64,000 bases of DNA from Chitinophagales bacterium (lineage in GTDB: Bacteria; Bacteroidota; Bacteroidia; Chitinophagales; JADJOU01). The stretch's first letter is position 1. Each line of letters starts with the position of its first letter. Position numbers and translations under genes: made by a program. Location: assembly GCA_016787225.1 (NCBI GenBank), contig JAEUUY010000011.1, forward strand, positions 62,001 to 126,000, given 5' to 3'. A model generated the notes under the pieces. It searched no databases and was not told the origin of the DNA. It saw nothing but the letters and a program-made list of their open reading frames with translations. Shown here piece by piece: positions 1-64,000 of the stretch.

Positions 1-105
1 GGTATTCACCTTTTTGACAAGATTGGAAGCTTCATCAATAGAATATAATTTTGCGCTATCTACTAGCTTATTTATTTCTTTTCTCTTTTTCGTTATACGT
101 GACAT
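1..105 (-). CDS. rplA: 50S ribosomal protein L1, N-terminal fragment
   Basis: Only the first 35 codons are in the window; the reverse-strand reading starts MSRITKKRKEINKLV and runs off the left edge without a stop. Basic N-terminus plus position directly downstream of rplK match L1, which binds 23S rRNA at the L1 stalk and in many bacteria represses its own operon. The ATG is at 103-105, 49 bases after the rplK stop, so it is cotranscribed from the promoter near 3.5 kb. The assignment rests on the short N-terminus and synteny. Confidence 0.85.
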   Translation of the reverse strand, partial: MSRITKKRKEINKLVDSAKLYSIDEASNLVKKVNT

Positions 106-154
106 ACTTTATAGTTTTTCAGTTGATTCAGTTAAATATTTCAGTTGTCAGCAA

Positions 155-601
155 TTAATTATTATCCCATGGAGCTGTTCCTGACACCGTGATACCAAGA
201 CTTCTAGCTGTACCTGCTACCATCTTCATAGCAGACTCTACTGTGAAACAGTTGAGGTCTGGCATTTTAGTTTCTGCTATCGTTTTTACCTGATCCCAAG
301 TTACACTTCCTATCTTAAGACGATTACTTTCCTTTGAACCGGTTTTTGCTTTTAAAGCCTCTAATAACAATATCGGAGTAGGTGGGGTTTTAATTACAAA
401 GTCAAATGATTTGTCTTTGTATACCGTTAACACAACAGGTAATACCTTTCCGTTTTGATCTTGTGTTCTTGCGTTGAACTGCTTGCAAAATTCCATAATA
501 TTCACACCTTTGGAACCTAGAGCTGGTCCAATAGGTGGTGCTGGATTTGCTTGTCCTCCTTTAACCTGGAGTTTGACGTACGTTTCAATTTCTTTTGCCA
601 T
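155..601 (-). CDS. rplK: 50S ribosomal protein L11
   Basis: A 148-aa protein starting [20 protein letters not shown], the conserved L11 opening, followed by the [18 protein letters not shown] segment of the N-terminal domain and a C-terminal rRNA-binding domain ([12 protein letters not shown] through SLGITV). L11 forms the GTPase-associated centre with 23S rRNA. An in-frame ATG lies 8 codons further upstream, but family length (about 142-148 aa) and the conserved MAKE start favour 601. It sits between nusG and rplA in the canonical order. Confidence 0.95.
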
Positions 602-712
602 TCTTTTTAATTTTTTAGTGGTCAATTGTCTTTTAGAAGGACTCCCACTATGTTAATGATAATATTTAATTTTAATTTATTCTTTCTAGTTGCAAATGTC
701 AGAGTCTAATCT

Positions 713-1258
713 CTAACTAATCTTATCTACTTGACCGAAACTTACCTCTACTGGTTGCTTTCTTCCAAATATCTTTACTACTACTTTTAGCTTTTTCTTT
801 TCTTCATTTACTTCTTCAATAGTTCCAACGAAGTCATTGAAAGGTCCATCAATGATTTTTACCGATTCATTGATAATAAATGGTTCCATCATCGATTCTC
901 CAGCACCTAACACTTCATCCAACTTTCCTAATAATTTTTGGACCTCAGCTGGTCTCAAGGCCTGCGGTTGATTACCTCCTAAAAAATTCATTACACCAGA
1001 AATATTCCTAATGGTAGCAAGCATTTCTGGAGTTACAACCTTATCCTCTACTTCTATGTATAGGTAGCCCGGATAGAGTGTCTTATCCTTTATCACTTTT
1101 TTCCCGGCTTTTATCTTATACACCTTTTCGGTAGGAACTAATACAGTAGTGATTGCATTCTCCCATTTTGAACGCAGAATTTCAGCATCAATATATCCTT
1201 TAATTTTATTTTCTTGACCTGAAACTACTTTTAAGACAAACCACTTTCTATTTTCCAT
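713..1258 (-). CDS. nusG: Transcription termination/antitermination protein NusG
   Basis: 181-aa protein with an NGN domain (about residues 5-110, WFVLKVVSGQENKIK, then the YPGYLYIEV segment) that contacts RNA polymerase, and a C-terminal KOW domain (about 125-181, VKIIDGPFNDFVGTIEEV) that binds NusE or Rho. Length and both domains are complete. It lies 24 bases downstream of secE and 111 bases upstream of rplK, the classic secE-nusG-rplK arrangement. Confidence 0.96.
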   Translation of the reverse strand: MENRKWFVLKVVSGQENKIKGYIDAEILRSKWENAITTVLVPTEKVYKIKAGKKVIKDKTLYPGYLYIEVEDKVVTPEMLATIRNISGVMNFLGGNQPQALRPAEVQKLLGKLDEVLGAGESMMEPFIINESVKIIDGPFNDFVGTIEEVNEEKKKLKVVVKIFGRKQPVEVSFGQVDKIS

Positions 1259-1282
1259 ACCTAATTATTTTCTATTCTACGA

Positions 1283-1477
1283 TTAAACACTCTTATAGAT
1301 AGTATCCAACATTATAAACTCACTAGCCTTATCTAGTATCCAAATGATAACGGTCAAAATAAGCAGTGATACAATAACTATGGTAGTGAATTTTTGTAAT
1401 TCTGCCATACTGGTCCAAGTCACATTTGACTTTACCTCGTTTATGGACTCTTTGACGTATTCTATTACCTTGTTCAT
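1283..1477 (-). CDS. secE: Preprotein translocase subunit SecE
   Basis: 64-aa protein with an amphipathic N-terminal helix (VIEYVKESINEVKSNVTW) and one transmembrane segment (about residues 31-50, TIVIVSLLILTVIIWIL), the minimal single-span SecE. It clamps the SecY channel in the inner membrane. It lies 24 bases after the 3' end of tRNA-Trp and directly before nusG. An overlapping reading frame that crosses the tRNA is a shadow. Confidence 0.93.
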   Translation of the reverse strand: MNKVIEYVKESINEVKSNVTWTSMAELQKFTTIVIVSLLILTVIIWILDKASEFIMLDTIYKSV

Positions 1478-1500
1478 ACTCTAGTTTTATTAATATATTT

Positions 1501-1576
1501 TGGCACGGGCTGCAGGGCTCGAACCCACGACCTAAGGTTTTGGAGACCTTCGCTCTACCAACTGAGCTAAGCCCGT
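1501..1576 (-). tRNA. trpT: tRNA-Trp (anticodon CCA)
   Basis: 76-nt cloverleaf read on the minus strand. The 7-bp acceptor ACGGGCT/AGCCCGT, a D-arm with AGCTCAGTTGGTAGAGC, an anticodon stem with loop CTCCAAA (anticodon CCA), and a T-arm with GGTTCGAGCC are all visible. The 3' CCA is genomically encoded at 1501-1503. It lies between tuf and secE in the same transcript. Confidence 0.95.
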
Positions 1577-1588
1577 AAAAAATATAAT

Positions 1589-1619
1589 TGTAGGGGCAAG
1601 GCATGACCTTGCCCCTACA
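1589..1619. repeat. 13-bp-stem palindrome between tuf and tRNA-Trp
   Basis: Perfect inverted repeat TGTAGGGGCAAGG, loop CATGA, CCTTGCCCCTACA. On the minus strand the second arm is followed by ATTATATTTTTT, so it could be a partial intrinsic terminator or a processing hairpin between tuf and trpT-secE. Its GC-rich, self-contained form also resembles dispersed REP-like palindromes. I cannot tell which without copy-number data. Confidence 0.8.
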
Positions 1620-1633
1620 GTTAATTTAATCAA

Positions 1634-2830
1634 TTATTTAATAATTTCAGTAACCTGACCTGCACCTACTGTTCTACCACCTTCACGGATAGCGAATCTA
1701 AGACCCTTCTCAAGAGCTACTGGGTAAATCAATTTTACATTCAATGTCAAGTTATCACCTGGTACCACCATCTCCTTACCTTCAGGTAGAGTGATTTCAC
1801 CAGTTACGTCTGTAGTTCTCAAATAGAACTGAGGACGATATTTATTAAAGAATGGAGTGTGACGTCCACCTTCTTCTTTTGACAATACGTAAACCTCACA
1901 CTTGAACTCTGTGTGTGGAGTGATAGATCCTGGCTTACAAATAACCTGACCTCTCTTGATCATTTCTTTGTCGATACCTCTTAATAGAAGACCTACATTC
2001 TCACCAGCTTCTCCAATGTCGAGAATTTTTCTAAACATTTCTACACCTGTAACGGTAGAAGTCAATGCTTTTTCACCTTCTTTCTGAAGACCAACGATCT
2101 CAACAGACTCACCAGTTTTCACGATACCTCTTTCAATTCTACCTGTAGCCACAGTACCTCTACCTGTAATAGAGAATACGTCTTCTACTGGAAGTAGGAA
2201 AGGAAGTTCAGTAGGTCTTGGTGGAACTGGGATATAAGTATCTACTGTAGCCATAAGCTCTTCGATAGCTTTTACGCCTTCTGCATCACCGTTCAATGCT
2301 TTCAAAGCAGAGCCTTTGATAACTGGAGTGTTATCTCCATCGTACTTATAAGAAGAAAGCAATTCTCTTACTTCCATTTCTACAAGCTCTAGCATTTCTG
2401 GATCGTCCACTAAATCCACTTTGTTTAAGAATACAACAATCTTAGGCACACCTACCTGTCTTGAAAGAAGGATATGCTCTCTTGTTTGCTGCATAGGTCC
2501 GTCAGTAGCAGCTATACAAAGAATAGCTCCATCCATCTGAGCAGCACCTGTGATCATATTCTTGATATAATCCGCGTGACCAGGACAGTCTACGTGTGCA
2601 TAGTGTCTTGACTCAGTTTCATACTCTACGTGAGCAGTGTTGATAGTGATACCTCTCTCTTTTTCTTCTGGTGCAGCATCGATAGAATCATAATCTTTCT
2701 TTTCAGCTAGACCTTTATTAGCTAATACAGAAGTAATAGCAGCAGTCAAGGTTGTTTTACCGTGATCTACGTGTCCAATGGTACCGACGTTTACGTGCGG
2801 TTTGGTTTTGATAAATTGTTCTTTTGCCAT
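1634..2830 (-). CDS. tuf: Elongation factor Tu
   Basis: 398-aa GTPase delivering aminoacyl-tRNA to the ribosome. G1 [10 protein letters not shown], switch region [10 protein letters not shown]3 DCPGH and G4 NKVD are all present, followed by domains 2 and 3 ending AGQVTEIIK. Length is normal. Four tRNA genes precede it and trpT-secE-nusG follow, all on the same strand. Expression should be driven by the promoter at 3508-3537. Confidence 0.98.
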
Positions 2831-2935
2831 TTTATTGGTTTTTAATTGATTTTTTAATGATGGTTATATTAACGTTTAATTAATAATCTCTTTATTCTCT
2901 CACTTATTCATTTTCTCTCTTTGTATAAAATTTTG

Positions 2936-3007
2936 AGCCAACGATGGGAATTGAACCCACGACCTCTTCCTTACCAAGGAAACGCTCTACCCCTGAGCTA
3001 CGTCGGC
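2936..3007 (-). tRNA. tRNA-Thr (anticodon GGT)
   Basis: 72-nt cloverleaf on the minus strand with acceptor GCCGACG pairing CGTTGGC (one G-T pair), D-arm AGCTCAGGGGTAGAGC, anticodon loop TTGGTAA (anticodon GGT) and T-arm GTGGGTTCAATTCCC. No CCA is encoded. It is the last of four tRNAs leading tuf. Confidence 0.93.
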
Positions 3008-3098
3008 TGATTGCCATCACAATTTACACTACCCCAAATGAAAAGAACCATCTTCTTGAGATGTTTCGTTTATTCCAAAAAAGAGTAGGGAAAAGGTG

Positions 3099-3171
3099 AG
3101 CGGAAGACGAGACTCGAACCCGCGACCCTCAGCTTGGAAGGCTGATGCTCTACCAACTGAGCTACTTCCGC
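3099..3171 (-). tRNA. tRNA-Gly (anticodon TCC)
   Basis: 73-nt cloverleaf on the minus strand: acceptor GCGGAAG/CTTCCGC, anticodon stem TCAGC/GCTGA enclosing loop CTTCCAA (anticodon TCC), T-arm CGCGGGTTCGAGTC. No CCA encoded. Confidence 0.94.
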
Positions 3172-3201
3172 ATCTTTGCTGTTCTTAATGATATTGAATT
3201 G

Positions 3202-3285
3202 TGGTGGGTAGTGATGGATTCGAACCACCGAAGCTTTCGCAGCAGATTTACAGTCTGCCCCATTTGGCCACTCTGGTAACTACCC
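3202..3285 (-). tRNA. tRNA-Tyr (anticodon GTA)
   Basis: 84-nt class II tRNA on the minus strand with acceptor GGGTAGT/ACTACCC, anticodon stem GCAGA/TCTGC enclosing CTGTAAA (anticodon GTA), a long variable arm, and a T-arm GGTGGTTCGAATCC. The 3' CCA is encoded at 3202-3204. Confidence 0.95.
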
Positions 3286-3316
3286 AGTATCTTTATATAA
3301 AAATATAAAGAATGAG

Positions 3317-3389
3317 AGCCGAAGAAGGGACTTGAACCCCCGACCTGCTGATTACAAATCAGCTGCTCTACCAACTGAGCTACTTCGGC
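3317..3389 (-). tRNA. tRNA-Thr (anticodon TGT)
   Basis: 73-nt cloverleaf on the minus strand: acceptor GCCGAAG/CTTCGGC, anticodon stem GCTGA/TCAGC enclosing TTTGTAA (anticodon TGT), T-arm CGGGGGTTCAAGTCC. First gene of the tRNA-tuf operon. No CCA encoded. Confidence 0.94.
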
Positions 3390-3507
3390 CTAAGCCTAGT
3401 ACGAAAGCATGTTTCGCCTATTTTTTTAAATAAATTCAATATCAAAGAACTAATTAAATACTATCGTTCTCAACTCTTATGAAAACTCCCTTTGTGAAAA
3501 AGGTGTG

Positions 3508-3537
3508 CAAATGTACGGAAAATTATTTTTAATGCAA
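3508..3537 (-). promoter_or_regulatory. Promoter of the tRNA-tuf-secE-nusG-rplK operon
   Basis: Read on the minus strand: TTG at 3537-3535, exactly 19 bases, then TACATTTG at 3515-3508. This equals the Bacteroidota consensus TTG-N19-TAnnTTTG. Transcription should begin near 3503, leaving about 110 bases before the first tRNA. It is the best-matching promoter in the window together with the one at 55658. Confidence 0.88.
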
Positions 3538-3880
3538 GTTTTTTTTCAGTCTCGGCAAAGGATATTTTACCAGAAACTAAAATATTAGCCTTTCATTATC
3601 GCATAAAAGCACGTTTTGCCCACCTAATCAACTGGATACTAGACCCTTTTGGGTATTCTTGTAAATGTAGAATTTGACTTAAAGTGACTTCCAATTTCTA
3701 TTTTCATACTAAATTACATTCCGAATATGGAAGCGCAATATGAGTTGAGAAAAGATGTTGAGTATAGTTATAACTTTACAAACTTAGTCACATAACTAAA
3801 TACCATTTGAATTAAAGTTTGTCTATTGTTTTTTCTTCTATGGAAGGATTGAGTAATTTTTATTTTCAGCAATATTGAGT
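3538..3880. other. Intergenic stretch without recognisable features
   Basis: Between the divergent tuf-operon promoter and the promoter of the gene at 3909. I see no convincing open frame, RNA fold or repeat here. Confidence 0.6.
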
Positions 3881-3888
3881 TAACTTTG
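3881..3888 (+). promoter_or_regulatory. Promoter -7 element of the gene at 3909
   Basis: TAACTTTG matches TAnnTTTG. The upstream -33 region has only a T-run (3857-3860) and no clear TTG. The predicted start lies about 15 bases before the ATG at 3909. Confidence 0.55.
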
Positions 3889-3908
3889 TAATTGTAAATT
3901 TTTGTTCT

Positions 3909-4775
3909 ATGAAAACAGTTTTATTCTTTACCGCTACAATATTCTCATTTCAACTCGAAGCACAGTTAAAGGTCGATGCGGGCTCAGATTTATACCTCTG
4001 TTCTCAATCTTATTTGGCACCTATAAACGCAAGTAGAGGCTACATTGAGCTAGGAGGCAAACCTACAGCAACTGGAGGAGTCGCTCCATACCAATACAAA
4101 TGGAAATACCTCAAGGATTCTGCAAAAACGTATCTTATCCTCACTTCAGACACCATTCCTAATCCTAGAATAAAATACGGAGATATACCTCAATATCCAT
4201 TTCAATTGAAAGTAACGGACGCTATTGGGAATATTTCTTTGGATACTATAGTAGTGTATTTTTCAAAATGGATATGTGCGGCAGGTGAACAGTATATGAC
4301 TAAGAACAAATACGATACGGTCTATATTTCTGCTTCAGGCTGCCAGAGTATTTTCCCACATATAAAATGCACGTGGTCGCCGACTACCTACCTCTTAGAT
4401 TCTACGAAATGCGTCGCTAGAACCTATACTCCCGTGCAGATGAGGTATGATTATGTCATAACAGATTCTATTGGATGTCAAATGCCCGTATACAAGTGGG
4501 TAACTATTTCCAATGCTTCAATAGACGAGCCTAGGATAAACGATATATTTTCACGGTTTGAAAATCCTGTTACAGATCAATCTGTGATTATTCCAAATAA
4601 TTTACATACTAAAACTTCCTTGACTATATATAACTTAGTTGGTGAAAAAGTCATGGAGGAAGAGCTCAAAGATCCGATTATGATAGGCGCAATTTTGAAA
4701 ACAAGAGGTGCATATACTGCTATAATTCAATCTCAAAACGCACCGCTATTTGTGTTCAAAATCCTGAGAGAATAA
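3909..4775 (+). CDS. Secreted PKD-like protein with T9SS sorting domain
   Basis: 288 aa. A short signal peptide (MKTVLFFTATIFSFQLEAQ, cleavage after about residue 17) is followed by an Ig/PKD-like module whose GGVAPYQYKWKYLKDS stretch resembles SprB-type repeats, then several Cys residues (SQC-type pairs near 110-155). The last 85 residues (VTDQSVIIPNN..LTIYNLVGEKVMEEELK..GAYTAIIQSQ..FVFKIL) look like a T9SS type A C-terminal domain, so the protein is likely exported and surface-attached. It is monocistronic with its own -7 element. Ligand unknown. Confidence 0.75.
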   Translation: MKTVLFFTATIFSFQLEAQLKVDAGSDLYLCSQSYLAPINASRGYIELGGKPTATGGVAPYQYKWKYLKDSAKTYLILTSDTIPNPRIKYGDIPQYPFQLKVTDAIGNISLDTIVVYFSKWICAAGEQYMTKNKYDTVYISASGCQSIFPHIKCTWSPTTYLLDSTKCVARTYTPVQMRYDYVITDSIGCQMPVYKWVTISNASIDEPRINDIFSRFENPVTDQSVIIPNNLHTKTSLTIYNLVGEKVMEEELKDPIMIGAILKTRGAYTAIIQSQNAPLFVFKILRE

Positions 4776-4956
4776 TTAAATTTGTAATGTATGCTAAATT
4801 GATTCCTGGCAAAACTCAAATTGAATGACTAAATGTTATATACTATCAATCGATATTCCTTAGCCGAGAATTCACTTCTTCAAAATTCTTAAGATTAAAT
4901 GCTAAATGTAGAGACGCTTGGTTAAGTAAAATTAGAATATGATTAATAAAAGATAT

Positions 4957-4964
4957 TATATTTG
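4957..4964 (+). promoter_or_regulatory. Promoter -7 element of the two-component operon
   Basis: TATATTTG matches TAnnTTTG; no clear TTG at -33. Transcription would start near 4970, about 20 bases before the proposed CTG start at 4990, which supports that start. Confidence 0.55.
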
Positions 4965-4989
4965 TTTATAAAATTAGCAATGATTTAAT

Positions 4990-6870
4990 CTGAGTAGAAG
5001 ACTATTAACTTTAACTATTCTGTTTTTAATTGGAATAGACAGTTTTTCACAACTATCCAAAATAGATAGTCTTAGAAAATTATTAACTACTCAAAAAGAT
5101 ACACATAGAATTAGAACTCTAAATGCTTTAGGCTTACAATGCATGGAGGCGGATCCTAGTGCGGCGTTCGGATATGCAAAAGAGGCAATGGATCAAAGTA
5201 AAAAACTTAACTATACATCTGGATATTACATTGCTATGAATATAAAAGGTGTATGTAATGATATGATGGGCAAGTATGATTCTGCTCTTTATTGTTACAA
5301 TGAAGCGCTAAAAATACCTCTTCAGGGTTTTGAGGCATTTAAAGGAGGAATATATTCTAATATTGGATTGGTATATTGGAATTTAGACAATTATGTATTA
5401 GCATTGAAGAACTTTAATAAAGCAAAACAAATACTTTCAACTACTGACAAGTATGAATTTACTGCGAATGTAATCAACAATTTGGGTTTAATATATCATG
5501 ATATTAAAGATTATAATCAGTCTAACGAAAACTTTGAGGAGGCTATTCAACTTAGCTTAAATAATAAAGATACCATAGGAGCAATAGGTACAGTTATTAA
5601 CTTAGCTATCAATTATTTTGAAATCAATCAAAATGAAAAAGGGAAAAAATTGCTATTAACTTATTCCAAGTATGTAAATAAACTTGATGATTTTTATAAA
5701 TCTGAATTCCTCGCCGCCATGGCAGCCAGCGAAATTCATACTAGTATTACTGCAAGCACAGAAGAAAAACTATTGAAAGCACTTGAACTTAAAAAGAAAA
5801 TAGGACATACTTTAGGTGTAGCGAATATTAATATATCTTTGAGTGAGTTGTATAGCAAAAAAAATCAGTATCATAAATCAAATCGCTTTGCATACAATGC
5901 ACTACAATATACCGAAGAACTAAGTGCACTCAAAAAAAAGGAGCAAGTATATGATATATTATTCGCCAATTATCTGGAACTAAATCAGAAAGATTCGAGC
6001 CTTAAGTATTACAATTTATATAAAACTACTATTGACACTATATTTTCAAATAGTAGGGCTAAAGCAATAGCTAAAGAACAAATCGCCTTTAAAACGTTTG
6101 AAAAAGAAAAAGAGAATCTATCACTGACGATTGAGAACACCAAGATACAAGCTAGAAATCGGTTGATAATTTTTTCTTCCATTGCCCTTTTAGGATTATC
6201 GGGAATTGCCTTTTGGATACTGTGGTATCGCAAAAAGAAAAATGCTCTTATAGAGCAGCGAGAGCTTATCCACCAAGCAGTAACCGAAACTGAATTAATC
6301 GAACGAGAACGAATAGCTCGAGATTTACACGATAGCGTAGGACAGAAACTGTCTGTAGTCAAAATGCAACTATCTTCAAAGGATACTGACATTAAGGCTG
6401 CGACATATTTATTGGACAATGCTATACAAGACGTACGAAATGTATCGCACAATTTATTACCAAGTGATTTAGATAAAGGTCTTATACCTGCCATAGAATC
6501 TATGTCTAATCAGGTTAATAGTGTTCCGAATAATCTTACCATTCATTTAAATATAAGCCCTGAAGTACGAAAGTTGTATATTGATCATCAGCACACATTA
6601 CTTATCTACAGAATGATTCAGGAATTGCTACACAATGCAATAAAATATGCAGAAGCGAAAAATATTTATATCAATATGGATTGTGAAAAACTTTTATTAA
6701 AATTAGACTTATCCGATGATGGCAAGGGGTTTGATGTAGATAGTTTGACACGAAATAATGGTATTGGTATCCAAAATATCAGCGACCGAATAACCCAACT
6801 CATTGGTAGCATACAACTATCCTCAAAACTAGGGAAAGGCACACAATATCATATTACAATTCCTCTTTAA
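4990..6870 (+). CDS. TPR-containing sensor histidine kinase
   Basis: About 626 aa from a CTG codon at 4990. Codons 4993-5050 encode a clear signal peptide (SRRLLTLTILFLIGIDSFSQ) in frame with the rest, and a TGA lies just before at 4981, so the first ATG (5143) is too late. After the signal come TPR-like repeats (periplasmic), one membrane span (LIIFSSIALLGLSGIAFWIL), a HisKA_3 dimerisation helix with phospho-acceptor His in RIARDLHDSVGQKLS, and a HATPase domain (QELLHNAIKYA, DDGKGFD, GIGIQNI). This is the NarX/DesK class. The partner response regulator follows after 15 bases. The TPR ligand is unknown. Confidence 0.85.
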   Translation: MSRRLLTLTILFLIGIDSFSQLSKIDSLRKLLTTQKDTHRIRTLNALGLQCMEADPSAAFGYAKEAMDQSKKLNYTSGYYIAMNIKGVCNDMMGKYDSALYCYNEALKIPLQGFEAFKGGIYSNIGLVYWNLDNYVLALKNFNKAKQILSTTDKYEFTANVINNLGLIYHDIKDYNQSNENFEEAIQLSLNNKDTIGAIGTVINLAINYFEINQNEKGKKLLLTYSKYVNKLDDFYKSEFLAAMAASEIHTSITASTEEKLLKALELKKKIGHTLGVANINISLSELYSKKNQYHKSNRFAYNALQYTEELSALKKKEQVYDILFANYLELNQKDSSLKYYNLYKTTIDTIFSNSRAKAIAKEQIAFKTFEKEKENLSLTIENTKIQARNRLIIFSSIALLGLSGIAFWILWYRKKKNALIEQRELIHQAVTETELIERERIARDLHDSVGQKLSVVKMQLSSKDTDIKAATYLLDNAIQDVRNVSHNLLPSDLDKGLIPAIESMSNQVNSVPNNLTIHLNISPEVRKLYIDHQHTLLIYRMIQELLHNAIKYAEAKNIYINMDCEKLLLKLDLSDDGKGFDVDSLTRNNGIGIQNISDRITQLIGSIQLSSKLGKGTQYHITIPL

Positions 6871-6885
6871 ACATAATAGAACAAA

Positions 6886-7542
6886 ATGGACTCCAAAGAT
6901 ACCAAGGTAAATATTCTTTTAGTGGATGACCATCAAATCGTCCTTGATGGACTTAAAAAAATGCTCAAAGACAATCCGCAATATGTAGTTGCGGGTGAGG
7001 CTATCAATGGACAACAAGCGATAGATGTTATCGCATCAAATCCAGATTATTTTCAATTGGTTGTCTCTGACATTACGATGCCGTTGATGAATGGAATAGA
7101 CTTGTGTAGAGTGATTAAAACACAATATCCCTTTATTAAGGTCATCATTTTGTCAATGCACAATAGCATTGCCTTGGTCAAAGATGCTTTAGCTGCTGAA
7201 GCAGATGGTTATATGCTTAAAAATACAGGACAAGATGAATTCCTAATGGGAATAGACCGAGTAATAAACCATAGTGCATATTTTTCAAACGATATATTGC
7301 CTATTATATTAAATCACTTTCAAAATGGGAACTCCACATTAACGAAACCACTATTAACACTTAGAGAACAGGAGGTATTGGAGCTAATAGTGCAAGAACT
7401 GACTAGTAAAGAAATAGCTGACAAACTCCATATTAGCAAGCAAACTGTAGATAGTCATCGCATAAATATTATGCAAAAAACGAACTGCAAAACCTTAGTC
7501 GGTTTGATGAAATACGCTATTCAATCAGGATATATTAAGTAA
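6886..7542 (+). CDS. NarL/FixJ-family response regulator
   Basis: 218 aa. Receiver domain with acidic pair VDDH, phospho-acceptor Asp62 in VSDITMP, and conserved Lys in GYMLKNTG. The C-terminal LuxR-type HTH (about 155-212) contains LTLREQEVLELIV and SKEIADKLHISKQTVDSHRINIM. It is cotranscribed with the kinase at 4990-6870. Its targets are not known, but a perfect dyad at 7568-7587 overlapping the promoter of the next gene is a natural candidate site. Confidence 0.93.
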   Translation: MDSKDTKVNILLVDDHQIVLDGLKKMLKDNPQYVVAGEAINGQQAIDVIASNPDYFQLVVSDITMPLMNGIDLCRVIKTQYPFIKVIILSMHNSIALVKDALAAEADGYMLKNTGQDEFLMGIDRVINHSAYFSNDILPIILNHFQNGNSTLTKPLLTLREQEVLELIVQELTSKEIADKLHISKQTVDSHRINIMQKTNCKTLVGLMKYAIQSGYIK

Positions 7543-7567
7543 ATATCCATACTTATATGGATGCTCA

Positions 7568-7587
7568 AATCCCTAGCTATAGGGATT
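7568..7587. promoter_or_regulatory. Perfect 8-bp dyad overlapping a promoter
   Basis: AATCCCTA, spacer GCTA, TAGGGATT. The right arm overlaps the -33 TTG (7586-7588) of the lipoprotein promoter. No T-run follows, so it is a poor terminator and a better operator candidate, possibly for the response regulator encoded just upstream. Confidence 0.6.
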
Positions 7588-7616
7588 GACAAGGGTATGA
7601 ATTGATTCTAATTTTG
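7586..7616 (+). promoter_or_regulatory. Promoter of the lipoprotein gene at 7655
   Basis: TTG (7586-7588), 20 bases, TAATTTTG (7609-7616). Close to consensus; start expected near 7621, 34 bases before the ATG. Confidence 0.75.
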
Positions 7617-7654
7617 CCGTGTAATTTTTATCTTAACTTTAAATTTATATACAA

Positions 7655-8119
7655 ATGAAGAAATCAACTTTTTATTCTACTTTGAGTATTGTATCGTTAC
7701 TTTTTGTATTGGCTATGTCTTGCAGCAAGACAAATACAAGCACAACTTCCCCTACACCCACTGCCACTACAAAAAAATTTACTTGGAAAGAAAATAGTGA
7801 TACCACTGTTCATATAGCAGATACTGCCTATCTAACTTCACAGTATAATACCATAATAGCACAGCAAAAAAGTGGAACTACTTATAAGACAATTTTTGAA
7901 ATAAATCTATCGGCAAGTACTGCGGGAACATATGCTTTAAATTCTGCTAATGTCATAACCTATATAGTAAATAACAGTTATTTTATCCCTACGAGTGGCA
8001 GTGTAGTTATTACTTCTAATGCTGGCGGTAAGGCAAGTGGAACATTCCAAGGCACAGGGACTACAGCAGGCGGGGTTTCTTCAGTTACAGGAAGTTTTAC
8101 TGACATTCTCGTTAAGTAA
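7655..8119 (+). CDS. Small lipoprotein of unknown function
   Basis: 154 aa with a lipoprotein signal peptide; lipobox LAMSC puts the acylated Cys at 23. A Ser/Thr/Pro-rich linker (residues 24-40) leads to a beta-rich domain with repeated TAGTYALNSANV and GGKASGTFQGTGTTAGG stretches, reminiscent of the small Bacteroidota lipoproteins that measure or modify surface polymers, but I do not recognise a named family with certainty. It has its own promoter and directly follows the two-component system, which suggests it may be a target of it. Confidence 0.75.
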   Translation: MKKSTFYSTLSIVSLLFVLAMSCSKTNTSTTSPTPTATTKKFTWKENSDTTVHIADTAYLTSQYNTIIAQQKSGTTYKTIFEINLSASTAGTYALNSANVITYIVNNSYFIPTSGSVVITSNAGGKASGTFQGTGTTAGGVSSVTGSFTDILVK

Positions 8120-8186
8120 TTATTCTGAACCAAAATATTTTCAAGCAAGGCATCAATTTTTATCACAGAATAAACTTACAAAAAAA

Positions 8187-9965
8187 ATGAGAAAACTTCT
8201 TTATGTCATAGTTATTGTCCTAATGTCAATCAACTCAAGTAATGCCCAGTTTGGAAATATTCTCAAAAAGAAAAAAGACAATACAGAACATTCCTCTGAC
8301 TCTACAGCACAAAAATCTAACGAAAACAGCGAATCCACCGAAAGTAAAAAGAAGTCCGGTGGAGGTTTTTTTGGAAAAGTTATGAGCAAAGTAGCTAAAG
8401 TAGCTGGAAATACCGTTATGTCTACCAGCAATATGACTGCCATAGGCGATTTAGCAGATGCGGATGTAATAGTATCGATGGGTACCAATATATATTCCAA
8501 AGATTTGGGGCTGCTATTCACCGATTTTTTGGGAGGAGAATGGATTGATAATGGTGATTTTACGATGCTACAAATTGCCTCCAAAGATGGATTTCAATTC
8601 TTCAAATACGATGGAACAATTAAAATCAATGGAAAGGAATTAAAACATGCTTCTATGGGAATCCATACAGTTACAGAGGCGCCTTCCAAGGGTAATAAGA
8701 AGATTACATTTGAAAAAAATGGAAGTATAGAGGGCAGTTTTGAGATTCCAGTTCCTGAGAAAAATATAAAACTACTCTCTATTAATGGACAAAACAAAGT
8801 TGCAAAAGTAGATTTCACCAAAGATATCACACTGGAAGTAGCGAATTACTCTACCAATGTCAATTCACTTATCCGAGTGGATATCGTAGTAACGATGATA
8901 GGTATGCGTACTTTGAGTCTTTTGGCTTATGTCAAACCCGCTGCTAAGATTACCATACCGGCAGCTGCATTTAGAAACTTAGAGAATGAAGGAAATTTCA
9001 ATCTCAAAGACTGTTATCTTTCTATCAGCGACCAGCTAATGGTCAAAGCTATAAAGCCAACCGGAAAAATCCCTTCGAATCAAATGGTCATTACGGGTAG
9101 CAATGATGGAATGTGGGTAGAAGCTACAAATAGTGGTGAGGTCAGCAAAGGCATTCAGGGTATCACTAATGTGGAAAAACGCAATGCAGCCTATGCAATG
9201 CCTTTATCTTTTGCCAAAAAAATCGCAGTGGGTAGTTTATATGCTAAAGGTGAAATTTCTTATCAAACTGAGAAAGAAAAAACAGAAGAGAAAACCACTT
9301 ATGATGTAAGAGATCATGCCATTTATAAAGAAACAACCAAAACCAAAACTAGAGAAACGAGAGATGTGCAATTTCCTCCAATACCAAATTCATATTTGGA
9401 TGAAATATTAGCCAATGTATATACTAAAATGTCTTCTGTATTGTCCGAAGTTAATAGTTCTACAATCCTACCACCTAATGCAATACCGAGTGCAGCAAGT
9501 TTTGGACGAAGTCAACCATTTATGTATGAAAATGAAAATAACAACAGTGAGTACTTAAGAGCATATCAAAATTTAGGACCTGTACGAAAATTATCTACCG
9601 TATTCAACATGCACTACGGCGTAGAATCACTTCTAAAAGACGTTCAGGCTGACGCTTTTCTTAAGGTGTCTTTAATATCCAAACTCTATCCCCAAGGGAG
9701 CAAATCAGTTATGAATACCTATATGGAGATTGAACTTTTAGGTGCTCCTAATGGCAGCTTTCGTTCTTTTGCAGGTAACACGAAATACTTTACCATGCGC
9801 CTAGATGGTATAAACTATGAGTTAAAGAAAGATCAACAAGTTGATTTTGCAAAAGTTTTTCAAGTAGATTATTTTGTCAGTCAATTCAAAGAAAAACTCA
9901 AAGAACTCCAAGCCAAAGAGCGAGCTATAGGCGATTATGAAACCTATTGGAATTTGCAAAAGTAA
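8187..9965 (+). CDS. Exported protein of unknown function
   Basis: 592 aa. The ATG at 8187 gives a good signal peptide (MRKLLYVIVIVLMSINSSNA, then QFGN); longer readings in the same frame overlap the preceding lipoprotein gene and are unlikely. A Lys/Ser-rich charged linker (about 29-62) follows, then a long beta-rich region with no motif I recognise. No T9SS sorting domain at the C-terminus (ends YETYWNLQK), so a periplasmic or outer-membrane-associated location is more likely than surface export. It lies 67 bases after the lipoprotein gene and may be cotranscribed with it. Confidence 0.75.
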   Translation: MRKLLYVIVIVLMSINSSNAQFGNILKKKKDNTEHSSDSTAQKSNENSESTESKKKSGGGFFGKVMSKVAKVAGNTVMSTSNMTAIGDLADADVIVSMGTNIYSKDLGLLFTDFLGGEWIDNGDFTMLQIASKDGFQFFKYDGTIKINGKELKHASMGIHTVTEAPSKGNKKITFEKNGSIEGSFEIPVPEKNIKLLSINGQNKVAKVDFTKDITLEVANYSTNVNSLIRVDIVVTMIGMRTLSLLAYVKPAAKITIPAAAFRNLENEGNFNLKDCYLSISDQLMVKAIKPTGKIPSNQMVITGSNDGMWVEATNSGEVSKGIQGITNVEKRNAAYAMPLSFAKKIAVGSLYAKGEISYQTEKEKTEEKTTYDVRDHAIYKETTKTKTRETRDVQFPPIPNSYLDEILANVYTKMSSVLSEVNSSTILPPNAIPSAASFGRSQPFMYENENNNSEYLRAYQNLGPVRKLSTVFNMHYGVESLLKDVQADAFLKVSLISKLYPQGSKSVMNTYMEIELLGAPNGSFRSFAGNTKYFTMRLDGINYELKKDQQVDFAKVFQVDYFVSQFKEKLKELQAKERAIGDYETYWNLQK

Positions 9966-10263
9966 TAGCTAAACAATTCTTAATTTCATTTTTAGTATCA
10001 TTATAAATTTCTAATTTATCTCATTCGATTGTTGATTAAAACCCCTGGTATGAAGTAATTCCATATATGCTGAAATATAAGTTTTGACTTTCCATGTAAT
10101 TTAAACACTATATAAACCTTGATTTACGCTTATAATTTCCCTTAGCTTTTAATTCTTAACCTATTTAATTCAAAATTGGACTTTTTGATTTACTTCTCGG
10201 AATATGAGTTAAATAATGGCTACCTTGAAGAGCAAATAAGTCAAAATGGCCTAAATCACCACC
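9966..10263. other. AT-rich intergenic region upstream of the subtilase
   Basis: No plausible gene or RNA was seen. The regulatory elements lie at its right end (10264-10315). Confidence 0.6.
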
Positions 10264-10315
10264 CACTACAAATTCACTACATAGTTTTTTTATACTCTAA
10301 GACGAGCTAGTTTTG
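10264..10315 (+). promoter_or_regulatory. Promoter with 11-bp-phased CACTACA direct repeat (subtilase)
   Basis: CACTACA occurs at 10264-10270 and 10275-10281, spacing 11 bases. A T-rich -33 region (10285-10291) and the -7 element TAGTTTTG (10308-10315) follow. The same arrangement is found at 14734-14786 before the HTH regulator gene. Repeats one helical turn apart directly upstream of -33 are typical of activator binding. Confidence 0.7.
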
Positions 10316-10345
10316 TAATCAATAATTACATTAAACTAGAATCGT

Positions 10346-13300
10346 ATGAGACATTTTATTCTTTACTGCTTAGTCATAGTTTTGAGTTACTATGCACAAG
10401 GACAAAATCAAATAGAAAAAAAGGAAGTACCCCATATTCAGCGAATAAAATTTCACAAAACTTTGTCAAGTATTCAATATGAATACTTCAAAGATAAGGG
10501 AGTTTGCTTTTTAGAATATATGGGTCGACAAACGTATCTCGTGGATGACCCTCAACATATACTAGATGAGTACACTTCATTAATTGCAAATATCAGTTCC
10601 GTGCAACCTCATGAAAAATTTATACGCTTTAGTCCTTCAAAATATCGCTCCCGATACGAGAATTTTATCGTTAAAATCTATAGTTCGAGAAAAATTTCAG
10701 ACTTAAATGCAATATTATCTACATACAAAATTTTAGAAATTGATAGTCTCGCTCATACCATAACAATTAGAGCTAATGAAAATGAAATTCTAGAATTGGC
10801 AAATCAAAATTCAGTACAATATATAGAAGCGGACGATATGGTATCTGCACCAGATGGTTTACTAGACCTTGGTAATAAACGCTCCACTTCTATTTCATTG
10901 AATGCTAATTATGGCATGCAATTCAATGGGACAGGAATTAACGTGGGTATTCAAGATGATGGCAATGTCAATGACCATGTCGATTTTCACAATAGATTAT
11001 TGAAGAATGTCAAAGATAATAATGGCGCTCATGCCGATTTGTGTTCTGGCTCAATAGCTGCAGCAGGCAATCGAGACCCTCTAGGTATGGGAGCTGCATG
11101 GGGCGCAAATTTGCATGTGTTTAAGCAGAGTGGCTATCCACTTTTTACCAATTCTACGATAGCTCAATTATATACTGATGATAGTATTTATATTACGAGT
11201 ACCTCTTATAGTCAGATTTGTAATGAGGGGTATAAAACTATTAGTGCCAATATCGATGCACAAATTCGCTCTCGAACATCCCTTATGCACGTTATATCCG
11301 CAGGGAACGATGGAGATAAAAACTGTGGGTATGGTGCAGGAAATAATTGGGGAACGATAACTGGAGGGCACAAGGCTGCCAAAAATTGTCTCACGGTAGG
11401 GAGTGTCAATTCTTACGATGCAATGAGCGGTTTTAGCAGTCGAGGACCTGCTAAAGATGGACGTTTGAAACCAGAAGTTTGCGCCGATGGGGAACAAGTC
11501 TATACCACAGGAAATAGGGATAACTACAATCTAGCCAAAGGCACCTCGCAATCTGCTCCTGGGGTAGCGGGAGCTTTGGCTCAACTGTACCATGCCTATA
11601 AATCCAAGACAGGGAATAATGCGCCATCAGCCCTTATCAAAGCAGCTATAATGAATGGCTGTGAAGATCTGCACAACAATGGTCCAGATTTCCGCACGGG
11701 ATACGGTAGAATAAATGTATGGCGCTCTTGGCGAATGATCGATAACAATTCTTATTTCACGAGTAGTATTGGTCAGGGAGATTCTAATATTCACACGATT
11801 ACACTTCCTGCCAATGCTAAATCGTTGCGAATAATGCTGTATTATCATGACAGGGAAGCCTCACCCAATGCTGCTAAAGACTTGGTCAATGACCTCAACA
11901 TGCGGGTGGTTCATAGCATAGGAACCTTAAATCCATGGGTGCTTAATCATTCGCCTAATCCTGCTACAATAGACAATCCAGCGGTAAGAGGCATCGATTC
12001 GATGAACAATCACGAGCAAGTAACCTTAAATGATCCACCATCTGGAAATTATCAAATCATCGTCAAAGGACATGACATCCCGATGGGGAACCAACCTTAT
12101 GTGGTTATCTACGAAGTACAAATGGATGAGGTGCGATTGATTTTTCCTGCTGGAGGCGAGGCCATGGCTCCGGGTTCTGAGCACACATTTCGATGGGATG
12201 CATCGCACAATTCAGGTAGTTTTCATCTGGAAATTTCTAACTCAACAGGGACTAGCTGGACTACTATCAGTAATAACATAGCAGGAGATAAGCGATGGTA
12301 CAATTATACTATTCCAGCAGGAGTATCATATAGCGGTTTATACAAATGTAGAATTTCTAGAAATGGGGTCGCAGATACGAGCAATTCTTTCTCTATAATT
12401 CATAGACCAGAAAATATCCGACTCGATTGGGTATGTGCAGACTCTGCTAAATTCTGTTGGGACACTGTCGCCAATGTCAGCCAATACAAAGTATATAAGC
12501 TCGGCACAAAATATATGGATTCTCTTTCTGTTACAGGGAATAGTTTTTTTGTAGCTAAAAACCTTAATCCGAACAACGAAGATTGGTTTAGTGCACAATC
12601 TATGGGAGCTAATAACGCATTTAGTCGCCGAGGGTATGCTGTAGAGAAAGAACGAGGAATGTTTAACTGTGCATCTCAAGTAGATCTAAAATTAGCAGCA
12701 GTCATAAGTCCTGAAGGTAGTATTTCTAGCTGTATCAAACGAGATAGTTTAAAACTAGTTTTGAAAATTATAAATAATGGAATGGCCGTTAACTCGGTTC
12801 CTGTATCCTATTATCTAAATAAAAACCCTATAGCTAGAGATACTATCAACCAAACATTACAGATGAATTCAGAATATATCATCACACTCACTAAGACGAT
12901 AGCTGCTAAGTCCACAGGAATTGACTCAATGATGATATACCTCGCTCATCCTGCCGATGCCTATAGAGCCAATGATACCCTATATTTTCTTTGGAATAAT
13001 GTAGCGGCGTATAGTGTGTCTATTCCTTTTGTAGAAGAGTTTGATAGCTATGCCGATGCAGATACTGCTTTCGATTGTAACATAGATCATATCCTGCCAG
13101 CTCCCTGGTACAATGACCTCAATCCTGCCCAAGACGATATGGATTGGCGAATAAGGAGTGGAGCTACTCCGTCCACAGAATCAGGACCCAACGGTGATAC
13201 TACTTCAGCCTCAGCTAATGGAAAATACGCTTTTGTACAATCAGGAAATTGTGAAGATTTTGTAGCCAAACTCAATCTGGGGTGCATCAATCTCGATACA

Positions 13301-14719
13301 GCACAAAATCCTTATCTTACATATTTCTATTCTATGAATGGAAACAATATGGGCGAACACCGGGTAGAAATTTTCGGAAATGGAAAATGGAATTTTGATA
13401 CTGTAAATCGCAAAGTTGGATATCAAGGATCTGCTTGGAAACAACACCGAATTGATTTGACTCCATACAAAGGGCAGAAAATTATGCTCCGATGGACTGC
13501 CAAAGTAAAAGGGGAGTTGGGGTCAGATATCGCTATTGATAGAATAAGCATTCGAGATAGTATTTATCGAGATACCCTAACCCTCAATCGCAATCCTCTA
13601 GCTGGAGGCACAGTATCAGGAAATGGTATCTATACTAGAAGTTCGAGCGTTACAGTTTCAGCTATTGCCAATCCCAATTATACTTTTATCAAGTGGACAG
13701 AAAACGGTAATCCTGTAAGCACCAATGCTAGCTATACATTTACGATTAGTGGAAATAGAACATTGGTGGCAAATTTCACTCAAATTATGGACACTATTCT
13801 CACATCAGCAAGCCCAAGCATAGGAGGCAGCACAGCGGGTAGTGGTACTTTGGCAAGAGGCGCGAACGCAACGGTAACAGCTACCGCTAATGCAGGTTAT
13901 ACCTTTACCAACTGGACGGAAAATGGAAATCCTGTTAGCACTAATGCTAGCTATACATTTACGATTAGTGGAAATAGAAATTTAGTAGCAAACTTCACTC
14001 AGAATGTCGTAAATTATATGGTAACGACAGCATCTAGCCCTAGTAACGGCGGTACAACAACAGGAAGTGGCAGTTTTGCAAATGGCGCTAGCGTTACAGT
14101 AAATGCTACTGCTAATGCAGGCTATACATTTGCTAACTGGTCAGAAAATGGAATCATAGTATCCACAAATGCCTCTTTCACTTTTACCATTGTCACTAAT
14201 CGCAATTTGGTTGCTAACTTTATACAGAATGTTGTGAACTATACTGTCGCTTTGTCTGCTAATCCAATTCAAGGAGGCACTATGATAGGAACGGGTTCTT
14301 ACAATAGTGGCACTACCGTAACTATTCAAGCAACACCAAATGCTGGCTATGTATTTCAAAATTGGACAGAAAATGGAACGGTAATGAGTACCAATTCTTC
14401 GTATTCCTTTGTTCTCAATAATAACAGAACTCTTGTCGCAAATTTCAGAGCCAACACAAATTCTATTTCATCTGTTGCAATAAATAAATTAGAATTATAT
14501 CCTAACCCTGCACAATCTATTGTCCAAGTAAATTCGCAAATGCCTATAAAGTCAATATCCATCCATGATGTACTAGGCAAAAAGCTAAAAGAAATCTTAT
14601 TAGATAAACAACTATTACTTTATAGCATAAATATTGACGATTTGAGTAAGGGCATATACTTAGTTTGCATTAATACAGAAGAAGGAAGCATCCAAACAAA
14701 GTTAATCGTTGAAAAATAA
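10346..14719 (+). CDS. Large secreted subtilisin-like serine protease with InlB-type repeats and T9SS domain
   Basis: 1457 aa. Signal peptide (cleavage near residue 19, YYAQGQ); pro-region to about 165; S8 peptidase domain about 195-460 with Asp204 (VGIQDDG), His229 (GAHADLCSGSIAA, an altered HGTH motif that keeps the first His), oxyanion Asn320 (SAGNDGD) and Ser400 (AKGTSQSAP). A P-like C-terminal peptidase domain follows (to about 595), then Ig-like and MAM-like regions, four divergent InlB B-repeats (about 1079-1370), and a T9SS type A sorting domain (YPNPAQSIVQVN.. to LIVEK). Likely surface-bound or released. Its promoter shares a repeat with that of the downstream regulator. Confidence 0.93.
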   Translation: MRHFILYCLVIVLSYYAQGQNQIEKKEVPHIQRIKFHKTLSSIQYEYFKDKGVCFLEYMGRQTYLVDDPQHILDEYTSLIANISSVQPHEKFIRFSPSKYRSRYENFIVKIYSSRKISDLNAILSTYKILEIDSLAHTITIRANENEILELANQNSVQYIEADDMVSAPDGLLDLGNKRSTSISLNANYGMQFNGTGINVGIQDDGNVNDHVDFHNRLLKNVKDNNGAHADLCSGSIAAAGNRDPLGMGAAWGANLHVFKQSGYPLFTNSTIAQLYTDDSIYITSTSYSQICNEGYKTISANIDAQIRSRTSLMHVISAGNDGDKNCGYGAGNNWGTITGGHKAAKNCLTVGSVNSYDAMSGFSSRGPAKDGRLKPEVCADGEQVYTTGNRDNYNLAKGTSQSAPGVAGALAQLYHAYKSKTGNNAPSALIKAAIMNGCEDLHNNGPDFRTGYGRINVWRSWRMIDNNSYFTSSIGQGDSNIHTITLPANAKSLRIMLYYHDREASPNAAKDLVNDLNMRVVHSIGTLNPWVLNHSPNPATIDNPAVRGIDSMNNHEQVTLNDPPSGNYQIIVKGHDIPMGNQPYVVIYEVQMDEVRLIFPAGGEAMAPGSEHTFRWDASHNSGSFHLEISNSTGTSWTTISNNIAGDKRWYNYTIPAGVSYSGLYKCRISRNGVADTSNSFSIIHRPENIRLDWVCADSAKFCWDTVANVSQYKVYKLGTKYMDSLSVTGNSFFVAKNLNPNNEDWFSAQSMGANNAFSRRGYAVEKERGMFNCASQVDLKLAAVISPEGSISSCIKRDSLKLVLKIINNGMAVNSVPVSYYLNKNPIARDTINQTLQMNSEYIITLTKTIAAKSTGIDSMMIYLAHPADAYRANDTLYFLWNNVAAYSVSIPFVEEFDSYADADTAFDCNIDHILPAPWYNDLNPAQDDMDWRIRSGATPSTESGPNGDTTSASANGKYAFVQSGNCEDFVAKLNLGCINLDTAQNPYLTYFYSMNGNNMGEHRVEIFGNGKWNFDTVNRKVGYQGSAWKQHRIDLTPYKGQKIMLRWTAKVKGELGSDIAIDRISIRDSIYRDTLTLNRNPLAGGTVSGNGIYTRSSSVTVSAIANPNYTFIKWTENGNPVSTNASYTFTISGNRTLVANFTQIMDTILTSASPSIGGSTAGSGTLARGANATVTATANAGYTFTNWTENGNPVSTNASYTFTISGNRNLVANFTQNVVNYMVTTASSPSNGGTTTGSGSFANGASVTVNATANAGYTFANWSENGIIVSTNASFTFTIVTNRNLVANFIQNVVNYTVALSANPIQGGTMIGTGSYNSGTTVTIQATPNAGYVFQNWTENGTVMSTNSSYSFVLNNNRTLVANFRANTNSISSVAINKLELYPNPAQSIVQVNSQMPIKSISIHDVLGKKLKEILLDKQLLLYSINIDDLSKGIYLVCINTEEGSIQTKLIVEK
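13582..14450 (+). repeat. Four tandem InlB-like repeats inside the subtilase gene
   Basis: Four units of about 205-220 bp, each encoding a pattern ending in GYTFxNWTENGxxVSTNASYTFTIxxNRxLVANF. Units 1 and 2 are nearly identical at the DNA level over about 75 bases (13709-13785 against 13929-14005), while units 3 and 4 have diverged, which suggests recent duplication or gene conversion. Confidence 0.85.
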
Positions 14720-14733
14720 ATCGAAAAACAACT

Positions 14734-14786
14734 CACGACAAATTCACTACAAGGTTTATTTTTGAGCTAGAATGATGGTAAATTTG
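14734..14786 (+). promoter_or_regulatory. Promoter with 11-bp-phased direct repeat (HTH regulator)
   Basis: CACGACA (14734-14740) and CACTACA (14745-14751) are spaced 11 bases, and ACAAATTCACTACA is identical to the copy before the subtilase. The -7 element TAAATTTG lies at 14779-14786, 27 bases after the repeat (26 in the other copy). Suggests joint control of the two genes. Confidence 0.7.
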
Positions 14787-14802
14787 TAACCAGTAATTGA
14801 GC

Positions 14803-16410
14803 ATGAAAAAAGAGTTAGAATTTTTTAATCAGTATTATCTTCCTATCTATCGAGATATGGTTAAGGCGAAGGACAATGTAGTCAATAAATTAACTAGCGA
14901 GAAAGATAAAACAAAAAAAACTATTTTAAATCTTGTACAGTTCATTATAGACTTCCGTGCGAATATTAGACAAAATTATGATGAAAAATATGGTACACTG
15001 GGCAAGGAACTTAAAGCACAAAAACTAGAACTTCTTTACGGCCATTTTGTACTCTACTATATTCAACACCTAACTAATGAGAAGGCTGCATTTGCCATGG
15101 GAGAAGCTCTTAAACTTGGAGAAAAATATAAAGATATCGACCTTATCTACAACTGTCACCTCCGATTTGCTCAGATTTATTATTTATTGAATGTGCGGGA
15201 CAAAGCCATTCATCATTTAAATGCTATCGATGACAAATTATGCCTAGGCAAATTTGAAATGGAAGCTCTTTTGGTCAATAAATATTCACAACTCATGCGT
15301 TTTCACTACTTAAATGAAAAAAATGATGAAGCAATAGCATGTGAGTTGTTTGCAAAGAAATTAATCGAAAAGTCAAAATTTTCTTTTCATGTTACCTTAA
15401 ACTTTTATAGTCATCAAGCGGATTTTCATGGAATACTAAAAAAGGAGGAAGGATTACTGAATTTGAAAAGAGAAATTAAAAAGCTGTATAAGCTTCCTCT
15501 TTACAAAGACGGAACAAAAATGTCAGCACTCCATTTTTACTCTAATGCAATTACAAACTTTACAATAAAAAATAATTTATCCAAAGCCGAAATAGATAAA
15601 TGGAGTCATGAACAACTTTATATATTTTCAGAGCTAGAAAAAGTTTACCAAAATCCGCTTCATATTAATACGCAGTATTTGCAACAAGCTACATTGCATT
15701 ATAACTTAGGTCATTATAAAGAAGCTATTACATATCTAGCGAAAGCGTTTAGATTTTTCTCTACCTATTTGGATAATACCAATTATCTCTATTTACATTA
15801 TACTGCGGCAAAGATTTATTCTGCTATGTCAAAAGATAATCAGAATTTAGACGGGCTGTATAAGATTACTAGACACTGGGATAAAGCATTGGATATATCG
15901 CAAAAACAAAAATCAGAGCAATTAAAAACTCGTGTAGAAAAATTGACAAAAGAACATGAACTAGAAAAAGAAAAAATCAAAGCTTCTCAACTTCAAAAAG
16001 AACTCAAAATGACTTCTCTACATCTTCAAGAAAAAATAAATACTCTCGATGAATTGAAAAAATATGTCAACTCATTGAAGAAAACAGATTATCAAATGGG
16101 AAAATTGATTCTAACAATTTCCAACAAAATAGAATCTATCAAAGTGAGTGAAGAAGAGCGCTCTGTGCTCATGCATAAAATCGACAATAGCGATGTGGAC
16201 TTTGCAAGAAAACTAGCAGAAAAGCATCCGAGTCTCTCTGCATTGGAAGTGAGGATGTGTGGACTATTCAAAACAGGGATGAATAATAAAGAACTCTCTA
16301 AGCTTTTTGGACTATCCGATAGAAGCTATGAACAACACCGATATAGAATAAAAAAGAAAATGAATTTATCTGCCGACGATGGCCTAGTCGAGCATTTAAA
16401 TAATTTATAA
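14803..16410 (+). CDS. TPR-domain transcriptional regulator with C-terminal LuxR-like HTH
   Basis: 535 aa, ATG at 14803 (a TTG two codons earlier is less likely). No signal peptide, so cytoplasmic. Helical TPR-like repeats occupy about residues 20-360, a coiled coil about 370-430 (KLTKEHELEKEKIKASQLQKE), and the C-terminus contains HPSLSALEVRMCGLFKTGMNNKELSKLFGLSDRSYEQHRYRIKKKMN, split here for description: SALEVRMC-type recognition and SYEQHRYRIKKK helix typical of LuxR/GerE-like HTHs in Bacteroidota. It is followed after 32 bases by the adhesin gene. Its promoter resembles that of the protease, so it may control itself and its neighbours. Confidence 0.82.
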   Translation: MKKELEFFNQYYLPIYRDMVKAKDNVVNKLTSEKDKTKKTILNLVQFIIDFRANIRQNYDEKYGTLGKELKAQKLELLYGHFVLYYIQHLTNEKAAFAMGEALKLGEKYKDIDLIYNCHLRFAQIYYLLNVRDKAIHHLNAIDDKLCLGKFEMEALLVNKYSQLMRFHYLNEKNDEAIACELFAKKLIEKSKFSFHVTLNFYSHQADFHGILKKEEGLLNLKREIKKLYKLPLYKDGTKMSALHFYSNAITNFTIKNNLSKAEIDKWSHEQLYIFSELEKVYQNPLHINTQYLQQATLHYNLGHYKEAITYLAKAFRFFSTYLDNTNYLYLHYTAAKIYSAMSKDNQNLDGLYKITRHWDKALDISQKQKSEQLKTRVEKLTKEHELEKEKIKASQLQKELKMTSLHLQEKINTLDELKKYVNSLKKTDYQMGKLILTISNKIESIKVSEEERSVLMHKIDNSDVDFARKLAEKHPSLSALEVRMCGLFKTGMNNKELSKLFGLSDRSYEQHRYRIKKKMNLSADDGLVEHLNNL

Positions 16411-16442
16411 ATAAATTATGTAATCACTTAAATCAACGTCTT

Positions 16443-18785
16443 ATGAACAGATCCATTTTAAAACTACTTATAGTTTTACTCACTTTTCACGGCTTTATTT
16501 TATTAAAAGCACAAGCTCCTAATAAAATAAATTATCAAGGTATAGCCCGCAATGCTGATGGTACACCTCTGGCAAATAAGCCTTTGGCGCTGCGCTTGAG
16601 CATAATAGATGGAAGTCCTGCTGGAAGTGTCGTCTATTCGGAAGTACATAGTCAAACTACAAATGCTTTCGGATTATATTCAATCGGTATCGGCACAGGC
16701 TCTGTAGCTTCTGGAAGTATGACTACTATCAACTGGGCAAGCGGGGACAAATTTCTCAAAATAGAAATGGACCCTAACGGAGGTAGTGCCTTTGTAGAAA
16801 TGGGAACCTCTCAACTATTGAGTGTTCCCCTCGCCCTCTATGCTAATTCTGCCAACACCGCCAATACTGCTACATCAGCTACCAATGCTGTGAATGCAAC
16901 GAATGCTACAAATGCCACTAACGCAACTACAGCAACAACTGCCAATGCTTTAGCTCCATCAGCTATTATCAATCAAAATCAAATCTCTGGCACTGGCGCA
17001 GCGACTGGTCAAGTCTTAAAATGGGACGGTAGTAAATGGACTCCAAAAAATGATAGCCTAGGTATAGGTGGCAGCGGAGATAACTGGGGTGCACAAACAG
17101 TATCCACAGACGCTTCATTAACTGGGAATGGAACATCAAGCAATCCACTTAAGCTAGCTCAGCAAGGGGCTAATTCTGGTCAATCACTTAAGTGGAATGG
17201 CACAACTTGGCTTCCTTCTAATGATAATGTATTTGATGGTGATAGCTCTACTATGAATGAGATACAGACAATCAGTCGTAGCAATGATACTATATATCTC
17301 ACCAACGGAGGATTCGTGAAACTACCTGCTGGCGGAGGGGCTCAAATAATTTCTCGCACCAATGGCACAATAAACTTATCCAATGGTGGAGGCTTCATCA
17401 ATCTGCCTGATTCATCCTCAATCAATGAGTTGCAAACAATAAGTCTGGTCAATGATACCTTAAAATTAAATCAAGGGGGAGGCAATGTAAGTTTGGTCAA
17501 TGCAAATCGGTTTAGCTGGACAAAAGCAGGTACGGCCATCATTAAACCCACACTAAGCGATGATCAATATATAACTGGAAAATTAGGGATTGGGAATTTT
17601 AGTGGGACCAATCCAAGTGCCAATCTACATGTTTTTGGTACTGGGATATTTGGAGTCAACAATAGAGTGGCAGCCAATAACAGCTTAGCAATAGGATCTG
17701 GAGATACCGTAACGGGGGATTATAGTATAGCATTAGGGTCTTCTCATACTCTATCGGCTACACAATCCATCGTAATAGGAAACAGTGATACACTTACCAG
17801 CAATAGCAGCTTAGTAGTAGGAACTCAAAATAAGGCAACTGGACAAACTTCGATTGTATCAGGGTATAGAAACAAATCATATGGTGCCGAAGCTAGTGTT
17901 TTTGGTGCATACAATGAAGTGCCTTCATGGGTTAGCACTAGCTTTGTTGCTGGCGAAGGCAATAAACCAAAAGTGTCCTACGAGTCCATTCTTGGTACCT
18001 ACTCTACAGACTACACTCAAACTTATACTAACACTGATAGATTGTTTAATATAGGAAATGGAACAAATGCTACTACACGATCCGATGCATTGACCTTGCT
18101 AAAAAATGGAAATTTAGGACTTGGTACATCAACTCCGAGTTCCAAATTGCATCTTCAAGGCAATGGAATTATCAAGCAAAATATGGTTAGTTTCGATTCT
18201 ATAGCTTCGTTAAGTATAAGTTCACAAGACAATGAAACCAATGGAATTGAATTGACTAGAAACTATGGAAACGCTACACAATCTCTTCGATGGCGAATCT
18301 CAAAATACGGCAATGAGGGAGCAAATAATTCTGGGAGTGATTTTATTATTCAACGCTATGAAAGTAATGGAGGAGATTTTGGAGGAAGTAATACTCCATT
18401 TGGCATTAGTAGAAGTACTGGCTGGGTAACGATGTATGATGCACAAATTTTGGATACCTTACATACAGGCTCTGTCAATGTAACCAATGCAGTCAATCTG
18501 CAAAATGCCAATCTATATATGAAGGTCAATTCTTATACTACCTCTGCGACTATGCCCATACAAAGCTATTGTGCCATTCTTACGGGCTCTACGGCTAGTC
18601 AAACCTTGACTTTACCTACTACGCCAGCTACAGGAAGACTAGCGACTATTGTCAATCATAGCACACAATCGTGGAATATCAACCCTAGTTATACGATAAG
18701 CTCTAGCGCCACATCCAATGTCCTTAATAGTGGGGCAACTATACAGCTCATCTATGATGGCACTGTCTGGAGAAAAATGAATTAG
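16443..18785 (+). CDS. Secreted YadA/tail-fibre-like repetitive adhesin
   Basis: 780 aa with signal peptide (to about residue 24, LKAQA). The N-terminal domain (NKINYQGIARNADGTPLANK) is common in Bacteroidota surface proteins. A low-complexity Ala/Asn/Thr stretch (about 134-171) precedes the stalk. Residues about 406-510 carry YadA-head-like repeats (SLAIGSGDTVTGDYSIALG and following, about 14-15 residues per turn), and the C-terminus resembles tail-fibre ends. It has no T9SS sorting domain of its own; the next gene, 22 bases downstream, encodes a small protein that does. Confidence 0.8.
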   Translation: MNRSILKLLIVLLTFHGFILLKAQAPNKINYQGIARNADGTPLANKPLALRLSIIDGSPAGSVVYSEVHSQTTNAFGLYSIGIGTGSVASGSMTTINWASGDKFLKIEMDPNGGSAFVEMGTSQLLSVPLALYANSANTANTATSATNAVNATNATNATNATTATTANALAPSAIINQNQISGTGAATGQVLKWDGSKWTPKNDSLGIGGSGDNWGAQTVSTDASLTGNGTSSNPLKLAQQGANSGQSLKWNGTTWLPSNDNVFDGDSSTMNEIQTISRSNDTIYLTNGGFVKLPAGGGAQIISRTNGTINLSNGGGFINLPDSSSINELQTISLVNDTLKLNQGGGNVSLVNANRFSWTKAGTAIIKPTLSDDQYITGKLGIGNFSGTNPSANLHVFGTGIFGVNNRVAANNSLAIGSGDTVTGDYSIALGSSHTLSATQSIVIGNSDTLTSNSSLVVGTQNKATGQTSIVSGYRNKSYGAEASVFGAYNEVPSWVSTSFVAGEGNKPKVSYESILGTYSTDYTQTYTNTDRLFNIGNGTNATTRSDALTLLKNGNLGLGTSTPSSKLHLQGNGIIKQNMVSFDSIASLSISSQDNETNGIELTRNYGNATQSLRWRISKYGNEGANNSGSDFIIQRYESNGGDFGGSNTPFGISRSTGWVTMYDAQILDTLHTGSVNVTNAVNLQNANLYMKVNSYTTSATMPIQSYCAILTGSTASQTLTLPTTPATGRLATIVNHSTQSWNINPSYTISSSATSNVLNSGATIQLIYDGTVWRKMN

Positions 18786-18807
18786 TTACCTATAAAATGC
18801 CCAAGTC

Positions 18808-19308
18808 ATGAAAAAATTGTTTTTAATTCTTATAATTCCTGCTTCGCTTTTAAATATCGCATTTGCGCAGTCCACCATAAATTGTATGGGAGGAGCCGCT
18901 GTTCTCAACGGAATCATTCATGAGGCTAGCATAGGTGAAATGTCGGCCGTGCAGACCCTCTCAGCAGGGGGAGTTCATATAACACAAGGAGTTTTACAAA
19001 AAATAGAAGCTACTCCATTATCTATTGAAAATTCGGGTATGCTGCTAGAGATAGATGTTTTCCCTAATCCAACTGCTGATTTATTGAGTCTTCAATTTAA
19101 TAATTCCCCGTATGCAGATATTCATATCGAAATTATTGACATCTCTGGCAAGAAACTCATTCAAAGAGATGAAAAAATTCAAAGCCTAAATAAAGTCTTT
19201 AGTTTTGATTTATCAACTTATTCTGATGGTGTTTATCTACTCAATATCCTAGCAAATGATGGCTCGGCTAGGTATAGTAAAATAAGCTACCAGATTGTAA
19301 AACGATAA
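18808..19308 (+). CDS. Small secreted protein with T9SS sorting domain, adhesin partner
   Basis: 166 aa. Signal peptide (MKKLFLILIIPASLLNIAFAQ), a short domain with EASIGEMSAVQTLSAGGVHITQGVLQ, and a T9SS type A sorting domain (about 85-166, VFPNPTADLLSLQF..DISGKKLIQRDE..GVYLLNI). The same small protein type often follows fibre-like proteins in this phylum. A role as anchor or export partner of the adhesin at 16443-18785 is inference from adjacency. Confidence 0.78.
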   Translation: MKKLFLILIIPASLLNIAFAQSTINCMGGAAVLNGIIHEASIGEMSAVQTLSAGGVHITQGVLQKIEATPLSIENSGMLLEIDVFPNPTADLLSLQFNNSPYADIHIEIIDISGKKLIQRDEKIQSLNKVFSFDLSTYSDGVYLLNILANDGSARYSKISYQIVKR

Positions 19309-19313
19309 TAAAA

Positions 19314-19345
19314 AAAGGCAGCTTGAAAATCTTCAAGCTGCCTTT
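19314..19345. terminator. Bidirectional intrinsic terminator
   Basis: 14-bp perfect stem AAAGGCAGCTTGAA / TTCAAGCTGCCTTT with a 4-base loop. A-rich on the left and T-rich on the right, so it can end both the adhesin operon (plus) and the yceI gene (minus). Confidence 0.9.
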
Positions 19346-19367
19346 CTATTTACTATGAAGTGTTTTC

Positions 19368-19991
19368 CTAACCTTTCTTATTGGCTACTAACACGATATC
19401 TAGGCTTACATTATTCTCAATGGCCTTATCCGCTGCAGCGCCAAAAAGCGTAGAGCCGTATTTGATGTCATATTTCGTTCTATCGAATACTAATTTTCCA
19501 TTTGCTGTTATCTGATTTCCACTATTGCCTATTCTAGCATTGAAGCTAATAGGCTGAGAGATACCTTTGATTGTCAAATTTCCACTTACTACAGCCATTT
19601 TACCTTTGTAGGTAACTTTGGTAATATCTAGTTTAGCCTCAGGATGACTAGCGGTATTGAAAAAATCTTCATTTTTTAAATGTCCAATCAATTTGCCATT
19701 GTATTCTGCGTCAGCTATATCATCACATGTCATAGAATTCATGTCAATGGTTATTGAACCGTTTGTGATTTGATTGCCTGTAGCTGTCAGGCTACCTTGT
19801 GCTACTTTTATCTTACCGAAATGCTTTCCACCTACTTTTTTTCCAGTCCATAAAACCGAGGTAGCATTATTGTCCACCTCATAGGTAGCTACTGTCGTAG
19901 ATTTCTGTGCAGGTGATTTTTTCATTTTTGCTTGTGCTTGTGCGGAATAACCTGCTAAAGCCACTAGCGCTAGAATAATTAGTTTTTTCAT
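19368..19991 (-). CDS. YceI-family periplasmic lipocalin-like protein
   Basis: 207 aa with signal peptide (MKKLIILALVALAGYSAQAQA). The YceI domain (about 33-205) shows YEVDNNATSVLWTGKKVGG, GKIKVAQGSLTATG and HPEAKLDITKVTYKG, the family's beta-barrel that binds polyisoprenoid-like lipids. Monocistronic and convergent with the adhesin operon. The exact ligand in this organism is unknown. Confidence 0.9.
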   Translation of the reverse strand: MKKLIILALVALAGYSAQAQAKMKKSPAQKSTTVATYEVDNNATSVLWTGKKVGGKHFGKIKVAQGSLTATGNQITNGSITIDMNSMTCDDIADAEYNGKLIGHLKNEDFFNTASHPEAKLDITKVTYKGKMAVVSGNLTIKGISQPISFNARIGNSGNQITANGKLVFDRTKYDIKYGSTLFGAAADKAIENNVSLDIVLVANKKG

Positions 19992-20150
19992 CTGATAATT
20001 TTTTTAATGTGAATAGTGATTTAAACTGATTTCTTTTTAGAATAGTTCTAAACAACAAGTAATTTAAAGTTATTTTAACGAAATTCAATCGCTATCAAAG
20101 ATCATATCTACATTTCATACTTTTTAATACGCAATATTCCACATAAAAAC

Positions 20151-20158
20151 TACATTTG
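20151..20158 (+). promoter_or_regulatory. Promoter -7 element of dut
   Basis: TACATTTG matches TAnnTTTG. The predicted start is about 14 bases before the ATG at 20177, which argues against a TTG start at 20156 that would lie inside this box. Confidence 0.6.
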
Positions 20159-20176
20159 CTAGTTATTGTACAAGAA

Positions 20177-20614
20177 ATGAGCATTGAAGTCAATATAATT
20201 AATAACTCTAAGCATCCACTACCTGCATATGAAACTGCAGGCAGCGCAGGCATGGATATAAGAGCAAACATAGGAGAGGTTATTTCATTGAAGCCTTTTG
20301 AGCGCTTAGCTGTGCCAACGGGACTATTTATAGAATTGTCTCAAGGATATGAGGCGCAAATAAGGCCTAGAAGTGGATTGTCCTTAAAAACAGGGTTATC
20401 TATCCCAAATTCGCCAGGTACAATCGATAGTGATTACCGAGGTGAAATCAAAGTGATAGTCGCTAACCTATCGAACGAGCCAATTGAGATAAAAGATGGA
20501 GATAGAATAGCACAAATGGTGATAGCAAAATATGAAAGAGCAGAATGGAAAGAAGTGAAAAACCTTGAGGAAACAGAGAGAGGAAGCGGAGGATTTGGTA
20601 GTACGGGGGTGTAG
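20177..20614 (+). CDS. dut: Deoxyuridine 5'-triphosphate nucleotidohydrolase
   Basis: 145 aa, normal for trimeric dUTPase, which hydrolyses dUTP to dUMP and pyrophosphate. Motif 1 [10 protein letters not shown], motif 3 [12 protein letters not shown] with [11 protein letters not shown], and the C-terminal P-loop-like motif 5 [10 protein letters not shown] are intact. It starts a plus-strand run that continues with the sugar nucleotidyltransferase and the TPR-DUF4292-EnvC block. Confidence 0.96.
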
Positions 20615-20615
20615 C

Positions 20616-20656
20616 AATTTGAAAATGATTCAATCTAAAAATTTGAAAATGAATAG
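20616..20656. repeat. Dispersed intergenic repeat, copy 1
   Basis: A 39-base AT-rich sequence built from AATTTGAAAATGATTCAA and AATTTGAAAATGAAT immediately after dut. A second copy matching at about 36 of 39 positions lies at 41833-41871 after murQ. Confidence 0.75.
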
Positions 20657-20763
20657 CGCTTTTAATGATATAAATAATTTTGAAAGTTTGAGTCCAACTT
20701 TTTACTTTCAACTTTTCACTTTAAACTGACAACCACGATTAAAAAGAATAAACTTTAGTATAA

Positions 20764-21759
20764 ATGAGAATTATCGTACCCATGGCTGGATGGGGTTCTA
20801 GACTGAGACCACATACCTTGACTGTTCCAAAACCTATGCTCAAAATAGCTGGCAAATCAATTGTAGAGAGATTGATCTCCAATATTTCAAATACGGTGGA
20901 GGAAAAAATTGAGAGTATTAGCTTTATCATTCGAGAAGATTTTGGTAAGGAAATCGAAAATCAGCTAGTAAATATCGCTACAAAGTATAATACGTCGGCT
21001 CATATTTGCTATCAGGATGAACCTCTAGGAACTGGGCACGCTATATTATGCGCTCAAGAGCAATTGAGCGGACCTGTTGTTGTTGGTTTTGCAGATACGA
21101 TGTTTGATGCTGATTTTAAAATAGACACCGATAGTGACGCTGTCATATGGGTGAAGCAAATCCCTAACCCAGAAGCCTTTGGTGTTATCAAATTAGATGA
21201 GCAAGGTACAATCACAGAATTTATTGAAAAGCCAAAAGACTTTATCTCAGACCTCGCCATTATAGGTATCTACTACTTCAAAGACGGTAAAAATCTAAAA
21301 GACGAACTCCAATTCCTAATAGACAAGGACATGAGAGAAAAGGGTGAATATCAGCTGACCACAGCCATGGAGCACATGCGTCAAAAAGGTAAAGTCATGC
21401 GTCCTGGTCAGGTCAAAGAATGGCTAGACTGCGGAAATAAGAATGCTACTGTAGAGTCAAATACCGCTATACTTATGGCAGGGAACGATAGCTTGATGGA
21501 AGGCGAACTAACAAATTCGACTATTATTCAACCATGTTATATCGAATCTGGTGTCACAATAATCAATGCTATTGTGGGACCTCATGTATCCATAGGCACG
21601 GGAAGTAAAATAAAAAATTCAGTAATCTCAAATACCATTATACAAGAAAGCTCTATCATCGAAAATAGAATCCTAGATAATACTATGATAGGGTCTAAAG
21701 CACTCGTCCTAGGTCGTGCAGAAGATCTCAGTGTGGGAGATTTTAATCAGATACAATAA
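20764..21759 (+). CDS. Sugar-1-phosphate nucleotidyltransferase
   Basis: 331 aa. N-terminal nucleotidyltransferase signature MAGWGSRLRPHTLTVPKPML (residues 7-26), substrate motif GTGHAILCAQE, GVIKLDEQGTITEFIEKP, then a C-terminal left-handed beta-helix-like region (NAIVGPHVSIGTGSKIKNSV). This matches the long RmlA/GlmU-like family making NDP-sugars for envelope polysaccharide. The sugar is not determined by sequence alone. Confidence 0.88.
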   Translation: MRIIVPMAGWGSRLRPHTLTVPKPMLKIAGKSIVERLISNISNTVEEKIESISFIIREDFGKEIENQLVNIATKYNTSAHICYQDEPLGTGHAILCAQEQLSGPVVVGFADTMFDADFKIDTDSDAVIWVKQIPNPEAFGVIKLDEQGTITEFIEKPKDFISDLAIIGIYYFKDGKNLKDELQFLIDKDMREKGEYQLTTAMEHMRQKGKVMRPGQVKEWLDCGNKNATVESNTAILMAGNDSLMEGELTNSTIIQPCYIESGVTIINAIVGPHVSIGTGSKIKNSVISNTIIQESSIIENRILDNTMIGSKALVLGRAEDLSVGDFNQIQ

Positions 21760-21768
21760 AATATAAAT

Positions 21769-23499
21769 ATGCTCAAGATAATTCTCCTTTGCGCTATTTC
21801 CATCTACTCTAGCTGCATAATGGCTCAGCATGGCAGTCAAAAAACCAATATCTATCAATTGGATAGCAATCATGTCATTCAAATAGATATTTTTATCGAC
21901 GCCTTAAAAGAAAAGAGCTTAGGAAACACACTAGAAGCTAGAAAACTATTTAATCAAGTATTAGATAGATTCCCTAAGAATGATGCTGCGCTCTTTGAAT
22001 TATCGAAGTTAGAAGAAGAATTAGCAAATTATTCAGGAGCATTAGAAAAGGCTCAAAAAGCCTACGAATTAAATAAAACGAATAAATTTTATCTTGACCA
22101 ATACATTCGACTACTTACACAGACTAAGAACATAGATAAAGCCATAGATGTGTTGCAAGAGGTAATGAAAAACAAAAATTCTGACCAAATCTTAAAAATG
22201 CAATATGCATACTTATTAGGGTTAAGCAATAATCCGAAAAAGGCAATTGCTATTTTTGAAGAGATGGAAAGAAATGGAGACTATAACGATGCAATAGCCT
22301 ATGAAAAAATTAAATTGTACATGTCTCAAAACAATTTAACAGGCGCTGAAAACGAGCTAAAGAAAATGGTTAAAAACAATCCTAGTGACACAAGATTTCT
22401 AGGGAATTTAGCCGAATTCTATCTAAAAAGTGGAAATTTAGAGGAAGCAGAACGGGCATTTAATGACCTATTAAGAATTGAGCCTGCGAATATAAGCGCC
22501 CTACTATACAAGGCGCAATATTATCAAATGAAAAAGGATGAACAAAACTACAAAAAAACTATCATAGCGCTTGTTGAAAATAAAGATCTAAACCTTGATA
22601 CGAAAATTACAGTACTTACAGATAAATTCGCTAACGCCAGTAAAGTAGACAGCACAGACAAACTTTTTTTAATACAAATGTGTCAAAACTTGACACAACA
22701 ATATGCAGATGATTACCGCTCGCATCACTTACTGGCAGACATGTATTATATAGGGGGTAGATATGAAGAGGCTCGGAAGTCTTACTTAAAAACGTTGTCC
22801 CTTGATTCAAAAGAATATAATGTCTGGCAAAATCTTTTTTACACACAAAATGCATTAAAACTCTTTAAAGAAATGGCCGATTCCACAGAATCAGCTCTTG
22901 AATTTTTTCCTGCTAATTCTATTGTCTATTTCTACAATGGCTTAGCTAATTATCAGATAGATAAGCTAGACAAAGCTGAAAAAGGTTTTCGTCGAGCGCT
23001 ACGATTTGTAGGAGAAAATAAGGCATTAGAGGGACAATTATATAGCTCATTAGCTGAGTTATACCACAAACAAAAGCGATTCAAAGAAATGGATGAAAGT
23101 TTTGAAGAAGCGCTGAGAATTGATCCTGATAATGCCTATACATTAAACAACTATGCCTACTATCTTAGTTTGAGAAAAGACAAACTAGAACTAGCAAAAA
23201 AGATGAGCAAAAAATCACTTGATATAGATAAGAACAGTGCTTCTTTCCTAGACACCTATGCATGGATATGTTTTGAACTAGGGCTATACACCGATGCTAA
23301 ATATTATCAAGAACAGGCATTAGCCAATGGCAAAGAAGATATGGCTACTATTTATGAGCACTATGGCGATATACTTTTTAAACTTAATGAAATAGAAAAA
23401 GCTCTAATATATTGGACAAAAGCCAAAGAAAGTGGAAGTAAAAATAAATCCTTGCCTACGAAAATTTCTACCAGAAAGTATGTGGAATATCAGGATTAG
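21769..23499 (+). CDS. TPR-repeat exported protein
   Basis: 576 aa with signal peptide (MLKIILLCAISIYSSCIMAQ; a Cys at 16 gives a weak lipobox) and about a dozen TPR repeats to the C-terminus (for example NAYTLNNYAYYLSLRKDKLELAKKM). In Bacteroidota a TPR protein of this size regularly precedes DUF4292 and EnvC-like genes, as here (downstream genes overlap by 17 and 14 bases). Likely a periplasmic scaffold for envelope biogenesis; specific partner unknown. Confidence 0.85.
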   Translation: MLKIILLCAISIYSSCIMAQHGSQKTNIYQLDSNHVIQIDIFIDALKEKSLGNTLEARKLFNQVLDRFPKNDAALFELSKLEEELANYSGALEKAQKAYELNKTNKFYLDQYIRLLTQTKNIDKAIDVLQEVMKNKNSDQILKMQYAYLLGLSNNPKKAIAIFEEMERNGDYNDAIAYEKIKLYMSQNNLTGAENELKKMVKNNPSDTRFLGNLAEFYLKSGNLEEAERAFNDLLRIEPANISALLYKAQYYQMKKDEQNYKKTIIALVENKDLNLDTKITVLTDKFANASKVDSTDKLFLIQMCQNLTQQYADDYRSHHLLADMYYIGGRYEEARKSYLKTLSLDSKEYNVWQNLFYTQNALKLFKEMADSTESALEFFPANSIVYFYNGLANYQIDKLDKAEKGFRRALRFVGENKALEGQLYSSLAELYHKQKRFKEMDESFEEALRIDPDNAYTLNNYAYYLSLRKDKLELAKKMSKKSLDIDKNSASFLDTYAWICFELGLYTDAKYYQEQALANGKEDMATIYEHYGDILFKLNEIEKALIYWTKAKESGSKNKSLPTKISTRKYVEYQD

Positions 23500-24169
23500 A
23501 ATGTTGTTTATTCTAATTTTCAAGACCTCATTAGGACTTGCTCAAGAAAATATGACTTTTTTCACTGCAAAATCAGAAATCGTTATTGAACGAAATGGGG
23601 AAAAGGAAGATTTTACAGCTCACATTCGCTATAATCTCAAAGACACTTTATGGGTTTCATTTACTGGGGCACTAGGTATAGAAGGTGCAAGAATGCTAAT
23701 CACCAGAGACTCGACCTATATTTTGAATAAACTTGAAAAATCAAATCTTGCCTTTTCGCAAGATAATGAAAATTATCTCATACCATATGCATTCTCCCTA
23801 GATGACTGGAAGATACTGTTACTAAATATTCCACCGAAACCAGACACAAGTACTGAAATTGTCGTAGAGAATGAAATACAGATAAGTACACAATACTATA
23901 GTCACAGAATCCACAAAACATATCAAAAGAATAATAGAATTTTGAAGTGTCAGTTTAATAATACAAGACATGGTGGAATTTGTGAAGTAGTCTATAGCAA
24001 TTATGATAAATCAGAAAAATCTTGGTCTCTAGCTAAAGAAAGACAAATTCAAATCAATCAATCCGCTTCAGAACCTGTGAAAATCTTGATACGCTATATT
24101 GATTTTGCATTTAATCAGCCAAAGCCATTTAATTTCAATTTTTCAAAATACAAAGATGGTTCAAATTAA
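23483..24169 (+). CDS. DUF4292 envelope protein
   Basis: About 228 aa from ATG 23483; ATG 23501, just after the upstream stop, is also possible. Short signal sequence (MLFILIFKTSLGLAQ) then a LolA/LolB-like beta-rich domain with IRYNLKDTLWVSFTGALGIEG. The domain DUF4292 is conserved beside TPR and EnvC-like genes in this phylum. The fold resemblance to lipoprotein carriers is known for the family; the function is not. It overlaps the genes on both sides, so it is translationally coupled. Confidence 0.82.
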   Translation, partial: WNIRIRMLFILIFKTSLGLAQENMTFFTAKSEIVIERNGEKEDFTAHIRYNLKDTLWVSFTGALGIEGARMLITRDSTYILNKLEKSNLAFSQDNENYLIPYAFSLDDWKILLLNIPPKPDTSTEIVVENEIQISTQYYSHRIHKTYQKNNRILKCQFNNTRHGGICEVVYSNYDKSEKSWSLAKERQIQINQSASEPVKILIRYIDFAFNQPKPFNFNFSKYKDGSN

Positions 24170-25439
24170 GAATAGTTTCATTGGTTTAAAACTTCTTATC
24201 CTCTTTATGCTAGTCTTATTGGCGAGCAGTATATTTTGTCAAAGTTCAAAGCGAAAAGAACTTCAAAAAGAGTATAATACTATTTTAAAAGAGATAAAGC
24301 AAATACAGAACAACATAGATAAAACAGCACGTGAACGAAATATAGGCGTTCATGAAATAGCCATGCTCAACACAAAAATAGAGAAGCGGAAAAAATTAAT
24401 TAGCAATATCGAATCTCAAACCGCAGTAATAGAAACTGAATTAGTTATGAGAACTAAAGACGTGGGGAATTTGGGTGCAGAAATAACCAAATTGAAGGAA
24501 GAGTACACTAAGCTCATTTTATGGCTAAACAAGAATCATAATAGCGTAAATAAACTAGCATTTGTAATGGAAGCGAATAATTTTAAAGAAGCCTACCATA
24601 GAATACAATACATTAAAAAATACGGAGACTATAGAGCCAGACAATCGGTATATTTATCGAATCAGGTAGACAGAATAATGGAAAAAATTAATTCGCTCAA
24701 TACGATTAAACAAGAAAAAATCAACATCATTGACATCAATAAAACGCAACAAAAAGAACTTACAGCAGAGAAGAATAACCGTGATTTTATCGTCAAAAAA
24801 TTAGATAATGAACTCAATGATTTACGTAAAAAAATTGTAGCTAAGAATGAACAAGCTGAAGCTATCAATAGAAAAATTAAAAAAATAATAGAAGACGAAG
24901 TACGCAAAGAACAAGAAAGAAGAATAGCAGCTAGAGAGCGCGATGCTAAAAAAACAGGCACATCAGGAACATCTGCAAAAAAAGAACCTGAAGACTATTC
25001 GCAAACTCCTGAAGGAAAATTGTCTGCAAGTTTTAGAGAGAGTAAAGGCAATTTGCCTTGGCCTGTTGCCCATGGAGAGATAACTAATAAATTTGGTAGA
25101 CAACCTCACCCTCTAGCACCTGATTTATTTATAGATAATAGTGGATTGGATATTCGTACTGCCCAAAATAGCAGTGTCAAGTCAATATATAAAGGTGAGG
25201 TCGTGCGCATATTCGAAATGCCAACCTATCAAAACTGCGTTATGATCAAGCATGGGGACTACTTTACAGTATACTCATATTTAAAATCTGTTAATGTTCG
25301 TGAAGGAATGGAAATAAACGCTGGGCAAGCTTTAGGAGTATGTGGTTTTGATGAAACACATGGCTATTCCTTAGTGAATCTTCAAATATGGCACTACCAA
25401 AACAAACAAAATCCTCAAAACTGGCTCTCAGGCAGATGA
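24156..25439 (+). CDS. EnvC-like murein hydrolase activator with degenerate LytM domain
   Basis: 427 aa. Signal/TM segment (LKLLILFMLVLLASSIF), long coiled coil (about 27-280), then an M23/LytM domain in the last 120 residues. The zinc ligands are altered: the first motif reads NSGLDIRT instead of HxGxD, and the last reads VNLQIWHY instead of LHFEI. As in EnvC/NlpD, the domain is probably non-catalytic and activates amidases during cell separation. ATG 24156 overlaps the end of the DUF4292 gene. Confidence 0.88.
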   Translation: MVQIKNSFIGLKLLILFMLVLLASSIFCQSSKRKELQKEYNTILKEIKQIQNNIDKTARERNIGVHEIAMLNTKIEKRKKLISNIESQTAVIETELVMRTKDVGNLGAEITKLKEEYTKLILWLNKNHNSVNKLAFVMEANNFKEAYHRIQYIKKYGDYRARQSVYLSNQVDRIMEKINSLNTIKQEKINIIDINKTQQKELTAEKNNRDFIVKKLDNELNDLRKKIVAKNEQAEAINRKIKKIIEDEVRKEQERRIAARERDAKKTGTSGTSAKKEPEDYSQTPEGKLSASFRESKGNLPWPVAHGEITNKFGRQPHPLAPDLFIDNSGLDIRTAQNSSVKSIYKGEVVRIFEMPTYQNCVMIKHGDYFTVYSYLKSVNVREGMEINAGQALGVCGFDETHGYSLVNLQIWHYQNKQNPQNWLSGR

Positions 25440-25521
25440 TTTTAATTATTTTTAAATCAATATAATTCTGAGATGACGTTAATATTGTATCTAAAATTCT
25501 ATTGCCTTAAACCTTATAAAT

Positions 25522-26967
25522 ATGAAATCTAAATTTTACTTCATTTTTTTATTGGTAACAGTTTTCAATTTTGTTTTCGCACAAGATAAGAGTCCCATTA
25601 CTATTAAGTTGAAAACTAATATCCCTAATTCCTATTGCTTATTTGCGAATCATTTTGGTAGTCAAAAATATAAGGTAGATTCTATTCCTCTAGATTCTAA
25701 AGGAGCTGGAGTCTTTAAAGATAAGAAGGGAACTGTCAAAGGAGGTATATACATGTTTGTATTTCCAACCAAAGGAAATCAATACGTGGAAGTAATAATG
25801 TCAGGTAAAGAGAAAAATTTAGAAATAAGTATTGACAGTAATGATTTTTCTAAAGTAAGCTTCAAAAATAGCGAGGAAAATGATTTATTCTACGCAGATG
25901 TCAAGTTTCTAGGCCCCTATCAGCGAGAAGTCAATACGCTCTCCGAAGAATATAAATCAACAAAAGATTCACTGAGAAAGAAAGAACTCGAAACAAAACT
26001 TATAGCTAAAGAAAAAGAACTCCTCAATAGAAGGCTAGGAGTAATAAATACAAAAGGTCATACTTTTTATAGCAGATTACTGAACTTAATGAGGGACATT
26101 GATGTGCCAGAACCACCTAAAAAACCAAACGGCACTATTGATTCCAACTTCAAATATTATTATTTTAAAAATCATTATTGGGATTATACTGATTTCAACG
26201 ATGATAGATTATTGTACACTCCGATTTTTGAAAACAAATTCAAATATTATTTTGACAAGTTAGTCATAAAACATCCTGATACATTAAAAAAAGAAGTTGA
26301 TTATGTCTTAAATAAGATCAAAGATCCTAATTCTGACATGATGCGATATTGTCTTGCCTCCTTGTTAAACGACTATGCTAACAGTAAAATCATGGGGCAG
26401 GATGCCCTATACGTGCATATTGTCTATAATTATTATGCGAAGGGCAAGGCTCCTTGGACTGATTCAGCTACCTTGGTAAAGATGAAAAATGATGCCGATG
26501 ATTTGGCTCCCGTATTGATAGGTAAGACTGCACCTAATTTTGCAGTATTTGATACGACATGGGTTAATTACACACGACTTTATGACCAAAATAAAAAGAA
26601 ATATAAACTATTGGCGTTTTGGAGTGCCGATTGCGGTCATTGTAAAAAAGAGATTCCTGTTCTAGATTCTATATATCCTAGTCTATTAGCGAATGACTGT
26701 GATGTGTTTTCAGTTAGCACTGTTTCAGAAGATGGGAAAGGAGAAAACAAAGCACAATTACTAAATTTTCTGAGAGAAAAGAAATTCAAGTTTAAAACTT
26801 ATGGTGACCCAGATTATAAGATGAACCCCCTTTTCAAGGTACTTTATAAAATAAAAGGTACTCCAGAATATTATATCTTAGATGAAAAAAATGTCATAAT
26901 CGCTAAAAAATTAGCACCAGAACAAGCTCTCGATTTCATAATAAATTATAAGAAATACAATAAATAA
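25522..26967 (+). CDS. Exported thioredoxin-family protein
   Basis: 481 aa. Signal peptide (MKSKFYFIFLLVTVFNFVFA), N-terminal DUF4369-like beta domain (about 25-115), helical middle, and a C-terminal TlpA/ResA-like thioredoxin domain with SADCGHCKKEIP (Cys371 and Cys374) and the cis-Pro region KGTPEYYIL. It probably reduces or isomerises disulphides in the periplasm or is membrane-anchored. Monocistronic between the EnvC-like gene and mscL. Confidence 0.87.
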   Translation: MKSKFYFIFLLVTVFNFVFAQDKSPITIKLKTNIPNSYCLFANHFGSQKYKVDSIPLDSKGAGVFKDKKGTVKGGIYMFVFPTKGNQYVEVIMSGKEKNLEISIDSNDFSKVSFKNSEENDLFYADVKFLGPYQREVNTLSEEYKSTKDSLRKKELETKLIAKEKELLNRRLGVINTKGHTFYSRLLNLMRDIDVPEPPKKPNGTIDSNFKYYYFKNHYWDYTDFNDDRLLYTPIFENKFKYYFDKLVIKHPDTLKKEVDYVLNKIKDPNSDMMRYCLASLLNDYANSKIMGQDALYVHIVYNYYAKGKAPWTDSATLVKMKNDADDLAPVLIGKTAPNFAVFDTTWVNYTRLYDQNKKKYKLLAFWSADCGHCKKEIPVLDSIYPSLLANDCDVFSVSTVSEDGKGENKAQLLNFLREKKFKFKTYGDPDYKMNPLFKVLYKIKGTPEYYILDEKNVIIAKKLAPEQALDFIINYKKYNK

Positions 26968-26970
26968 GTT

Positions 26971-26978
26971 TATATTTG
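26971..26978 (+). promoter_or_regulatory. Promoter -7 element of mscL
   Basis: TATATTTG matches TAnnTTTG, 23 bases before the mscL ATG and just after the previous stop codon. No clear -33 TTG. Confidence 0.6.
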
Positions 26979-27001
26979 TCTCAACCTAAATTTATAAAAT
27001 T

Positions 27002-27418
27002 ATGTTGAAAGAATTTAAAGAATTTGCATTAAAAGGCAATCTTGTTGATATGGCAATTGCTTTTGTTATGGGAGGAGCTTTTGGAAAAGTGACTTCATCA
27101 TTTATTGATGGAATGGTAATGCCGCTCGTAGGAATGATTCAAGGAAAGGATTTTACGAATCTATATATGGGTCTAAATGATGCTACTCGCGAAGCTTCTG
27201 CCCAAGGATTAGCTTTAGCTAAAGCTAAAGAACTAGGACCAGTAGTAGCTTATGGTGAATTTATTTCTGTATTTATCCAATTCGTAATCGTAGCTTTCGT
27301 AATGTTTCTAATCATCAAAGCTATGAATAAAATGAAGAAAGAAGAGCCAGCTGCACCAGCAGGACCTACTACGGAAGGTCTTCTTGAAGATATTCTTTCA
27401 GAGTTAAGAAAAAGATAG
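27002..27418 (+). CDS. mscL: Large-conductance mechanosensitive channel
   Basis: 138 aa with the N-terminal helix LKEFKEFALKGNLVDMAIAFVMGGAFGKV, pore helix TM1 and a second span (VFIQFVIVAFVMFLIIKAM), ending in a cytoplasmic helix ILSELRKR. MscL forms a pentameric emergency valve opened by membrane tension. It has its own -7 element and a strong terminator. Confidence 0.96.
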   Translation: MLKEFKEFALKGNLVDMAIAFVMGGAFGKVTSSFIDGMVMPLVGMIQGKDFTNLYMGLNDATREASAQGLALAKAKELGPVVAYGEFISVFIQFVIVAFVMFLIIKAMNKMKKEEPAAPAGPTTEGLLEDILSELRKR

Positions 27419-27445
27419 TCATTTCCTACAATCAATTGTATAAAG

Positions 27446-27476
27446 CGACCTGCCAATTTGCAGGTCGTTTTTTTTG
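27446..27476 (+). terminator. Intrinsic terminator of mscL
   Basis: Stem CGACCTGC / GCAGGTCG with loop CAATTT, followed by nine T. Confidence 0.93.
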
Positions 27477-27505
27477 TGACTTATTTCTCATATTGTAAAG
27501 TTAAT

Positions 27506-27536
27506 TTGAGTGCAAAACTAAATCTAACTAGTTTTG
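27506..27536 (+). promoter_or_regulatory. Promoter of the MFP-permease-ATPase operon
   Basis: TTG (27506-27508), 20 bases, TAGTTTTG (27529-27536). Start expected about 12 bases before the ATG at 27553. Confidence 0.78.
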
Positions 27537-27552
27537 TTTCTTCATTAAACAT

Positions 27553-28632
27553 ATGAGATCATATACAATATTTCTTCTTGCGTTTCTAATCTCCTCTTGT
27601 AAAGATAAGAAAGAAATTTTCACGCCTAGACTACAAAGCATCACTCAATCTGTCTATGCCTCTGGCACCATTAAAAGTGAGAACCAATACCAAGTGTTTC
27701 CAAAATCAACTGGAATCATATCTGACTTGTATGTATCGGAAGGCAGCTTGGTAAATCAAGGAACTATACTTATGAAAATAGAGAACGAAGTTCTAGCCTA
27801 TAATCAGGAATTATCTGAGGTCAATGCGAAGTATAATAGTCAGGTAAACAATCGAGACAAACTAGATGAATTATACCAAAGCTTAATACTTTCAGAGAAA
27901 AAACTCAAGAGTGATTCTTTACTTTTTGTTCGGCAAAAAAAATTATGGCAGGAAGGCATAGGCTCTCAATTTGATTTTGAGCAAAAGGAATTATTATATG
28001 AAAATAGTAAAACCAACTATCGCGCGCTCAGACTGAGATATCAGCAACTCGTGAAACAAATTAACTTATTAGAAAAACAAACAAATTTTGCTTTTAAGAT
28101 ATCTAACACACAATCCAATGATAGACTGGTAAAGAGTCAGATTAATGGAAAGGTCTATGGTCTATTTAAGGAGAAAGGAGAAATGGTCAGTCCACAAACA
28201 CCAATTGCATTGCTTGGTTCCGAAAATGAGTTTTATTTAGAACTCAATATAGATGAAACCGATATTACAAAAATAAAACTTGGTCAGGTAGTATTGGTCA
28301 ATCTGGAAAGTTATGAAGATAAGAGCTATGAAGCCAGTGTCACCAAAATATATCCATTGATGAACGAGCGTACAAAGACCTTTACGGTCATAGCTCATTT
28401 CACTAAAAAACCTCCAGTATTATATCCTAATCTCAGCCTAGAAGCAAATATACTCATTTCCAAAAAAGATAAAGCCCTCCTTATTCCAGTAGAATATATT
28501 AATAATCAGAATGAGGTTGTCTTAAAATCAGGTGAAGTAAGAATTGTCAAAACAGGTCTCAAGAATTTTGAAATGGTAGAAATTTTAGAAGGATTAAAAG
28601 AAAATGAGGAAATAATTAAACCCGAGAAGTAG
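27553..28632 (+). CDS. HlyD/MacA-like membrane-fusion lipoprotein
   Basis: 359 aa. Lipobox LISSC places the lipid anchor at Cys16. Order: N-terminal beta strand, lipoyl half (ASGTIKSENQYQVFPKSTGIISDLYVSEGSLVNQGTIL), coiled-coil hairpin (about 80-185), second lipoyl half with VYGLFKEKGEMVSPQTPI, beta-barrel and membrane-proximal domains. As periplasmic adaptor it would link the ABC permease encoded next (1-base gap) to an outer-membrane channel. Substrate unknown. Confidence 0.9.
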   Translation: MRSYTIFLLAFLISSCKDKKEIFTPRLQSITQSVYASGTIKSENQYQVFPKSTGIISDLYVSEGSLVNQGTILMKIENEVLAYNQELSEVNAKYNSQVNNRDKLDELYQSLILSEKKLKSDSLLFVRQKKLWQEGIGSQFDFEQKELLYENSKTNYRALRLRYQQLVKQINLLEKQTNFAFKISNTQSNDRLVKSQINGKVYGLFKEKGEMVSPQTPIALLGSENEFYLELNIDETDITKIKLGQVVLVNLESYEDKSYEASVTKIYPLMNERTKTFTVIAHFTKKPPVLYPNLSLEANILISKKDKALLIPVEYINNQNEVVLKSGEVRIVKTGLKNFEMVEILEGLKENEEIIKPEK

Positions 28633-28633
28633 A

Positions 28634-29887
28634 TTGAAACTACTAGTAGATATTGCTTGGGCATTGCTTCAAGCTAGAAAAAGGCAAAGCATTATAGCAG
28701 CTGTAGGAGTCACCTTTGGGATAGCTATGTTTATTACGCTATTGAGTTTTATGACAGGCTTAAATGAAATGCTCGATGGACTAATTGTCAACAGAACTCC
28801 CCATATTAGAATTTATAAAGAAATATCTGTCAATACAGACCAGCCGATAAAAAGGTGGCTAAATTCCCCAAACAACTATCATTTTATAGAATCAGTAAAA
28901 GCTGGTAATTCGCGAGTAGAAATTCTAAAATCTAGAGAAATTCTAAATACCTTATCCCAAGACGACCGGGTATTAGGGTATTCTCGCAAGATATCATCCC
29001 CTGCATTTTTCAATCTAGGTACAATTGATATAGCAGGATTTCTAAATGGCGTGGACGTGGAAGAAGAAATTAAATATTATAGATTTACAGACTATGTTAC
29101 GAAAGGAAATCCAATTGATATTAAAAATATCCCCAATTCTATTATACTAGGGAAACCGCTTGCCGATAAACTTTTGGCAGATCTTGGCGACATCATTCAG
29201 ATTACAACTTCGCAGGGCGATCGCTTTCAGCTCAAGGTAGTGGGCTACTATCAATCTGGAATAGCAGATTTTGATAAAACCCAAAGTTTTGCCTCAGTGG
29301 CCACTACCCAAAAAATCCTAGGAAAAGGTCCAGATTACATTACTGATATTCAGGTAAAGTTGAAGGATATTTTACAAGCACCATTGGTGGCACCAGAATT
29401 TCAAAAAAAATTTAAGACCAATGCTATGGATATTCAAAGAGCCAATGCACAGTTTGAGACGGGAACTAAAGTGAGAAATATTATTTCATACGCTGTGGGT
29501 ATTACTCTTCTTATTGTTGCAGGATTTGGCATTTACAATATTCTCAATATGATGATTTACGAAAAAATGGATACCATAGCCATATTGAAAGCAACTGGTT
29601 TTTCTGGCGGTGATGTCAAATCTATATTTATTATTATTTCTCTCACGATAGGCATTGCTGGCTGCATAGCTGGTCTTTTCTTTGGCTTTCTATTTACGGC
29701 TTTCATTAGTACGATACCATTTAATACAGAAGCTCTTCCGACCATTAAAACCTATCCAGTTTCTTATCGTCTGTTGTTTTATTTTATAGCCTTTTGTTTT
29801 TCATTGATTACAACCTTTCTTGCTGGTTGGTTTCCTGCTAGTAAAGCTAGCAAAATAGACCCTGTAGATATTATAAGAGGCAAATAA
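28634..29887 (+). CDS. MacB/LolC-type ABC transporter permease
   Basis: 417 aa starting at a TTG codon one base after the previous stop; no ATG is placed where the first membrane helix would be kept. TM1 (IIAAVGVTFGIAMFITLLSFM), a large periplasmic MacB-PCD domain (about 50-265), and three C-terminal FtsX-type spans (from IISYAVGITLLIVAGFGIYNI). Works with the adaptor and the ATPase on either side to export a substrate or extract lipoproteins. Confidence 0.9.
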   Translation: MKLLVDIAWALLQARKRQSIIAAVGVTFGIAMFITLLSFMTGLNEMLDGLIVNRTPHIRIYKEISVNTDQPIKRWLNSPNNYHFIESVKAGNSRVEILKSREILNTLSQDDRVLGYSRKISSPAFFNLGTIDIAGFLNGVDVEEEIKYYRFTDYVTKGNPIDIKNIPNSIILGKPLADKLLADLGDIIQITTSQGDRFQLKVVGYYQSGIADFDKTQSFASVATTQKILGKGPDYITDIQVKLKDILQAPLVAPEFQKKFKTNAMDIQRANAQFETGTKVRNIISYAVGITLLIVAGFGIYNILNMMIYEKMDTIAILKATGFSGGDVKSIFIIISLTIGIAGCIAGLFFGFLFTAFISTIPFNTEALPTIKTYPVSYRLLFYFIAFCFSLITTFLAGWFPASKASKIDPVDIIRGK

Positions 29888-29894
29888 GGATTCT

Positions 29895-30587
29895 ATGAAT
29901 AAATCTAAATCAATGTGTGTATTAAAAGCAGATAAAATTTCGAAGTTCTTCTATGACCCATTAGAAGTGAAGGTTCTAGATAAGGTGAGCTTTGAGGTCA
30001 ATAAAGGAGAATTCATATCGCTCATAGGAAAATCAGGTTGCGGCAAGTCTACTTTATTATATATTTTATCTACCATGGATAGTTCATATGAGGGGCAATT
30101 ATATATAGATAACGAATTGATGAGCGCAAAAAATAGTCATGAACTAGCTCATGTGCGGAATGAGAAAATTGGTTTTGTATTTCAATTTCATTATCTCCTG
30201 AATGAGTTTTCTGTTTTGAAAAACGTCATGCTCCCAGCCTTAAAATTAAATCGCTTTTCTAAAGAAGAGATTGAATATCGAGCTATGCAAAAATTAGAAC
30301 TTCTAGGCATTCAAAAATTAGCAAATCGAAATGCTGGTCAGATATCAGGTGGTGAAAAACAACGGGTAGCCATAGCTAGAGCGCTTATCAATGAGCCTCT
30401 TATTATAATGGGTGATGAGCCCACTGGTAATTTAGATTTAAGAAATAGTCAAATAGTTTTCGATACGTTTAAACAACTCGCCGAAGAGTTTAAGCAAACT
30501 CTACTAATTGTGACGCACGACATGGGATTTGCAGAAAAAACTCATCGCATCATTGAAATGGAGGATGGAAGAATTATGGATAACTAA
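29895..30587 (+). CDS. ABC transporter ATP-binding protein, MacB/LolD family
   Basis: 230 aa. Walker A GKSGCGKST, Q-loop FQFHYLLNEF, signature ISGGEKQRVAIARAL, Walker B LIIMGDEPTGNLD and the switch His in VTHD. Last gene of the three-gene export operon, 7 bases after the permease. Confidence 0.95.
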   Translation: MNKSKSMCVLKADKISKFFYDPLEVKVLDKVSFEVNKGEFISLIGKSGCGKSTLLYILSTMDSSYEGQLYIDNELMSAKNSHELAHVRNEKIGFVFQFHYLLNEFSVLKNVMLPALKLNRFSKEEIEYRAMQKLELLGIQKLANRNAGQISGGEKQRVAIARALINEPLIIMGDEPTGNLDLRNSQIVFDTFKQLAEEFKQTLLIVTHDMGFAEKTHRIIEMEDGRIMDN

Positions 30588-30609
30588 CAGAAGTCTGTAT
30601 AGTCTATCT

Positions 30610-31125
30610 TTAAGGACGCTCTTTCTGAGTTTGTTTCATCAAGCTAAACTTCTTAGCACTTTCATTCCATAAATAATAATAAAACTCCTGTCTCACTTTA
30701 TTCTCATTCTTCACTTTCACTTTTTTACAAGTAGAGGTTATGAATAAATTACTCGTTGGGAGAAATAAGTAGCGATCAAAAATATCATCTATATCCATAC
30801 ATTTATTCGTGCAATTGAGAGCAGATATTGGCAGCCTATGTATGATGCCATTTCGGGAATCTATCATTACCCCCTGCACCGTATCCAAGCCCTTTTGCCA
30901 TAAAACAGTTATATAAAAACCTGCAAAACTGATTTCATTATTAGCATAGCCCTCCTTAATTTCCTTAATTTTATTTTTGAATGGATTGGTATTCCATCGT
31001 ATCGCAGCCTTCTCTTTTAGCTCATATTGCTGTGCTGGATATTGGCTTAAGTCTACTCCTTCGACTAACTGACCATTAACAAAAGAGATAGAGGCTATAA
31101 AACAAAATAGTAAAAAATGTTTCAT
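30610..31125 (-). CDS. Exported protein of unknown function
   Basis: 171 aa with signal peptide (MKHFLLFCFIASISFVNGQ). The mature part has a Cys pair (NCTNKCMD) and a further Cys near the C-terminus, consistent with a periplasmic or secreted location. No family recognised. Last gene of the ompA-gldB operon, 49 bases after the DUF3817 gene. Confidence 0.7.
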   Translation of the reverse strand: MKHFLLFCFIASISFVNGQLVEGVDLSQYPAQQYELKEKAAIRWNTNPFKNKIKEIKEGYANNEISFAGFYITVLWQKGLDTVQGVMIDSRNGIIHRLPISALNCTNKCMDIDDIFDRYLFLPTSNLFITSTCKKVKVKNENKVRQEFYYYLWNESAKKFSLMKQTQKERP

Positions 31126-31174
31126 GTATATAGTAATTTAAATCTCACAATGCTTTTGATATGAGTTGCTAATT

Positions 31175-31477
31175 TCAAACTATTCTATTCAATACCTTAT
31201 AATCTAAATAAAAAGTGCCAAACGGGATAAAGCATGAAATCAGTAACTTAAGAGGAAGATTGTTATACTTCCATTTATACTCTTCGGTGGTTAAAAACAA
31301 TTGAATAACAAAAAGGATAAACAAAGCCCCATGGATAGATCCTATCATTCTAACATAAGATGGGTCTCCAAAGATATACTTCATAGGCATGGCAAAACCC
31401 ATAAGTACTATCAGTGATAATCCTTCAAAAAATCCTGCTAACCGCAATCTGCCAATACTTGATTTTAATAATTTCAT
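31175..31477 (-). CDS. DUF3817 membrane protein
   Basis: 100 aa with three membrane spans; LRLAGFFEGLSLIVLMGFAMPMKY and the central GSIHGALFILFV are typical of DUF3817. Function unknown. Six bases downstream of the DUF2147 gene. Confidence 0.85.
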   Translation of the reverse strand: MKLLKSSIGRLRLAGFFEGLSLIVLMGFAMPMKYIFGDPSYVRMIGSIHGALFILFVIQLFLTTEEYKWKYNNLPLKLLISCFIPFGTFYLDYKVLNRIV

Positions 31478-31483
31478 TTCTGA

Positions 31484-31861
31484 CTACTTTATTCGTTTGC
31501 CCTCGTATGTCTTGGTTATAAAAAATTTTTTGCCCACAAATCGCATTTGCTGATCGTTATCTAGGTAGACTTTCGTAGAAATATTCATTTTTGACTTTGG
31601 AGTAGTGAAGGTACCTTCCAGATAATTAGCACCTTCAGGGCTCTTACCTTTATAGATAACTTGGTTTACATACACGCTGTTATCCGATTTTAAAATCTTA
31701 CTATACCAATATCCATCCGCTCCCTTGTAAAAACTAACCACAGAGTTAGATAAGTCTTTCACCATCCATTCCCCTTCTATATTCATAGACTTTGTCTGTC
31801 CATAACCTTGTGAGAAAATGAAGCAAAACAGAAAAACAATCACTACTTTCATTCCAGACAT
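31484..31861 (-). CDS. DUF2147 exported protein
   Basis: 125 aa, signal peptide (KVVIVFLFCFIFSQGYGQ) then a small beta-barrel-like domain, GEWMVKDLSNSVVSFYKGADGYWYSKI, characteristic of DUF2147. Starts at ATG 31861, overlapping the gldB stop by one base; an ATG three codons later would also fit the signal peptide. Function unknown. Confidence 0.83.
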   Translation of the reverse strand: MSGMKVVIVFLFCFIFSQGYGQTKSMNIEGEWMVKDLSNSVVSFYKGADGYWYSKILKSDNSVYVNQVIYKGKSPEGANYLEGTFTTPKSKMNISTKVYLDNDQQMRFVGKKFFITKTYEGKRIK

Positions 31862-32901
31862 TATTTTGTTGGTTTATAATTTGAATTTTTTAATATTTCC
31901 TTTGGAGATGTATTTAGTAACTCTTTGAGCGATTTATTGTATTTTGATTGATAGGCTTTGACAATTTGCCATCCCGTCCATGCCCCTACCATTCCAGGGC
32001 TTTCACTTGGCATTCCAGGCGTATTAGGTCCTGCCTCTGTCAGTTTTTTTATATCCATAGCCTCTGCACTATAAAGCACTTTATTTTCCTTTAAATACGC
32101 CCAAATTTCAAATTCATTTTCTTCACACCATTTATATTGAGCTTCCGTATATCCTATTTTTACTTCATCTTTAAGATATGGGCATACCTTATCCAAATAA
32201 TAAAACTCCTTTCCCTTTTCAATCATATTATATACCACTTCACTATACTCTTTATTTTCTTTGCTAGCTTCTAGTAGTAGATTGTACTCAACTAGCATAA
32301 TATTGCGCACGATGTATTCTCTTTGATTCCATTCTATCATATAATTATACCCTTCATACAGAGAGGTATAAAGCGGAAATTCTTTGCCTAAATAATTAAA
32401 CCAATTAAACCCTACGGTATCTTTTCCATAAGTAAAGGCAGAGGCAGGATTAGCTCCCATAGGGGAAATGAAAAATGAGTATACTATACTAGGCTTTTTC
32501 TCTGGAAACTCTGCACACAATCTAGCATAACTTTTAGTTAAATCAGTTTCTATATGTTCTATATCCTTAAAAATATATTTTTCAAAAGTATCCATAATAG
32601 ATGGGTACTCCTCGGCGAGAAAATTTATTAAATAAGGTTTATAGTAATACCGGTGATTTATTTGCAGGCTACCTAAATCCATTAATTTCTCAATATAGAA
32701 TGAATATACTTCTCCGTACTTATCTATCATTTTCCGTTCAGATGCTTCAAAATTAGCTGTATCGAAACTCTTTAAATCTAGTTCAAACCGCTGAATTTTT
32801 ATAGGAGGTATCTCGGCTATATTCTCGTTATCACAAGAAAAAATAGAAAATAAAAAAACTAAGGTGGTGAACCCAAAGGTCCAAAGTTTAAAATTAGACA
32901 T
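31861..32901 (-). CDS. gldB: Gliding motility lipoprotein GldB
   Basis: 346 aa; lipobox IFSC with Cys23, then IQRFELDLKSFD, FEASERKMIDKYGEVYSFYIEKLM, and a C-terminal DUF2268-like part (NTPGMPSESPGMVGAWTGWQIVKAY). GldB is an inner-membrane or periplasm-facing lipoprotein needed for gliding and T9SS function in flavobacteria, and is also conserved in non-gliding members. The ompA-like gene abuts it directly upstream. Confidence 0.85.
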   Translation of the reverse strand: MSNFKLWTFGFTTLVFLFSIFSCDNENIAEIPPIKIQRFELDLKSFDTANFEASERKMIDKYGEVYSFYIEKLMDLGSLQINHRYYYKPYLINFLAEEYPSIMDTFEKYIFKDIEHIETDLTKSYARLCAEFPEKKPSIVYSFFISPMGANPASAFTYGKDTVGFNWFNYLGKEFPLYTSLYEGYNYMIEWNQREYIVRNIMLVEYNLLLEASKENKEYSEVVYNMIEKGKEFYYLDKVCPYLKDEVKIGYTEAQYKWCEENEFEIWAYLKENKVLYSAEAMDIKKLTEAGPNTPGMPSESPGMVGAWTGWQIVKAYQSKYNKSLKELLNTSPKEILKNSNYKPTK

Positions 32902-33633
32902 CTATTTACACTTTTCTATTCGAATAGCCACGCGTCTGTTCTTTGCCTTACATTCCTCTGTATCATTAGCTGGGCAAACTGGAAATTCTGGTCCATAACC
33001 TTCAGAGGATAAACTAGCAGCTGGCACACCCTTGTCGACTAAAGCTAGCATAACCTGTGAGGCTCTATCTTGAGATAATTTTACATTGACAAGAGCATCA
33101 CCAGTATTATCGGTATAACCACCAATTTTAAATTTAGAATTAGGGAACGCTTTCATCACATTCGCAATATCTTCTACCTGATCTAGAGAAGCTGTATTTA
33201 ATTCTACTGAACCCGTTTTGAAAAGTAATCGATCACAGTTAAACCAACTAGCTTTTAAGTCTCCTGGACAATCTTGACTTAAAAAAGACAATAATGATTT
33301 TTCAAAGCCCTTCTCTGGAACAATTAATTTACTGCCATTGGGTAGATTTAGTTCGATATTGCCTCCTAAGGTCTTTGCCCAAATCTCAGTAGCCGCTTTT
33401 CCCTCTGCGTCCAATATCACACTATCTGTTTTCGCTGCACTGCTTTCAATCGATTTTAATGACTGAGCAGAGGTGGTATACTCAGATTTTGTGAAGTAAA
33501 GCCAAAGTAAACTCGCTAAACATAGAACAATGAGTAGAGGCAAAAAACGCTTTAAAAGTTTCAAACTCAAATCAGGATTTTCCTTCACATCCTCCGCTAT
33601 CTTTCTTATATAATCCTTTTCATTTAGACTCAT
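32902..33633 (-). CDS. Membrane-anchored OmpA-family protein
   Basis: 243 aa from ATG 33633. A cytoplasmic N-terminus is followed by one membrane span (FLPLLIVLCLASLLWLYF) and a C-terminal OmpA peptidoglycan-binding domain (LLFKTGSVELNTASLDQV..GGYTDNTGDALVNVKLSQDRAS..NRRVAIRI). The reading frame extends 24 codons upstream but this would lack the normal start. Probably anchors the inner membrane to peptidoglycan; directly precedes gldB. Confidence 0.85.
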   Translation of the reverse strand: MSLNEKDYIRKIAEDVKENPDLSLKLLKRFLPLLIVLCLASLLWLYFTKSEYTTSAQSLKSIESSAAKTDSVILDAEGKAATEIWAKTLGGNIELNLPNGSKLIVPEKGFEKSLLSFLSQDCPGDLKASWFNCDRLLFKTGSVELNTASLDQVEDIANVMKAFPNSKFKIGGYTDNTGDALVNVKLSQDRASQVMLALVDKGVPAASLSSEGYGPEFPVCPANDTEECKAKNRRVAIRIEKCK

Positions 33634-33649
33634 TGTATATACTTTTGAG

Positions 33650-33657
33650 CAAAAATA
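33650..33657 (-). promoter_or_regulatory. Promoter -7 element of the ompA-gldB operon
   Basis: Minus-strand TATTTTTG matches TAnnTTTG, 17 bases upstream of the ATG at 33633. No clear -33. Confidence 0.5.
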
Positions 33658-33737
33658 ACCAATTTGATTTCGATAGAGATTATAATTTAATCTTAAAATT
33701 GCCAAAAAACAAATGAAATCTTGAAATATTGTAGCGC

Positions 33738-34727
33738 ATGACTAAAATAGCAATAGTAGGTGGAGGACTAGCTGGAACATGTTTGGCAAAGCTATTTACA
33801 GAAAATGGCGATGATATCCATTGGTATAGCGATAATCAATCTGCTGCTAGTCATATCTCCTCTGGCATTCTAAATCCTATAACAGGAAGACGCTATGCTC
33901 TTGCCTGGAGGTATGATGAACTATTAAATATAGCGAAAGAATTTTATGGGAATTATCTTACGCCCATTCGACTGGAAAAGCACTTCAGCCCTTTTAATAA
34001 TGAAGTTTCAATAGATGAAGTCATACATGGAAAAGAAAAGTATTTAAGTAAAATAAATGATGAGTGGATTGAAGTGAAAGAGAGTTATCAGCTTCAAACG
34101 AATGCCTTTATTGAGAATACAAAGCTTAAACTTAAGAATAGTGATAATATCGTGACCAATTCTTTTAACCATTCTCTACTTAAATTTAGCAATAATCAAT
34201 GGCATTATCAAAGTGAAATTTATGATCAAATATTTTTTGCAGAAGGCATTCAAGTTAAAAAAAATCCATTTTTCTGTCATCTACCTTTTCAACCCAATCG
34301 AGGGGAAGCACTCATTGTAAACATACCAGATGATAAACCTGATGCGGTACGAAAACACGGTAAATTTATCTGTCCGCACGGCGAGCATTTTTGGCTAGGT
34401 TCATCCTTTGATAAGGTAGATATGGGCGCTCCATTATTGACCGAAAAAGCAAAACTGGAAATGATAAATGCTATACCCAATTTAGTGCATCATGTAGCAT
34501 ACCAAATCATGGATCATATAGGTGCTTTGCGATCTACAACCCCAGACCGCCGACCTATCATAGGAGAACACCCTAGTCACAAGGGCTTGTTTCTATTCAA
34601 TGGCTTTGGCACGAAAGGAGCATCACTTATACCATGGTGCTCCCTGCAATTATTTAAGTTGTTGAAGAACAATGAAAGCTTGCCTATAGAAATTTCAATA
34701 GACCGATTAAAAAAATTCACTAAATGA
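33738..34727 (+). CDS. FAD-dependent oxidoreductase, DAO family
   Basis: 329 aa. N-terminal FAD-binding motif IAIVGGGLAGTCLA, and a C-terminal motif DHIGALRSTTPDRRPIIGEHP..GLFLFNGFGTKGASLIPW that resembles the MnmC C-terminal oxidase and related amine oxidases. No methyltransferase domain is present. Substrate not determined. Divergent from the ompA-gldB operon. Confidence 0.83.
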   Translation: MTKIAIVGGGLAGTCLAKLFTENGDDIHWYSDNQSAASHISSGILNPITGRRYALAWRYDELLNIAKEFYGNYLTPIRLEKHFSPFNNEVSIDEVIHGKEKYLSKINDEWIEVKESYQLQTNAFIENTKLKLKNSDNIVTNSFNHSLLKFSNNQWHYQSEIYDQIFFAEGIQVKKNPFFCHLPFQPNRGEALIVNIPDDKPDAVRKHGKFICPHGEHFWLGSSFDKVDMGAPLLTEKAKLEMINAIPNLVHHVAYQIMDHIGALRSTTPDRRPIIGEHPSHKGLFLFNGFGTKGASLIPWCSLQLFKLLKNNESLPIEISIDRLKKFTK

Positions 34728-34760
34728 GATATTAATAACTTCAATTCATGATAACAGTAT

Positions 34761-34768
34761 TAAATTTG
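34761..34768 (+). promoter_or_regulatory. Promoter -7 element of rfbB
   Basis: TAAATTTG matches TAnnTTTG, 16 bases upstream of the ATG at 34785. Confidence 0.6.
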
Positions 34769-34784
34769 TCTTTTATTATTTCAA

Positions 34785-35834
34785 ATGAGGTCTATATTAA
34801 TAACAGGTGGTGCGGGATTTATTGGCTCCCACGTCGTTCGAAGATTTGTCAATAATTATCCAGATTATAAAATTTATAATCTGGACAAACTTACCTACGC
34901 AGGCAATCTCGAAAACTTGAAAGATATAGAGGATAAGCCAAACTACGAATTTATCAAGGGTGACATTCAGGATTTCGATTTTATCAATAAATTGTTTCAA
35001 GATAAACATATAGAAGGGGTTCTGCACCTAGCAGCAGAAAGTCATGTAGATAGAAGCATAGCGAATCCTATGGAGTTTGTACTGACGAATGTAGTAGGGA
35101 CAGTCAATCTGCTGAATGCTGCAAAAAACCATTGGGGAAGTAATCTTGCAGACAAGAGATTTTACCATATATCTACCGACGAAGTCTATGGGGCACTAGG
35201 AGAAATAGGGTTGTTTACTGAGGATACGAAATATGACCCACATAGTCCATATTCAGCCTCCAAGGCGAGCAGCGATCATTTTGTGCGAGCATATCATGAC
35301 ACTTATGGTCTTCCAGTTGTTCTATCAAATTGTTCTAATAATTATGGTTCGCACCATTTTCCTGAAAAATTAATCCCACTCTGTATTCACAATATAAAGC
35401 ACAATAAACCACTTCCTATTTATGGAGATGGCAAATACACACGCGATTGGCTGTTTGTAGAAGATCATGCTCGAGCTATTGATGATGTATTTCACAAAGG
35501 GAAATTAGGAGAAACCTATAATATTGGTGGCTTCAATGAATGGCAAAATATTGATTTAGTCAAATTGCTTTGCGATGTTATGGATGAAAAACTTGGCAGA
35601 GAAAAAGGGACTAGCCAAAAGTTGATCACCTTCGTAAAAGATAGACCAGGTCATGATTTGCGGTATGCAATAGATGCTTCGAAGATAGAAAGAGAACTCG
35701 GATGGCGTCCATCTGTAACCTTTGAACAGGGCTTAGAGAAAACGGTTACTTGGTTTCTGGAAAATGAAGAGTGGCTAGAACATGTCACGAGCGGTAGCTA
35801 CCAAGAATACTATAGTAAACAGTACCAGCACTAA
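34785..35834 (+). CDS. rfbB: dTDP-glucose 4,6-dehydratase
   Basis: 349 aa short-chain dehydrogenase/reductase converting dTDP-glucose to the 4-keto-6-deoxy sugar. NAD motif [11 protein letters not shown] (residues 5-15), catalytic STDEVYG segment and YSASK. Signature [12 protein letters not shown] and the C-terminal [12 protein letters not shown] are typical of RfbB/RmlB. The next gene, 3 bases downstream, encodes a second NDP-sugar enzyme, so both feed envelope polysaccharide synthesis. Confidence 0.95.
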
Positions 35835-35837
35835 ACT

Positions 35838-36812
35838 ATGAAGGAGCAAATAGCTGGCAAAAAATTTCTAGTTACGGGCGGTGCTGGCTTTATTGGTTCT
35901 CATATCGTTCGCTACCTAATAAATAATGGAGCGTTTGTTCGTGTTTTAGATAATCTTCTTACGGGGAGCATGAATAACATTAATGAACATTTAAACTCTA
36001 GGAATTTCGAATTTATTCATGGTGATATTGTAGATATAAACACTTGTCAATTAGTATGCGAAGGAATGGACTATGTCTGCCATCAGGCAGCCTTAGGTTC
36101 GGTTCCGCGCTCCATACTATACCCAGAAAAAACAAATGAAATCAATGTCTCAGGCTTTGTCAATATGCTAATAGCCGCTAAAGACCATAAGGTAAAGCGC
36201 TTTGTTTACGCTAGTAGTTCTTCGGTATATGGCGATGAGTATAGCCTGCCAAAGAAAGAACACATTATAGGCAATCAACTATCTCCTTACGCTGTTACTA
36301 AGTATACCAATGAACTGTATGCTGGAGTATTCGCAAATGCCTATGGTCTTTCAACTATTGGATTGCGATACTTTAATATCTTCGGTCCAAATCAAGACCC
36401 AAATGGACCTTATGCTGCCGTCATTCCATTATTTATTTCCAGTATACTACAGGACAAAACCATATATATCAATGGAGATGGCAAAACTACACGAGATTTC
36501 ACTTATGTAGCGAATGCTGTCCATGCAAATATTTGCGCTCTTTTGATAGATAATGAAACTGCATACAACCAAGTATATAATATAGCTTGTGGCAAAAATT
36601 ATTCACTTTTGGACCTAGTGAACAATTTAGAACAGGTTACTGGTAAAAAAGCTAACATAGAATTCAGAGATTTTCGTCAAGGAGATATCAGAGATTCTCT
36701 TGCCGATATTTCTAGAGCCATGCAATTGATAGGGTATCAACCTCAAGTAGATTTTTATTCAGGATTAAAGGAGACGATAGCTAGTTTTTCGGAGAATCAA
36801 ACCAATTCTTAA
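35838..36812 (+). CDS. NAD-dependent UDP-sugar epimerase, WbpP-like
   Basis: 324 aa. [14 protein letters not shown] cofactor motif, HQAALGSVPRSI, ASSSSVYGD and catalytic YAVTK. The pattern matches UDP-N-acetylglucosamine 4-epimerases (WbpP/TviC) better than GalE. Cotranscribed with rfbB. Its last 32 bases overlap the end of the convergent DUF4349 gene. Confidence 0.88.
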   Translation: MKEQIAGKKFLVTGGAGFIGSHIVRYLINNGAFVRVLDNLLTGSMNNINEHLNSRNFEFIHGDIVDINTCQLVCEGMDYVCHQAALGSVPRSILYPEKTNEINVSGFVNMLIAAKDHKVKRFVYASSSSVYGDEYSLPKKEHIIGNQLSPYAVTKYTNELYAGVFANAYGLSTIGLRYFNIFGPNQDPNGPYAAVIPLFISSILQDKTIYINGDGKTTRDFTYVANAVHANICALLIDNETAYNQVYNIACGKNYSLLDLVNNLEQVTGKKANIEFRDFRQGDIRDSLADISRAMQLIGYQPQVDFYSGLKETIASFSENQTNS

Positions 36813-37659
36813 AATGACGAGCGGGGGTTACTGTTTGCCTGTTAATCCATAATACTAAAATTGTTAACAAGGCAAGAGCAAAAATCGGCCAATTTCTTAA
36901 GACGAAAAACCAAGAATCAACTATTATCTTCCAACCTTTACCCAATTCTAATTTAGTTTGCACTAAAAAGGGCGCTTTATATTCATTAGGTATTTTAGGG
37001 TGCTTTATTCCTTCGACTTTCAATTCAGGATTTTGATATATAGATAAGATAATCGCACCATAATTATTGGTATACTCTTCGATAAGTTCATCATAATTCA
37101 CGTTTGCGCCCCATTTTTGCAAAGAAGTCTCATTGGAATAGCTAATATTTAATCCCTGTAAATATTTGCTAGCAGCATAAATACCAATAAGAGAATCATT
37201 CACCTTTGAATACATATAATCGATAAATTCTAAGTTCTTATTAATTTCTATCAATGCTGTATCTATAAAAAAATGAGGTATTCTTAAAACAATAGTATTT
37301 GAAGTATAATATTGTTTTACACATAAGCTACTATCTTCTGCTAACTTCGTAACCGTAGATGCTAAGAAATTGTTTTTAAAATGGTCACTAGAGACGTATC
37401 CACCATATTTTTGGGTTACTGATGTTAAGTGCGACATACTCGCAAATATATTACTGACCTTAGCTTTATATTCTACCATTCGCACATTACGAACCAAAGT
37501 AGAGTCTATCATATTCATGTACAGGACTACCGTGCTGTCATTTCTTTTGACAACCTCCTTTACATACGCCCTATGGACATAGTCCGCTTTATCTGATACT
37601 ACTGTAGTGCAAGTTATTAAAAATAACAGCGATATAATTCCGACAATCTTTTTCCTCAT
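36781..37659 (-). CDS. DUF4349 lipoprotein
   Basis: 292 aa from ATG 37659 (15 codons of upstream frame ignored). Lipobox FLITC gives lipidated Cys17; the DUF4349 domain spans RNVRMVEYKAKVSNIFASM to about residue 200 and is followed by one membrane span near the C-terminus (WPIFALALLTILVLWI). DUF4349 is of unknown function. It ends 32 bases inside the convergent epimerase gene. Confidence 0.82.
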   Translation of the reverse strand: MRKKIVGIISLLFLITCTTVVSDKADYVHRAYVKEVVKRNDSTVVLYMNMIDSTLVRNVRMVEYKAKVSNIFASMSHLTSVTQKYGGYVSSDHFKNNFLASTVTKLAEDSSLCVKQYYTSNTIVLRIPHFFIDTALIEINKNLEFIDYMYSKVNDSLIGIYAASKYLQGLNISYSNETSLQKWGANVNYDELIEEYTNNYGAIILSIYQNPELKVEGIKHPKIPNEYKAPFLVQTKLELGKGWKIIVDSWFFVLRNWPIFALALLTILVLWINRQTVTPARHFKNWFDSPKN

Positions 37660-37833
37660 ACCTTTTAGGTAATGCGAATCTAAAAACAAAGCTTTAGATA
37701 CCAAAACGACTTGTTAACTATTGTATTAAAATTCATACAATTTTGTTAGAAATCTCGGATTCAGCTAGCAATCATCAGCTCTTTTTTAACCCGAATTCAG
37801 CCATAGAGGTTTGAAAACCGATTAGTGCTAAAT
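37660..37833. other. Intergenic region left of the MITE-like element
   Basis: 174 bases with no gene or RNA that I can support; joins the DUF4349 gene to the repeat island. Confidence 0.6.
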
Positions 37834-38080
37834 AGGGTTTGCTGAAAAACGCCAAAACAATTGATAGTCATAGTATTGCAAAAAAATTCTAACCAAAAAT
37901 GTAAATTGTAAAAACAAGTTTACTGGAGTTCGTGCCTAAAGATCATGCAGTTACCGGCAAGAATTTTGGGCTACTCAGAAGCACACCAACTACTTCGCCA
38001 TCTTCACCTCGCAGTATGTCTATGCAGCTTCGGCTTGATGACTCGTATTTGACGCACTTCTGAGTTTTTCAGCAGACCCT
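37834..38080. mobile_element. 247-bp MITE-like element
   Basis: Ends are inverted repeats: AGGGTTTGCTGAAAAAC at 37834-37850 and, reversed, AGGGTCTGCTGAAAAAC at 38064-38080 (16 of 17). Flanking AAT on both sides (37831-37833, 38081-38083) could be a short target duplication. A further pair ACTCAGAAG (37973-37981) / CTTCTGAGT (38057-38065) lies inside. No transposase frame is present, so it is non-autonomous. The termini resemble those I remember for IS1182-type elements; not verified. Confidence 0.75.
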
Positions 38081-38095
38081 AATAATGAGAGTAAT

Positions 38096-38173
38096 CTCTG
38101 ACGGAGTCTGATACTCGTCAGAGTCATCAGACCCGACATAGTGTTTGTTTTCAATTTATTGAATTACAAACAC
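38096..38173. repeat. Cluster of overlapping hairpins beside the MITE
   Basis: CTCTGACG (38096-38103) pairs CGTCAGAG (38116-38123); GTCTGAT (38106-38112) pairs ATCAGAC (38126-38132); GTGTTTGT (38141-38148) pairs ACAAACAC (38166-38173) with an inner TTCAAT/ATTGAA. The first two are mutually exclusive. Could be ends of further elements or the terminator region of flanking genes. Confidence 0.6.
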
Positions 38174-38209
38174 TTCGTTGAATTTGCATTTCTAATTCAG
38201 ATTATGGGG

Positions 38210-38791
38210 TTAATGCATTCTATCGCCACGAAGGCTCAATTCCTGCATAACCTGTGCTTCGGTATCTAAGAAAAACTTCCAACGCTTATCCGTTTTTTCT
38301 TCCCCTAAATAGTGGTATGCAAAATCAAGAAATAACTTGTAATGACCAGCCTCCGATACCATCAATCTTTTATAAAAAGCACGGAGATCTAAATCAGAAC
38401 ATTGCAGAGAGAGTAGCTTAAAGCGCTCGCAACTCCTAGCCTCTATCAAAGCACACATCAGCAATCTGTCGAGTAATATTCCGTCAGGAGAACCATCACT
38501 TTTGATACGCTTTTGAAGTTCATTGACGTATTCATCCTTGCGCGCACGCCCAAATTTTAGATTTCGTTTTTTTAATTCATCCAAAACCATTCGAAAGTGC
38601 CCCCACTCTTCGTCCACCACTTTCGTTACTTCATCGACTAAATCTTCGAGATGTGGATAATTAATAATCAGCGATATTCCAGAACTAGCCGCTTTCTGTT
38701 CACAATAGGCATGGTCTGTAAGAATTTCTTCTATAGACTTATCTACGAGATGGACCCAGCGCGGATCGGTGGGGAGTTTGAGGCCTAGCAT
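38210..38791 (-). CDS. miaE: tRNA-(ms2io6A)-hydroxylase
   Basis: 193 aa non-haem diiron enzyme hydroxylating 2-methylthio-N6-isopentenyladenosine at tRNA position 37. Ferritin-like four-helix core with iron ligands in EEWGHFRMVL, EARSCERFKLL and SEAGHYKLFL; opening LGLKLPTDPRWVHLV is typical of MiaE. Overlaps the purN stop by 7 bases. Confidence 0.92.
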   Translation of the reverse strand: MLGLKLPTDPRWVHLVDKSIEEILTDHAYCEQKAASSGISLIINYPHLEDLVDEVTKVVDEEWGHFRMVLDELKKRNLKFGRARKDEYVNELQKRIKSDGSPDGILLDRLLMCALIEARSCERFKLLSLQCSDLDLRAFYKRLMVSEAGHYKLFLDFAYHYLGEEKTDKRWKFFLDTEAQVMQELSLRGDRMH

Positions 38792-39372
38792 AATTTAGTG
38801 GAAAGTAGAAGGTCAAAAGTTAAAAGTCTTTCTATGACTTTAGGATAATTCTGAAACTCTAATGTATGTATTTTTTCTTGAATCGATGCTAAATTATCAT
38901 TCTCTGTTACTACAAACTCTTCTTGGAAAATAATTTCCCCTTTATCAAATTCTTCATTGACATAGTGGATGGTAATGCCATGCTCTTTTTCATTATTTTC
39001 CAATACCGCTTTATGAATATGGTCTCCATACATACCTTTGCCACCATACTTTGGCAGCAGAGCAGGATGTATATTGATAATTTTTTTGGGGAAAGCCTGA
39101 ACGAAACTTGCGGGTATTAAAACTAAAAAACCTGCCAAGACGATTAAATCAACTCCATACAGTTTGGCTAATAAATCTGGAGACTCTAGTGCTTTTTTTT
39201 GAATGAGAATTACTTCAACATCTGTGTTTTCAAATCGTCGCAGTACGCCTGCATTGGGATTATTACAAACTATATACTTAATTGAAATATTTGTTCCCAG
39301 AAAATAGTTGTAAATATTTTCTGCATTGGTGCCGCTTCCTGAGGCGAAGATTGCGATGACTTTTTGCATCAT
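38785..39372 (-). CDS. purN: Phosphoribosylglycinamide formyltransferase
   Basis: 195 aa; transfers a formyl group from 10-formyl-THF to GAR in purine synthesis. Motif FASGSGTNAENI binds phosphate, and NIHPALLPKYGGKGMYGDHIH holds the catalytic Asn/His, with the later Asp in VNEEFDKGEIIFQEE. The first ATG overlaps the stop of the hydrolase gene (TTATGATG). The C-terminal DLLLSTKLC is encoded by a repeat-like ACTTTT-rich stretch. Confidence 0.93.
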   Translation of the reverse strand: MMQKVIAIFASGSGTNAENIYNYFLGTNISIKYIVCNNPNAGVLRRFENTDVEVILIQKKALESPDLLAKLYGVDLIVLAGFLVLIPASFVQAFPKKIINIHPALLPKYGGKGMYGDHIHKAVLENNEKEHGITIHYVNEEFDKGEIIFQEEFVVTENDNLASIQEKIHTLEFQNYPKVIERLLTFDLLLSTKLC

Positions 39373-40001
39373 AAAAAGGGATTATTCTTCATCTCATAGC
39401 CAATAGTGGTTTCTTCTCCATGACCTGAATACACTATTGTATCTTTGGGTAGAGTCATCAATTTTGTCTTGATGGACTGAATGAGTGTATCGAAATCTCC
39501 ACCTGGCAGATCTGTACGTCCTATGCTCATTCTGAAAAGAACATCACCTGCTATGATGAAATTATGTTTCTCACTATAAAAGCTGACACTGCCTGCGCTA
39601 TGACCTGGAGTGAAAAGTACTTTTAAGGTAGAATTGCCAAAACGAATATCATCACCTTCATTCAACTCTACTTCAATAGGAGGGCTCGGCTCTATAGGCA
39701 TATTATACATGATTCCAGCTTCAATACTTCGCTGCAAATTATACTCATCTAGCTTATTGGCTTCGAGTTTTAGTGACCAAGTTTCGGCTACGTACTTATT
39801 TCCACAGATATGGTCGAGGTGGCAGTGTGTATTGATGAGCTTGACCGGCTTCAACTCATTTTCTTCTATAAAATTTTTGAACTCTAACCTTTCATTATGA
39901 AAATAACAACCTGGATCTATGATAATACATTCTTTGCTTTCATCATAGATTACATACATGTTTTCCTGAATAGGATTGAAGGTGAATTTTTTTATCTGCA
40001 T
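39369..40001 (-). CDS. MBL-fold hydrolase, glyoxalase II-like
   Basis: 210 aa metallo-beta-lactamase-fold protein with the metal motif NTHCHLDHICGN, FTPGHSAGSVSFY and the later VYSGHG. Similar to YcbL/GloB-type thioester hydrolases; substrate not determined. The start ATG overlaps the toxin stop (TAATG) by one base and the end overlaps purN. Confidence 0.9.
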   Translation of the reverse strand: MQIKKFTFNPIQENMYVIYDESKECIIIDPGCYFHNERLEFKNFIEENELKPVKLINTHCHLDHICGNKYVAETWSLKLEANKLDEYNLQRSIEAGIMYNMPIEPSPPIEVELNEGDDIRFGNSTLKVLFTPGHSAGSVSFYSEKHNFIIAGDVLFRMSIGRTDLPGGDFDTLIQSIKTKLMTLPKDTIVYSGHGEETTIGYEMKNNPFL

Positions 40002-40330
40002 TATTCTTCTATAAATTCTAATAAGTCTAAGATTTCTTTATCTGACAACGACTCTATCTCTAATTTGTCATAAATAGATAACAAATATAGTTTTCTATCT
40101 ATAACAGCAATATGGGTAATAATTCTTACTCCTCCTGATTTTCCTTTGTTTTTTGACTTAACGGATAGTCGAAGTTTAAAGCAGTTTTTGCCAAGTGGTT
40201 TGCCTTGAAATGGGTCTTGGATTAGCATATCTACTAAGTCTAGAAACTCCTCTTTAAGAGAAGGATATTTTTTTATTAATCTCTTTAGCTGCTTATCAAA
40301 TGGAGATATTGATAAAACGCTATAACTCAT
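40001..40330 (-). CDS. RelE/ParE-family toxin
   Basis: 109 aa from ATG 40330 (a TTG one codon earlier also possible). Pattern SPFDKQLKRLIKKYPSLKEEFLDLVDMLIQDPFQGKPLGKN followed by SGGVRIITHIAVIDRKLYLLSIYDK matches the RelE/ParE superfamily, which inhibits translation or gyrase. It overlaps the antitoxin gene by 11 bases. It is unusual in being cotranscribed with MBL hydrolase, purN and miaE. Confidence 0.83.
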   Translation of the reverse strand: MSYSVLSISPFDKQLKRLIKKYPSLKEEFLDLVDMLIQDPFQGKPLGKNCFKLRLSVKSKNKGKSGGVRIITHIAVIDRKLYLLSIYDKLEIESLSDKEILDLLEFIEE

Positions 40331-40526
40331 CAATTAGTTGCTTTATAGGCTTTGCCTTTAACTTGCCTTTTTTGACCTTATTCAAGTTGATAACGGCTTC
40401 TTTCATTTCTTCCATAAACTTTGATTTTTCGGCAGAAATCAAAGTCGTTTTAACATAAGCTAAATCTTTCAAAACTTCAAGAAGATGGTCAGCCTTATCG
40501 TCTTTAATATCTAGAATGAATTTCAT
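40320..40526 (-). CDS. Antitoxin-like small protein
   Basis: 68 aa from ATG 40526. N-terminal MKFILDIKDDKADHLLEVLK and a C-terminal LNKVKKGKLKAKPIKQLIDEL helix are typical of the small antitoxins paired with RelE/ParE toxins in this phylum. No obvious DNA-binding domain, so autoregulation is not assured. Precedes and overlaps the toxin gene. Confidence 0.78.
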   Translation of the reverse strand: MKFILDIKDDKADHLLEVLKDLAYVKTTLISAEKSKFMEEMKEAVINLNKVKKGKLKAKPIKQLIDEL

Positions 40527-40566
40527 CAATTAATATTTAACTATTGAATATAAAAATACAAAAATT

Positions 40567-40941
40567 CTAATAAATAATAGGTGTAAACAAAAATGAATAT
40601 TCCTCTTCATTTTCTATAAGCAAAATACAGTATTTGTCATTATTGTTTTTATATTGAAATTTGAAATCATCCAATTTGTCTTCTACAACTATTTTCTTGT
40701 GATACAATTCTTCGAGGTGGGTGATAAAAACATTCCACTTTTCTTGGCTTTGACTTTGGTCTATGATTTTTTTACCTAGAATCGTTTGCGAGGGTTTCTG
40801 GAAAACAAAGATTGGATAATTAGATATATTTTGATCTACAATCATGGTACGAATTTGCAAAAGTTCTTCGCTTTTGAGTTCTATTACCTTTTCAATACTG
40901 AATAAATTGTCACGCTTCGCCAAATCTTTCTTTTTGTGCAA
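40567..40941 (-). CDS. Hypothetical cytoplasmic protein
   Basis: 124 aa, no signal or membrane span. Acidic/basic mix with SIEKVIELKSEELLQIRTMI near the start and an aromatic C-terminus (EEEYSFLFTPIIY). Not recognised. Located 40 bases upstream of the antitoxin gene on the same strand and divergent from murQ. Confidence 0.65.
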   Translation of the reverse strand: MHKKKDLAKRDNLFSIEKVIELKSEELLQIRTMIVDQNISNYPIFVFQKPSQTILGKKIIDQSQSQEKWNVFITHLEELYHKKIVVEDKLDDFKFQYKNNNDKYCILLIENEEEYSFLFTPIIY

Positions 40942-40979
40942 AAATAGAAATAGTGCAAGAAGTGTATTGAAAATCTAGT

Positions 40980-40987
40980 TATATTTG
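40980..40987 (+). promoter_or_regulatory. Promoter -7 element of murQ
   Basis: TATATTTG matches TAnnTTTG and ends only 6 bases before the ATG at 40994, so the mRNA would be leaderless or nearly so. No TTG at the right distance. Confidence 0.6.
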
Positions 40988-40993
40988 TAGCAT

Positions 40994-41800
40994 ATGCAGC
41001 GAACCACCGAATCCGAGTCACATTATCAAGAATTAGAGCAGCAGTCTATGGCGGATATTCTCCATTGGATGAATGAAGAGGATAAAAAAGTGCCTCTAGT
41101 CATAGAATCAATTTTGCCAGATATCGAAAAATTCGTAGCTGCAGTGCTACCGAAACTTCAAAATGGTGGTAGAATGTTTTATATGGGTTCGGGTACGAGC
41201 GGACGACTGGGTGTGGTCGATGCGTCAGAACTTCCACCTACTTTTGGAGTGGCATTCGAAAAAGTGATTGGCATCATAGCGGGCGGCGACGGAGCTATCC
41301 GCAAGGCAGTAGAAGGCGCAGAAGATGATACAGAACAAGGTTGGAGAGATTTAGAGAAATGGAATATCTCTGAGAACGATGTCGTGCTAGGGATAGCTGC
41401 CAGTGGTACGACGCCCTACGTTATTGGAGCTATGAAAAAATGTAGAGAGCATAAAATCATGACAGGTTGTATTACCTGCAATGCTGCTGCTCCACTCATA
41501 GAACAGGTTGATTTCCCTATAGTAGCGGTGGTAGGTCCTGAATTTATCACAGGTAGTACACGGCTCAAAGCAGGTACGGCACAGAAACTTATCCTCAACA
41601 TGATATCGACTTCGCTCATGATAAAACTAGGTCATGTCAAAGGAAATAAAATGGTGGATATGCAACTCTCAAATGCGAAGCTAGTAGATAGAGGTACACG
41701 AATGATTATGGCAGAAATAGACAAGGACTATGAGTTTTGTAAAGATTTATTATTGAAATATGGAAGTGTGCGAAAGGCGGTGGATAATTATTTGATATGA
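40994..41800 (+). CDS. murQ: N-acetylmuramic acid 6-phosphate etherase
   Basis: 268 aa SIS-domain enzyme cleaving the lactyl ether of MurNAc-6-P during cell-wall recycling. MGSGTSGRLGVVDASELPPTFG is the sugar-phosphate site and AEDDTEQGWRDLE follows with the catalytic acid. The N-terminal TTESESHYQELE fits the family start, so ATG 40994 is right even though the promoter lies directly before it. Monocistronic. Confidence 0.95.
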   Translation: MQRTTESESHYQELEQQSMADILHWMNEEDKKVPLVIESILPDIEKFVAAVLPKLQNGGRMFYMGSGTSGRLGVVDASELPPTFGVAFEKVIGIIAGGDGAIRKAVEGAEDDTEQGWRDLEKWNISENDVVLGIAASGTTPYVIGAMKKCREHKIMTGCITCNAAAPLIEQVDFPIVAVVGPEFITGSTRLKAGTAQKLILNMISTSLMIKLGHVKGNKMVDMQLSNAKLVDRGTRMIMAEIDKDYEFCKDLLLKYGSVRKAVDNYLI

Positions 41801-41832
41801 TGATTAGCTGATATGATGATGTGAAAATGATT

Positions 41833-41871
41833 AATTTGAAAATGGTTCAATTTGAAAATTTGAAAATGAAT
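41833..41871. repeat. Dispersed intergenic repeat, copy 2
   Basis: Matches the sequence after dut (20616-20656) at about 36 of 39 positions; core AATTTGAAAATGGTTCAA. Both copies directly follow a plus-strand gene. Confidence 0.75.
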
Positions 41872-41955
41872 TTCAGTAGCTAGTATGAAAGTTCTCTATA
41901 CTTTATTCTCTATCTCCACTCTATTAAAACGACTGAAATTTATTTTTTTTCTGAA

Positions 41956-41971
41956 TTTCAATTAATTGAAA
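41956..41971. repeat. 16-bp perfect palindrome
   Basis: TTTCAATTAATTGAAA, preceded by T-rich sequence. Lies between the convergent murQ and membrane protein genes; a weak terminator or a protein site is possible. Confidence 0.55.
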
Positions 41972-42003
41972 CTTAAAAATAATTTATCAGTCAGTTTGAT
42001 ACA

Positions 42004-42327
42004 TTACTTATTGTCCCTTCTTAACCACTTAAATATATTATAAGTCCAAAGAATTACAAAAAAGGGAACAAGTAGAATTAAAAAATAAATATTAAATAAA
42101 ATACCTATACTGATAATATTAAGAACATCACTTTCAATATTTAGTTTTCTTAATAAATCTGATAATACATTTGCTATTATAATTACTATACAAGCATAAT
42201 ATGAAAAATATAGCAATATTCTATTTTTTGTTTTTAGGTCAATTTTAGGCAAGATAAATTTGTAAAAAATAAATCCGTAGATAATAAAAAAAATCAAAAA
42301 AGATACAATATGAAGTAGAACTTCCAT
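42004..42327 (-). CDS. Small membrane protein of unknown function
   Basis: 107 aa with three to four hydrophobic spans (LLHIVSFLIFFIIYGFIFY, LLYFSYYACIVIIIANVL, IGILFNIYFLILLVPFFVIL) and a basic C-terminus (NIFKWLRRDNK). Very AT-rich. No family recognised. Its ATG lies 5 bases after the stop of a 22-codon frame (42333-42401), suggesting translational coupling. Confidence 0.65.
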   Translation of the reverse strand: MEVLLHIVSFLIFFIIYGFIFYKFILPKIDLKTKNRILLYFSYYACIVIIIANVLSDLLRKLNIESDVLNIISIGILFNIYFLILLVPFFVILWTYNIFKWLRRDNK

Positions 42328-42332
42328 AAAAT

Positions 42333-42401
42333 CTAGTGCTTTAACTTTTCAAAAATAGCTCCATCCATTAATTGATTTTCCGCCTTGTCATGTGCTTCCA
42401 T
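42333..42401 (-). CDS. Candidate 22-aa leader peptide
   Basis: Begins MEAHDKAENQLMDG and ends FEKLKH, a charged helical-looking peptide with protein-like codon use. It stops 5 bases upstream of the membrane protein gene and starts about 22 bases after a -7 element. Could be a coupled small protein, a leader peptide, or the remnant of a lost gene. Confidence 0.35.
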   Translation of the reverse strand: MEAHDKAENQLMDGAIFEKLKH

Positions 42402-42429
42402 CTGACATTTTAATTTAAAAGATACAATA

Positions 42430-42437
42430 CAAAATTA
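42430..42437 (-). promoter_or_regulatory. Promoter -7 element for the small membrane protein
   Basis: Minus-strand TAATTTTG matches TAnnTTTG. No consensus -33. Transcription would start near 42425. Confidence 0.5.
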
Positions 42438-42492
42438 GAAACCAACTTTAAAATTACTAAAAATTTTCTGCTAATCTTTTCTCTTTATTTCA

Positions 42493-42642
42493 TAAACCCA
42501 AAATTAATCATTAGAAGCCACTGCGTGGCGAACTATAGGATTTAGTTGTCCCGAAGAACCTTCGGGACGATTTAGAATTTGTTTCAAGATTGGTATAATT
42601 CTTAATTGACGTCTACATTTTCTAATGCGGAATTTGGGTTTA
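42493..42642. mobile_element. 150-bp inverted-repeat element with two internal hairpins
   Basis: Left end TAAACCCAAAATTAATC then ATTAGAA; right end, reversed, TAAACCCAAATTCCGC then ATTAGAA: 20 of 23 positions match with one gap. Inside are hairpins GCCAC-TGC-GTGGC (42517-42529) and GTCCCGAAG-AAC-CTTCGGGAC (42548-42568). No coding frame. A MITE or REP-type element, or a structured RNA. Confidence 0.72.
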
Positions 42643-42777
42643 AGTCAGTATGCTAAAGCGAAAGAATAAGGAGCTATAAGTATAGGTTTTCTAAATTTAT
42701 CTTGAAAAATGTCATTTTGAGTTAAATTCTAAGTAATGGACGGAATGTGGGTTATCTTTATTAAAATTATAAATCAA

Positions 42778-43557
42778 ATGAGAGCATACATTTTTTCTAG
42801 TCTTTTTATAGCTATTATTTTTACCTCTTGCGCTACACCTAGAAAGGTAAATAAATGGGAGGCTAGTTCCAGTAAAACGTTCTTTCTTCAAGGTGTGGAG
42901 TATCAAGCTGTCGAGAAGGATAGTGTTTATGCGATCTGTGGTGTGGGTTCTATGGAAAATGATCGTGTATTTCTAGATTTAGAAATTACAAATAAAAAGC
43001 AAAATCCAATTTTATTCAATCCAGACAAAATTTATTATCAGTTTAAGTTTAAGGATCAATTAGAAAAAGTAGCAGCATTCAATCCAGAAATAGAAATCTT
43101 AAAATCAAAAATTAAGGAAAACGAACTGGAAGCAAGCCGCAAGAATTCTGAAGCTCTTGGAGCTACCTTATTGGTGCTGGGTGCAGCTACAGCTATTGTT
43201 TCCGAAGTGGCTGCAGCCACCTCAGAAACGGAAAAAGGATATAATAAAGCGGTAGCAGCCAATATAGCAGGAAATGCAGGAATGCAGTCTGGAGCAGCTC
43301 TATTAGAGAGTTCTATCTATCAATCAGCTGAAAAGTCATTCAATGCTAACCAAAGAGTCTACTGGGAGCGAAACTCTTTTCGAAAATCCCATATCAATAG
43401 CAATGAATCTATGCGAGGCACTGTTGTTCTACCTATCTATGATATCTCTTCACTTATAAAATTAACTATACCCATTGAGGATTTCCAGTTGGAGCTCAAC
43501 TTTAACCAAAAGCAATACTCAAGAAAAGATTTGATAGAGTTGGAAAATAATCACTAG
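42778..43557 (+). CDS. Lipoprotein of unknown function
   Basis: 259 aa from ATG 42778. Lipobox IFTSC gives Cys18. A beta-rich part (DRVFLDLEITNKKQNPILFNPDKIYYQFKF) resembling extracytoplasmic Ig-like folds is followed by an Ala-rich helical stretch (ATLLVLGAATAIVSEVAAATS) and a second beta part. No family named with confidence. Lies downstream of the 150-bp element. Confidence 0.75.
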   Translation: MRAYIFSSLFIAIIFTSCATPRKVNKWEASSSKTFFLQGVEYQAVEKDSVYAICGVGSMENDRVFLDLEITNKKQNPILFNPDKIYYQFKFKDQLEKVAAFNPEIEILKSKIKENELEASRKNSEALGATLLVLGAATAIVSEVAAATSETEKGYNKAVAANIAGNAGMQSGAALLESSIYQSAEKSFNANQRVYWERNSFRKSHINSNESMRGTVVLPIYDISSLIKLTIPIEDFQLELNFNQKQYSRKDLIELENNH

Positions 43558-43647
43558 TCAATTCGAATCTATAAGAAACAAATCAAGTTAGTTTAAAATA
43601 GCCAGCTTAATAAAAACCTTTTATTTTTACCACTGTAATTCATCAAA

Positions 43648-45132
43648 ATGCAAAAAATACTTATTGCTAATCGTGGCGAAATAGCGTTGCGCGTCATGAA
43701 GTCAGCCAAAGAAATGGGTATCAAAACGGTAGCTATTTTCTCGGAAGCAGATAGGGAAAGTCCTCATGTGCTCTATGCAAATGAAGCCGTTTGCGTAGGT
43801 CCTCCACCGAGTAATCAATCCTATTTATTAGGTGATAAAATAATTGAGATTTGTAAAAAACTAAAGGTGGATAGCGTTCATCCAGGCTATGGTTTTTTGA
43901 GCGAAAACGCAGACTTTGCCAGAAAACTTCGAGAAGCTAAAATCACCCTCATAGGTCCAAGCCCAGAAGCCATGGACATTATGGGTGATAAAATTTCATC
44001 GAAGCTTGCAGTTAAGAAGTATGGAACGCCCCTGGTTCCGGGAATAGAAGATGCTATTTCAGATGTAGCGGCAGCTAAGAAAGTGGCGGCAGAAATCGGT
44101 TATCCAATAATTATCAAGGCTAGTGCAGGTGGTGGAGGTAAAGGCATGCGTATTGTACAAAAAGAAGAAGAATTTGAAGAGCAGATGGAACGCGCTATGA
44201 GCGAAGCGCGCAATGCATTTGGAAACGACGCCTGTTTTCTAGAAAAATATGTCACCAATCCACGTCATATTGAGGTTCAGGTTTTAGGCGATCATCATGG
44301 AAACTATGTTTATGTATTCGAGCGTGAATGTAGTATTCAGCGTCGTCACCAAAAAGTAGTCGAAGAAGCACCAAGCTGCATTCTTACGCCAGAAATCAGA
44401 GAAAAAATTGGAGAAGCTGCAATCAATGCTGCTAAGTCATGTAACTATACCAATGCTGGTACAGTTGAATTTATAGTGGACGATAAATTAAATTTCTATT
44501 TCTTAGAAATGAATACGAGACTGCAGGTGGAGCACCCTGTTTCCGAAATGATATCTGGCCTCGATTTAGTCAAGGAACAAATTAAAATAGCTAGAGGCGA
44601 AAAACTAGGTTTCAAACAAGAAGATTTAAAAATAAATGGTCATGCTCTAGAGTTAAGAGTGTATGCCGAAGATCCTCAAAACAACTTTCTCCCTGATATA
44701 GGTAAATTGGAAGTTTATCAAAAACCCGAAGGATTAGGCATTAGAGTGGACGATGGCTTTAGAGAAGGTATGGACATACCTATTTACTATGACCCCATGA
44801 TAGCTAAACTAGTTGTTCATAGTAAGGATAGAACAGATGCCATCCAAAAAATGAAACGTGCTATCAAAGACTACAAAATAAGAGGAGTCAAAACGACCTT
44901 AGATTTCGGGCTCTTTGTATTGAATCACCCCAATTTTATTAGCGGTGATTTTGATACTGGCTTCGTCGATAAATTTTATAAACCAGAATATCTCAATGGA
45001 GTGCTGACTGAGGAGCAAGTAGATGTTGTTGAAAAATTTATTGCTTGTCTACCATCTGAAAGTAATGAGGTAAAAGCTGTGACTACGTCCATAAAACAAA
45101 GCAATTGGAAAAAAAATAGAGTTCAAAGATAG
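43648..45132 (+). CDS. accC: Acetyl/propionyl-CoA carboxylase biotin carboxylase subunit
   Basis: 494 aa. N-terminal MQKILIANRGEIALRVMKSAKEMG, ATP-grasp loop KASAGGGGKGMRIV, ERECSIQRRHQKVVEEAPS and EMNTRLQVEHPVSEMISGLD are the biotin carboxylase signatures. It carboxylates biotin on a carrier protein. No BCCP or carboxyltransferase gene is nearby, so the partner complex (acetyl- or propionyl-CoA) is unresolved. Confidence 0.93.
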   Translation: MQKILIANRGEIALRVMKSAKEMGIKTVAIFSEADRESPHVLYANEAVCVGPPPSNQSYLLGDKIIEICKKLKVDSVHPGYGFLSENADFARKLREAKITLIGPSPEAMDIMGDKISSKLAVKKYGTPLVPGIEDAISDVAAAKKVAAEIGYPIIIKASAGGGGKGMRIVQKEEEFEEQMERAMSEARNAFGNDACFLEKYVTNPRHIEVQVLGDHHGNYVYVFERECSIQRRHQKVVEEAPSCILTPEIREKIGEAAINAAKSCNYTNAGTVEFIVDDKLNFYFLEMNTRLQVEHPVSEMISGLDLVKEQIKIARGEKLGFKQEDLKINGHALELRVYAEDPQNNFLPDIGKLEVYQKPEGLGIRVDDGFREGMDIPIYYDPMIAKLVVHSKDRTDAIQKMKRAIKDYKIRGVKTTLDFGLFVLNHPNFISGDFDTGFVDKFYKPEYLNGVLTEEQVDVVEKFIACLPSESNEVKAVTTSIKQSNWKKNRVQR

Positions 45133-45141
45133 AACAAACTA

Positions 45142-45149
45142 TATATTTG
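45142..45149 (+). promoter_or_regulatory. Promoter -7 element of the TSP3-OmpA gene
   Basis: TATATTTG matches TAnnTTTG, about 30 bases before the ATG at 45179. The -33 region is weak. Confidence 0.58.
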
Positions 45150-45178
45150 TGAAAATATCCTATTAAGATATACTTCTA

Positions 45179-46630
45179 ATGAAGAAGATTTTTATACTTT
45201 TTTTTCTAATTTGGGGCAGTTTACACTCTCAGAACAAAATGCAAAAATGGCAATTCAATGCAGGCTGGAGCATTCATAAACTAATGGACCAAGATGTAGG
45301 AATGGTTGAAAATCTTACCCAGACGGACAAGTTCAACCTTGGCTTTCCACTCAATTACCTTAGTGTTTCTAGGCATATGTTTGGTGGATTATCCCCTGAA
45401 ATAAAATTTGCCACGAATTTAGTAGCCAGAGATCCTAAAAAAGAAATAAGTAAGATACTTTTAGCTAATGGTATGTTTAATTTGAAATATTCCTTCGCTA
45501 ATGGTTATCTGCTAGGGGTTAACTCATTTTTCGAGCCCTACTTAAAAGGTGGTGCAGGAATGACCTATTTAGATGCTCGTGACAACGATAAGTTTTTACC
45601 TACCTATAGTTTTGGAGGTGGTTTAGCTTTTTGGTTTAATAATAAGCGGACATTTGGTCTCCAGCTGCAGCAAATGTACCATACCTTGCCAATGTTTACC
45701 ACTAAACAATCATCCGTAGATTATTTTGAATACTCTGCCTCTTTAGGATATCGATTTGGAATGAAAGATAGAGATAAAGATGGAATACCTGATGATAAAG
45801 ACGAATGTCCTGATGCTCCGGGTCCAAAGAAATTTAATGGTTGTCCTGACAAAGATGGAGATGGAATACCTGACACTAAAGACCGATGCCCTGATGATGC
45901 AGGCTTAGAAGAGTTTGAAGGCTGTCCAGATAGAGATGGAGATAAGGTTCCTGATATTGATGATAAATGTCCTGATACACCAGGTTTGATTATCTTCCAA
46001 GGTTGCCCTGATTTTGATAAAGACAGTATCCCTGATTATCAAGATTCATGTCCTAAAATAAAAGGCATCAAGAAGTTTAATGGTTGTCCTGACCGAGATA
46101 ATGATGGAATACAAGATAGATTTGACAAATGTCCTGATACTCCAGGTATTGTTAAATTCCAGGGATGCCCTGACCGAGATAATGATAGTGTTCCAGACTA
46201 TATGGATGATTGTCCTGATACTCCAGGTCTGGTGAAGTTTAAAGGCTGCCCTGATCCGAATGAAAAACAAAAACAAGCCCTTGACTCTACGATTTCATTC
46301 AAGGCTCAGTCTATCTTCTTTGAAACTGCTAAGTTTAAAATTCTACCGAAGTCTTACAAAATTTTAGATGAGATTGTAGAAATAATAAAAGCAAATCCCG
46401 AAATGATCTTCTTAATTGAAGGACATACAGATATACGGGGTGGAGAATTATATAACCTCGAACTATCCAAAAACAGGGCAAATTCAGTAGCAGAATACCT
46501 TGTTTCAAAAGGGGTAGCCCGCGTGTATCTGGAAGCAGTAGGTTTCGGCATGAAATACCCAATAGCTGATAATCGAACGGAATCTGGACGCGCTAAAAAC
46601 AGAAGGGTCGACATTACAGTCAAACGATAA
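45179..46630 (+). CDS. OmpA-family outer-membrane protein with TSP3 repeats
   Basis: 483 aa. Signal peptide (MKKIFILFFLIWGSLHSQ), an N-terminal beta-barrel-like region (to about 198), about seven thrombospondin type 3 calcium-binding repeats (198-362, pattern DxDxDGIPDxxDxCPDxxG..F.GCPD), and a C-terminal OmpA domain (IFFETAKFKILPKS..EGHTDIRGGELYNLELSKNRA..NRRVDITVK) that binds peptidoglycan. Abundant porin-like anchor protein in Bacteroidota. Confidence 0.93.
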   Translation: MKKIFILFFLIWGSLHSQNKMQKWQFNAGWSIHKLMDQDVGMVENLTQTDKFNLGFPLNYLSVSRHMFGGLSPEIKFATNLVARDPKKEISKILLANGMFNLKYSFANGYLLGVNSFFEPYLKGGAGMTYLDARDNDKFLPTYSFGGGLAFWFNNKRTFGLQLQQMYHTLPMFTTKQSSVDYFEYSASLGYRFGMKDRDKDGIPDDKDECPDAPGPKKFNGCPDKDGDGIPDTKDRCPDDAGLEEFEGCPDRDGDKVPDIDDKCPDTPGLIIFQGCPDFDKDSIPDYQDSCPKIKGIKKFNGCPDRDNDGIQDRFDKCPDTPGIVKFQGCPDRDNDSVPDYMDDCPDTPGLVKFKGCPDPNEKQKQALDSTISFKAQSIFFETAKFKILPKSYKILDEIVEIIKANPEMIFLIEGHTDIRGGELYNLELSKNRANSVAEYLVSKGVARVYLEAVGFGMKYPIADNRTESGRAKNRRVDITVKR

Positions 46631-46642
46631 ATAATTTCTTTT

Positions 46643-46650
46643 TAAATTTG
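46643..46650 (+). promoter_or_regulatory. Promoter -7 element next to a terminator
   Basis: TAAATTTG matches TAnnTTTG and ends 3 bases before the terminator stem at 46653. It could drive the gene at 46688, with transcription starting inside the stem. Confidence 0.45.
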
Positions 46651-46652
46651 AG

Positions 46653-46683
46653 GCGCTTAATCATAAGATTAAGCGCTTTTTTA
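46653..46683 (+). terminator. Intrinsic terminator of the TSP3-OmpA gene
   Basis: Stem GCGCTTAATC / GATTAAGCGC, loop ATAA, then a run of T. The next gene starts 5-8 bases after its end. Confidence 0.9.
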
Positions 46684-46687
46684 ATTG

Positions 46688-48208
46688 GTGAATAAGTACA
46701 TTTTTTTTATATATGTTTTAGCACTTGCGTTTCCCTTAGATGCTCAGCTAGATTTTTCTGACAGAAAAGGAAGTATTAACGTAGAGCGATTTGCTACCAT
46801 ACATAGAGACCGACATATCATAGGATATGTAGCTTCCGTAAACAATGAACATAAAAAAACCACGAGCAAAGTCATATCTATACTAGATACCAAGGCAGAC
46901 TTGATATTTCAACTTGAATTTATCAATAGTGCTAATTATTACCTAATTGAAACTGCTTTTAATGGCAGTAGCTATGCTTTTCTATTTCTCGACGTCTCAA
47001 AAAGGCATTTAAGTTTGCAAGTGTATAGCTTGAAAGGTGTGCTATTGAGAGAAATTACAAAATCACTCACGCCACCAGATATAGAGTATTTTTTAGCGCA
47101 TGTAACACACAATAATAATTACACTGGATACAATCAGTTTGTTCAGGAAATAGGCGAACATGGATTTTTACTTATCCATCATTCCGTGGAACAAAATCTT
47201 AACACCTGCCAAATTTTTAAGATATCTCCAGATAGCAGTCAAGACAAGTTTTATACTTTTATGACAGAAAGCCCTATTTATGAAACAAACTATTTAGGGA
47301 AAAGTAAAAATCAGATTTATTTCTCATTTGAAATTGATGGTTCAAAAAAGGGAACCTTTTTTACAGAATGTATTGCCTTAAATATAGCTAACTTCAATAG
47401 TGTATTTGAAATAAAACAAATGAAAGATCAAGATTATTTTTTCTTTCCAAAGATGGCACTGACAACGGATACTTCAGATCAAATTAAACTAGTAGGATAT
47501 TTCTTCGAGGCTGAAAAAAATATGGAAAGAGAATTCTATGATGGGTTTGCATTTTGGAATCTTGACCCGAAAGGAGATTTTAAAAACGAAAAATATCTAT
47601 CCTTTCAGAAAGATATATCTGATCTAAAATTTAAAAAAGATAATCAAGGTAAAAATTTAGGCTATCTTTTTCTACAAAATATTTTTACAGATGGACATGG
47701 TTCTATATATCTAGTGAGTGAAGGTTACCAAAAAGTAGCTCAAAGTGCTGCAATAGGGGTAAGCGTAATGGGCATGGGCAATGTCTATGATTATACCAGA
47801 GTCAAAACCTATGACTTAGCTTTATCAAAATTTGATAGTGATTTTGCATATCAAGGTTCTCAGATAATTGAAAAACCTGGTAATGCCATTCAACTCTCTT
47901 ATCATTTCAATCAGCCGATATTTGAAATAGGTAAAATCTATAATCGTTATGGTCTTTTTGACTACCTAGGCACAGAGGTCAGAGAAGACAGATTTGAAAT
48001 CTATTTTAAAAATTTCCGACTGGAAGCCATAAGTGGCGGTAAGTTTAAGATTGGCAGATTTACAAAAAACAAGAATGGCACTTTAGACTTTAATAATGTA
48101 GAGAAATTGCCCAATACAAGTGAGACCTATATTCTACCAAATGTCAATGGCAGAGTACTGTTTGCTGAAAAAATAAAAAAGACTATCTATTTTGATTTTA
48201 AGAACTAA
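46688..48208 (+). CDS. Exported protein of unknown function
   Basis: 506 aa from GTG 46688 (TTG 46685 is the alternative; there is no ATG that keeps the signal peptide). N-terminus VNKYIFFIYVLALAFPLDAQ is a signal peptide. The mature protein is beta-rich with aromatic residues and no motif I recognise; no T9SS domain. It starts directly behind a terminator hairpin and overlaps mvaD at its stop by one base (TAATG), so it is coupled to the mevalonate genes. Confidence 0.72.
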   Translation: MNKYIFFIYVLALAFPLDAQLDFSDRKGSINVERFATIHRDRHIIGYVASVNNEHKKTTSKVISILDTKADLIFQLEFINSANYYLIETAFNGSSYAFLFLDVSKRHLSLQVYSLKGVLLREITKSLTPPDIEYFLAHVTHNNNYTGYNQFVQEIGEHGFLLIHHSVEQNLNTCQIFKISPDSSQDKFYTFMTESPIYETNYLGKSKNQIYFSFEIDGSKKGTFFTECIALNIANFNSVFEIKQMKDQDYFFFPKMALTTDTSDQIKLVGYFFEAEKNMEREFYDGFAFWNLDPKGDFKNEKYLSFQKDISDLKFKKDNQGKNLGYLFLQNIFTDGHGSIYLVSEGYQKVAQSAAIGVSVMGMGNVYDYTRVKTYDLALSKFDSDFAYQGSQIIEKPGNAIQLSYHFNQPIFEIGKIYNRYGLFDYLGTEVREDRFEIYFKNFRLEAISGGKFKIGRFTKNKNGTLDFNNVEKLPNTSETYILPNVNGRVLFAEKIKKTIYFDFKN

Positions 48209-49221
48209 TGAATATGAAAAGCGTCCAATATGAAGCTCCATCTAACATAGCACTGGTCAAATACTGGGGGAAATATGGCAATCAACTACCTAGAAACGCC
48301 TCTGTGAGTTTTACCTTGTCTAATTGTAAATCAATATTTGAGGTAAAATTATTCGATAAATGCGCTAAGGAAATAGAAGTAGATATCAATTTTGAAGGGA
48401 AAAACAATCCAAAATTTGCAGAAAAAATAGTGAAATTTTTTGGCAAAATAGCTGCTGAGTATCCCATAGTAGAGCAATACAAATTTGAAATTAAGAGCTC
48501 AAACACCTTTCCTCATTCTAGTGGCATAGCGTCGAGTGCATCATCTATGGCTGCGCTGGCTATGTGTCTCGAAGAATTGCAGTACGGCATGGCAGATATA
48601 CAACGAGCATCGCATACTGCTAGAATAGGCAGTGGCAGCGCTTCGCGCTCAGTTATCCCCAAATTAGGTTGGTGGGGAGCGCATAATGCCCAGCCATTAA
48701 GTTCCAATGAATATGCTATACCGGTATGGGAGGAAACTGATGATGTCTTCCATGATTTTCAAAATGCGATACTCATAGCATCTTCTGGCGAAAAATCTGT
48801 CAGTAGTTCCCTTGGACATGAATTAATGCAGAATCACATCTACGGGGATATTCGCTTTCAAAATGCTAATCAAAATATAATAGAACTGTATGGTGCTATG
48901 CGAGAAGGAGATATCGAAAAATGGGGTGAAATTGTAGAATATGAGGCTCTTTCTTTGCACGCCTTGATGATGATGTCTCGTCCTTCATTTATTCTCATGA
49001 AACCAAACACGATTACTATGATAGAAAAAATTCGAGCATATAGAGCTGCAGTTAAATTGCCAATATACTTCACCTTAGACGCTGGACCTAATATTCACCT
49101 TCTTTATCCGAAAAATATTCAAAAAGAGGTGGGGGAGTTTATAGCCAATGAAATGGTAGCACTCTGCGAGAATAGTGTTTGGATTCCTGATTTTGTAGGC
49201 AATGGACCACAAAAACTTTAG
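48208..49221 (+). CDS. mvaD: Diphosphomevalonate decarboxylase
   Basis: 337 aa GHMP-family enzyme making isopentenyl diphosphate from mevalonate diphosphate. APSNIALVKYWGKYGNQLPRNASVS is the MDC opening, FPHSSGIASSASSMAALA is the phosphate loop and LDAGPNIHLLYP the C-terminal signature. Overlaps the kinase gene downstream by 20 bases. Shows that this lineage uses the mevalonate route. Confidence 0.94.
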   Translation: MNMKSVQYEAPSNIALVKYWGKYGNQLPRNASVSFTLSNCKSIFEVKLFDKCAKEIEVDINFEGKNNPKFAEKIVKFFGKIAAEYPIVEQYKFEIKSSNTFPHSSGIASSASSMAALAMCLEELQYGMADIQRASHTARIGSGSASRSVIPKLGWWGAHNAQPLSSNEYAIPVWEETDDVFHDFQNAILIASSGEKSVSSSLGHELMQNHIYGDIRFQNANQNIIELYGAMREGDIEKWGEIVEYEALSLHALMMMSRPSFILMKPNTITMIEKIRAYRAAVKLPIYFTLDAGPNIHLLYPKNIQKEVGEFIANEMVALCENSVWIPDFVGNGPQKL

Positions 49222-50017
49222 AAGTTTTTCGTCAAAAATTTTACTTTTTGGTGAATACCTCGTATTACAAGGTGGGCAATCCCTGTCTTTTCCGTATGCA
49301 ACTTATTCTCTTAAACGCAGTCCAGAATTTTCTCATAAAAATCGATTTTTTTTTCACAAACTGGTAAAGTATATTGAGCAAAATGACAACCTAAAAACAA
49401 AGATAAATCCAGAATTTAAGATTCAAGTAAATCAGGGTCTTCACTTTGACAGTAATATTCCCGTAGGTTATGGATTGGGAAGTTCGGGCGCCTTGGTGGC
49501 AGCTATCTACGATAGTTTTATAGATGACAAGGCTACTGAGTATACAGAATTAAAAAAAGATTTAGCAGAGTTAGAATCCTTTTTTCATGATAAAAGTAGC
49601 GGAATTGACCCACTCACATCTTTTCTCGATAAACCTATACTCTTTGACCAAAATGGTATAAAAGTCATTCCAATACTTCGTTTGGGGAAATTTAACTTAA
49701 TTGACAGCGGAAAAAAAAGAAGTGCCCGAGAAGCTATTCAACATTTCAATAAATTATCAAAAGATACTAATTTCAGACTAAGTTTGTCCGAATTAACTGA
49801 AATATCGAATGAAATGGTGAATAAGTATGTGAAAGGTGAAGATATTTTACTTGAAATGAAATCTTATTCAGAAAAACAATTCGCTGCTTTCAAAGACTTT
49901 ATCCCATTGAACATGCAACATGAGTGGCAAATGGGACTGGAGTCTGGAGATTACTGCATGAAACTCTGCGGAGCAGGTATGGGCGGTATGTTTCTGAAAT
50001 TCAATGTTCTAGCCTAG
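49202..50017 (+). CDS. Mevalonate kinase-like GHMP kinase
   Basis: 271 aa. N-terminal SSKILLFGEYLVLQGGQSLSFP, phosphate loop GYGLGSSGALVAAIYD, and C-terminal LCGAGMGGMFLKF are GHMP kinase motifs; the neighbouring decarboxylase points to mevalonate or phosphomevalonate kinase activity. Which of the two steps it does cannot be decided from sequence alone. It starts inside mvaD, so expression is coupled. Confidence 0.85.
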   Translation: MDHKNFRSFSSKILLFGEYLVLQGGQSLSFPYATYSLKRSPEFSHKNRFFFHKLVKYIEQNDNLKTKINPEFKIQVNQGLHFDSNIPVGYGLGSSGALVAAIYDSFIDDKATEYTELKKDLAELESFFHDKSSGIDPLTSFLDKPILFDQNGIKVIPILRLGKFNLIDSGKKRSAREAIQHFNKLSKDTNFRLSLSELTEISNEMVNKYVKGEDILLEMKSYSEKQFAAFKDFIPLNMQHEWQMGLESGDYCMKLCGAGMGGMFLKFNVLA

Positions 50018-50086
50018 GGCTTCAACATTTTGAATAAATTTTTACTAAATTCCTTATTATCTATTCCTTATTCGTTTGAAATTCCT

Positions 50087-50094
50087 TACTTTTG
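50087..50094 (+). promoter_or_regulatory. Promoter -7 element of atpDC
   Basis: TACTTTTG matches TAnnTTTG; a 38-base leader would precede the atpD ATG. -33 weak. Confidence 0.58.
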
Positions 50095-50130
50095 CACTCT
50101 CAAAAATCAAATCAAACTCAATTTAAATAA

Positions 50131-51645
<1,515 letters not shown>

Positions 51646-51651
51646 GAGATG

Positions 51652-51719
51652 TTAGATATTAGAAGTAAGAATTTAGAACTCTTTCTTAATTTTCTAATAT
51701 CTAATTTCTAACTTCTAAT
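51652..51719. repeat. Inverted repeats in the atpD-atpC spacer
   Basis: TTAGATATTAGAA (51652-51664) pairs TTCTAATATCTAA (51692-51704), a perfect 13-bp pair; ATTAGAAGT (51658-51666) pairs ACTTCTAAT (51711-51719). Together they make most of the 86-base spacer a single AT-rich palindromic block that could set the atpD:atpC ratio or be a dispersed repeat. Confidence 0.75.
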
Positions 51720-51731
51720 TTCTTATAATAT

Positions 51732-51977
51732 ATGACACTCAACATTATCACTCCCGAAAAGACACTTTATAGTTCTGAAAATGCTAGTTCGGTGATATGT
51801 CCTGGCATGGATGGTGCTTTTCAGCTTTTGAACAACCACTCTGCATTGGTCTCAGCCTTAAAAAAAGGCAAGGTGATCGTAGCTGATAGTGAAAATAAAG
51901 CCTTAGAATTTCCAATAGTCTCTGGTTTAGTAGAATGTTCAAAAAATGTGGTGAACATATTAGTAGAAGAGAATTAA
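51732..51977 (+). CDS. atpC: F1F0 ATP synthase subunit epsilon, short form
   Basis: 81 aa. Contains only the N-terminal beta-sandwich (MTLNIITPEKTLYSSENASSVICPGMDGAFQLLNNHSALVSALKKG), without the C-terminal inhibitory helices, which is usual in this phylum. Binds gamma and the c-ring. Ends the atpDC unit before a strong terminator. Confidence 0.9.
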   Translation: MTLNIITPEKTLYSSENASSVICPGMDGAFQLLNNHSALVSALKKGKVIVADSENKALEFPIVSGLVECSKNVVNILVEEN

Positions 51978-51983
51978 AAACTT

Positions 51984-51991
51984 TATTTTTG
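51984..51991 (+). promoter_or_regulatory. Possible promoter -7 element after atpC
   Basis: TATTTTTG matches TAnnTTTG. With the hairpin at 51997-52018 (AATTAGT / ACTAATT) and the terminator at 52033-52061 it could define a 65-nt RNA. No -33 TTG seen. Confidence 0.35.
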
Positions 51992-52032
51992 GACAAAATT
52001 AGTGGTAAGCTACTAATTTATGTTGTATTTCG

Positions 52033-52061
52033 ACGACCCACTTCGGTGGGTCGTTTTTTTT
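52033..52061 (+). terminator. Intrinsic terminator of atpDC
   Basis: Stem ACGACCCAC / GTGGGTCGT with TTCG tetraloop and eight T. Confidence 0.95.
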
Positions 52062-52065
52062 ACTC

Positions 52066-52332
52066 ATGATGGGTCATCTACTCGTCATCATGGATCATCT
52101 GCTCGTCATGACGCCTCATCTACTCCTCATCATTGGTCATCTGCTCGTCATCACGACTCATCTATTCGTCTTGCTAAGTCTACTCCTCGTCATCGCGCTT
52201 CATCTATGCACACTGGCGGTTCATTTTTTCGTCATCATGCGTCATCTATACTTCATTGTGGGTCAACTATTCACCTTGTCGGCTCATCTGATAGTCATCA
52301 TTAATTATCTATTCAATATGATACTTCTCTAA
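52066..52332 (+). CDS. Candidate heptad-repeat hydrophobic protein
   Basis: 88 aa from ATG 52066, made of about twelve 7-residue units of the form xxHLLVI (MGHLLVI, MDHLLVM, TPHLLLI, IGHLLVI, TTHLFVL..). Units vary mostly by hydrophobic-to-hydrophobic or third-base changes (CTA/CTG, GTC/TTC, ATC/ATT) with no stop or indel, which suggests this frame has been under selection. No -7 element is seen directly upstream and it begins just behind a terminator, so expression is uncertain. It may instead be a non-coding tandem repeat. Confidence 0.4.
   Translation: MMGHLLVIMDHLLVMTPHLLLIIGHLLVITTHLFVLLSLLLVIALHLCTLAVHFFVIMRHLYFIVGQLFTLSAHLIVIINYLFNMILL
52074..52318. repeat. 21-bp tandem repeat array
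   Basis: Eleven full units plus a partial one, consensus TCATCTNCTCGTCATCATGNN, in constant 21-base register with no indels (unit starts 52074, 52095, ... 52284). Units are degenerate, most conserved at TCATCT. The array is open in two plus-strand frames and closed on the minus strand. Confidence 0.9.
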
Positions 52333-52367
52333 TCAATGAACTTAAATACTTAACTATAAACCTAATT

Positions 52368-52955
52368 CTAAGAATACCAGAAAGCAAACATATCGCTAAC
52401 GCTATGGTATGGATGTTTTCCGATTTTCTGATTTACAATTTTGAGCAAATCAAAAGGGTCAGCGTAGGAGATATTTCTATCTCTAATTCTCATCCAATAC
52501 TTAGTATCATCTTTCATTAAATCTACGCTAAAATTCTCTTGACCTCTACCACTGCTTGAATTGACCGCTCTATCTATATGTATTAAACGAATATACTGGT
52601 AGTTCCATATTTTCGCTAGCCGTCTATTAAATAAATGATCAACTACTAATCTATATGAGTTTTCTATGGTACTAAAATAATCAAAATAACATTTTCGGTA
52701 GCCTTTAAAATCTGGAGTAACCCATACTTGCTTTGCCTGATGGATATTATCACCATGCTCTAAGCATTGTAATTTAGCACTAGGCTTATTATCATAAGGC
52801 AACCAGTCAACTATTAAAGCCTTCTTATCACTCCCATCAATAAATGTATAATTCCCTATATGGTTGGTGATTGAAGATAAATCTTTGGCAGCTATAGGGG
52901 TCAATAGTGACAATGGCAAATTATGATTAGGACTATTTATATCTATTACTGGCAT
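52368..52955 (-). CDS. Hypothetical protein next to the restriction-modification fusion
   Basis: 195 aa, no signal peptide or membrane span. Opening MPVIDINSPNHNLPLSLLTP, central DRAVNSSSGRGQENFSVDLMKDD, and C-terminal HPYHSVSDMFAFWYS. Not recognised. It lies 84 bases downstream of the methyltransferase-nuclease gene on the same strand with no promoter between, so probably cotranscribed; a role in the same system is inference. Confidence 0.7.
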   Translation of the reverse strand: MPVIDINSPNHNLPLSLLTPIAAKDLSSITNHIGNYTFIDGSDKKALIVDWLPYDNKPSAKLQCLEHGDNIHQAKQVWVTPDFKGYRKCYFDYFSTIENSYRLVVDHLFNRRLAKIWNYQYIRLIHIDRAVNSSSGRGQENFSVDLMKDDTKYWMRIRDRNISYADPFDLLKIVNQKIGKHPYHSVSDMFAFWYS

Positions 52956-53039
52956 ATAAATTTAATGAGAACCTCTCTGTCGATGTCTATATTCATATTC
53001 TGTTTGCGTAAAGTGATATAAAGCAAATTATAAATATCG

Positions 53040-54722
53040 CTACGACCTCTCCACTTTTCCATTAACTTTTAGTTGTATGACCTCTATGCTTTCTAGGCCT
53101 TCATTGTCAACTACTTTGACTGCTATACTATATTTTCCTGCCTTGAATTTTTGTGTGTGCTGACCAATTTTATCTAACAGTATATCCGCACTAAATTTAT
53201 CGTCTTTGTAGTCAAAATCCCACATATAAAATTCGATACCCGCTTCGCTTTCACCCTTAGCAATAAACTCAATTTCTCGAAATCCTTTATCGTCTGTGAC
53301 CAAATCTCTAATCTCTACTGATAGTTTTGGTTTTTTAGCAATAGGGATAATATCTTCTACAGTAACCAATTTGATAATAATATTTTCTTCATTTTTTAAT
53401 CGAGCGACTTCCTGAACTGCGCCTTTGCCGAACGAGAAAGCGATAATGAAACCGACAGGTTTCTTTTCAGCTTTGTTTTTATCGTATAGGTTTTTGTCAT
53501 ATCTCTTTACTGCCGATAAAAAATTATCAACTACATTGCGCCCAATATTATCGCTGCGCTTGACCTGAATAGGTGTGTTCTCTCGTGTCTTGCCATCAAG
53601 ACCAAAATCCCCTCGCTGCTTTGTATTATTAGTACCTCCAAACTGAACTACTATAAAACTCTCGAACTCAAAAGCATCTGTGTATCTGAGTGTATCATAG
53701 TCATATTTATGCAACTGGGTAATAAATGGCTTTGAAAATAAATCTTGCCGATTCTGCATACGAGCCTCAGTGACCTTGATAGCTGCTACAGACTGGTCAA
53801 TGCCTATCCATCTTCGATTTAGCTTATCAGCAACTGCTACAGTAGTACCACCCCCTACAAATGGGTCAAGAATTGTATCTTCTTCATTACTTGCCATTTC
53901 AATTATTCTATGCAATAATGCTTCTGGTTTTTGAGTAGGGTAGCCAATCCTTTCGTTAGACTTAGAGGAAATAACTGATATGTCAGTCCAAATATTTCCT
54001 ACTATGACCCCCTTCATTTCATCGAGATATTTTTTGAAACGAATTCTACCAGAAACGTCTTTTGGAAAAATAAGCAACCCTTGTTCATCAAGTTCTTTCA
54101 TCCTTTCAAATGAAACAGCCCATCCATTTGGATGTGGCTTATATCCTTTGTATTCATAGGTGAGATTTGGTCTTGGATTTGGACTTCGACTATCGACTGA
54201 TTGAAATCTTCTACCTTTCTCGTCCGTATATTTATAAACTTGATTAATATATTCTTCAGAATAATCAGCAAACTGTGGAATATAAATATTCCTATTGGTT
54301 TTTGAATAGTACCATATTGTATCTGATAGAACTGCAAGTTTCTTTTTAGCATCATTATGCGCATTAGTTCTCTGCCAAATAATTTCTCCCTTCAAATTAC
54401 TTTCTCCAAAAATTTTATCAAGAATTTGAACTCTTATGTAAGAATTTGCATGCCAATCGCAATGCAGAAAAATACTGCCCGTAGGTTTTAGTATGCGGTG
54501 CATTTCTATGACTCGTTCTTTGAGCCAAGAAATATAATGGTCTATACCTCCTGAAAATCTATCTTCAAAACTACGCACCTCTCCGCTATCTCCCCAGATA
54601 ACTTCATAGGTTCTATTGCTAAAAAATGGTGGGTCTAGATAGATTAAATCTACAGATTCACTCTCCAAAGTTTTTAGAATCTCTAAATTATCTCCTAATA
54701 TAAGTTTATTGATTGCTTGCAT
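53040..54722 (-). CDS. DNA methyltransferase/Mrr-like nuclease/PKD-like fusion
   Basis: 560 aa. Residues 1-325: N4/N6 amino-methyltransferase of beta order, with motif IV DPPF (30-33) before motif I DPFVGGGTT (286-294); TQKPEALLHRII and WIGIDQS support this. Residues about 350-460: Mrr-like PD-(D/E)xK nuclease, with GDFGLDG (Asp376) and QVK (386-388). Residues about 466-555: a beta-sandwich resembling a PKD domain (FYMWDFDYKDDKF..YSIAVKVVDNEGLESIEV). Such a single chain would both methylate and cleave DNA; the PKD-like tail on a cytoplasmic DNA enzyme is unusual. Its promoter element lies at 54776. Confidence 0.88.
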   Translation of the reverse strand: MQAINKLILGDNLEILKTLESESVDLIYLDPPFFSNRTYEVIWGDSGEVRSFEDRFSGGIDHYISWLKERVIEMHRILKPTGSIFLHCDWHANSYIRVQILDKIFGESNLKGEIIWQRTNAHNDAKKKLAVLSDTIWYYSKTNRNIYIPQFADYSEEYINQVYKYTDEKGRRFQSVDSRSPNPRPNLTYEYKGYKPHPNGWAVSFERMKELDEQGLLIFPKDVSGRIRFKKYLDEMKGVIVGNIWTDISVISSKSNERIGYPTQKPEALLHRIIEMASNEEDTILDPFVGGGTTVAVADKLNRRWIGIDQSVAAIKVTEARMQNRQDLFSKPFITQLHKYDYDTLRYTDAFEFESFIVVQFGGTNNTKQRGDFGLDGKTRENTPIQVKRSDNIGRNVVDNFLSAVKRYDKNLYDKNKAEKKPVGFIIAFSFGKGAVQEVARLKNEENIIIKLVTVEDIIPIAKKPKLSVEIRDLVTDDKGFREIEFIAKGESEAGIEFYMWDFDYKDDKFSADILLDKIGQHTQKFKAGKYSIAVKVVDNEGLESIEVIQLKVNGKVERS

Positions 54723-54775
54723 GTATAATATTGAAGATTAAATGATATTAAATTAATCCGTCCGATATGACTTAG

Positions 54776-54783
54776 CAAAAATA
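54776..54783 (-). promoter_or_regulatory. Promoter -7 element of the methyltransferase-nuclease gene
   Basis: Minus-strand TATTTTTG matches TAnnTTTG. The start would be near 54770, giving a leader of about 48 bases. No -33 consensus. Confidence 0.5.
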
Positions 54784-54819
54784 ATCAAAATAATTAAGTT
54801 AGATTTTTTCATTGATTAT

Positions 54820-54851
54820 AAAAAAAATGCCACCGTTTTTCAACGATGGCA
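54820..54851 (-). terminator. Intrinsic terminator of the gene at 54876
   Basis: Minus-strand stem TGCCATCGTT / AACGGTGGCA (one mismatch), loop GAAA, followed by eight T. Confidence 0.88.
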
Positions 54852-54875
54852 CTGGAAATATTCTATCACTTATAA

Positions 54876-55604
54876 CTACTTCAGATTTCTGAAGGGTAGT
54901 CCTTTGACTTGGGCGTATTCGTCGCTGGTAGCTCCGAATATGGATTTGATATACTTCTTGACACCTAGAGCTATGGGTACAAGTCCTTTTTCATCTGCAT
55001 AGAGAGTCTTATTGCGCGCAATAATAGCATTGCTATAGTCTGCATAGGCAGCCGATACGGCATTATTGGTGGTGATAAGCAGAGACTTTTTTGTATTGAG
55101 GGATGAGATTTTGAGGTCGGCTTCATTGGGATTATAGCTAGGCTCTGAGCTTAGTACTTCAATAAGCCCAGTAAAGTGCTGTATCAACTGGTCTCGAGAT
55201 ACCTGTGAGACACTAATGGTAGTGGGTACTGGTGCATTGGGGTCAGTAGGAGTCTCTACGGCAGTGGCTCTAGAGCCTTGTATTTTTTTGTTGTAGCCTT
55301 TGGCATCGTCTATCAATGCCTTGGGTGCAGAGGTGGCTGAGAGTGCATTGACGAGTCTGGTAGAGAGTGCTCGCAGGTCTTTGAAAGCTGCGATGCGGTC
55401 GTTAATAGCGTTATTAAAAGCAGTGCGCTTGGCGGTAACTAGATTGATTGCTGCATCTGCATTAGTCTCTAAGGCTTGAAGTTCTGAGACCTTATATTCG
55501 GTTCTAGTAGGATTGTAAGCTCCCCCATATCCGAGACAAAAGTCTATGAGTTCATGCAAATAAGCAACATTTTTTGGGTGTCCGATTTCTGATTTTGATG
55601 TCAT
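54876..55604 (-). CDS. Internally duplicated hypothetical protein
   Basis: 242 aa, no signal peptide. Two halves share a pattern: YNPTRTEYKVSELQAL (from about 30) and YNPNEADLKISSLNTK (from about 155), each followed by a long helix with AxxxxxxAIxxR. Helix-rich, probably a coiled-coil duplex. The family is recurrent in Bacteroidota as far as I recall, without known function. It is higher in GC than its neighbours and has a strong terminator. Confidence 0.75.
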   Translation of the reverse strand: MTSKSEIGHPKNVAYLHELIDFCLGYGGAYNPTRTEYKVSELQALETNADAAINLVTAKRTAFNNAINDRIAAFKDLRALSTRLVNALSATSAPKALIDDAKGYNKKIQGSRATAVETPTDPNAPVPTTISVSQVSRDQLIQHFTGLIEVLSSEPSYNPNEADLKISSLNTKKSLLITTNNAVSAAYADYSNAIIARNKTLYADEKGLVPIALGVKKYIKSIFGATSDEYAQVKGLPFRNLK

Positions 55605-55657
55605 AACTATAAAATTTAGATTGTTAACATCTAGATAACGGAGCGAGTAAAAAAATA

Positions 55658-55687
55658 TTGATTAAGGCAATTTTCTTTTTATATTTG
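55658..55687 (+). promoter_or_regulatory. Consensus promoter of a candidate small RNA
   Basis: TTG (55658-55660), exactly 19 bases, TATATTTG (55680-55687). Perfect match to TTG-N19-TAnnTTTG, with no gene downstream on the plus strand before the terminator at 55753-55788. Confidence 0.8.
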
Positions 55688-55691
55688 CATC

Positions 55692-55788
55692 AGGTTTTCA
55701 TAGTATCGTCAACAATGACGAGATTATGTTAGTTTTGTTTTCATAGTATTTTGGAGTTCGGTTCCCCCTACCGAACTCCTTTTTTTTT
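55692..55788 (+). ncRNA. Candidate small RNA, about 95 nt
   Basis: Bounded by the consensus promoter and a strong intrinsic terminator. Contains a 13-base direct repeat GTTTTCATAGTAT at 55694-55706 and 55737-55749. The only reading frames are 5-6 codons long. Lies between two minus-strand genes, so it is antisense to neither coding region. Function unknown. Confidence 0.6.
55753..55788 (+). terminator. Intrinsic terminator of the candidate small RNA
   Basis: Perfect 10-bp stem GGAGTTCGGT / ACCGAACTCC, loop TCCCCCT, then nine T. Confidence 0.93.
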
Positions 55789-55792
55789 GCAT

Positions 55793-55820
55793 AAAAAAAG
55801 CCTAGCTGCGAGGCTAGGCT
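55793..55820 (-). terminator. Intrinsic terminator of the surface-protein operon
   Basis: Minus-strand stem AGCCTAGC / GCTAGGCT with a 6-base loop, then seven T. It is placed back to back with the terminator at 55753-55788. Confidence 0.92.
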
Positions 55821-55842
55821 GTGTATAATACATACCTATTTT

Positions 55843-57177
55843 TTATGGCTTAGGGCAGGTATTAATGATTTCAAACTCTCCACCTGCTAAGACTTCAAAT
55901 CCCCCAAAAATCTCTGTAGTTTGTGACGCTATCACTTTACGATTAGTCCCTCCTAACACTCTGAGATTAGGCGAACATAGTCTATTGAGATTGACTCTTC
56001 TGCCATAGTGGGCTATTCTATTCGCTATCCAAGAGCAGTAGTTGCGATCTATTCTTTGCTCACTTTCTACCAACCATCGGCTTGCATTGCCTTGTATGAT
56101 GTTTCCATTATGGGTATACGTGCCCGTAAAGGTTAGAAAATAATGCATAAGTTCGATCTGCATAGGGCTCATTGCATGATTATGGTCATAATCCATAGTA
56201 TTATTTGACCACCATGTAGGGTGTAATGTTCTTAATGAATCATTACGCTCCCCAGGATGAATAGGTGCTAATAGGGTATCTGTCATATACCATGCCGATG
56301 GTGTTTCATTATTAGGAATTCCATCATCACATGTTGTATCTATATTGGTAGCTCCAAAAATTCTGATAGTAGGGCATAATGGACCATTATTATAACGGAC
56401 GGTATGACTGAGCGATAGCGAATGCCCAAGTTCATGCTCCCAAGTTTTAATTTCTCCATCCCAGAACCAATCTCTCGGATGGTTTTTATTGATACCAGAA
56501 GAAGCAAAAAATGAAAAATACTTCGCATAGCTACCCATTTTAACAATAGGGCCTCCCCAGCCGCCACCGCCATAAGTATTTTTAAAAACCCATACGCCAG
56601 GTGAAGGATTCTCAGGAAATATACCAACCCCATGTATAAACACATGAACGACACTATCTATAGGACCTAGTCTCTGAGCGGCTAGATCTGTTTCTGTTGG
56701 CTGCCTTTCTAGCCAACCTCCAGCACCATCCGATGCGGTATCCATCTCGCGATTTATTCTGGAATTTCGAATATAATAAATACCCTCGATGACGAACTGA
56801 ATATCTTTGTGATTGACTGGGATATTATTGTTCGGAGGGATTCGCAGTTTGACATTTAAGTTATACCTATGATTGACCTCTCGCACCATATCATAGGCAA
56901 AGTCCTTACCAGAATAACTATTCCCTAATCCATCTCCCTGTGCATTAAAGTTCTTAAGTCCATTATCATCTTGCATAAAATAAATATTGAGCCTAACTAT
57001 TTTTTTGTCACACTCTGTACCTGATTTTAATCGAGGGTACTCTCGCATCTGATTAAGCAGATGCTGCCGAAAAAAGCGGAAACCAGGAGGATGAACCTCT
57101 CTACAGGTATTCTGAGCATCTAGAATAATTAGGCAAGTGAAAAAACTTGCAGCCATTGATATTAATTTTTTATGCAT
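55843..57177 (-). CDS. Secreted metzincin-type metalloprotease
   Basis: 444 aa with signal peptide (KLISMAASFFTCLIILDAQ). Zinc site HELGHSLSLSH (HExxHxxxxxH), and a downstream Met-turn-like NTMDYDHNHAMSPMQ suggest a pappalysin/M43-like metzincin. A DGIPNNETPSAWYM segment and several Cys pairs lie between. The C-terminus (FEVLAGGEFEIINTCPKP) lacks a clear T9SS domain, unlike two other proteins in its operon. Last gene of the operon. Confidence 0.85.
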   Translation of the reverse strand: MHKKLISMAASFFTCLIILDAQNTCREVHPPGFRFFRQHLLNQMREYPRLKSGTECDKKIVRLNIYFMQDDNGLKNFNAQGDGLGNSYSGKDFAYDMVREVNHRYNLNVKLRIPPNNNIPVNHKDIQFVIEGIYYIRNSRINREMDTASDGAGGWLERQPTETDLAAQRLGPIDSVVHVFIHGVGIFPENPSPGVWVFKNTYGGGGWGGPIVKMGSYAKYFSFFASSGINKNHPRDWFWDGEIKTWEHELGHSLSLSHTVRYNNGPLCPTIRIFGATNIDTTCDDGIPNNETPSAWYMTDTLLAPIHPGERNDSLRTLHPTWWSNNTMDYDHNHAMSPMQIELMHYFLTFTGTYTHNGNIIQGNASRWLVESEQRIDRNYCSWIANRIAHYGRRVNLNRLCSPNLRVLGGTNRKVIASQTTEIFGGFEVLAGGEFEIINTCPKP

Positions 57178-57188
57178 AATCTTTTTAT

Positions 57189-58193
57189 TTAATTTTTAAC
57201 GAATTTTTGACGACCTAGAACTTCTGATTTATTCTGAATACATATATAATAGGTACTAGGAGGTAAGTGAGAAATATCTAGACTCGCAGATTGATGAAAT
57301 TTGTCAGAGGAAATATATTTCCCCTGGCTATCATAGATAATATAGAGCAATTCTTCCGAATTATCCGATTGTACAAACAACTGATCTTTGGCAGGATTAG
57401 GATAGATTTTCAAACCTGGTCTATCTGAACCCTGTATAGACATATAAGCATTTCTCAGCCAGCAGAAACCAGAATAAAATATGTAGCTTCCTAGATTCGG
57501 ATCATAATAACAATCAAAATGCTGAGGCGATACTCTTGGTTGATTAAAATTTGGATTGTTACATCGACATGTAGCATTATGAACCAAATACTTATGATAA
57601 TTGAAATTGTTAGACCTGATTAAATATGAGAATGTTATTGCCTTGTATGGCATGAATTCAGCTAATGTATCTTTCGACACATATTTTCCCCAACTAAAGT
57701 ATGAGGCATTGCTTGAATATATCTTCATTTTATATTTTGCTGAAGTACCGAAACCATTCATAATTTTATAATAAACAGTATCTAATCTGACCCAGACGGT
57801 ATCATTGGGGTCACAGCTTCTATATGGATAAATGGTATCACCCACCAATTCTCTATCCACATAGTAGACTTCTTTTTTTTCCTTGCGGCAATATTCAAAA
57901 ACAGTATCTCCGACTGTAGATATAAAATAACTGCCCAATAAGACCTCGGATCGATTTTCAAAAGTGGGTCTTACCTGAAGGTCGAAGACATCAAACACCT
58001 TGTACCTATGATTGCGAACAGTTGTATCTCTTTCATGCGCTATTCTCACACAAAAATACTCGCCACCGATAGTCTGGTCACAATACAACCAATTAGCGCC
58101 TATAGGTGCCCATTCTTTAAATTCTTGCTGAGCGACAGTAGAACTATTGATACCAATGAAACTTATTAGAAATAATAATCTTAGATTCTTCAT
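57189..58193 (-). CDS. Secreted protein with T9SS sorting domain
   Basis: 334 aa. Signal peptide (LRLLFLISFIGINSSTVAQQ), a mature region with many Cys and aromatic residues (WAPIGANWLYCDQTIGGEYF), and a type A sorting domain (KIYPNPAKDQLFVQSDN..STYYICIQN..GRQKFVKN). Likely surface exposed. Function of the body unknown. Eleven bases upstream of the metzincin gene. Confidence 0.82.
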   Translation of the reverse strand: MKNLRLLFLISFIGINSSTVAQQEFKEWAPIGANWLYCDQTIGGEYFCVRIAHERDTTVRNHRYKVFDVFDLQVRPTFENRSEVLLGSYFISTVGDTVFEYCRKEKKEVYYVDRELVGDTIYPYRSCDPNDTVWVRLDTVYYKIMNGFGTSAKYKMKIYSSNASYFSWGKYVSKDTLAEFMPYKAITFSYLIRSNNFNYHKYLVHNATCRCNNPNFNQPRVSPQHFDCYYDPNLGSYIFYSGFCWLRNAYMSIQGSDRPGLKIYPNPAKDQLFVQSDNSEELLYIIYDSQGKYISSDKFHQSASLDISHLPPSTYYICIQNKSEVLGRQKFVKN

Positions 58194-58201
58194 ATTTATT
58201 T

Positions 58202-58681
58202 CTATTTAATTTTTTTACCTTTAATTGTCCATCCAAAACTACCAAAGGGATTTAATACGAATTTTAGACTTTCTTGCTCAAAATAATAGTCCGAAAAGGA
58301 TAATTTATTCTCAAATTGAAAATCTCCATTGACCATATTAATACTTGTAGGACTATATGAATTAGATATTGGAATCGTATCATGTCCCCAATAGACTAAA
58401 AACTGGTGTGAACTATCCGATTTGACTACACTGCCTCGAGATGTATAATTTTTAAATACATGCGTGTATCTGTAGTTACAAACAAACCCCGGAGCATGAT
58501 TCGTTCTAATTGTATCTATTTCAAACTCGAGATAATGATTCACTATATCAAAATTATACGCTCCTACAAGATTATCTCGAGGGTCTGATGGCTTCTGATC
58601 TTGAATTATATCTTTACTGCAAGAAATATAAAATAAGAGCGCTAGAATGACAGCGAGAAGAGAGAAAGCTCTTTTATTCAT
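58202..58681 (-). CDS. Small lipoprotein of unknown function
   Basis: 159 aa; lipobox FYISC gives Cys21. Beta-rich body (AYNFDIVNHYLEFEIDTIRTN..GHDTIPISN..GSFGWTIKG). Not recognised. It lies between two T9SS proteins with spacing of 8 and 1 bases. Confidence 0.75.
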   Translation of the reverse strand: MNKRAFSLLAVILALLFYISCSKDIIQDQKPSDPRDNLVGAYNFDIVNHYLEFEIDTIRTNHAPGFVCNYRYTHVFKNYTSRGSVVKSDSSHQFLVYWGHDTIPISNSYSPTSINMVNGDFQFENKLSFSDYYFEQESLKFVLNPFGSFGWTIKGKKIK

Positions 58682-58682
58682 A

Positions 58683-59768
58683 CTATTGTTCTTTTAAAAA
58701 CATTTTTGAATCTTTGACACTACCATTGATTTTGAGCGTATAGATGTAATATCCTTGGGTTAGACCAGAACCATTATAGAGCACACTGCCTAAGCCTGTG
58801 CCATCACTGAGGGTTATGGTAGACTGTAGCACTCCCATAATGTTTCTCACTTCTATAATAGCTGAGGTCACAGCCGTCGTCTCATCTATAAAATATGTGA
58901 TGGTCGTAGTGCCATCGAAAGGATTGGGCGTATTTTGAAACAATCGAGACCGAGACTGACCAATGGTATCGATAGATCGTCCCTGCCAGTTGATAATCTC
59001 TTGGCGCAAATCTTGTATCGTCTGCTGCTGCTCCTGAATAGCTTTGATCAATATAGGGACTAATTCTACATAATTGATAGCCTCTAAATTTTCTTTTACA
59101 GTACCTACAATATTGGGGAACTGAACCTTGACATCCTGTGCTATTAGACCATAGTGCTTGGGTTCATTTTCAGTAGGTATTGGTAGATGAAAGTCTGCCT
59201 TTATCGTGGAGTCCTTTATATCTATACTATCTGTAAGTGGTATATCCGAGTTTGATCTTTCTTTGGTATAATTATACATTTTCGGCTCTAGAGCGAGAAC
59301 TTTAGTTAATACCGTAGGTAGATTTTCAATATTGGTCTTGATACTCACATCGCTCCAAGTGTACCAGCCGTGAGAGATGGCATTGCCCTCTATCTGTAGC
59401 CTAAAATTGCTAATAGTTCTTCTCAGCCACCACGCATAGGACGATACAGGGACAGAAATCGAATACCAATCGATTGGACGCATGTTTATGCCCACAAAAC
59501 CTCCGTCAGAGATAAACATTTTATAGTTTCCAGAGTTCCAAGTATTCCATGGTCTCCAGAAATTAAGACCACTATTCCAATGCTCGATAGACCACGCACC
59601 ATTATTCGGATTAGCAGATGCCCTGCCAAAGGTTAGGTATCTATAATCATTATACCCTAGCATAATGGCTGCGTCACTTGTGTTTTGTCGTCTTACCTGA
59701 AAAGCGCCCACTTGGGCGGATAACTTGCATAATGATATTGTTATGAGTAATAATATTATTTTTTTCAT
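58683..59768 (-). CDS. Tail-fibre/S74-chaperone-like T9SS protein
   Basis: 361 aa. Signal peptide (KKIILLLITISLCKLSAQ), an N-terminal beta-rich region, an intramolecular-chaperone-like segment of the S74 type (SDVSIKTNIENLPTVLTKVL..KHYGLIAQDVKVQFP..NYVELVPILIKAIQEQQQ), and a type A sorting domain (NTPNPFDGTTTITYFI..GYYIYTLKINGS). First gene of the operon. Downstream of the structured element at 59927-60115. Confidence 0.85.
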   Translation of the reverse strand: MKKIILLLITISLCKLSAQVGAFQVRRQNTSDAAIMLGYNDYRYLTFGRASANPNNGAWSIEHWNSGLNFWRPWNTWNSGNYKMFISDGGFVGINMRPIDWYSISVPVSSYAWWLRRTISNFRLQIEGNAISHGWYTWSDVSIKTNIENLPTVLTKVLALEPKMYNYTKERSNSDIPLTDSIDIKDSTIKADFHLPIPTENEPKHYGLIAQDVKVQFPNIVGTVKENLEAINYVELVPILIKAIQEQQQTIQDLRQEIINWQGRSIDTIGQSRSRLFQNTPNPFDGTTTITYFIDETTAVTSAIIEVRNIMGVLQSTITLSDGTGLGSVLYNGSGLTQGYYIYTLKINGSVKDSKMFLKEQ

Positions 59769-59926
59769 ATGATTTGAATTTAAGAGTTTATTAATTTGAT
59801 TTTATATGCAAAGGCATTCAAGCCAATGGCTGGTATTTAGTAGCAAAAACTGTAAAGAACCTCATATCAATATTGCATCGTATGATTGAGTACTCATTGG
59901 CTCCGGATCTGCGAGTAAAACATGAT
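59769..59926. other. Leader region upstream of the surface operon
   Basis: 158 bases between the first operon gene and the structured element; contains no gene that I can support. If the minus-strand promoter at 60194 is used, this is part of a leader of about 420 bases. Confidence 0.55.
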
Positions 59927-60115
59927 TAAAAATATAAAGAAGGGTGTGGAGCCATGCCTGAATTACTAACCGTGATAGGTATCGGAAACCTGGAGAACTA
60001 ATAAAACAAGCAAGGACACACCCCGAAGGGTAGTCTTGCCCGTCTCCTCGTCCTCCTTATAAAATTTCCGATTTTATCACGGAGAGGAAAGTCGTGCGAC
60101 CGTTTTATATTTTTA
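59927..60115. ncRNA. Candidate large structured RNA element
   Basis: Bounded by a perfect 12-bp inverted repeat TAAAAATATAAA (59927-59938) / TTTATATTTTTA (60104-60115). Inside, CCGTGATA (59970-59977) pairs TATCACGG (60075-60082) over 97 bases; AGGT-ACCT and CAAGGAC-GTCTTG with an inner CCC-CGAA-GGG hairpin also form; GGGTGTG (59942-59948) can pair CACACCC (60017-60023), excluding the CCC-GGG hairpin. The interior is GC-rich against AT-rich surroundings. No known RNA class fits. Strand not certain: it could be a leader of the minus-strand operon or an independent RNA. Confidence 0.55.
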
Positions 60116-60193
60116 CGTTTTTTCTAGTTTAAATCATATGTTTAAGTTTAAAAGGTGAATGAATCTTATCCCTTTCATTTATTCCTTTCTCTG

Positions 60194-60201
60194 CAAAGAT
60201 A
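60194..60201 (-). promoter_or_regulatory. Possible promoter of the structured leader and surface operon
   Basis: Minus-strand TATCTTTG matches TAnnTTTG. No well-spaced -33 TTG. Transcription from here would pass through the element at 59927-60115 into the gene at 59768. Confidence 0.45.
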
Positions 60202-60262
60202 TATTAAAAAAATGACAATTATGTAAAGAAAATTATCTATAGAAGTCAAAATTGATTTTTCT

Positions 60263-60270
60263 TACCTTTG
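60263..60270 (+). promoter_or_regulatory. Promoter -7 element of the RidA gene
   Basis: TACCTTTG matches TAnnTTTG, 18 bases before the ATG at 60289. It overlaps a TTG that could be mistaken for an earlier start. Confidence 0.6.
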
Positions 60271-60288
60271 CTAATCAAGAATTACAAT

Positions 60289-60708
60289 ATGTCAGAAAAT
60301 AATCCCATACTCACAGACAAGGCCGCTAAACCGCTCGGTCTATATCCGCATTCCCGAAAGGTAGGAAACCTTTTATTCCTTAGTGGAATTGGTCCTCGTA
60401 AAGCAGGAACAGATGAAATACCAGGATTGAAGCTGGATAAATATGGTAATTATTTAGAATTTGATTTTGAGGCCCAAGTGCGCTCTGTTTTTGACAATGT
60501 GAAAACGGTACTGGAAGAGAGCGGGTCTTCATGGGATAAATTAGTAGATGTCACGGTATTTCTAGTCAATATGAAACGGGACTTTCATATCTATAACAAG
60601 ATCTACGCTGAATACTTTAAAGATGCGATGCCATGTAGAACCACCGTAGAGGTATCATCCCTGCCGAGTTCTATTTCGATAGAATTGAAATGCATGGCGA
60701 CTATTTAG
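60289..60708 (+). CDS. RidA/YjgF family enamine/imine deaminase
   Basis: 139 aa from ATG 60289. RidA signatures: GNLLFLSGIGPRKAGT, FEAQVRSVFDNVKTVLEESGSSWDKLVDVTVFLVNMKRDF, and PCRTTVEVSSLPSSISIELKCMA with the catalytic Arg. It probably clears reactive enamines. Monocistronic with a 28-base gap before comEC. Confidence 0.92.
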   Translation: MSENNPILTDKAAKPLGLYPHSRKVGNLLFLSGIGPRKAGTDEIPGLKLDKYGNYLEFDFEAQVRSVFDNVKTVLEESGSSWDKLVDVTVFLVNMKRDFHIYNKIYAEYFKDAMPCRTTVEVSSLPSSISIELKCMATI

Positions 60709-60736
60709 TCGTTTGCCAATTGTTTAACCATACATT

Positions 60737-62722
60737 ATGAAATCAGGGCGAAAGTTTTTATTGACCAATTTATTATACCTCAAAGTTTTTATCGCTTTTA
60801 CCTTTGGCATCATCTCTTCAGAATTTATATCGAATTACTGGGTATTAATAAGTCTTCCTTTCCTCTTTTTTGTTGCTCTCAATTTACTTTACTTTTTTAT
60901 CAAAGTGAGTAGAAGTAAGTTTTCTGATAGCTTTGTATTTTGTCTCATTTTTAGTTTTGGTATTTTCTTTCATAGCTGGACATGGAAGGAGAAAACAGAT
61001 AGCTTGGAAAAGCTAAAACCTATTTTAGAAAAAGAAGCAAGTCATATCATTCGCCTAGAAGACAAACCTCTGTTAAAAGCTAACTCACTTCAACTCGAAG
61101 CCACCTTATTGAGGTCTCAATCTGATACTGGTCAAGTAATTCTCCATGAGAAAATTCTAATTTATCTACCTAAGGATATTCAAATAAAACAACCATATTA
61201 TGGTCAAATTTTACAAGTCGAGGGTCGTTTAGTTCAACCTTCTCATGCGCATTATGTCTTTGAATTTGACTATGCCAAATGGTTAGAGCGCAATGGGATT
61301 TACGCCACACTTTATTCAAAAGATTTTTCGTCCATTAGTATGGATTCTAGTAGTTTTTACCAGTTATCTAAGATTCCATTTAAACTGCGAGACTATTTTG
61401 AAAATGAAATTGATCGAGTGCTATCCGATAAATCCTCTAATGCTATAGCCAAGTCTATACTTATAGGCATTCGCAGCGATGTTGATCGAGATCTATACAC
61501 CGCCTATGCCGATACTGGAACGATTCACATACTTTCTATCTCAGGATTACATTTCGGTATACTTATTTTATTTCTAGAATATCTATTGTCTTTTGCGATA
61601 AAAAAAGAAGGTTTACGATTAATTATTAAACACAGTGTCTCGTTTCTTTATGCCCTTATGACAGGATTTAGCGCACCTATCATGCGTAGTTTCATCATGT
61701 TTTTATTCTTTGATTTCACAAAATGGAAACAATTGCGAGTTAGTTCGTATAATATTTTGTTTCTTTCTGCCTGGCTAATTTTATTATTTGACACACATCA
61801 ATTATTCAATATCGGTTATCAATTTTCCTACTGTGCTTTGTTAGGCATTATGCTCATCTATCATCGAGCCATTTGGAAAATTCAATTCGGTTCTTTTATA
61901 CTTAATTTCATTTGGAAATCAACAGTAACTTTGTTAGCAGCATGGCTATTCACTGCTCCTCTGACTATTTTTTATTATCATAAATTTTCTTGGTTTGGTT
62001 CATTGAGTAATATTCTAGTCGTGCCTTTGACTACTCTTATCATGTATGTAGGATTCATATTTATCCTTTTTTCTAAACTAGATTTACTATCGAATTTACT
62101 AGGCGATCTCCTGACGCTACTTATCAAAATACAAAATACTATCATAGCGTTTTTTAGTCAAATTCCATATGCTAGTATTCACTCGAATATACTTGATATA
62201 ATAGGATTGATTTTGCTATTTGCACTCATTGGATTTGGAATGAGTTTAATATACTCTAAAACAAGATTCAGTCTAAGATTAACGCTTATCTGCACAACAA
62301 TCTTTACATGCTATAGCTCATTTCATTCTTTTAGATTGGCTATAGAAGAGAATTGGTTTCTCGTCTCAAACTATAAACATAGCGCTATCGCCTATAAAAA
62401 CAAGAATCAACTTCACATAATTACAGACACAATAGATGACAATATGCAGCGATACTTTTTCAATAGCCTAGAATCCTTTTATAATATCGACGCTTCAAAA
62501 ATACATTCTAGTTATGATTATATAGTCCAACAAAGAAATAAATTTAGTTATCACTTAGCAGCTCAGCCACAATTCTTGGTTTTAGCAAAAGAGAATAAAG
62601 AGCACTGGGATGATTATATAGAAAAAAGAGATAGCTTTGTATTGGTGTCCAATATAGGATATAGAAAATCAGATTTAATTAACACCTTGAAGCAAAAGAA
62701 TAAGCACTATCATGTTTACTAA
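60737..62722 (+). CDS. ComEC/Rec2-family DNA-uptake channel protein
   Basis: 661 aa. N-terminal membrane spans, a DUF4131 OB-like domain (about 95-200), then the Competence domain with IHILSISGLHFGILILFLEYLL and about eight spans to residue 520. The C-terminal 130 residues do not form a recognisable MBL nuclease domain (no HxHxDH), so this is the short ComEC form. It would translocate single-stranded DNA during natural transformation; DNA binding partners are not nearby. It overlaps tilS by 11 bases. Confidence 0.88.
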   Translation: MKSGRKFLLTNLLYLKVFIAFTFGIISSEFISNYWVLISLPFLFFVALNLLYFFIKVSRSKFSDSFVFCLIFSFGIFFHSWTWKEKTDSLEKLKPILEKEASHIIRLEDKPLLKANSLQLEATLLRSQSDTGQVILHEKILIYLPKDIQIKQPYYGQILQVEGRLVQPSHAHYVFEFDYAKWLERNGIYATLYSKDFSSISMDSSSFYQLSKIPFKLRDYFENEIDRVLSDKSSNAIAKSILIGIRSDVDRDLYTAYADTGTIHILSISGLHFGILILFLEYLLSFAIKKEGLRLIIKHSVSFLYALMTGFSAPIMRSFIMFLFFDFTKWKQLRVSSYNILFLSAWLILLFDTHQLFNIGYQFSYCALLGIMLIYHRAIWKIQFGSFILNFIWKSTVTLLAAWLFTAPLTIFYYHKFSWFGSLSNILVVPLTTLIMYVGFIFILFSKLDLLSNLLGDLLTLLIKIQNTIIAFFSQIPYASIHSNILDIIGLILLFALIGFGMSLIYSKTRFSLRLTLICTTIFTCYSSFHSFRLAIEENWFLVSNYKHSAIAYKNKNQLHIITDTIDDNMQRYFFNSLESFYNIDASKIHSSYDYIVQQRNKFSYHLAAQPQFLVLAKENKEHWDDYIEKRDSFVLVSNIGYRKSDLINTLKQKNKHYHVY

Positions 62723-63992
62723 GTCTCAACTACTTTTTCTAAATGATAAAAAGATGGCTCTCGCTTGCAGTGGTGGTGTCGACAGTATGGTGCTTGCGGA
62801 TTGTCTTCTAAAATACAAATTTGATTTCTCTATAATTCATTGCAATTTTCAACTACGTGGAGAAGGATCGTTTGAGGATGAAAAATTTGTCAAATCTTAT
62901 GCAGCCAAAAATAATCTTCGTTCATTCACTAAGTCGTTTGATACAGAAAATTCTGCTAAACTAAATTCCACTTCTATTGAAATGGAAGCAAGAAATTTGC
63001 GTTACAAATTTTTTCAAGAAATCTATCATCAGCAAGAATTAGACCTCATTCTTTTAGCACATCATCAAAATGACCAGGCGGAAACTATTTTTATGCGCCT
63101 CATCAAAGGTACAGGACTATCAGGACTATCAGGCATGAAAGAAATTCGAGATGACATATATTTTCGCCCTTTCTTAAATATAACAAAAGAAACCATATTA
63201 GACTACGCTAGAGAAAATAAAATTGAATACCGAGAAGATGCATCCAATAATGAAAATATTTATCAGCGGAATCACATCAGAAATAAAATTCTTCCATCAA
63301 TAGATAAAATAAATCCTTCCTTTAGAAGTGCATTGATACATCTTGGGAATTTAAGCTCTCAAACTAAATCTTTGATTGATGATGTATGCTACTCCTTAAC
63401 TGAAATTTGGGATAGCACAGGTAACTTAGATTTAACTCACTATACCGATAAACCATATTTGCCATTAATCATCTCACATATACTTGATAAAGAAATTTCA
63501 CACAAAGATCAGTTGGAATATATAGTTCATGCTTTGTCTAGCCAAGAATCTAAATTCTTTCAGTTGTCATCATACGAAATTGAAGTTAAGAACTTTCGCA
63601 TTTCAAAGATATCTGAAGTTCATTCTAAAATTAAAATTTACCATGCGCTCCATGATTTGATTTCGGATAGCGCTTTTCATACAGAAATAGTAGAAAACAA
63701 ACCTAATCTATTTAATGAAACTAGTTTATATATCGATATAGATAAGCTTAATTTTCCAATAAATGCCAGACCTATGCAAATAGGTGATAAAATCAAACCA
63801 TTCGGCATGAGGGGCTTATCCAGAAAACTGTCTGACATAGCTCAAGAATTGCAATGGTCGAGGTCTGAAAAATTGTCAAATAGAGTTTTTGTCGATGGTG
63901 ATAATGATATTATAGCTATCTTAGGCTATCGAATTTCTGAAAAAGTAAAATTAGACTCCAAAACGAAAACTATTCTAATAATCAGACAATGA
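62712..63992 (+). CDS. tilS: tRNA(Ile)-lysidine synthetase
   Basis: 426 aa. PP-loop ATP motif ALACSGGVDSMVLADCLL, HCNFQLRGEGSFEDEKFV, LLAHHQNDQAETIFMRLIKGTG and the C-terminal TilS domain (MRGLSRKLSDIAQE). It modifies C34 of tRNA-Ile(CAU) to lysidine so that AUA is read. Starts inside comEC, and its TGA overlaps the possible start of the next gene (ATGA). Confidence 0.95.
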   Translation: MFTKSQLLFLNDKKMALACSGGVDSMVLADCLLKYKFDFSIIHCNFQLRGEGSFEDEKFVKSYAAKNNLRSFTKSFDTENSAKLNSTSIEMEARNLRYKFFQEIYHQQELDLILLAHHQNDQAETIFMRLIKGTGLSGLSGMKEIRDDIYFRPFLNITKETILDYARENKIEYREDASNNENIYQRNHIRNKILPSIDKINPSFRSALIHLGNLSSQTKSLIDDVCYSLTEIWDSTGNLDLTHYTDKPYLPLIISHILDKEISHKDQLEYIVHALSSQESKFFQLSSYEIEVKNFRISKISEVHSKIKIYHALHDLISDSAFHTEIVENKPNLFNETSLYIDIDKLNFPINARPMQIGDKIKPFGMRGLSRKLSDIAQELQWSRSEKLSNRVFVDGDNDIIAILGYRISEKVKLDSKTKTILIIRQ

Positions 63993-64000
63993 AAAATTTT
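63989..64000 (+). CDS. Possible start of the next gene, cut by the window edge
   Basis: ATG overlapping the tilS stop (ATGA), followed by AAA AAT TTT. Only four codons are visible, so nothing can be said about the product. Confidence 0.3.

What the first reader, a model, noticed from the sequence alone, without database searches (positions are those of the whole stretch)
59927..60115. Large inverted-repeat-bounded GC-rich element, likely a structured RNA
A 189-bp block in an AT-rich intergenic region is closed by a perfect 12-bp inverted repeat, contains a long-range 8-bp pair (59970-59977 with 60075-60082), several local hairpins, and a competing pair (59942-59948 with 60017-60023) that would be mutually exclusive with the CCC-CGAA-GGG hairpin. 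The competing pair suggests a switching RNA. It lies between a minus-strand -7 element (60194-60201) and a four-gene surface operon, so a riboswitch-like or protein-bound leader is one reading. An independent 6S-like RNA or a small mobile element is another.
Basis: partly seen in the sequence, partly recalled or inferred. Interest (0 to 1): 0.72.

Follow-up and report, generated by a model that had tools for sequence, protein, structure and literature searches.

The report
Widespread unclassified leader RNA in Bacteroidota
The block is one copy of a large folded RNA, absent from the public RNA-family library, that sits at the start of messages for exported and DNA-modifying proteins in about a quarter of the Bacteroidia genomes searched and looks built to switch between two folds.

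Summary
Window 60121-59918 is the 5' leader of the exported-protein operon starting at 59768, 73 nt downstream of a TATCTTTG -7 box. Models grown from five seed copies find it in 92/395 and 82/295 Bacteroidia genomes, often several per genome, also in other classes of the phylum and one phage-like contig. Thirteen genomes of other phyla gave nothing below E 0.4. On 102 aligned copies, 56 of 58 pairs show double compensatory changes; 88% of cells pair versus 61% shuffled and about 42% slid. No Rfam 15 family matches. A gene starts within 200 nt on the same strand in 110/127 copies; exported proteins and R-M methylases dominate. Best reading: a two-state cis-regulatory leader. Trigger, and transcription versus translation control, are unknown.

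The parts
60194..60201 (-). -7 promoter element TATCTTTG (Bacteroidota type TAnnTTTG), 73 nt upstream of the RNA element; TTG at 60216-60218 as possible -33
   Evidence: sequence; TAnnTTTG lies at -120..-35 in 56 of 125 copies vs 7.4 in shuffles and 8 of 123 far upstream
59918..60121 (-). the conserved structured leader RNA (covariance-model match, full length)
   Evidence: R1/R2/R3 matches, 191.6/168.5/133.7 bits; covariation
60104..60115 (-). P1 5' strand TAAAAATATAAA, followed by ACGG (60103-60100, place of the family's conserved GCGU)
   Evidence: 12-bp perfect complement; helix 1 of the family, 13 of 13 pairs with double changes; z 13.4
60075..60082 (-). helix A 5' strand CCGTGATA
   Evidence: helix 4 (93.1% paired)
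60065..60072 (-). helix B 5' strand ATCGGAAA (preceded by the conserved AAA)
   Evidence: helix 5 (93.9% paired)
60017..60031 (-). tip hairpin: 5' arm ACCC 60031-60028, short loop, 3' arm GGGGTGTG 60024-60017
   Evidence: helix 8 (97% paired)
59977..59991 (-). helix B 3' strand TTTCCGAT (59988-59981) framed by AGGT (59991-59988) and ACCT (59980-59977), which can pair with each other
   Evidence: AGGY/RCCU pairing co-varies, z 7.6 over 102 copies
59970..59977 (-). helix A 3' strand TATCACGG
59942..59948 (-). downstream C-rich strand CACACCC, alternative partner of the tip 3' arm GGGTGTG
   Evidence: z 11.3 in aligned copies, 13.0 in all 127, 5.8 in 25 held-out copies; control segments about 0 or negative
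59927..59938 (-). P1 3' strand, U-rich tract TTTATATTTTTA
   Evidence: run of 5 or more T after the C-run in 87 of 121 copies vs 29 shuffled
58683..59768 (-). first gene of the operon: exported protein with Peptidase_S74 domain and a weak T9SS sorting tail; ATG 149 nt after the RNA model's end
55843..58681 (-). remaining genes of the co-directional operon (159-aa lipoprotein-like protein, T9SS-tailed protein, M12-like metallopeptidase)
   Evidence: operon inferred from spacing

Best explanation
It is a cis-acting 5' leader RNA of about 200 nt. The transcript starts some 65 nt upstream and folds into a closed domain: P1 (A-rich 5' strand with the U-rich 3' strand) enclosing a long irregular hairpin A-B-C-D that ends in a stable tip hairpin. 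The strand just before the U-rich tract (CCCACGC in the family, CACACCC here) is shared. It can extend P1 with the 5' GCGU, or invade the tip hairpin and pair with its loop and 3' arm. The B 3' strand is likewise framed by AGGY/RCCU, which can pair with each other. The RNA therefore has two exclusive arrangements, and the switch lies a median of 34 nt before the start codon of the controlled gene. I propose that this exchange decides whether the mRNA is made or translated: a pseudoknot helix plus U-tract acting as an attenuator, or changed access to the start region. Shown: conserved RNA, strand, leader position, alternative pairings under co-variation. Inferred: that both states form, that they control expression, and that a trigger (protein, small molecule, or phage or stress state) sets them.
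For: Covariation: 88.3% paired cells, covariation score 0.615 vs 0.179 shuffled and at most 0.10 slid. Leader position: promoter motif upstream, same-strand gene within 200 nt in 110/127, no promoter motif between element and ATG beyond chance (3 vs 2.5 expected). Alternative pairings: tip 3' arm with downstream C-run z 11.3, AGGY/RCCU z 7.6, local tip z 14.2; P1 z 13.4, held-out tip pairing z 5.8. Downstream pairing scores above the local tip in 60 of 102 copies. In 11 copies, mostly ahead of R-M genes, a copy of the B 5' strand lies just upstream of the ATG (own 5.6 nt shared vs 3.7 +/- 0.33 permuted, 0 of 2000). Non-random gene set: exported 71/119 vs 41/121 background ORFs (crude heuristic); at least 11 DNA methylase/R-M genes by Pfam. 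Promoter-leader identity stops near the start codon between unrelated genes (L088/L143, L097/L114).
Against: No expression, probing or reporter data. The pairings could belong to one stable pseudoknotted fold rather than two states. The window's own U-rich tract is interrupted (UUCUUUAUAUUUUU), a poor terminator. The B-copy near the ATG is found in a minority only (20 of 107 vs 5.7 expected) and not in the window. Downstream genes are too diverse to point to one ligand. Shuffle tests do not fully remove shared ancestry.
Confidence: 0.6

Rival explanations
1. A rigid pseudoknotted leader that is not a switch: it loads a factor on RNA polymerase (processive antitermination, as EAR or put RNAs do) or shields the mRNA 5' end, so that long, AT-rich, horizontally acquired operons are expressed.
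For: Long irregular hairpin plus pseudoknot; one module ahead of very different, often mobile genes (R-M, exported proteins, phage-like contig); promoter-leader unit moves as a block.
Against: Local tip and AGGY/RCCU pairings are conserved together with pairings that exclude them; no EAR (epsC) or JUMPstart match in Rfam.
Confidence: 0.25
2. A trans-acting small RNA that ends at the U-tract (6S-like or antisense regulator) and merely lies upstream of genes.
For: U-rich tract after a GC-rich strand; own promoter; closed stable fold.
Against: Copies lie ahead of a same-strand gene start in 110/127 with no second promoter; 1 to 8 copies per genome; no 6S-Flavo match at the element.
Confidence: 0.1
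3. A mobile element, recombination site or guide RNA (integron attC-like, IS110 bridge-RNA-like, retron-like), the pairings acting on DNA.
For: Leader cassettes shared by unrelated genes; tandem copies in two genomes; second copies of internal strands downstream.
Against: No recombinase, transposase or reverse transcriptase domain among the 35 downstream proteins checked with Pfam; G-U pairs favour one strand as RNA; fixed promoter-RNA-gene order.
Confidence: 0.05

Closest known systems
Pseudoknot- or attenuation-type riboswitches and leader RNAs (general kind)
   Same: 5' leader position, mutually exclusive pairings, C-rich strand plus U-tract before the gene
   Different: No match to any Rfam class; no conserved aptamer-like core identified; gene set not metabolic but exported proteins and R-M systems
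EAR (epsC, RF01735) / put / JUMPstart (RF01707) antitermination leaders
   Same: Structured RNA near the 5' end of operons, partly for surface products
   Different: Other phyla, no model match, here a single long hairpin of about 200 nt closed by P1
6S-Flavo RNA (RF01685)
   Same: Bacteroidota, long imperfect hairpin
   Different: No model match; several copies per genome; sits ahead of genes
IncI plasmid RepZ leader pseudoknot (from own knowledge)
   Same: Hairpin loop pairs with a downstream strand near a start codon
   Different: No homology; works on translation of a plasmid replication initiator
Human-microbiome candidate RNAs, e.g. Bacteroidetes HMP2 motifs (PMC8040213)
   Same: Predicted Bacteroidetes structured RNAs upstream of genes
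   Different: The ones described in the text are short (38-132 bp); supplementary motifs could not be compared here

Membership tests
Any Rfam 15 family | covariance-model match at or near gathering score over the element | tested here: not met
   nothing convincing over the element
6S RNA (6S-Flavo) | match to RF01685 | tested here: not met
   whole-genome search rang nowhere, controls included, so genome-wide absence is not shown
6S RNA (6S-Flavo) | one independent gene per genome | tested here: not met
   3 copies in own genome, up to 8 scored in others
Riboswitch | located in the 5' leader of a controlled gene | tested here: met
Riboswitch | mutually exclusive conserved pairings (expression platform) | tested here: met
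   co-variation of competing pairs; formation of both states not shown
Riboswitch | direct binding of a small molecule | not testable with these tools
   needs in-line probing
Intrinsic-terminator attenuator | GC-rich helix directly followed by a U-run | tested here: inconclusive
   U-run of 5 or more in 87/121, but interrupted in the window and also paired in P1
IS110 bridge RNA / retron ncRNA | cognate recombinase or reverse transcriptase next to the RNA | tested here: not met
   no such domain in the 35 downstream proteins scanned; other neighbouring ORFs were read by eye only
EAR / JUMPstart antitermination RNA | Rfam match RF01735 / RF01707 | tested here: not met

The most novel reading that the evidence does not exclude
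A phylum-wide class of switching leader RNA in Bacteroidota that puts phage-facing genes (restriction-modification, exported and surface proteins, phage-borne cargo) under one common signal, through strand exchange between P1, the tip hairpin and the start-codon region.
Probability: 0.35. Interest if true: 0.9.

Novelty: new variant of a known kind. Interest (0 to 1): 0.78.

Why it matters
A large, highly co-varying RNA that occurs in roughly a quarter of the sampled Bacteroidia, often several times per genome, yet is missing from Rfam, would be one of the commoner cis-acting RNAs of this phylum. It would give a handle on how Bacteroidota, for which few leader regulators are known, control surface proteins and DNA-modification genes. 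It makes direct tests possible, because the competing pairs are defined to the base.

Tried and rejected
Plus-strand reading (weaker fold, wrong side of promoter and gene). Rfam classes including 6S-Flavo, EAR, JUMPstart. Exact DNA-pattern search of genome contigs: 15 hits, of which only the two Saprospirales/Sphingobacteriales MAGs were real. blastn of a related leader in plasmids and phages: nothing. First-round BLAST in relatives gave many short chance hits. An integron attC reading (GTTRRRY-like GTTAAGC) was dropped because the motif is not kept and no matching 3' site was seen. A second promoter between element and gene was sought and not found. B' and other segments against the downstream strand served as negative controls. 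Literature searches found no description of this RNA (PMC2864571, PMC8632094 and PMC8040213 checked).

Full report
Check of the observation. The perfect 12-bp inverted repeat, the 8-bp long-range pair and the competing GGGTGTG/CACACCC pair are at the stated coordinates. The minus strand folds far better than shuffled sequence (z -6.4, 0 of 200), the plus strand less so (z -3.3). On the minus strand the block lies between a TATCTTTG -7 element (60201-60194) and the ATG at 59768 of an operon whose first gene encodes an exported protein with a Peptidase_S74 domain and a weak T9SS tail.

Finding relatives. blastn in the own genome gave two more copies on contig C14, and a few more in close relatives. 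A covariance model from five copies (R1) found divergent copies in other families of the order. Aligning 20 copies gave R2, which found 92 of 395 Bacteroidia genomes (60 of 197 genera, E <= 0.01), 57 of 299 of the own order, and 34 of 296 sampled across the phylum, 11 of them outside the class (E <= 0.001). R3, built from 102 copies, found 82 of 295 Bacteroidia genomes at E <= 0.001 (this count includes genomes that supplied training copies). Thirteen genomes from other phyla gave nothing better than E 0.43. E-values of these models are rough, but most matches lie many orders of magnitude below the limits. Two of the relatives' contigs are named: a Saprospirales MAG and a Sphingobacteriales MAG. 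One phage-like IMG/VR contig carries a copy.

Structure. On 102 aligned copies 88.3% of cells form standard pairs (shuffled 60.7%, slid 37-45%), 56 of 58 pairs have double changes, and the covariation score is 0.615 against 0.179. Helices A and B change through all four pair types with almost no mispairs at their centres. The alignment was fitted to the model, so absolute levels lean upward, but the contrast with slid and shuffled controls is very large. G-U cells outnumber A-C cells 432 to 147, in line with the minus strand being the RNA.

The competing pair. The tip-hairpin 3' arm matches the C-rich strand before the U-tract much better within than between copies (own 19.1 vs 16.1 +/- 0.27, z 11.3), while control segments give z 0.9, -3.5, 1.5 and 0.0. 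With another way of locating the tip the figures are z 13.0 for all 127 copies and z 5.8 for 25 copies not used in building R3. Types include GGGGTGTG/CACACCCT (window), GGGTGTACT/GGTACGCCC, AGCGTGAGTG/TGCTCACGCT, TTACGGGAGTG/TGCTCCCGTAA and AATAAGCGTGGG/CCTGCGCTTATT, so the match often runs into the tip loop, as a strand-invasion toehold would. The local tip hairpin co-varies too (z 14.2), as do P1 (z 13.4) and a small AGGY/RCCU pair framing the B 3' strand (z 7.6) that crosses helix B. Conserved pairings that exclude one another are what a switch leaves behind; a single pseudoknotted fold with some of these pairs is the main alternative.

Start-codon copies. In 20 of 107 copies a six-base piece of the B 5' strand recurs downstream, against 5.7 +/- 2.3 expected. 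In a subgroup of mostly R-M leaders the copy sits in GUGGCU...ACAC a few bases before the ATG, and B, B' and this copy change together (own 5.6 vs 3.7 +/- 0.33 shared letters, 0 of 2000 permutations). This suggests that B' can also reach the start region there. The window copy lacks it.

Position and genes. TAnnTTTG occurs at -120..-35 of the element in 56 of 125 copies (7.4 in shuffles; 8 of 123 in a far control), peaking 30-60 nt upstream, and a same-strand ORF of 60 aa or more starts within 200 nt in 110 of 127 (median distance 34 nt). No extra promoter motif lies between (3 vs 2.5). Exported proteins are 71 of 119 by a crude signal test against 41 of 121 background ORFs. Pfam finds DNA methylases or R-M enzymes in L077, L085, L097, L100, L101, L102, L109, L117, L119, L141 and L143. 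Response-regulator-like proteins, small proteins of unknown family and a sigma factor also occur. Leaders of unrelated genes can be about 80-93% identical from the promoter to just before the ATG and then diverge, so promoter plus leader moves as a unit.

What it is. The evidence firmly supports a conserved RNA in the 5' leader (my confidence above 0.95). That it regulates its gene in cis by exchanging strands is the best explanation (0.6). Whether the output is transcription (helix plus U-tract) or translation is open; the interrupted U-tract in the window speaks against a simple terminator there, and the start-codon copies in the R-M subgroup favour translation in that group.

Novelty. No Rfam 15 model matches the element in the window or in 25 other loci. 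The papers read (PMC2864571, PMC8632094, PMC8040213) do not describe it in their main text, but supplementary motif collections could not be compared, so an unnamed earlier prediction is possible.

Noticed in passing
G002 contigs C29:132-270 and C79:7842-7982 (L040, L070): Two copies of the RNA lack the inner helices and tip hairpin while keeping P1, helix A/B strands and the C-run; natural deletions that could be used as tests.
   Followed up: partly
L178 (G437:C1), L164 (G621:C103): Tandem arrays: three copies within 1.2 kb and two copies 100 nt apart.
   Followed up: no
window 59853-59886 (-); L038 and L039 equivalents: A second conserved stretch (ATCATACGATGCAATATTGATATGAGGTTCTTTA) about 30-65 nt downstream of the RNA, seen in the genus copies only.
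   Followed up: no
L039:6974-7513 +, L038:9694-10179 +, L040:453-926 +, L069:8054-8536 -: A recurrent family of roughly 160-180-aa proteins (three begin MSNLTNNRIDT) lies beside several copies in the genus, divergent from the leader in three cases; no function known.
   Followed up: no
L103:1073-1148 +; L059:1847-1919 +; L113:564-634 -: Flavo-1 RNA (RF01705) matches near three copies of the leader, one above its gathering score (63.2 bits) and two below it.
   Followed up: no
L150, L180 and L172, L177, L080 downstream ORFs: Two families of small (74-95 aa) proteins, without Pfam match where scanned, recur directly after the leader.
   Followed up: partly
L076 (G199:C1); L075, L082: In L076 a copy lies 98 nt behind a tyrosine-recombinase-like gene and ahead of a 33-aa membrane peptide; L075 and L082 also precede a conserved 33-aa membrane peptide.
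   Followed up: no
L197:10258-10458 -: Phage-like contig with the leader ahead of two small membrane/exported proteins next to large virion-type genes.
   Followed up: partly
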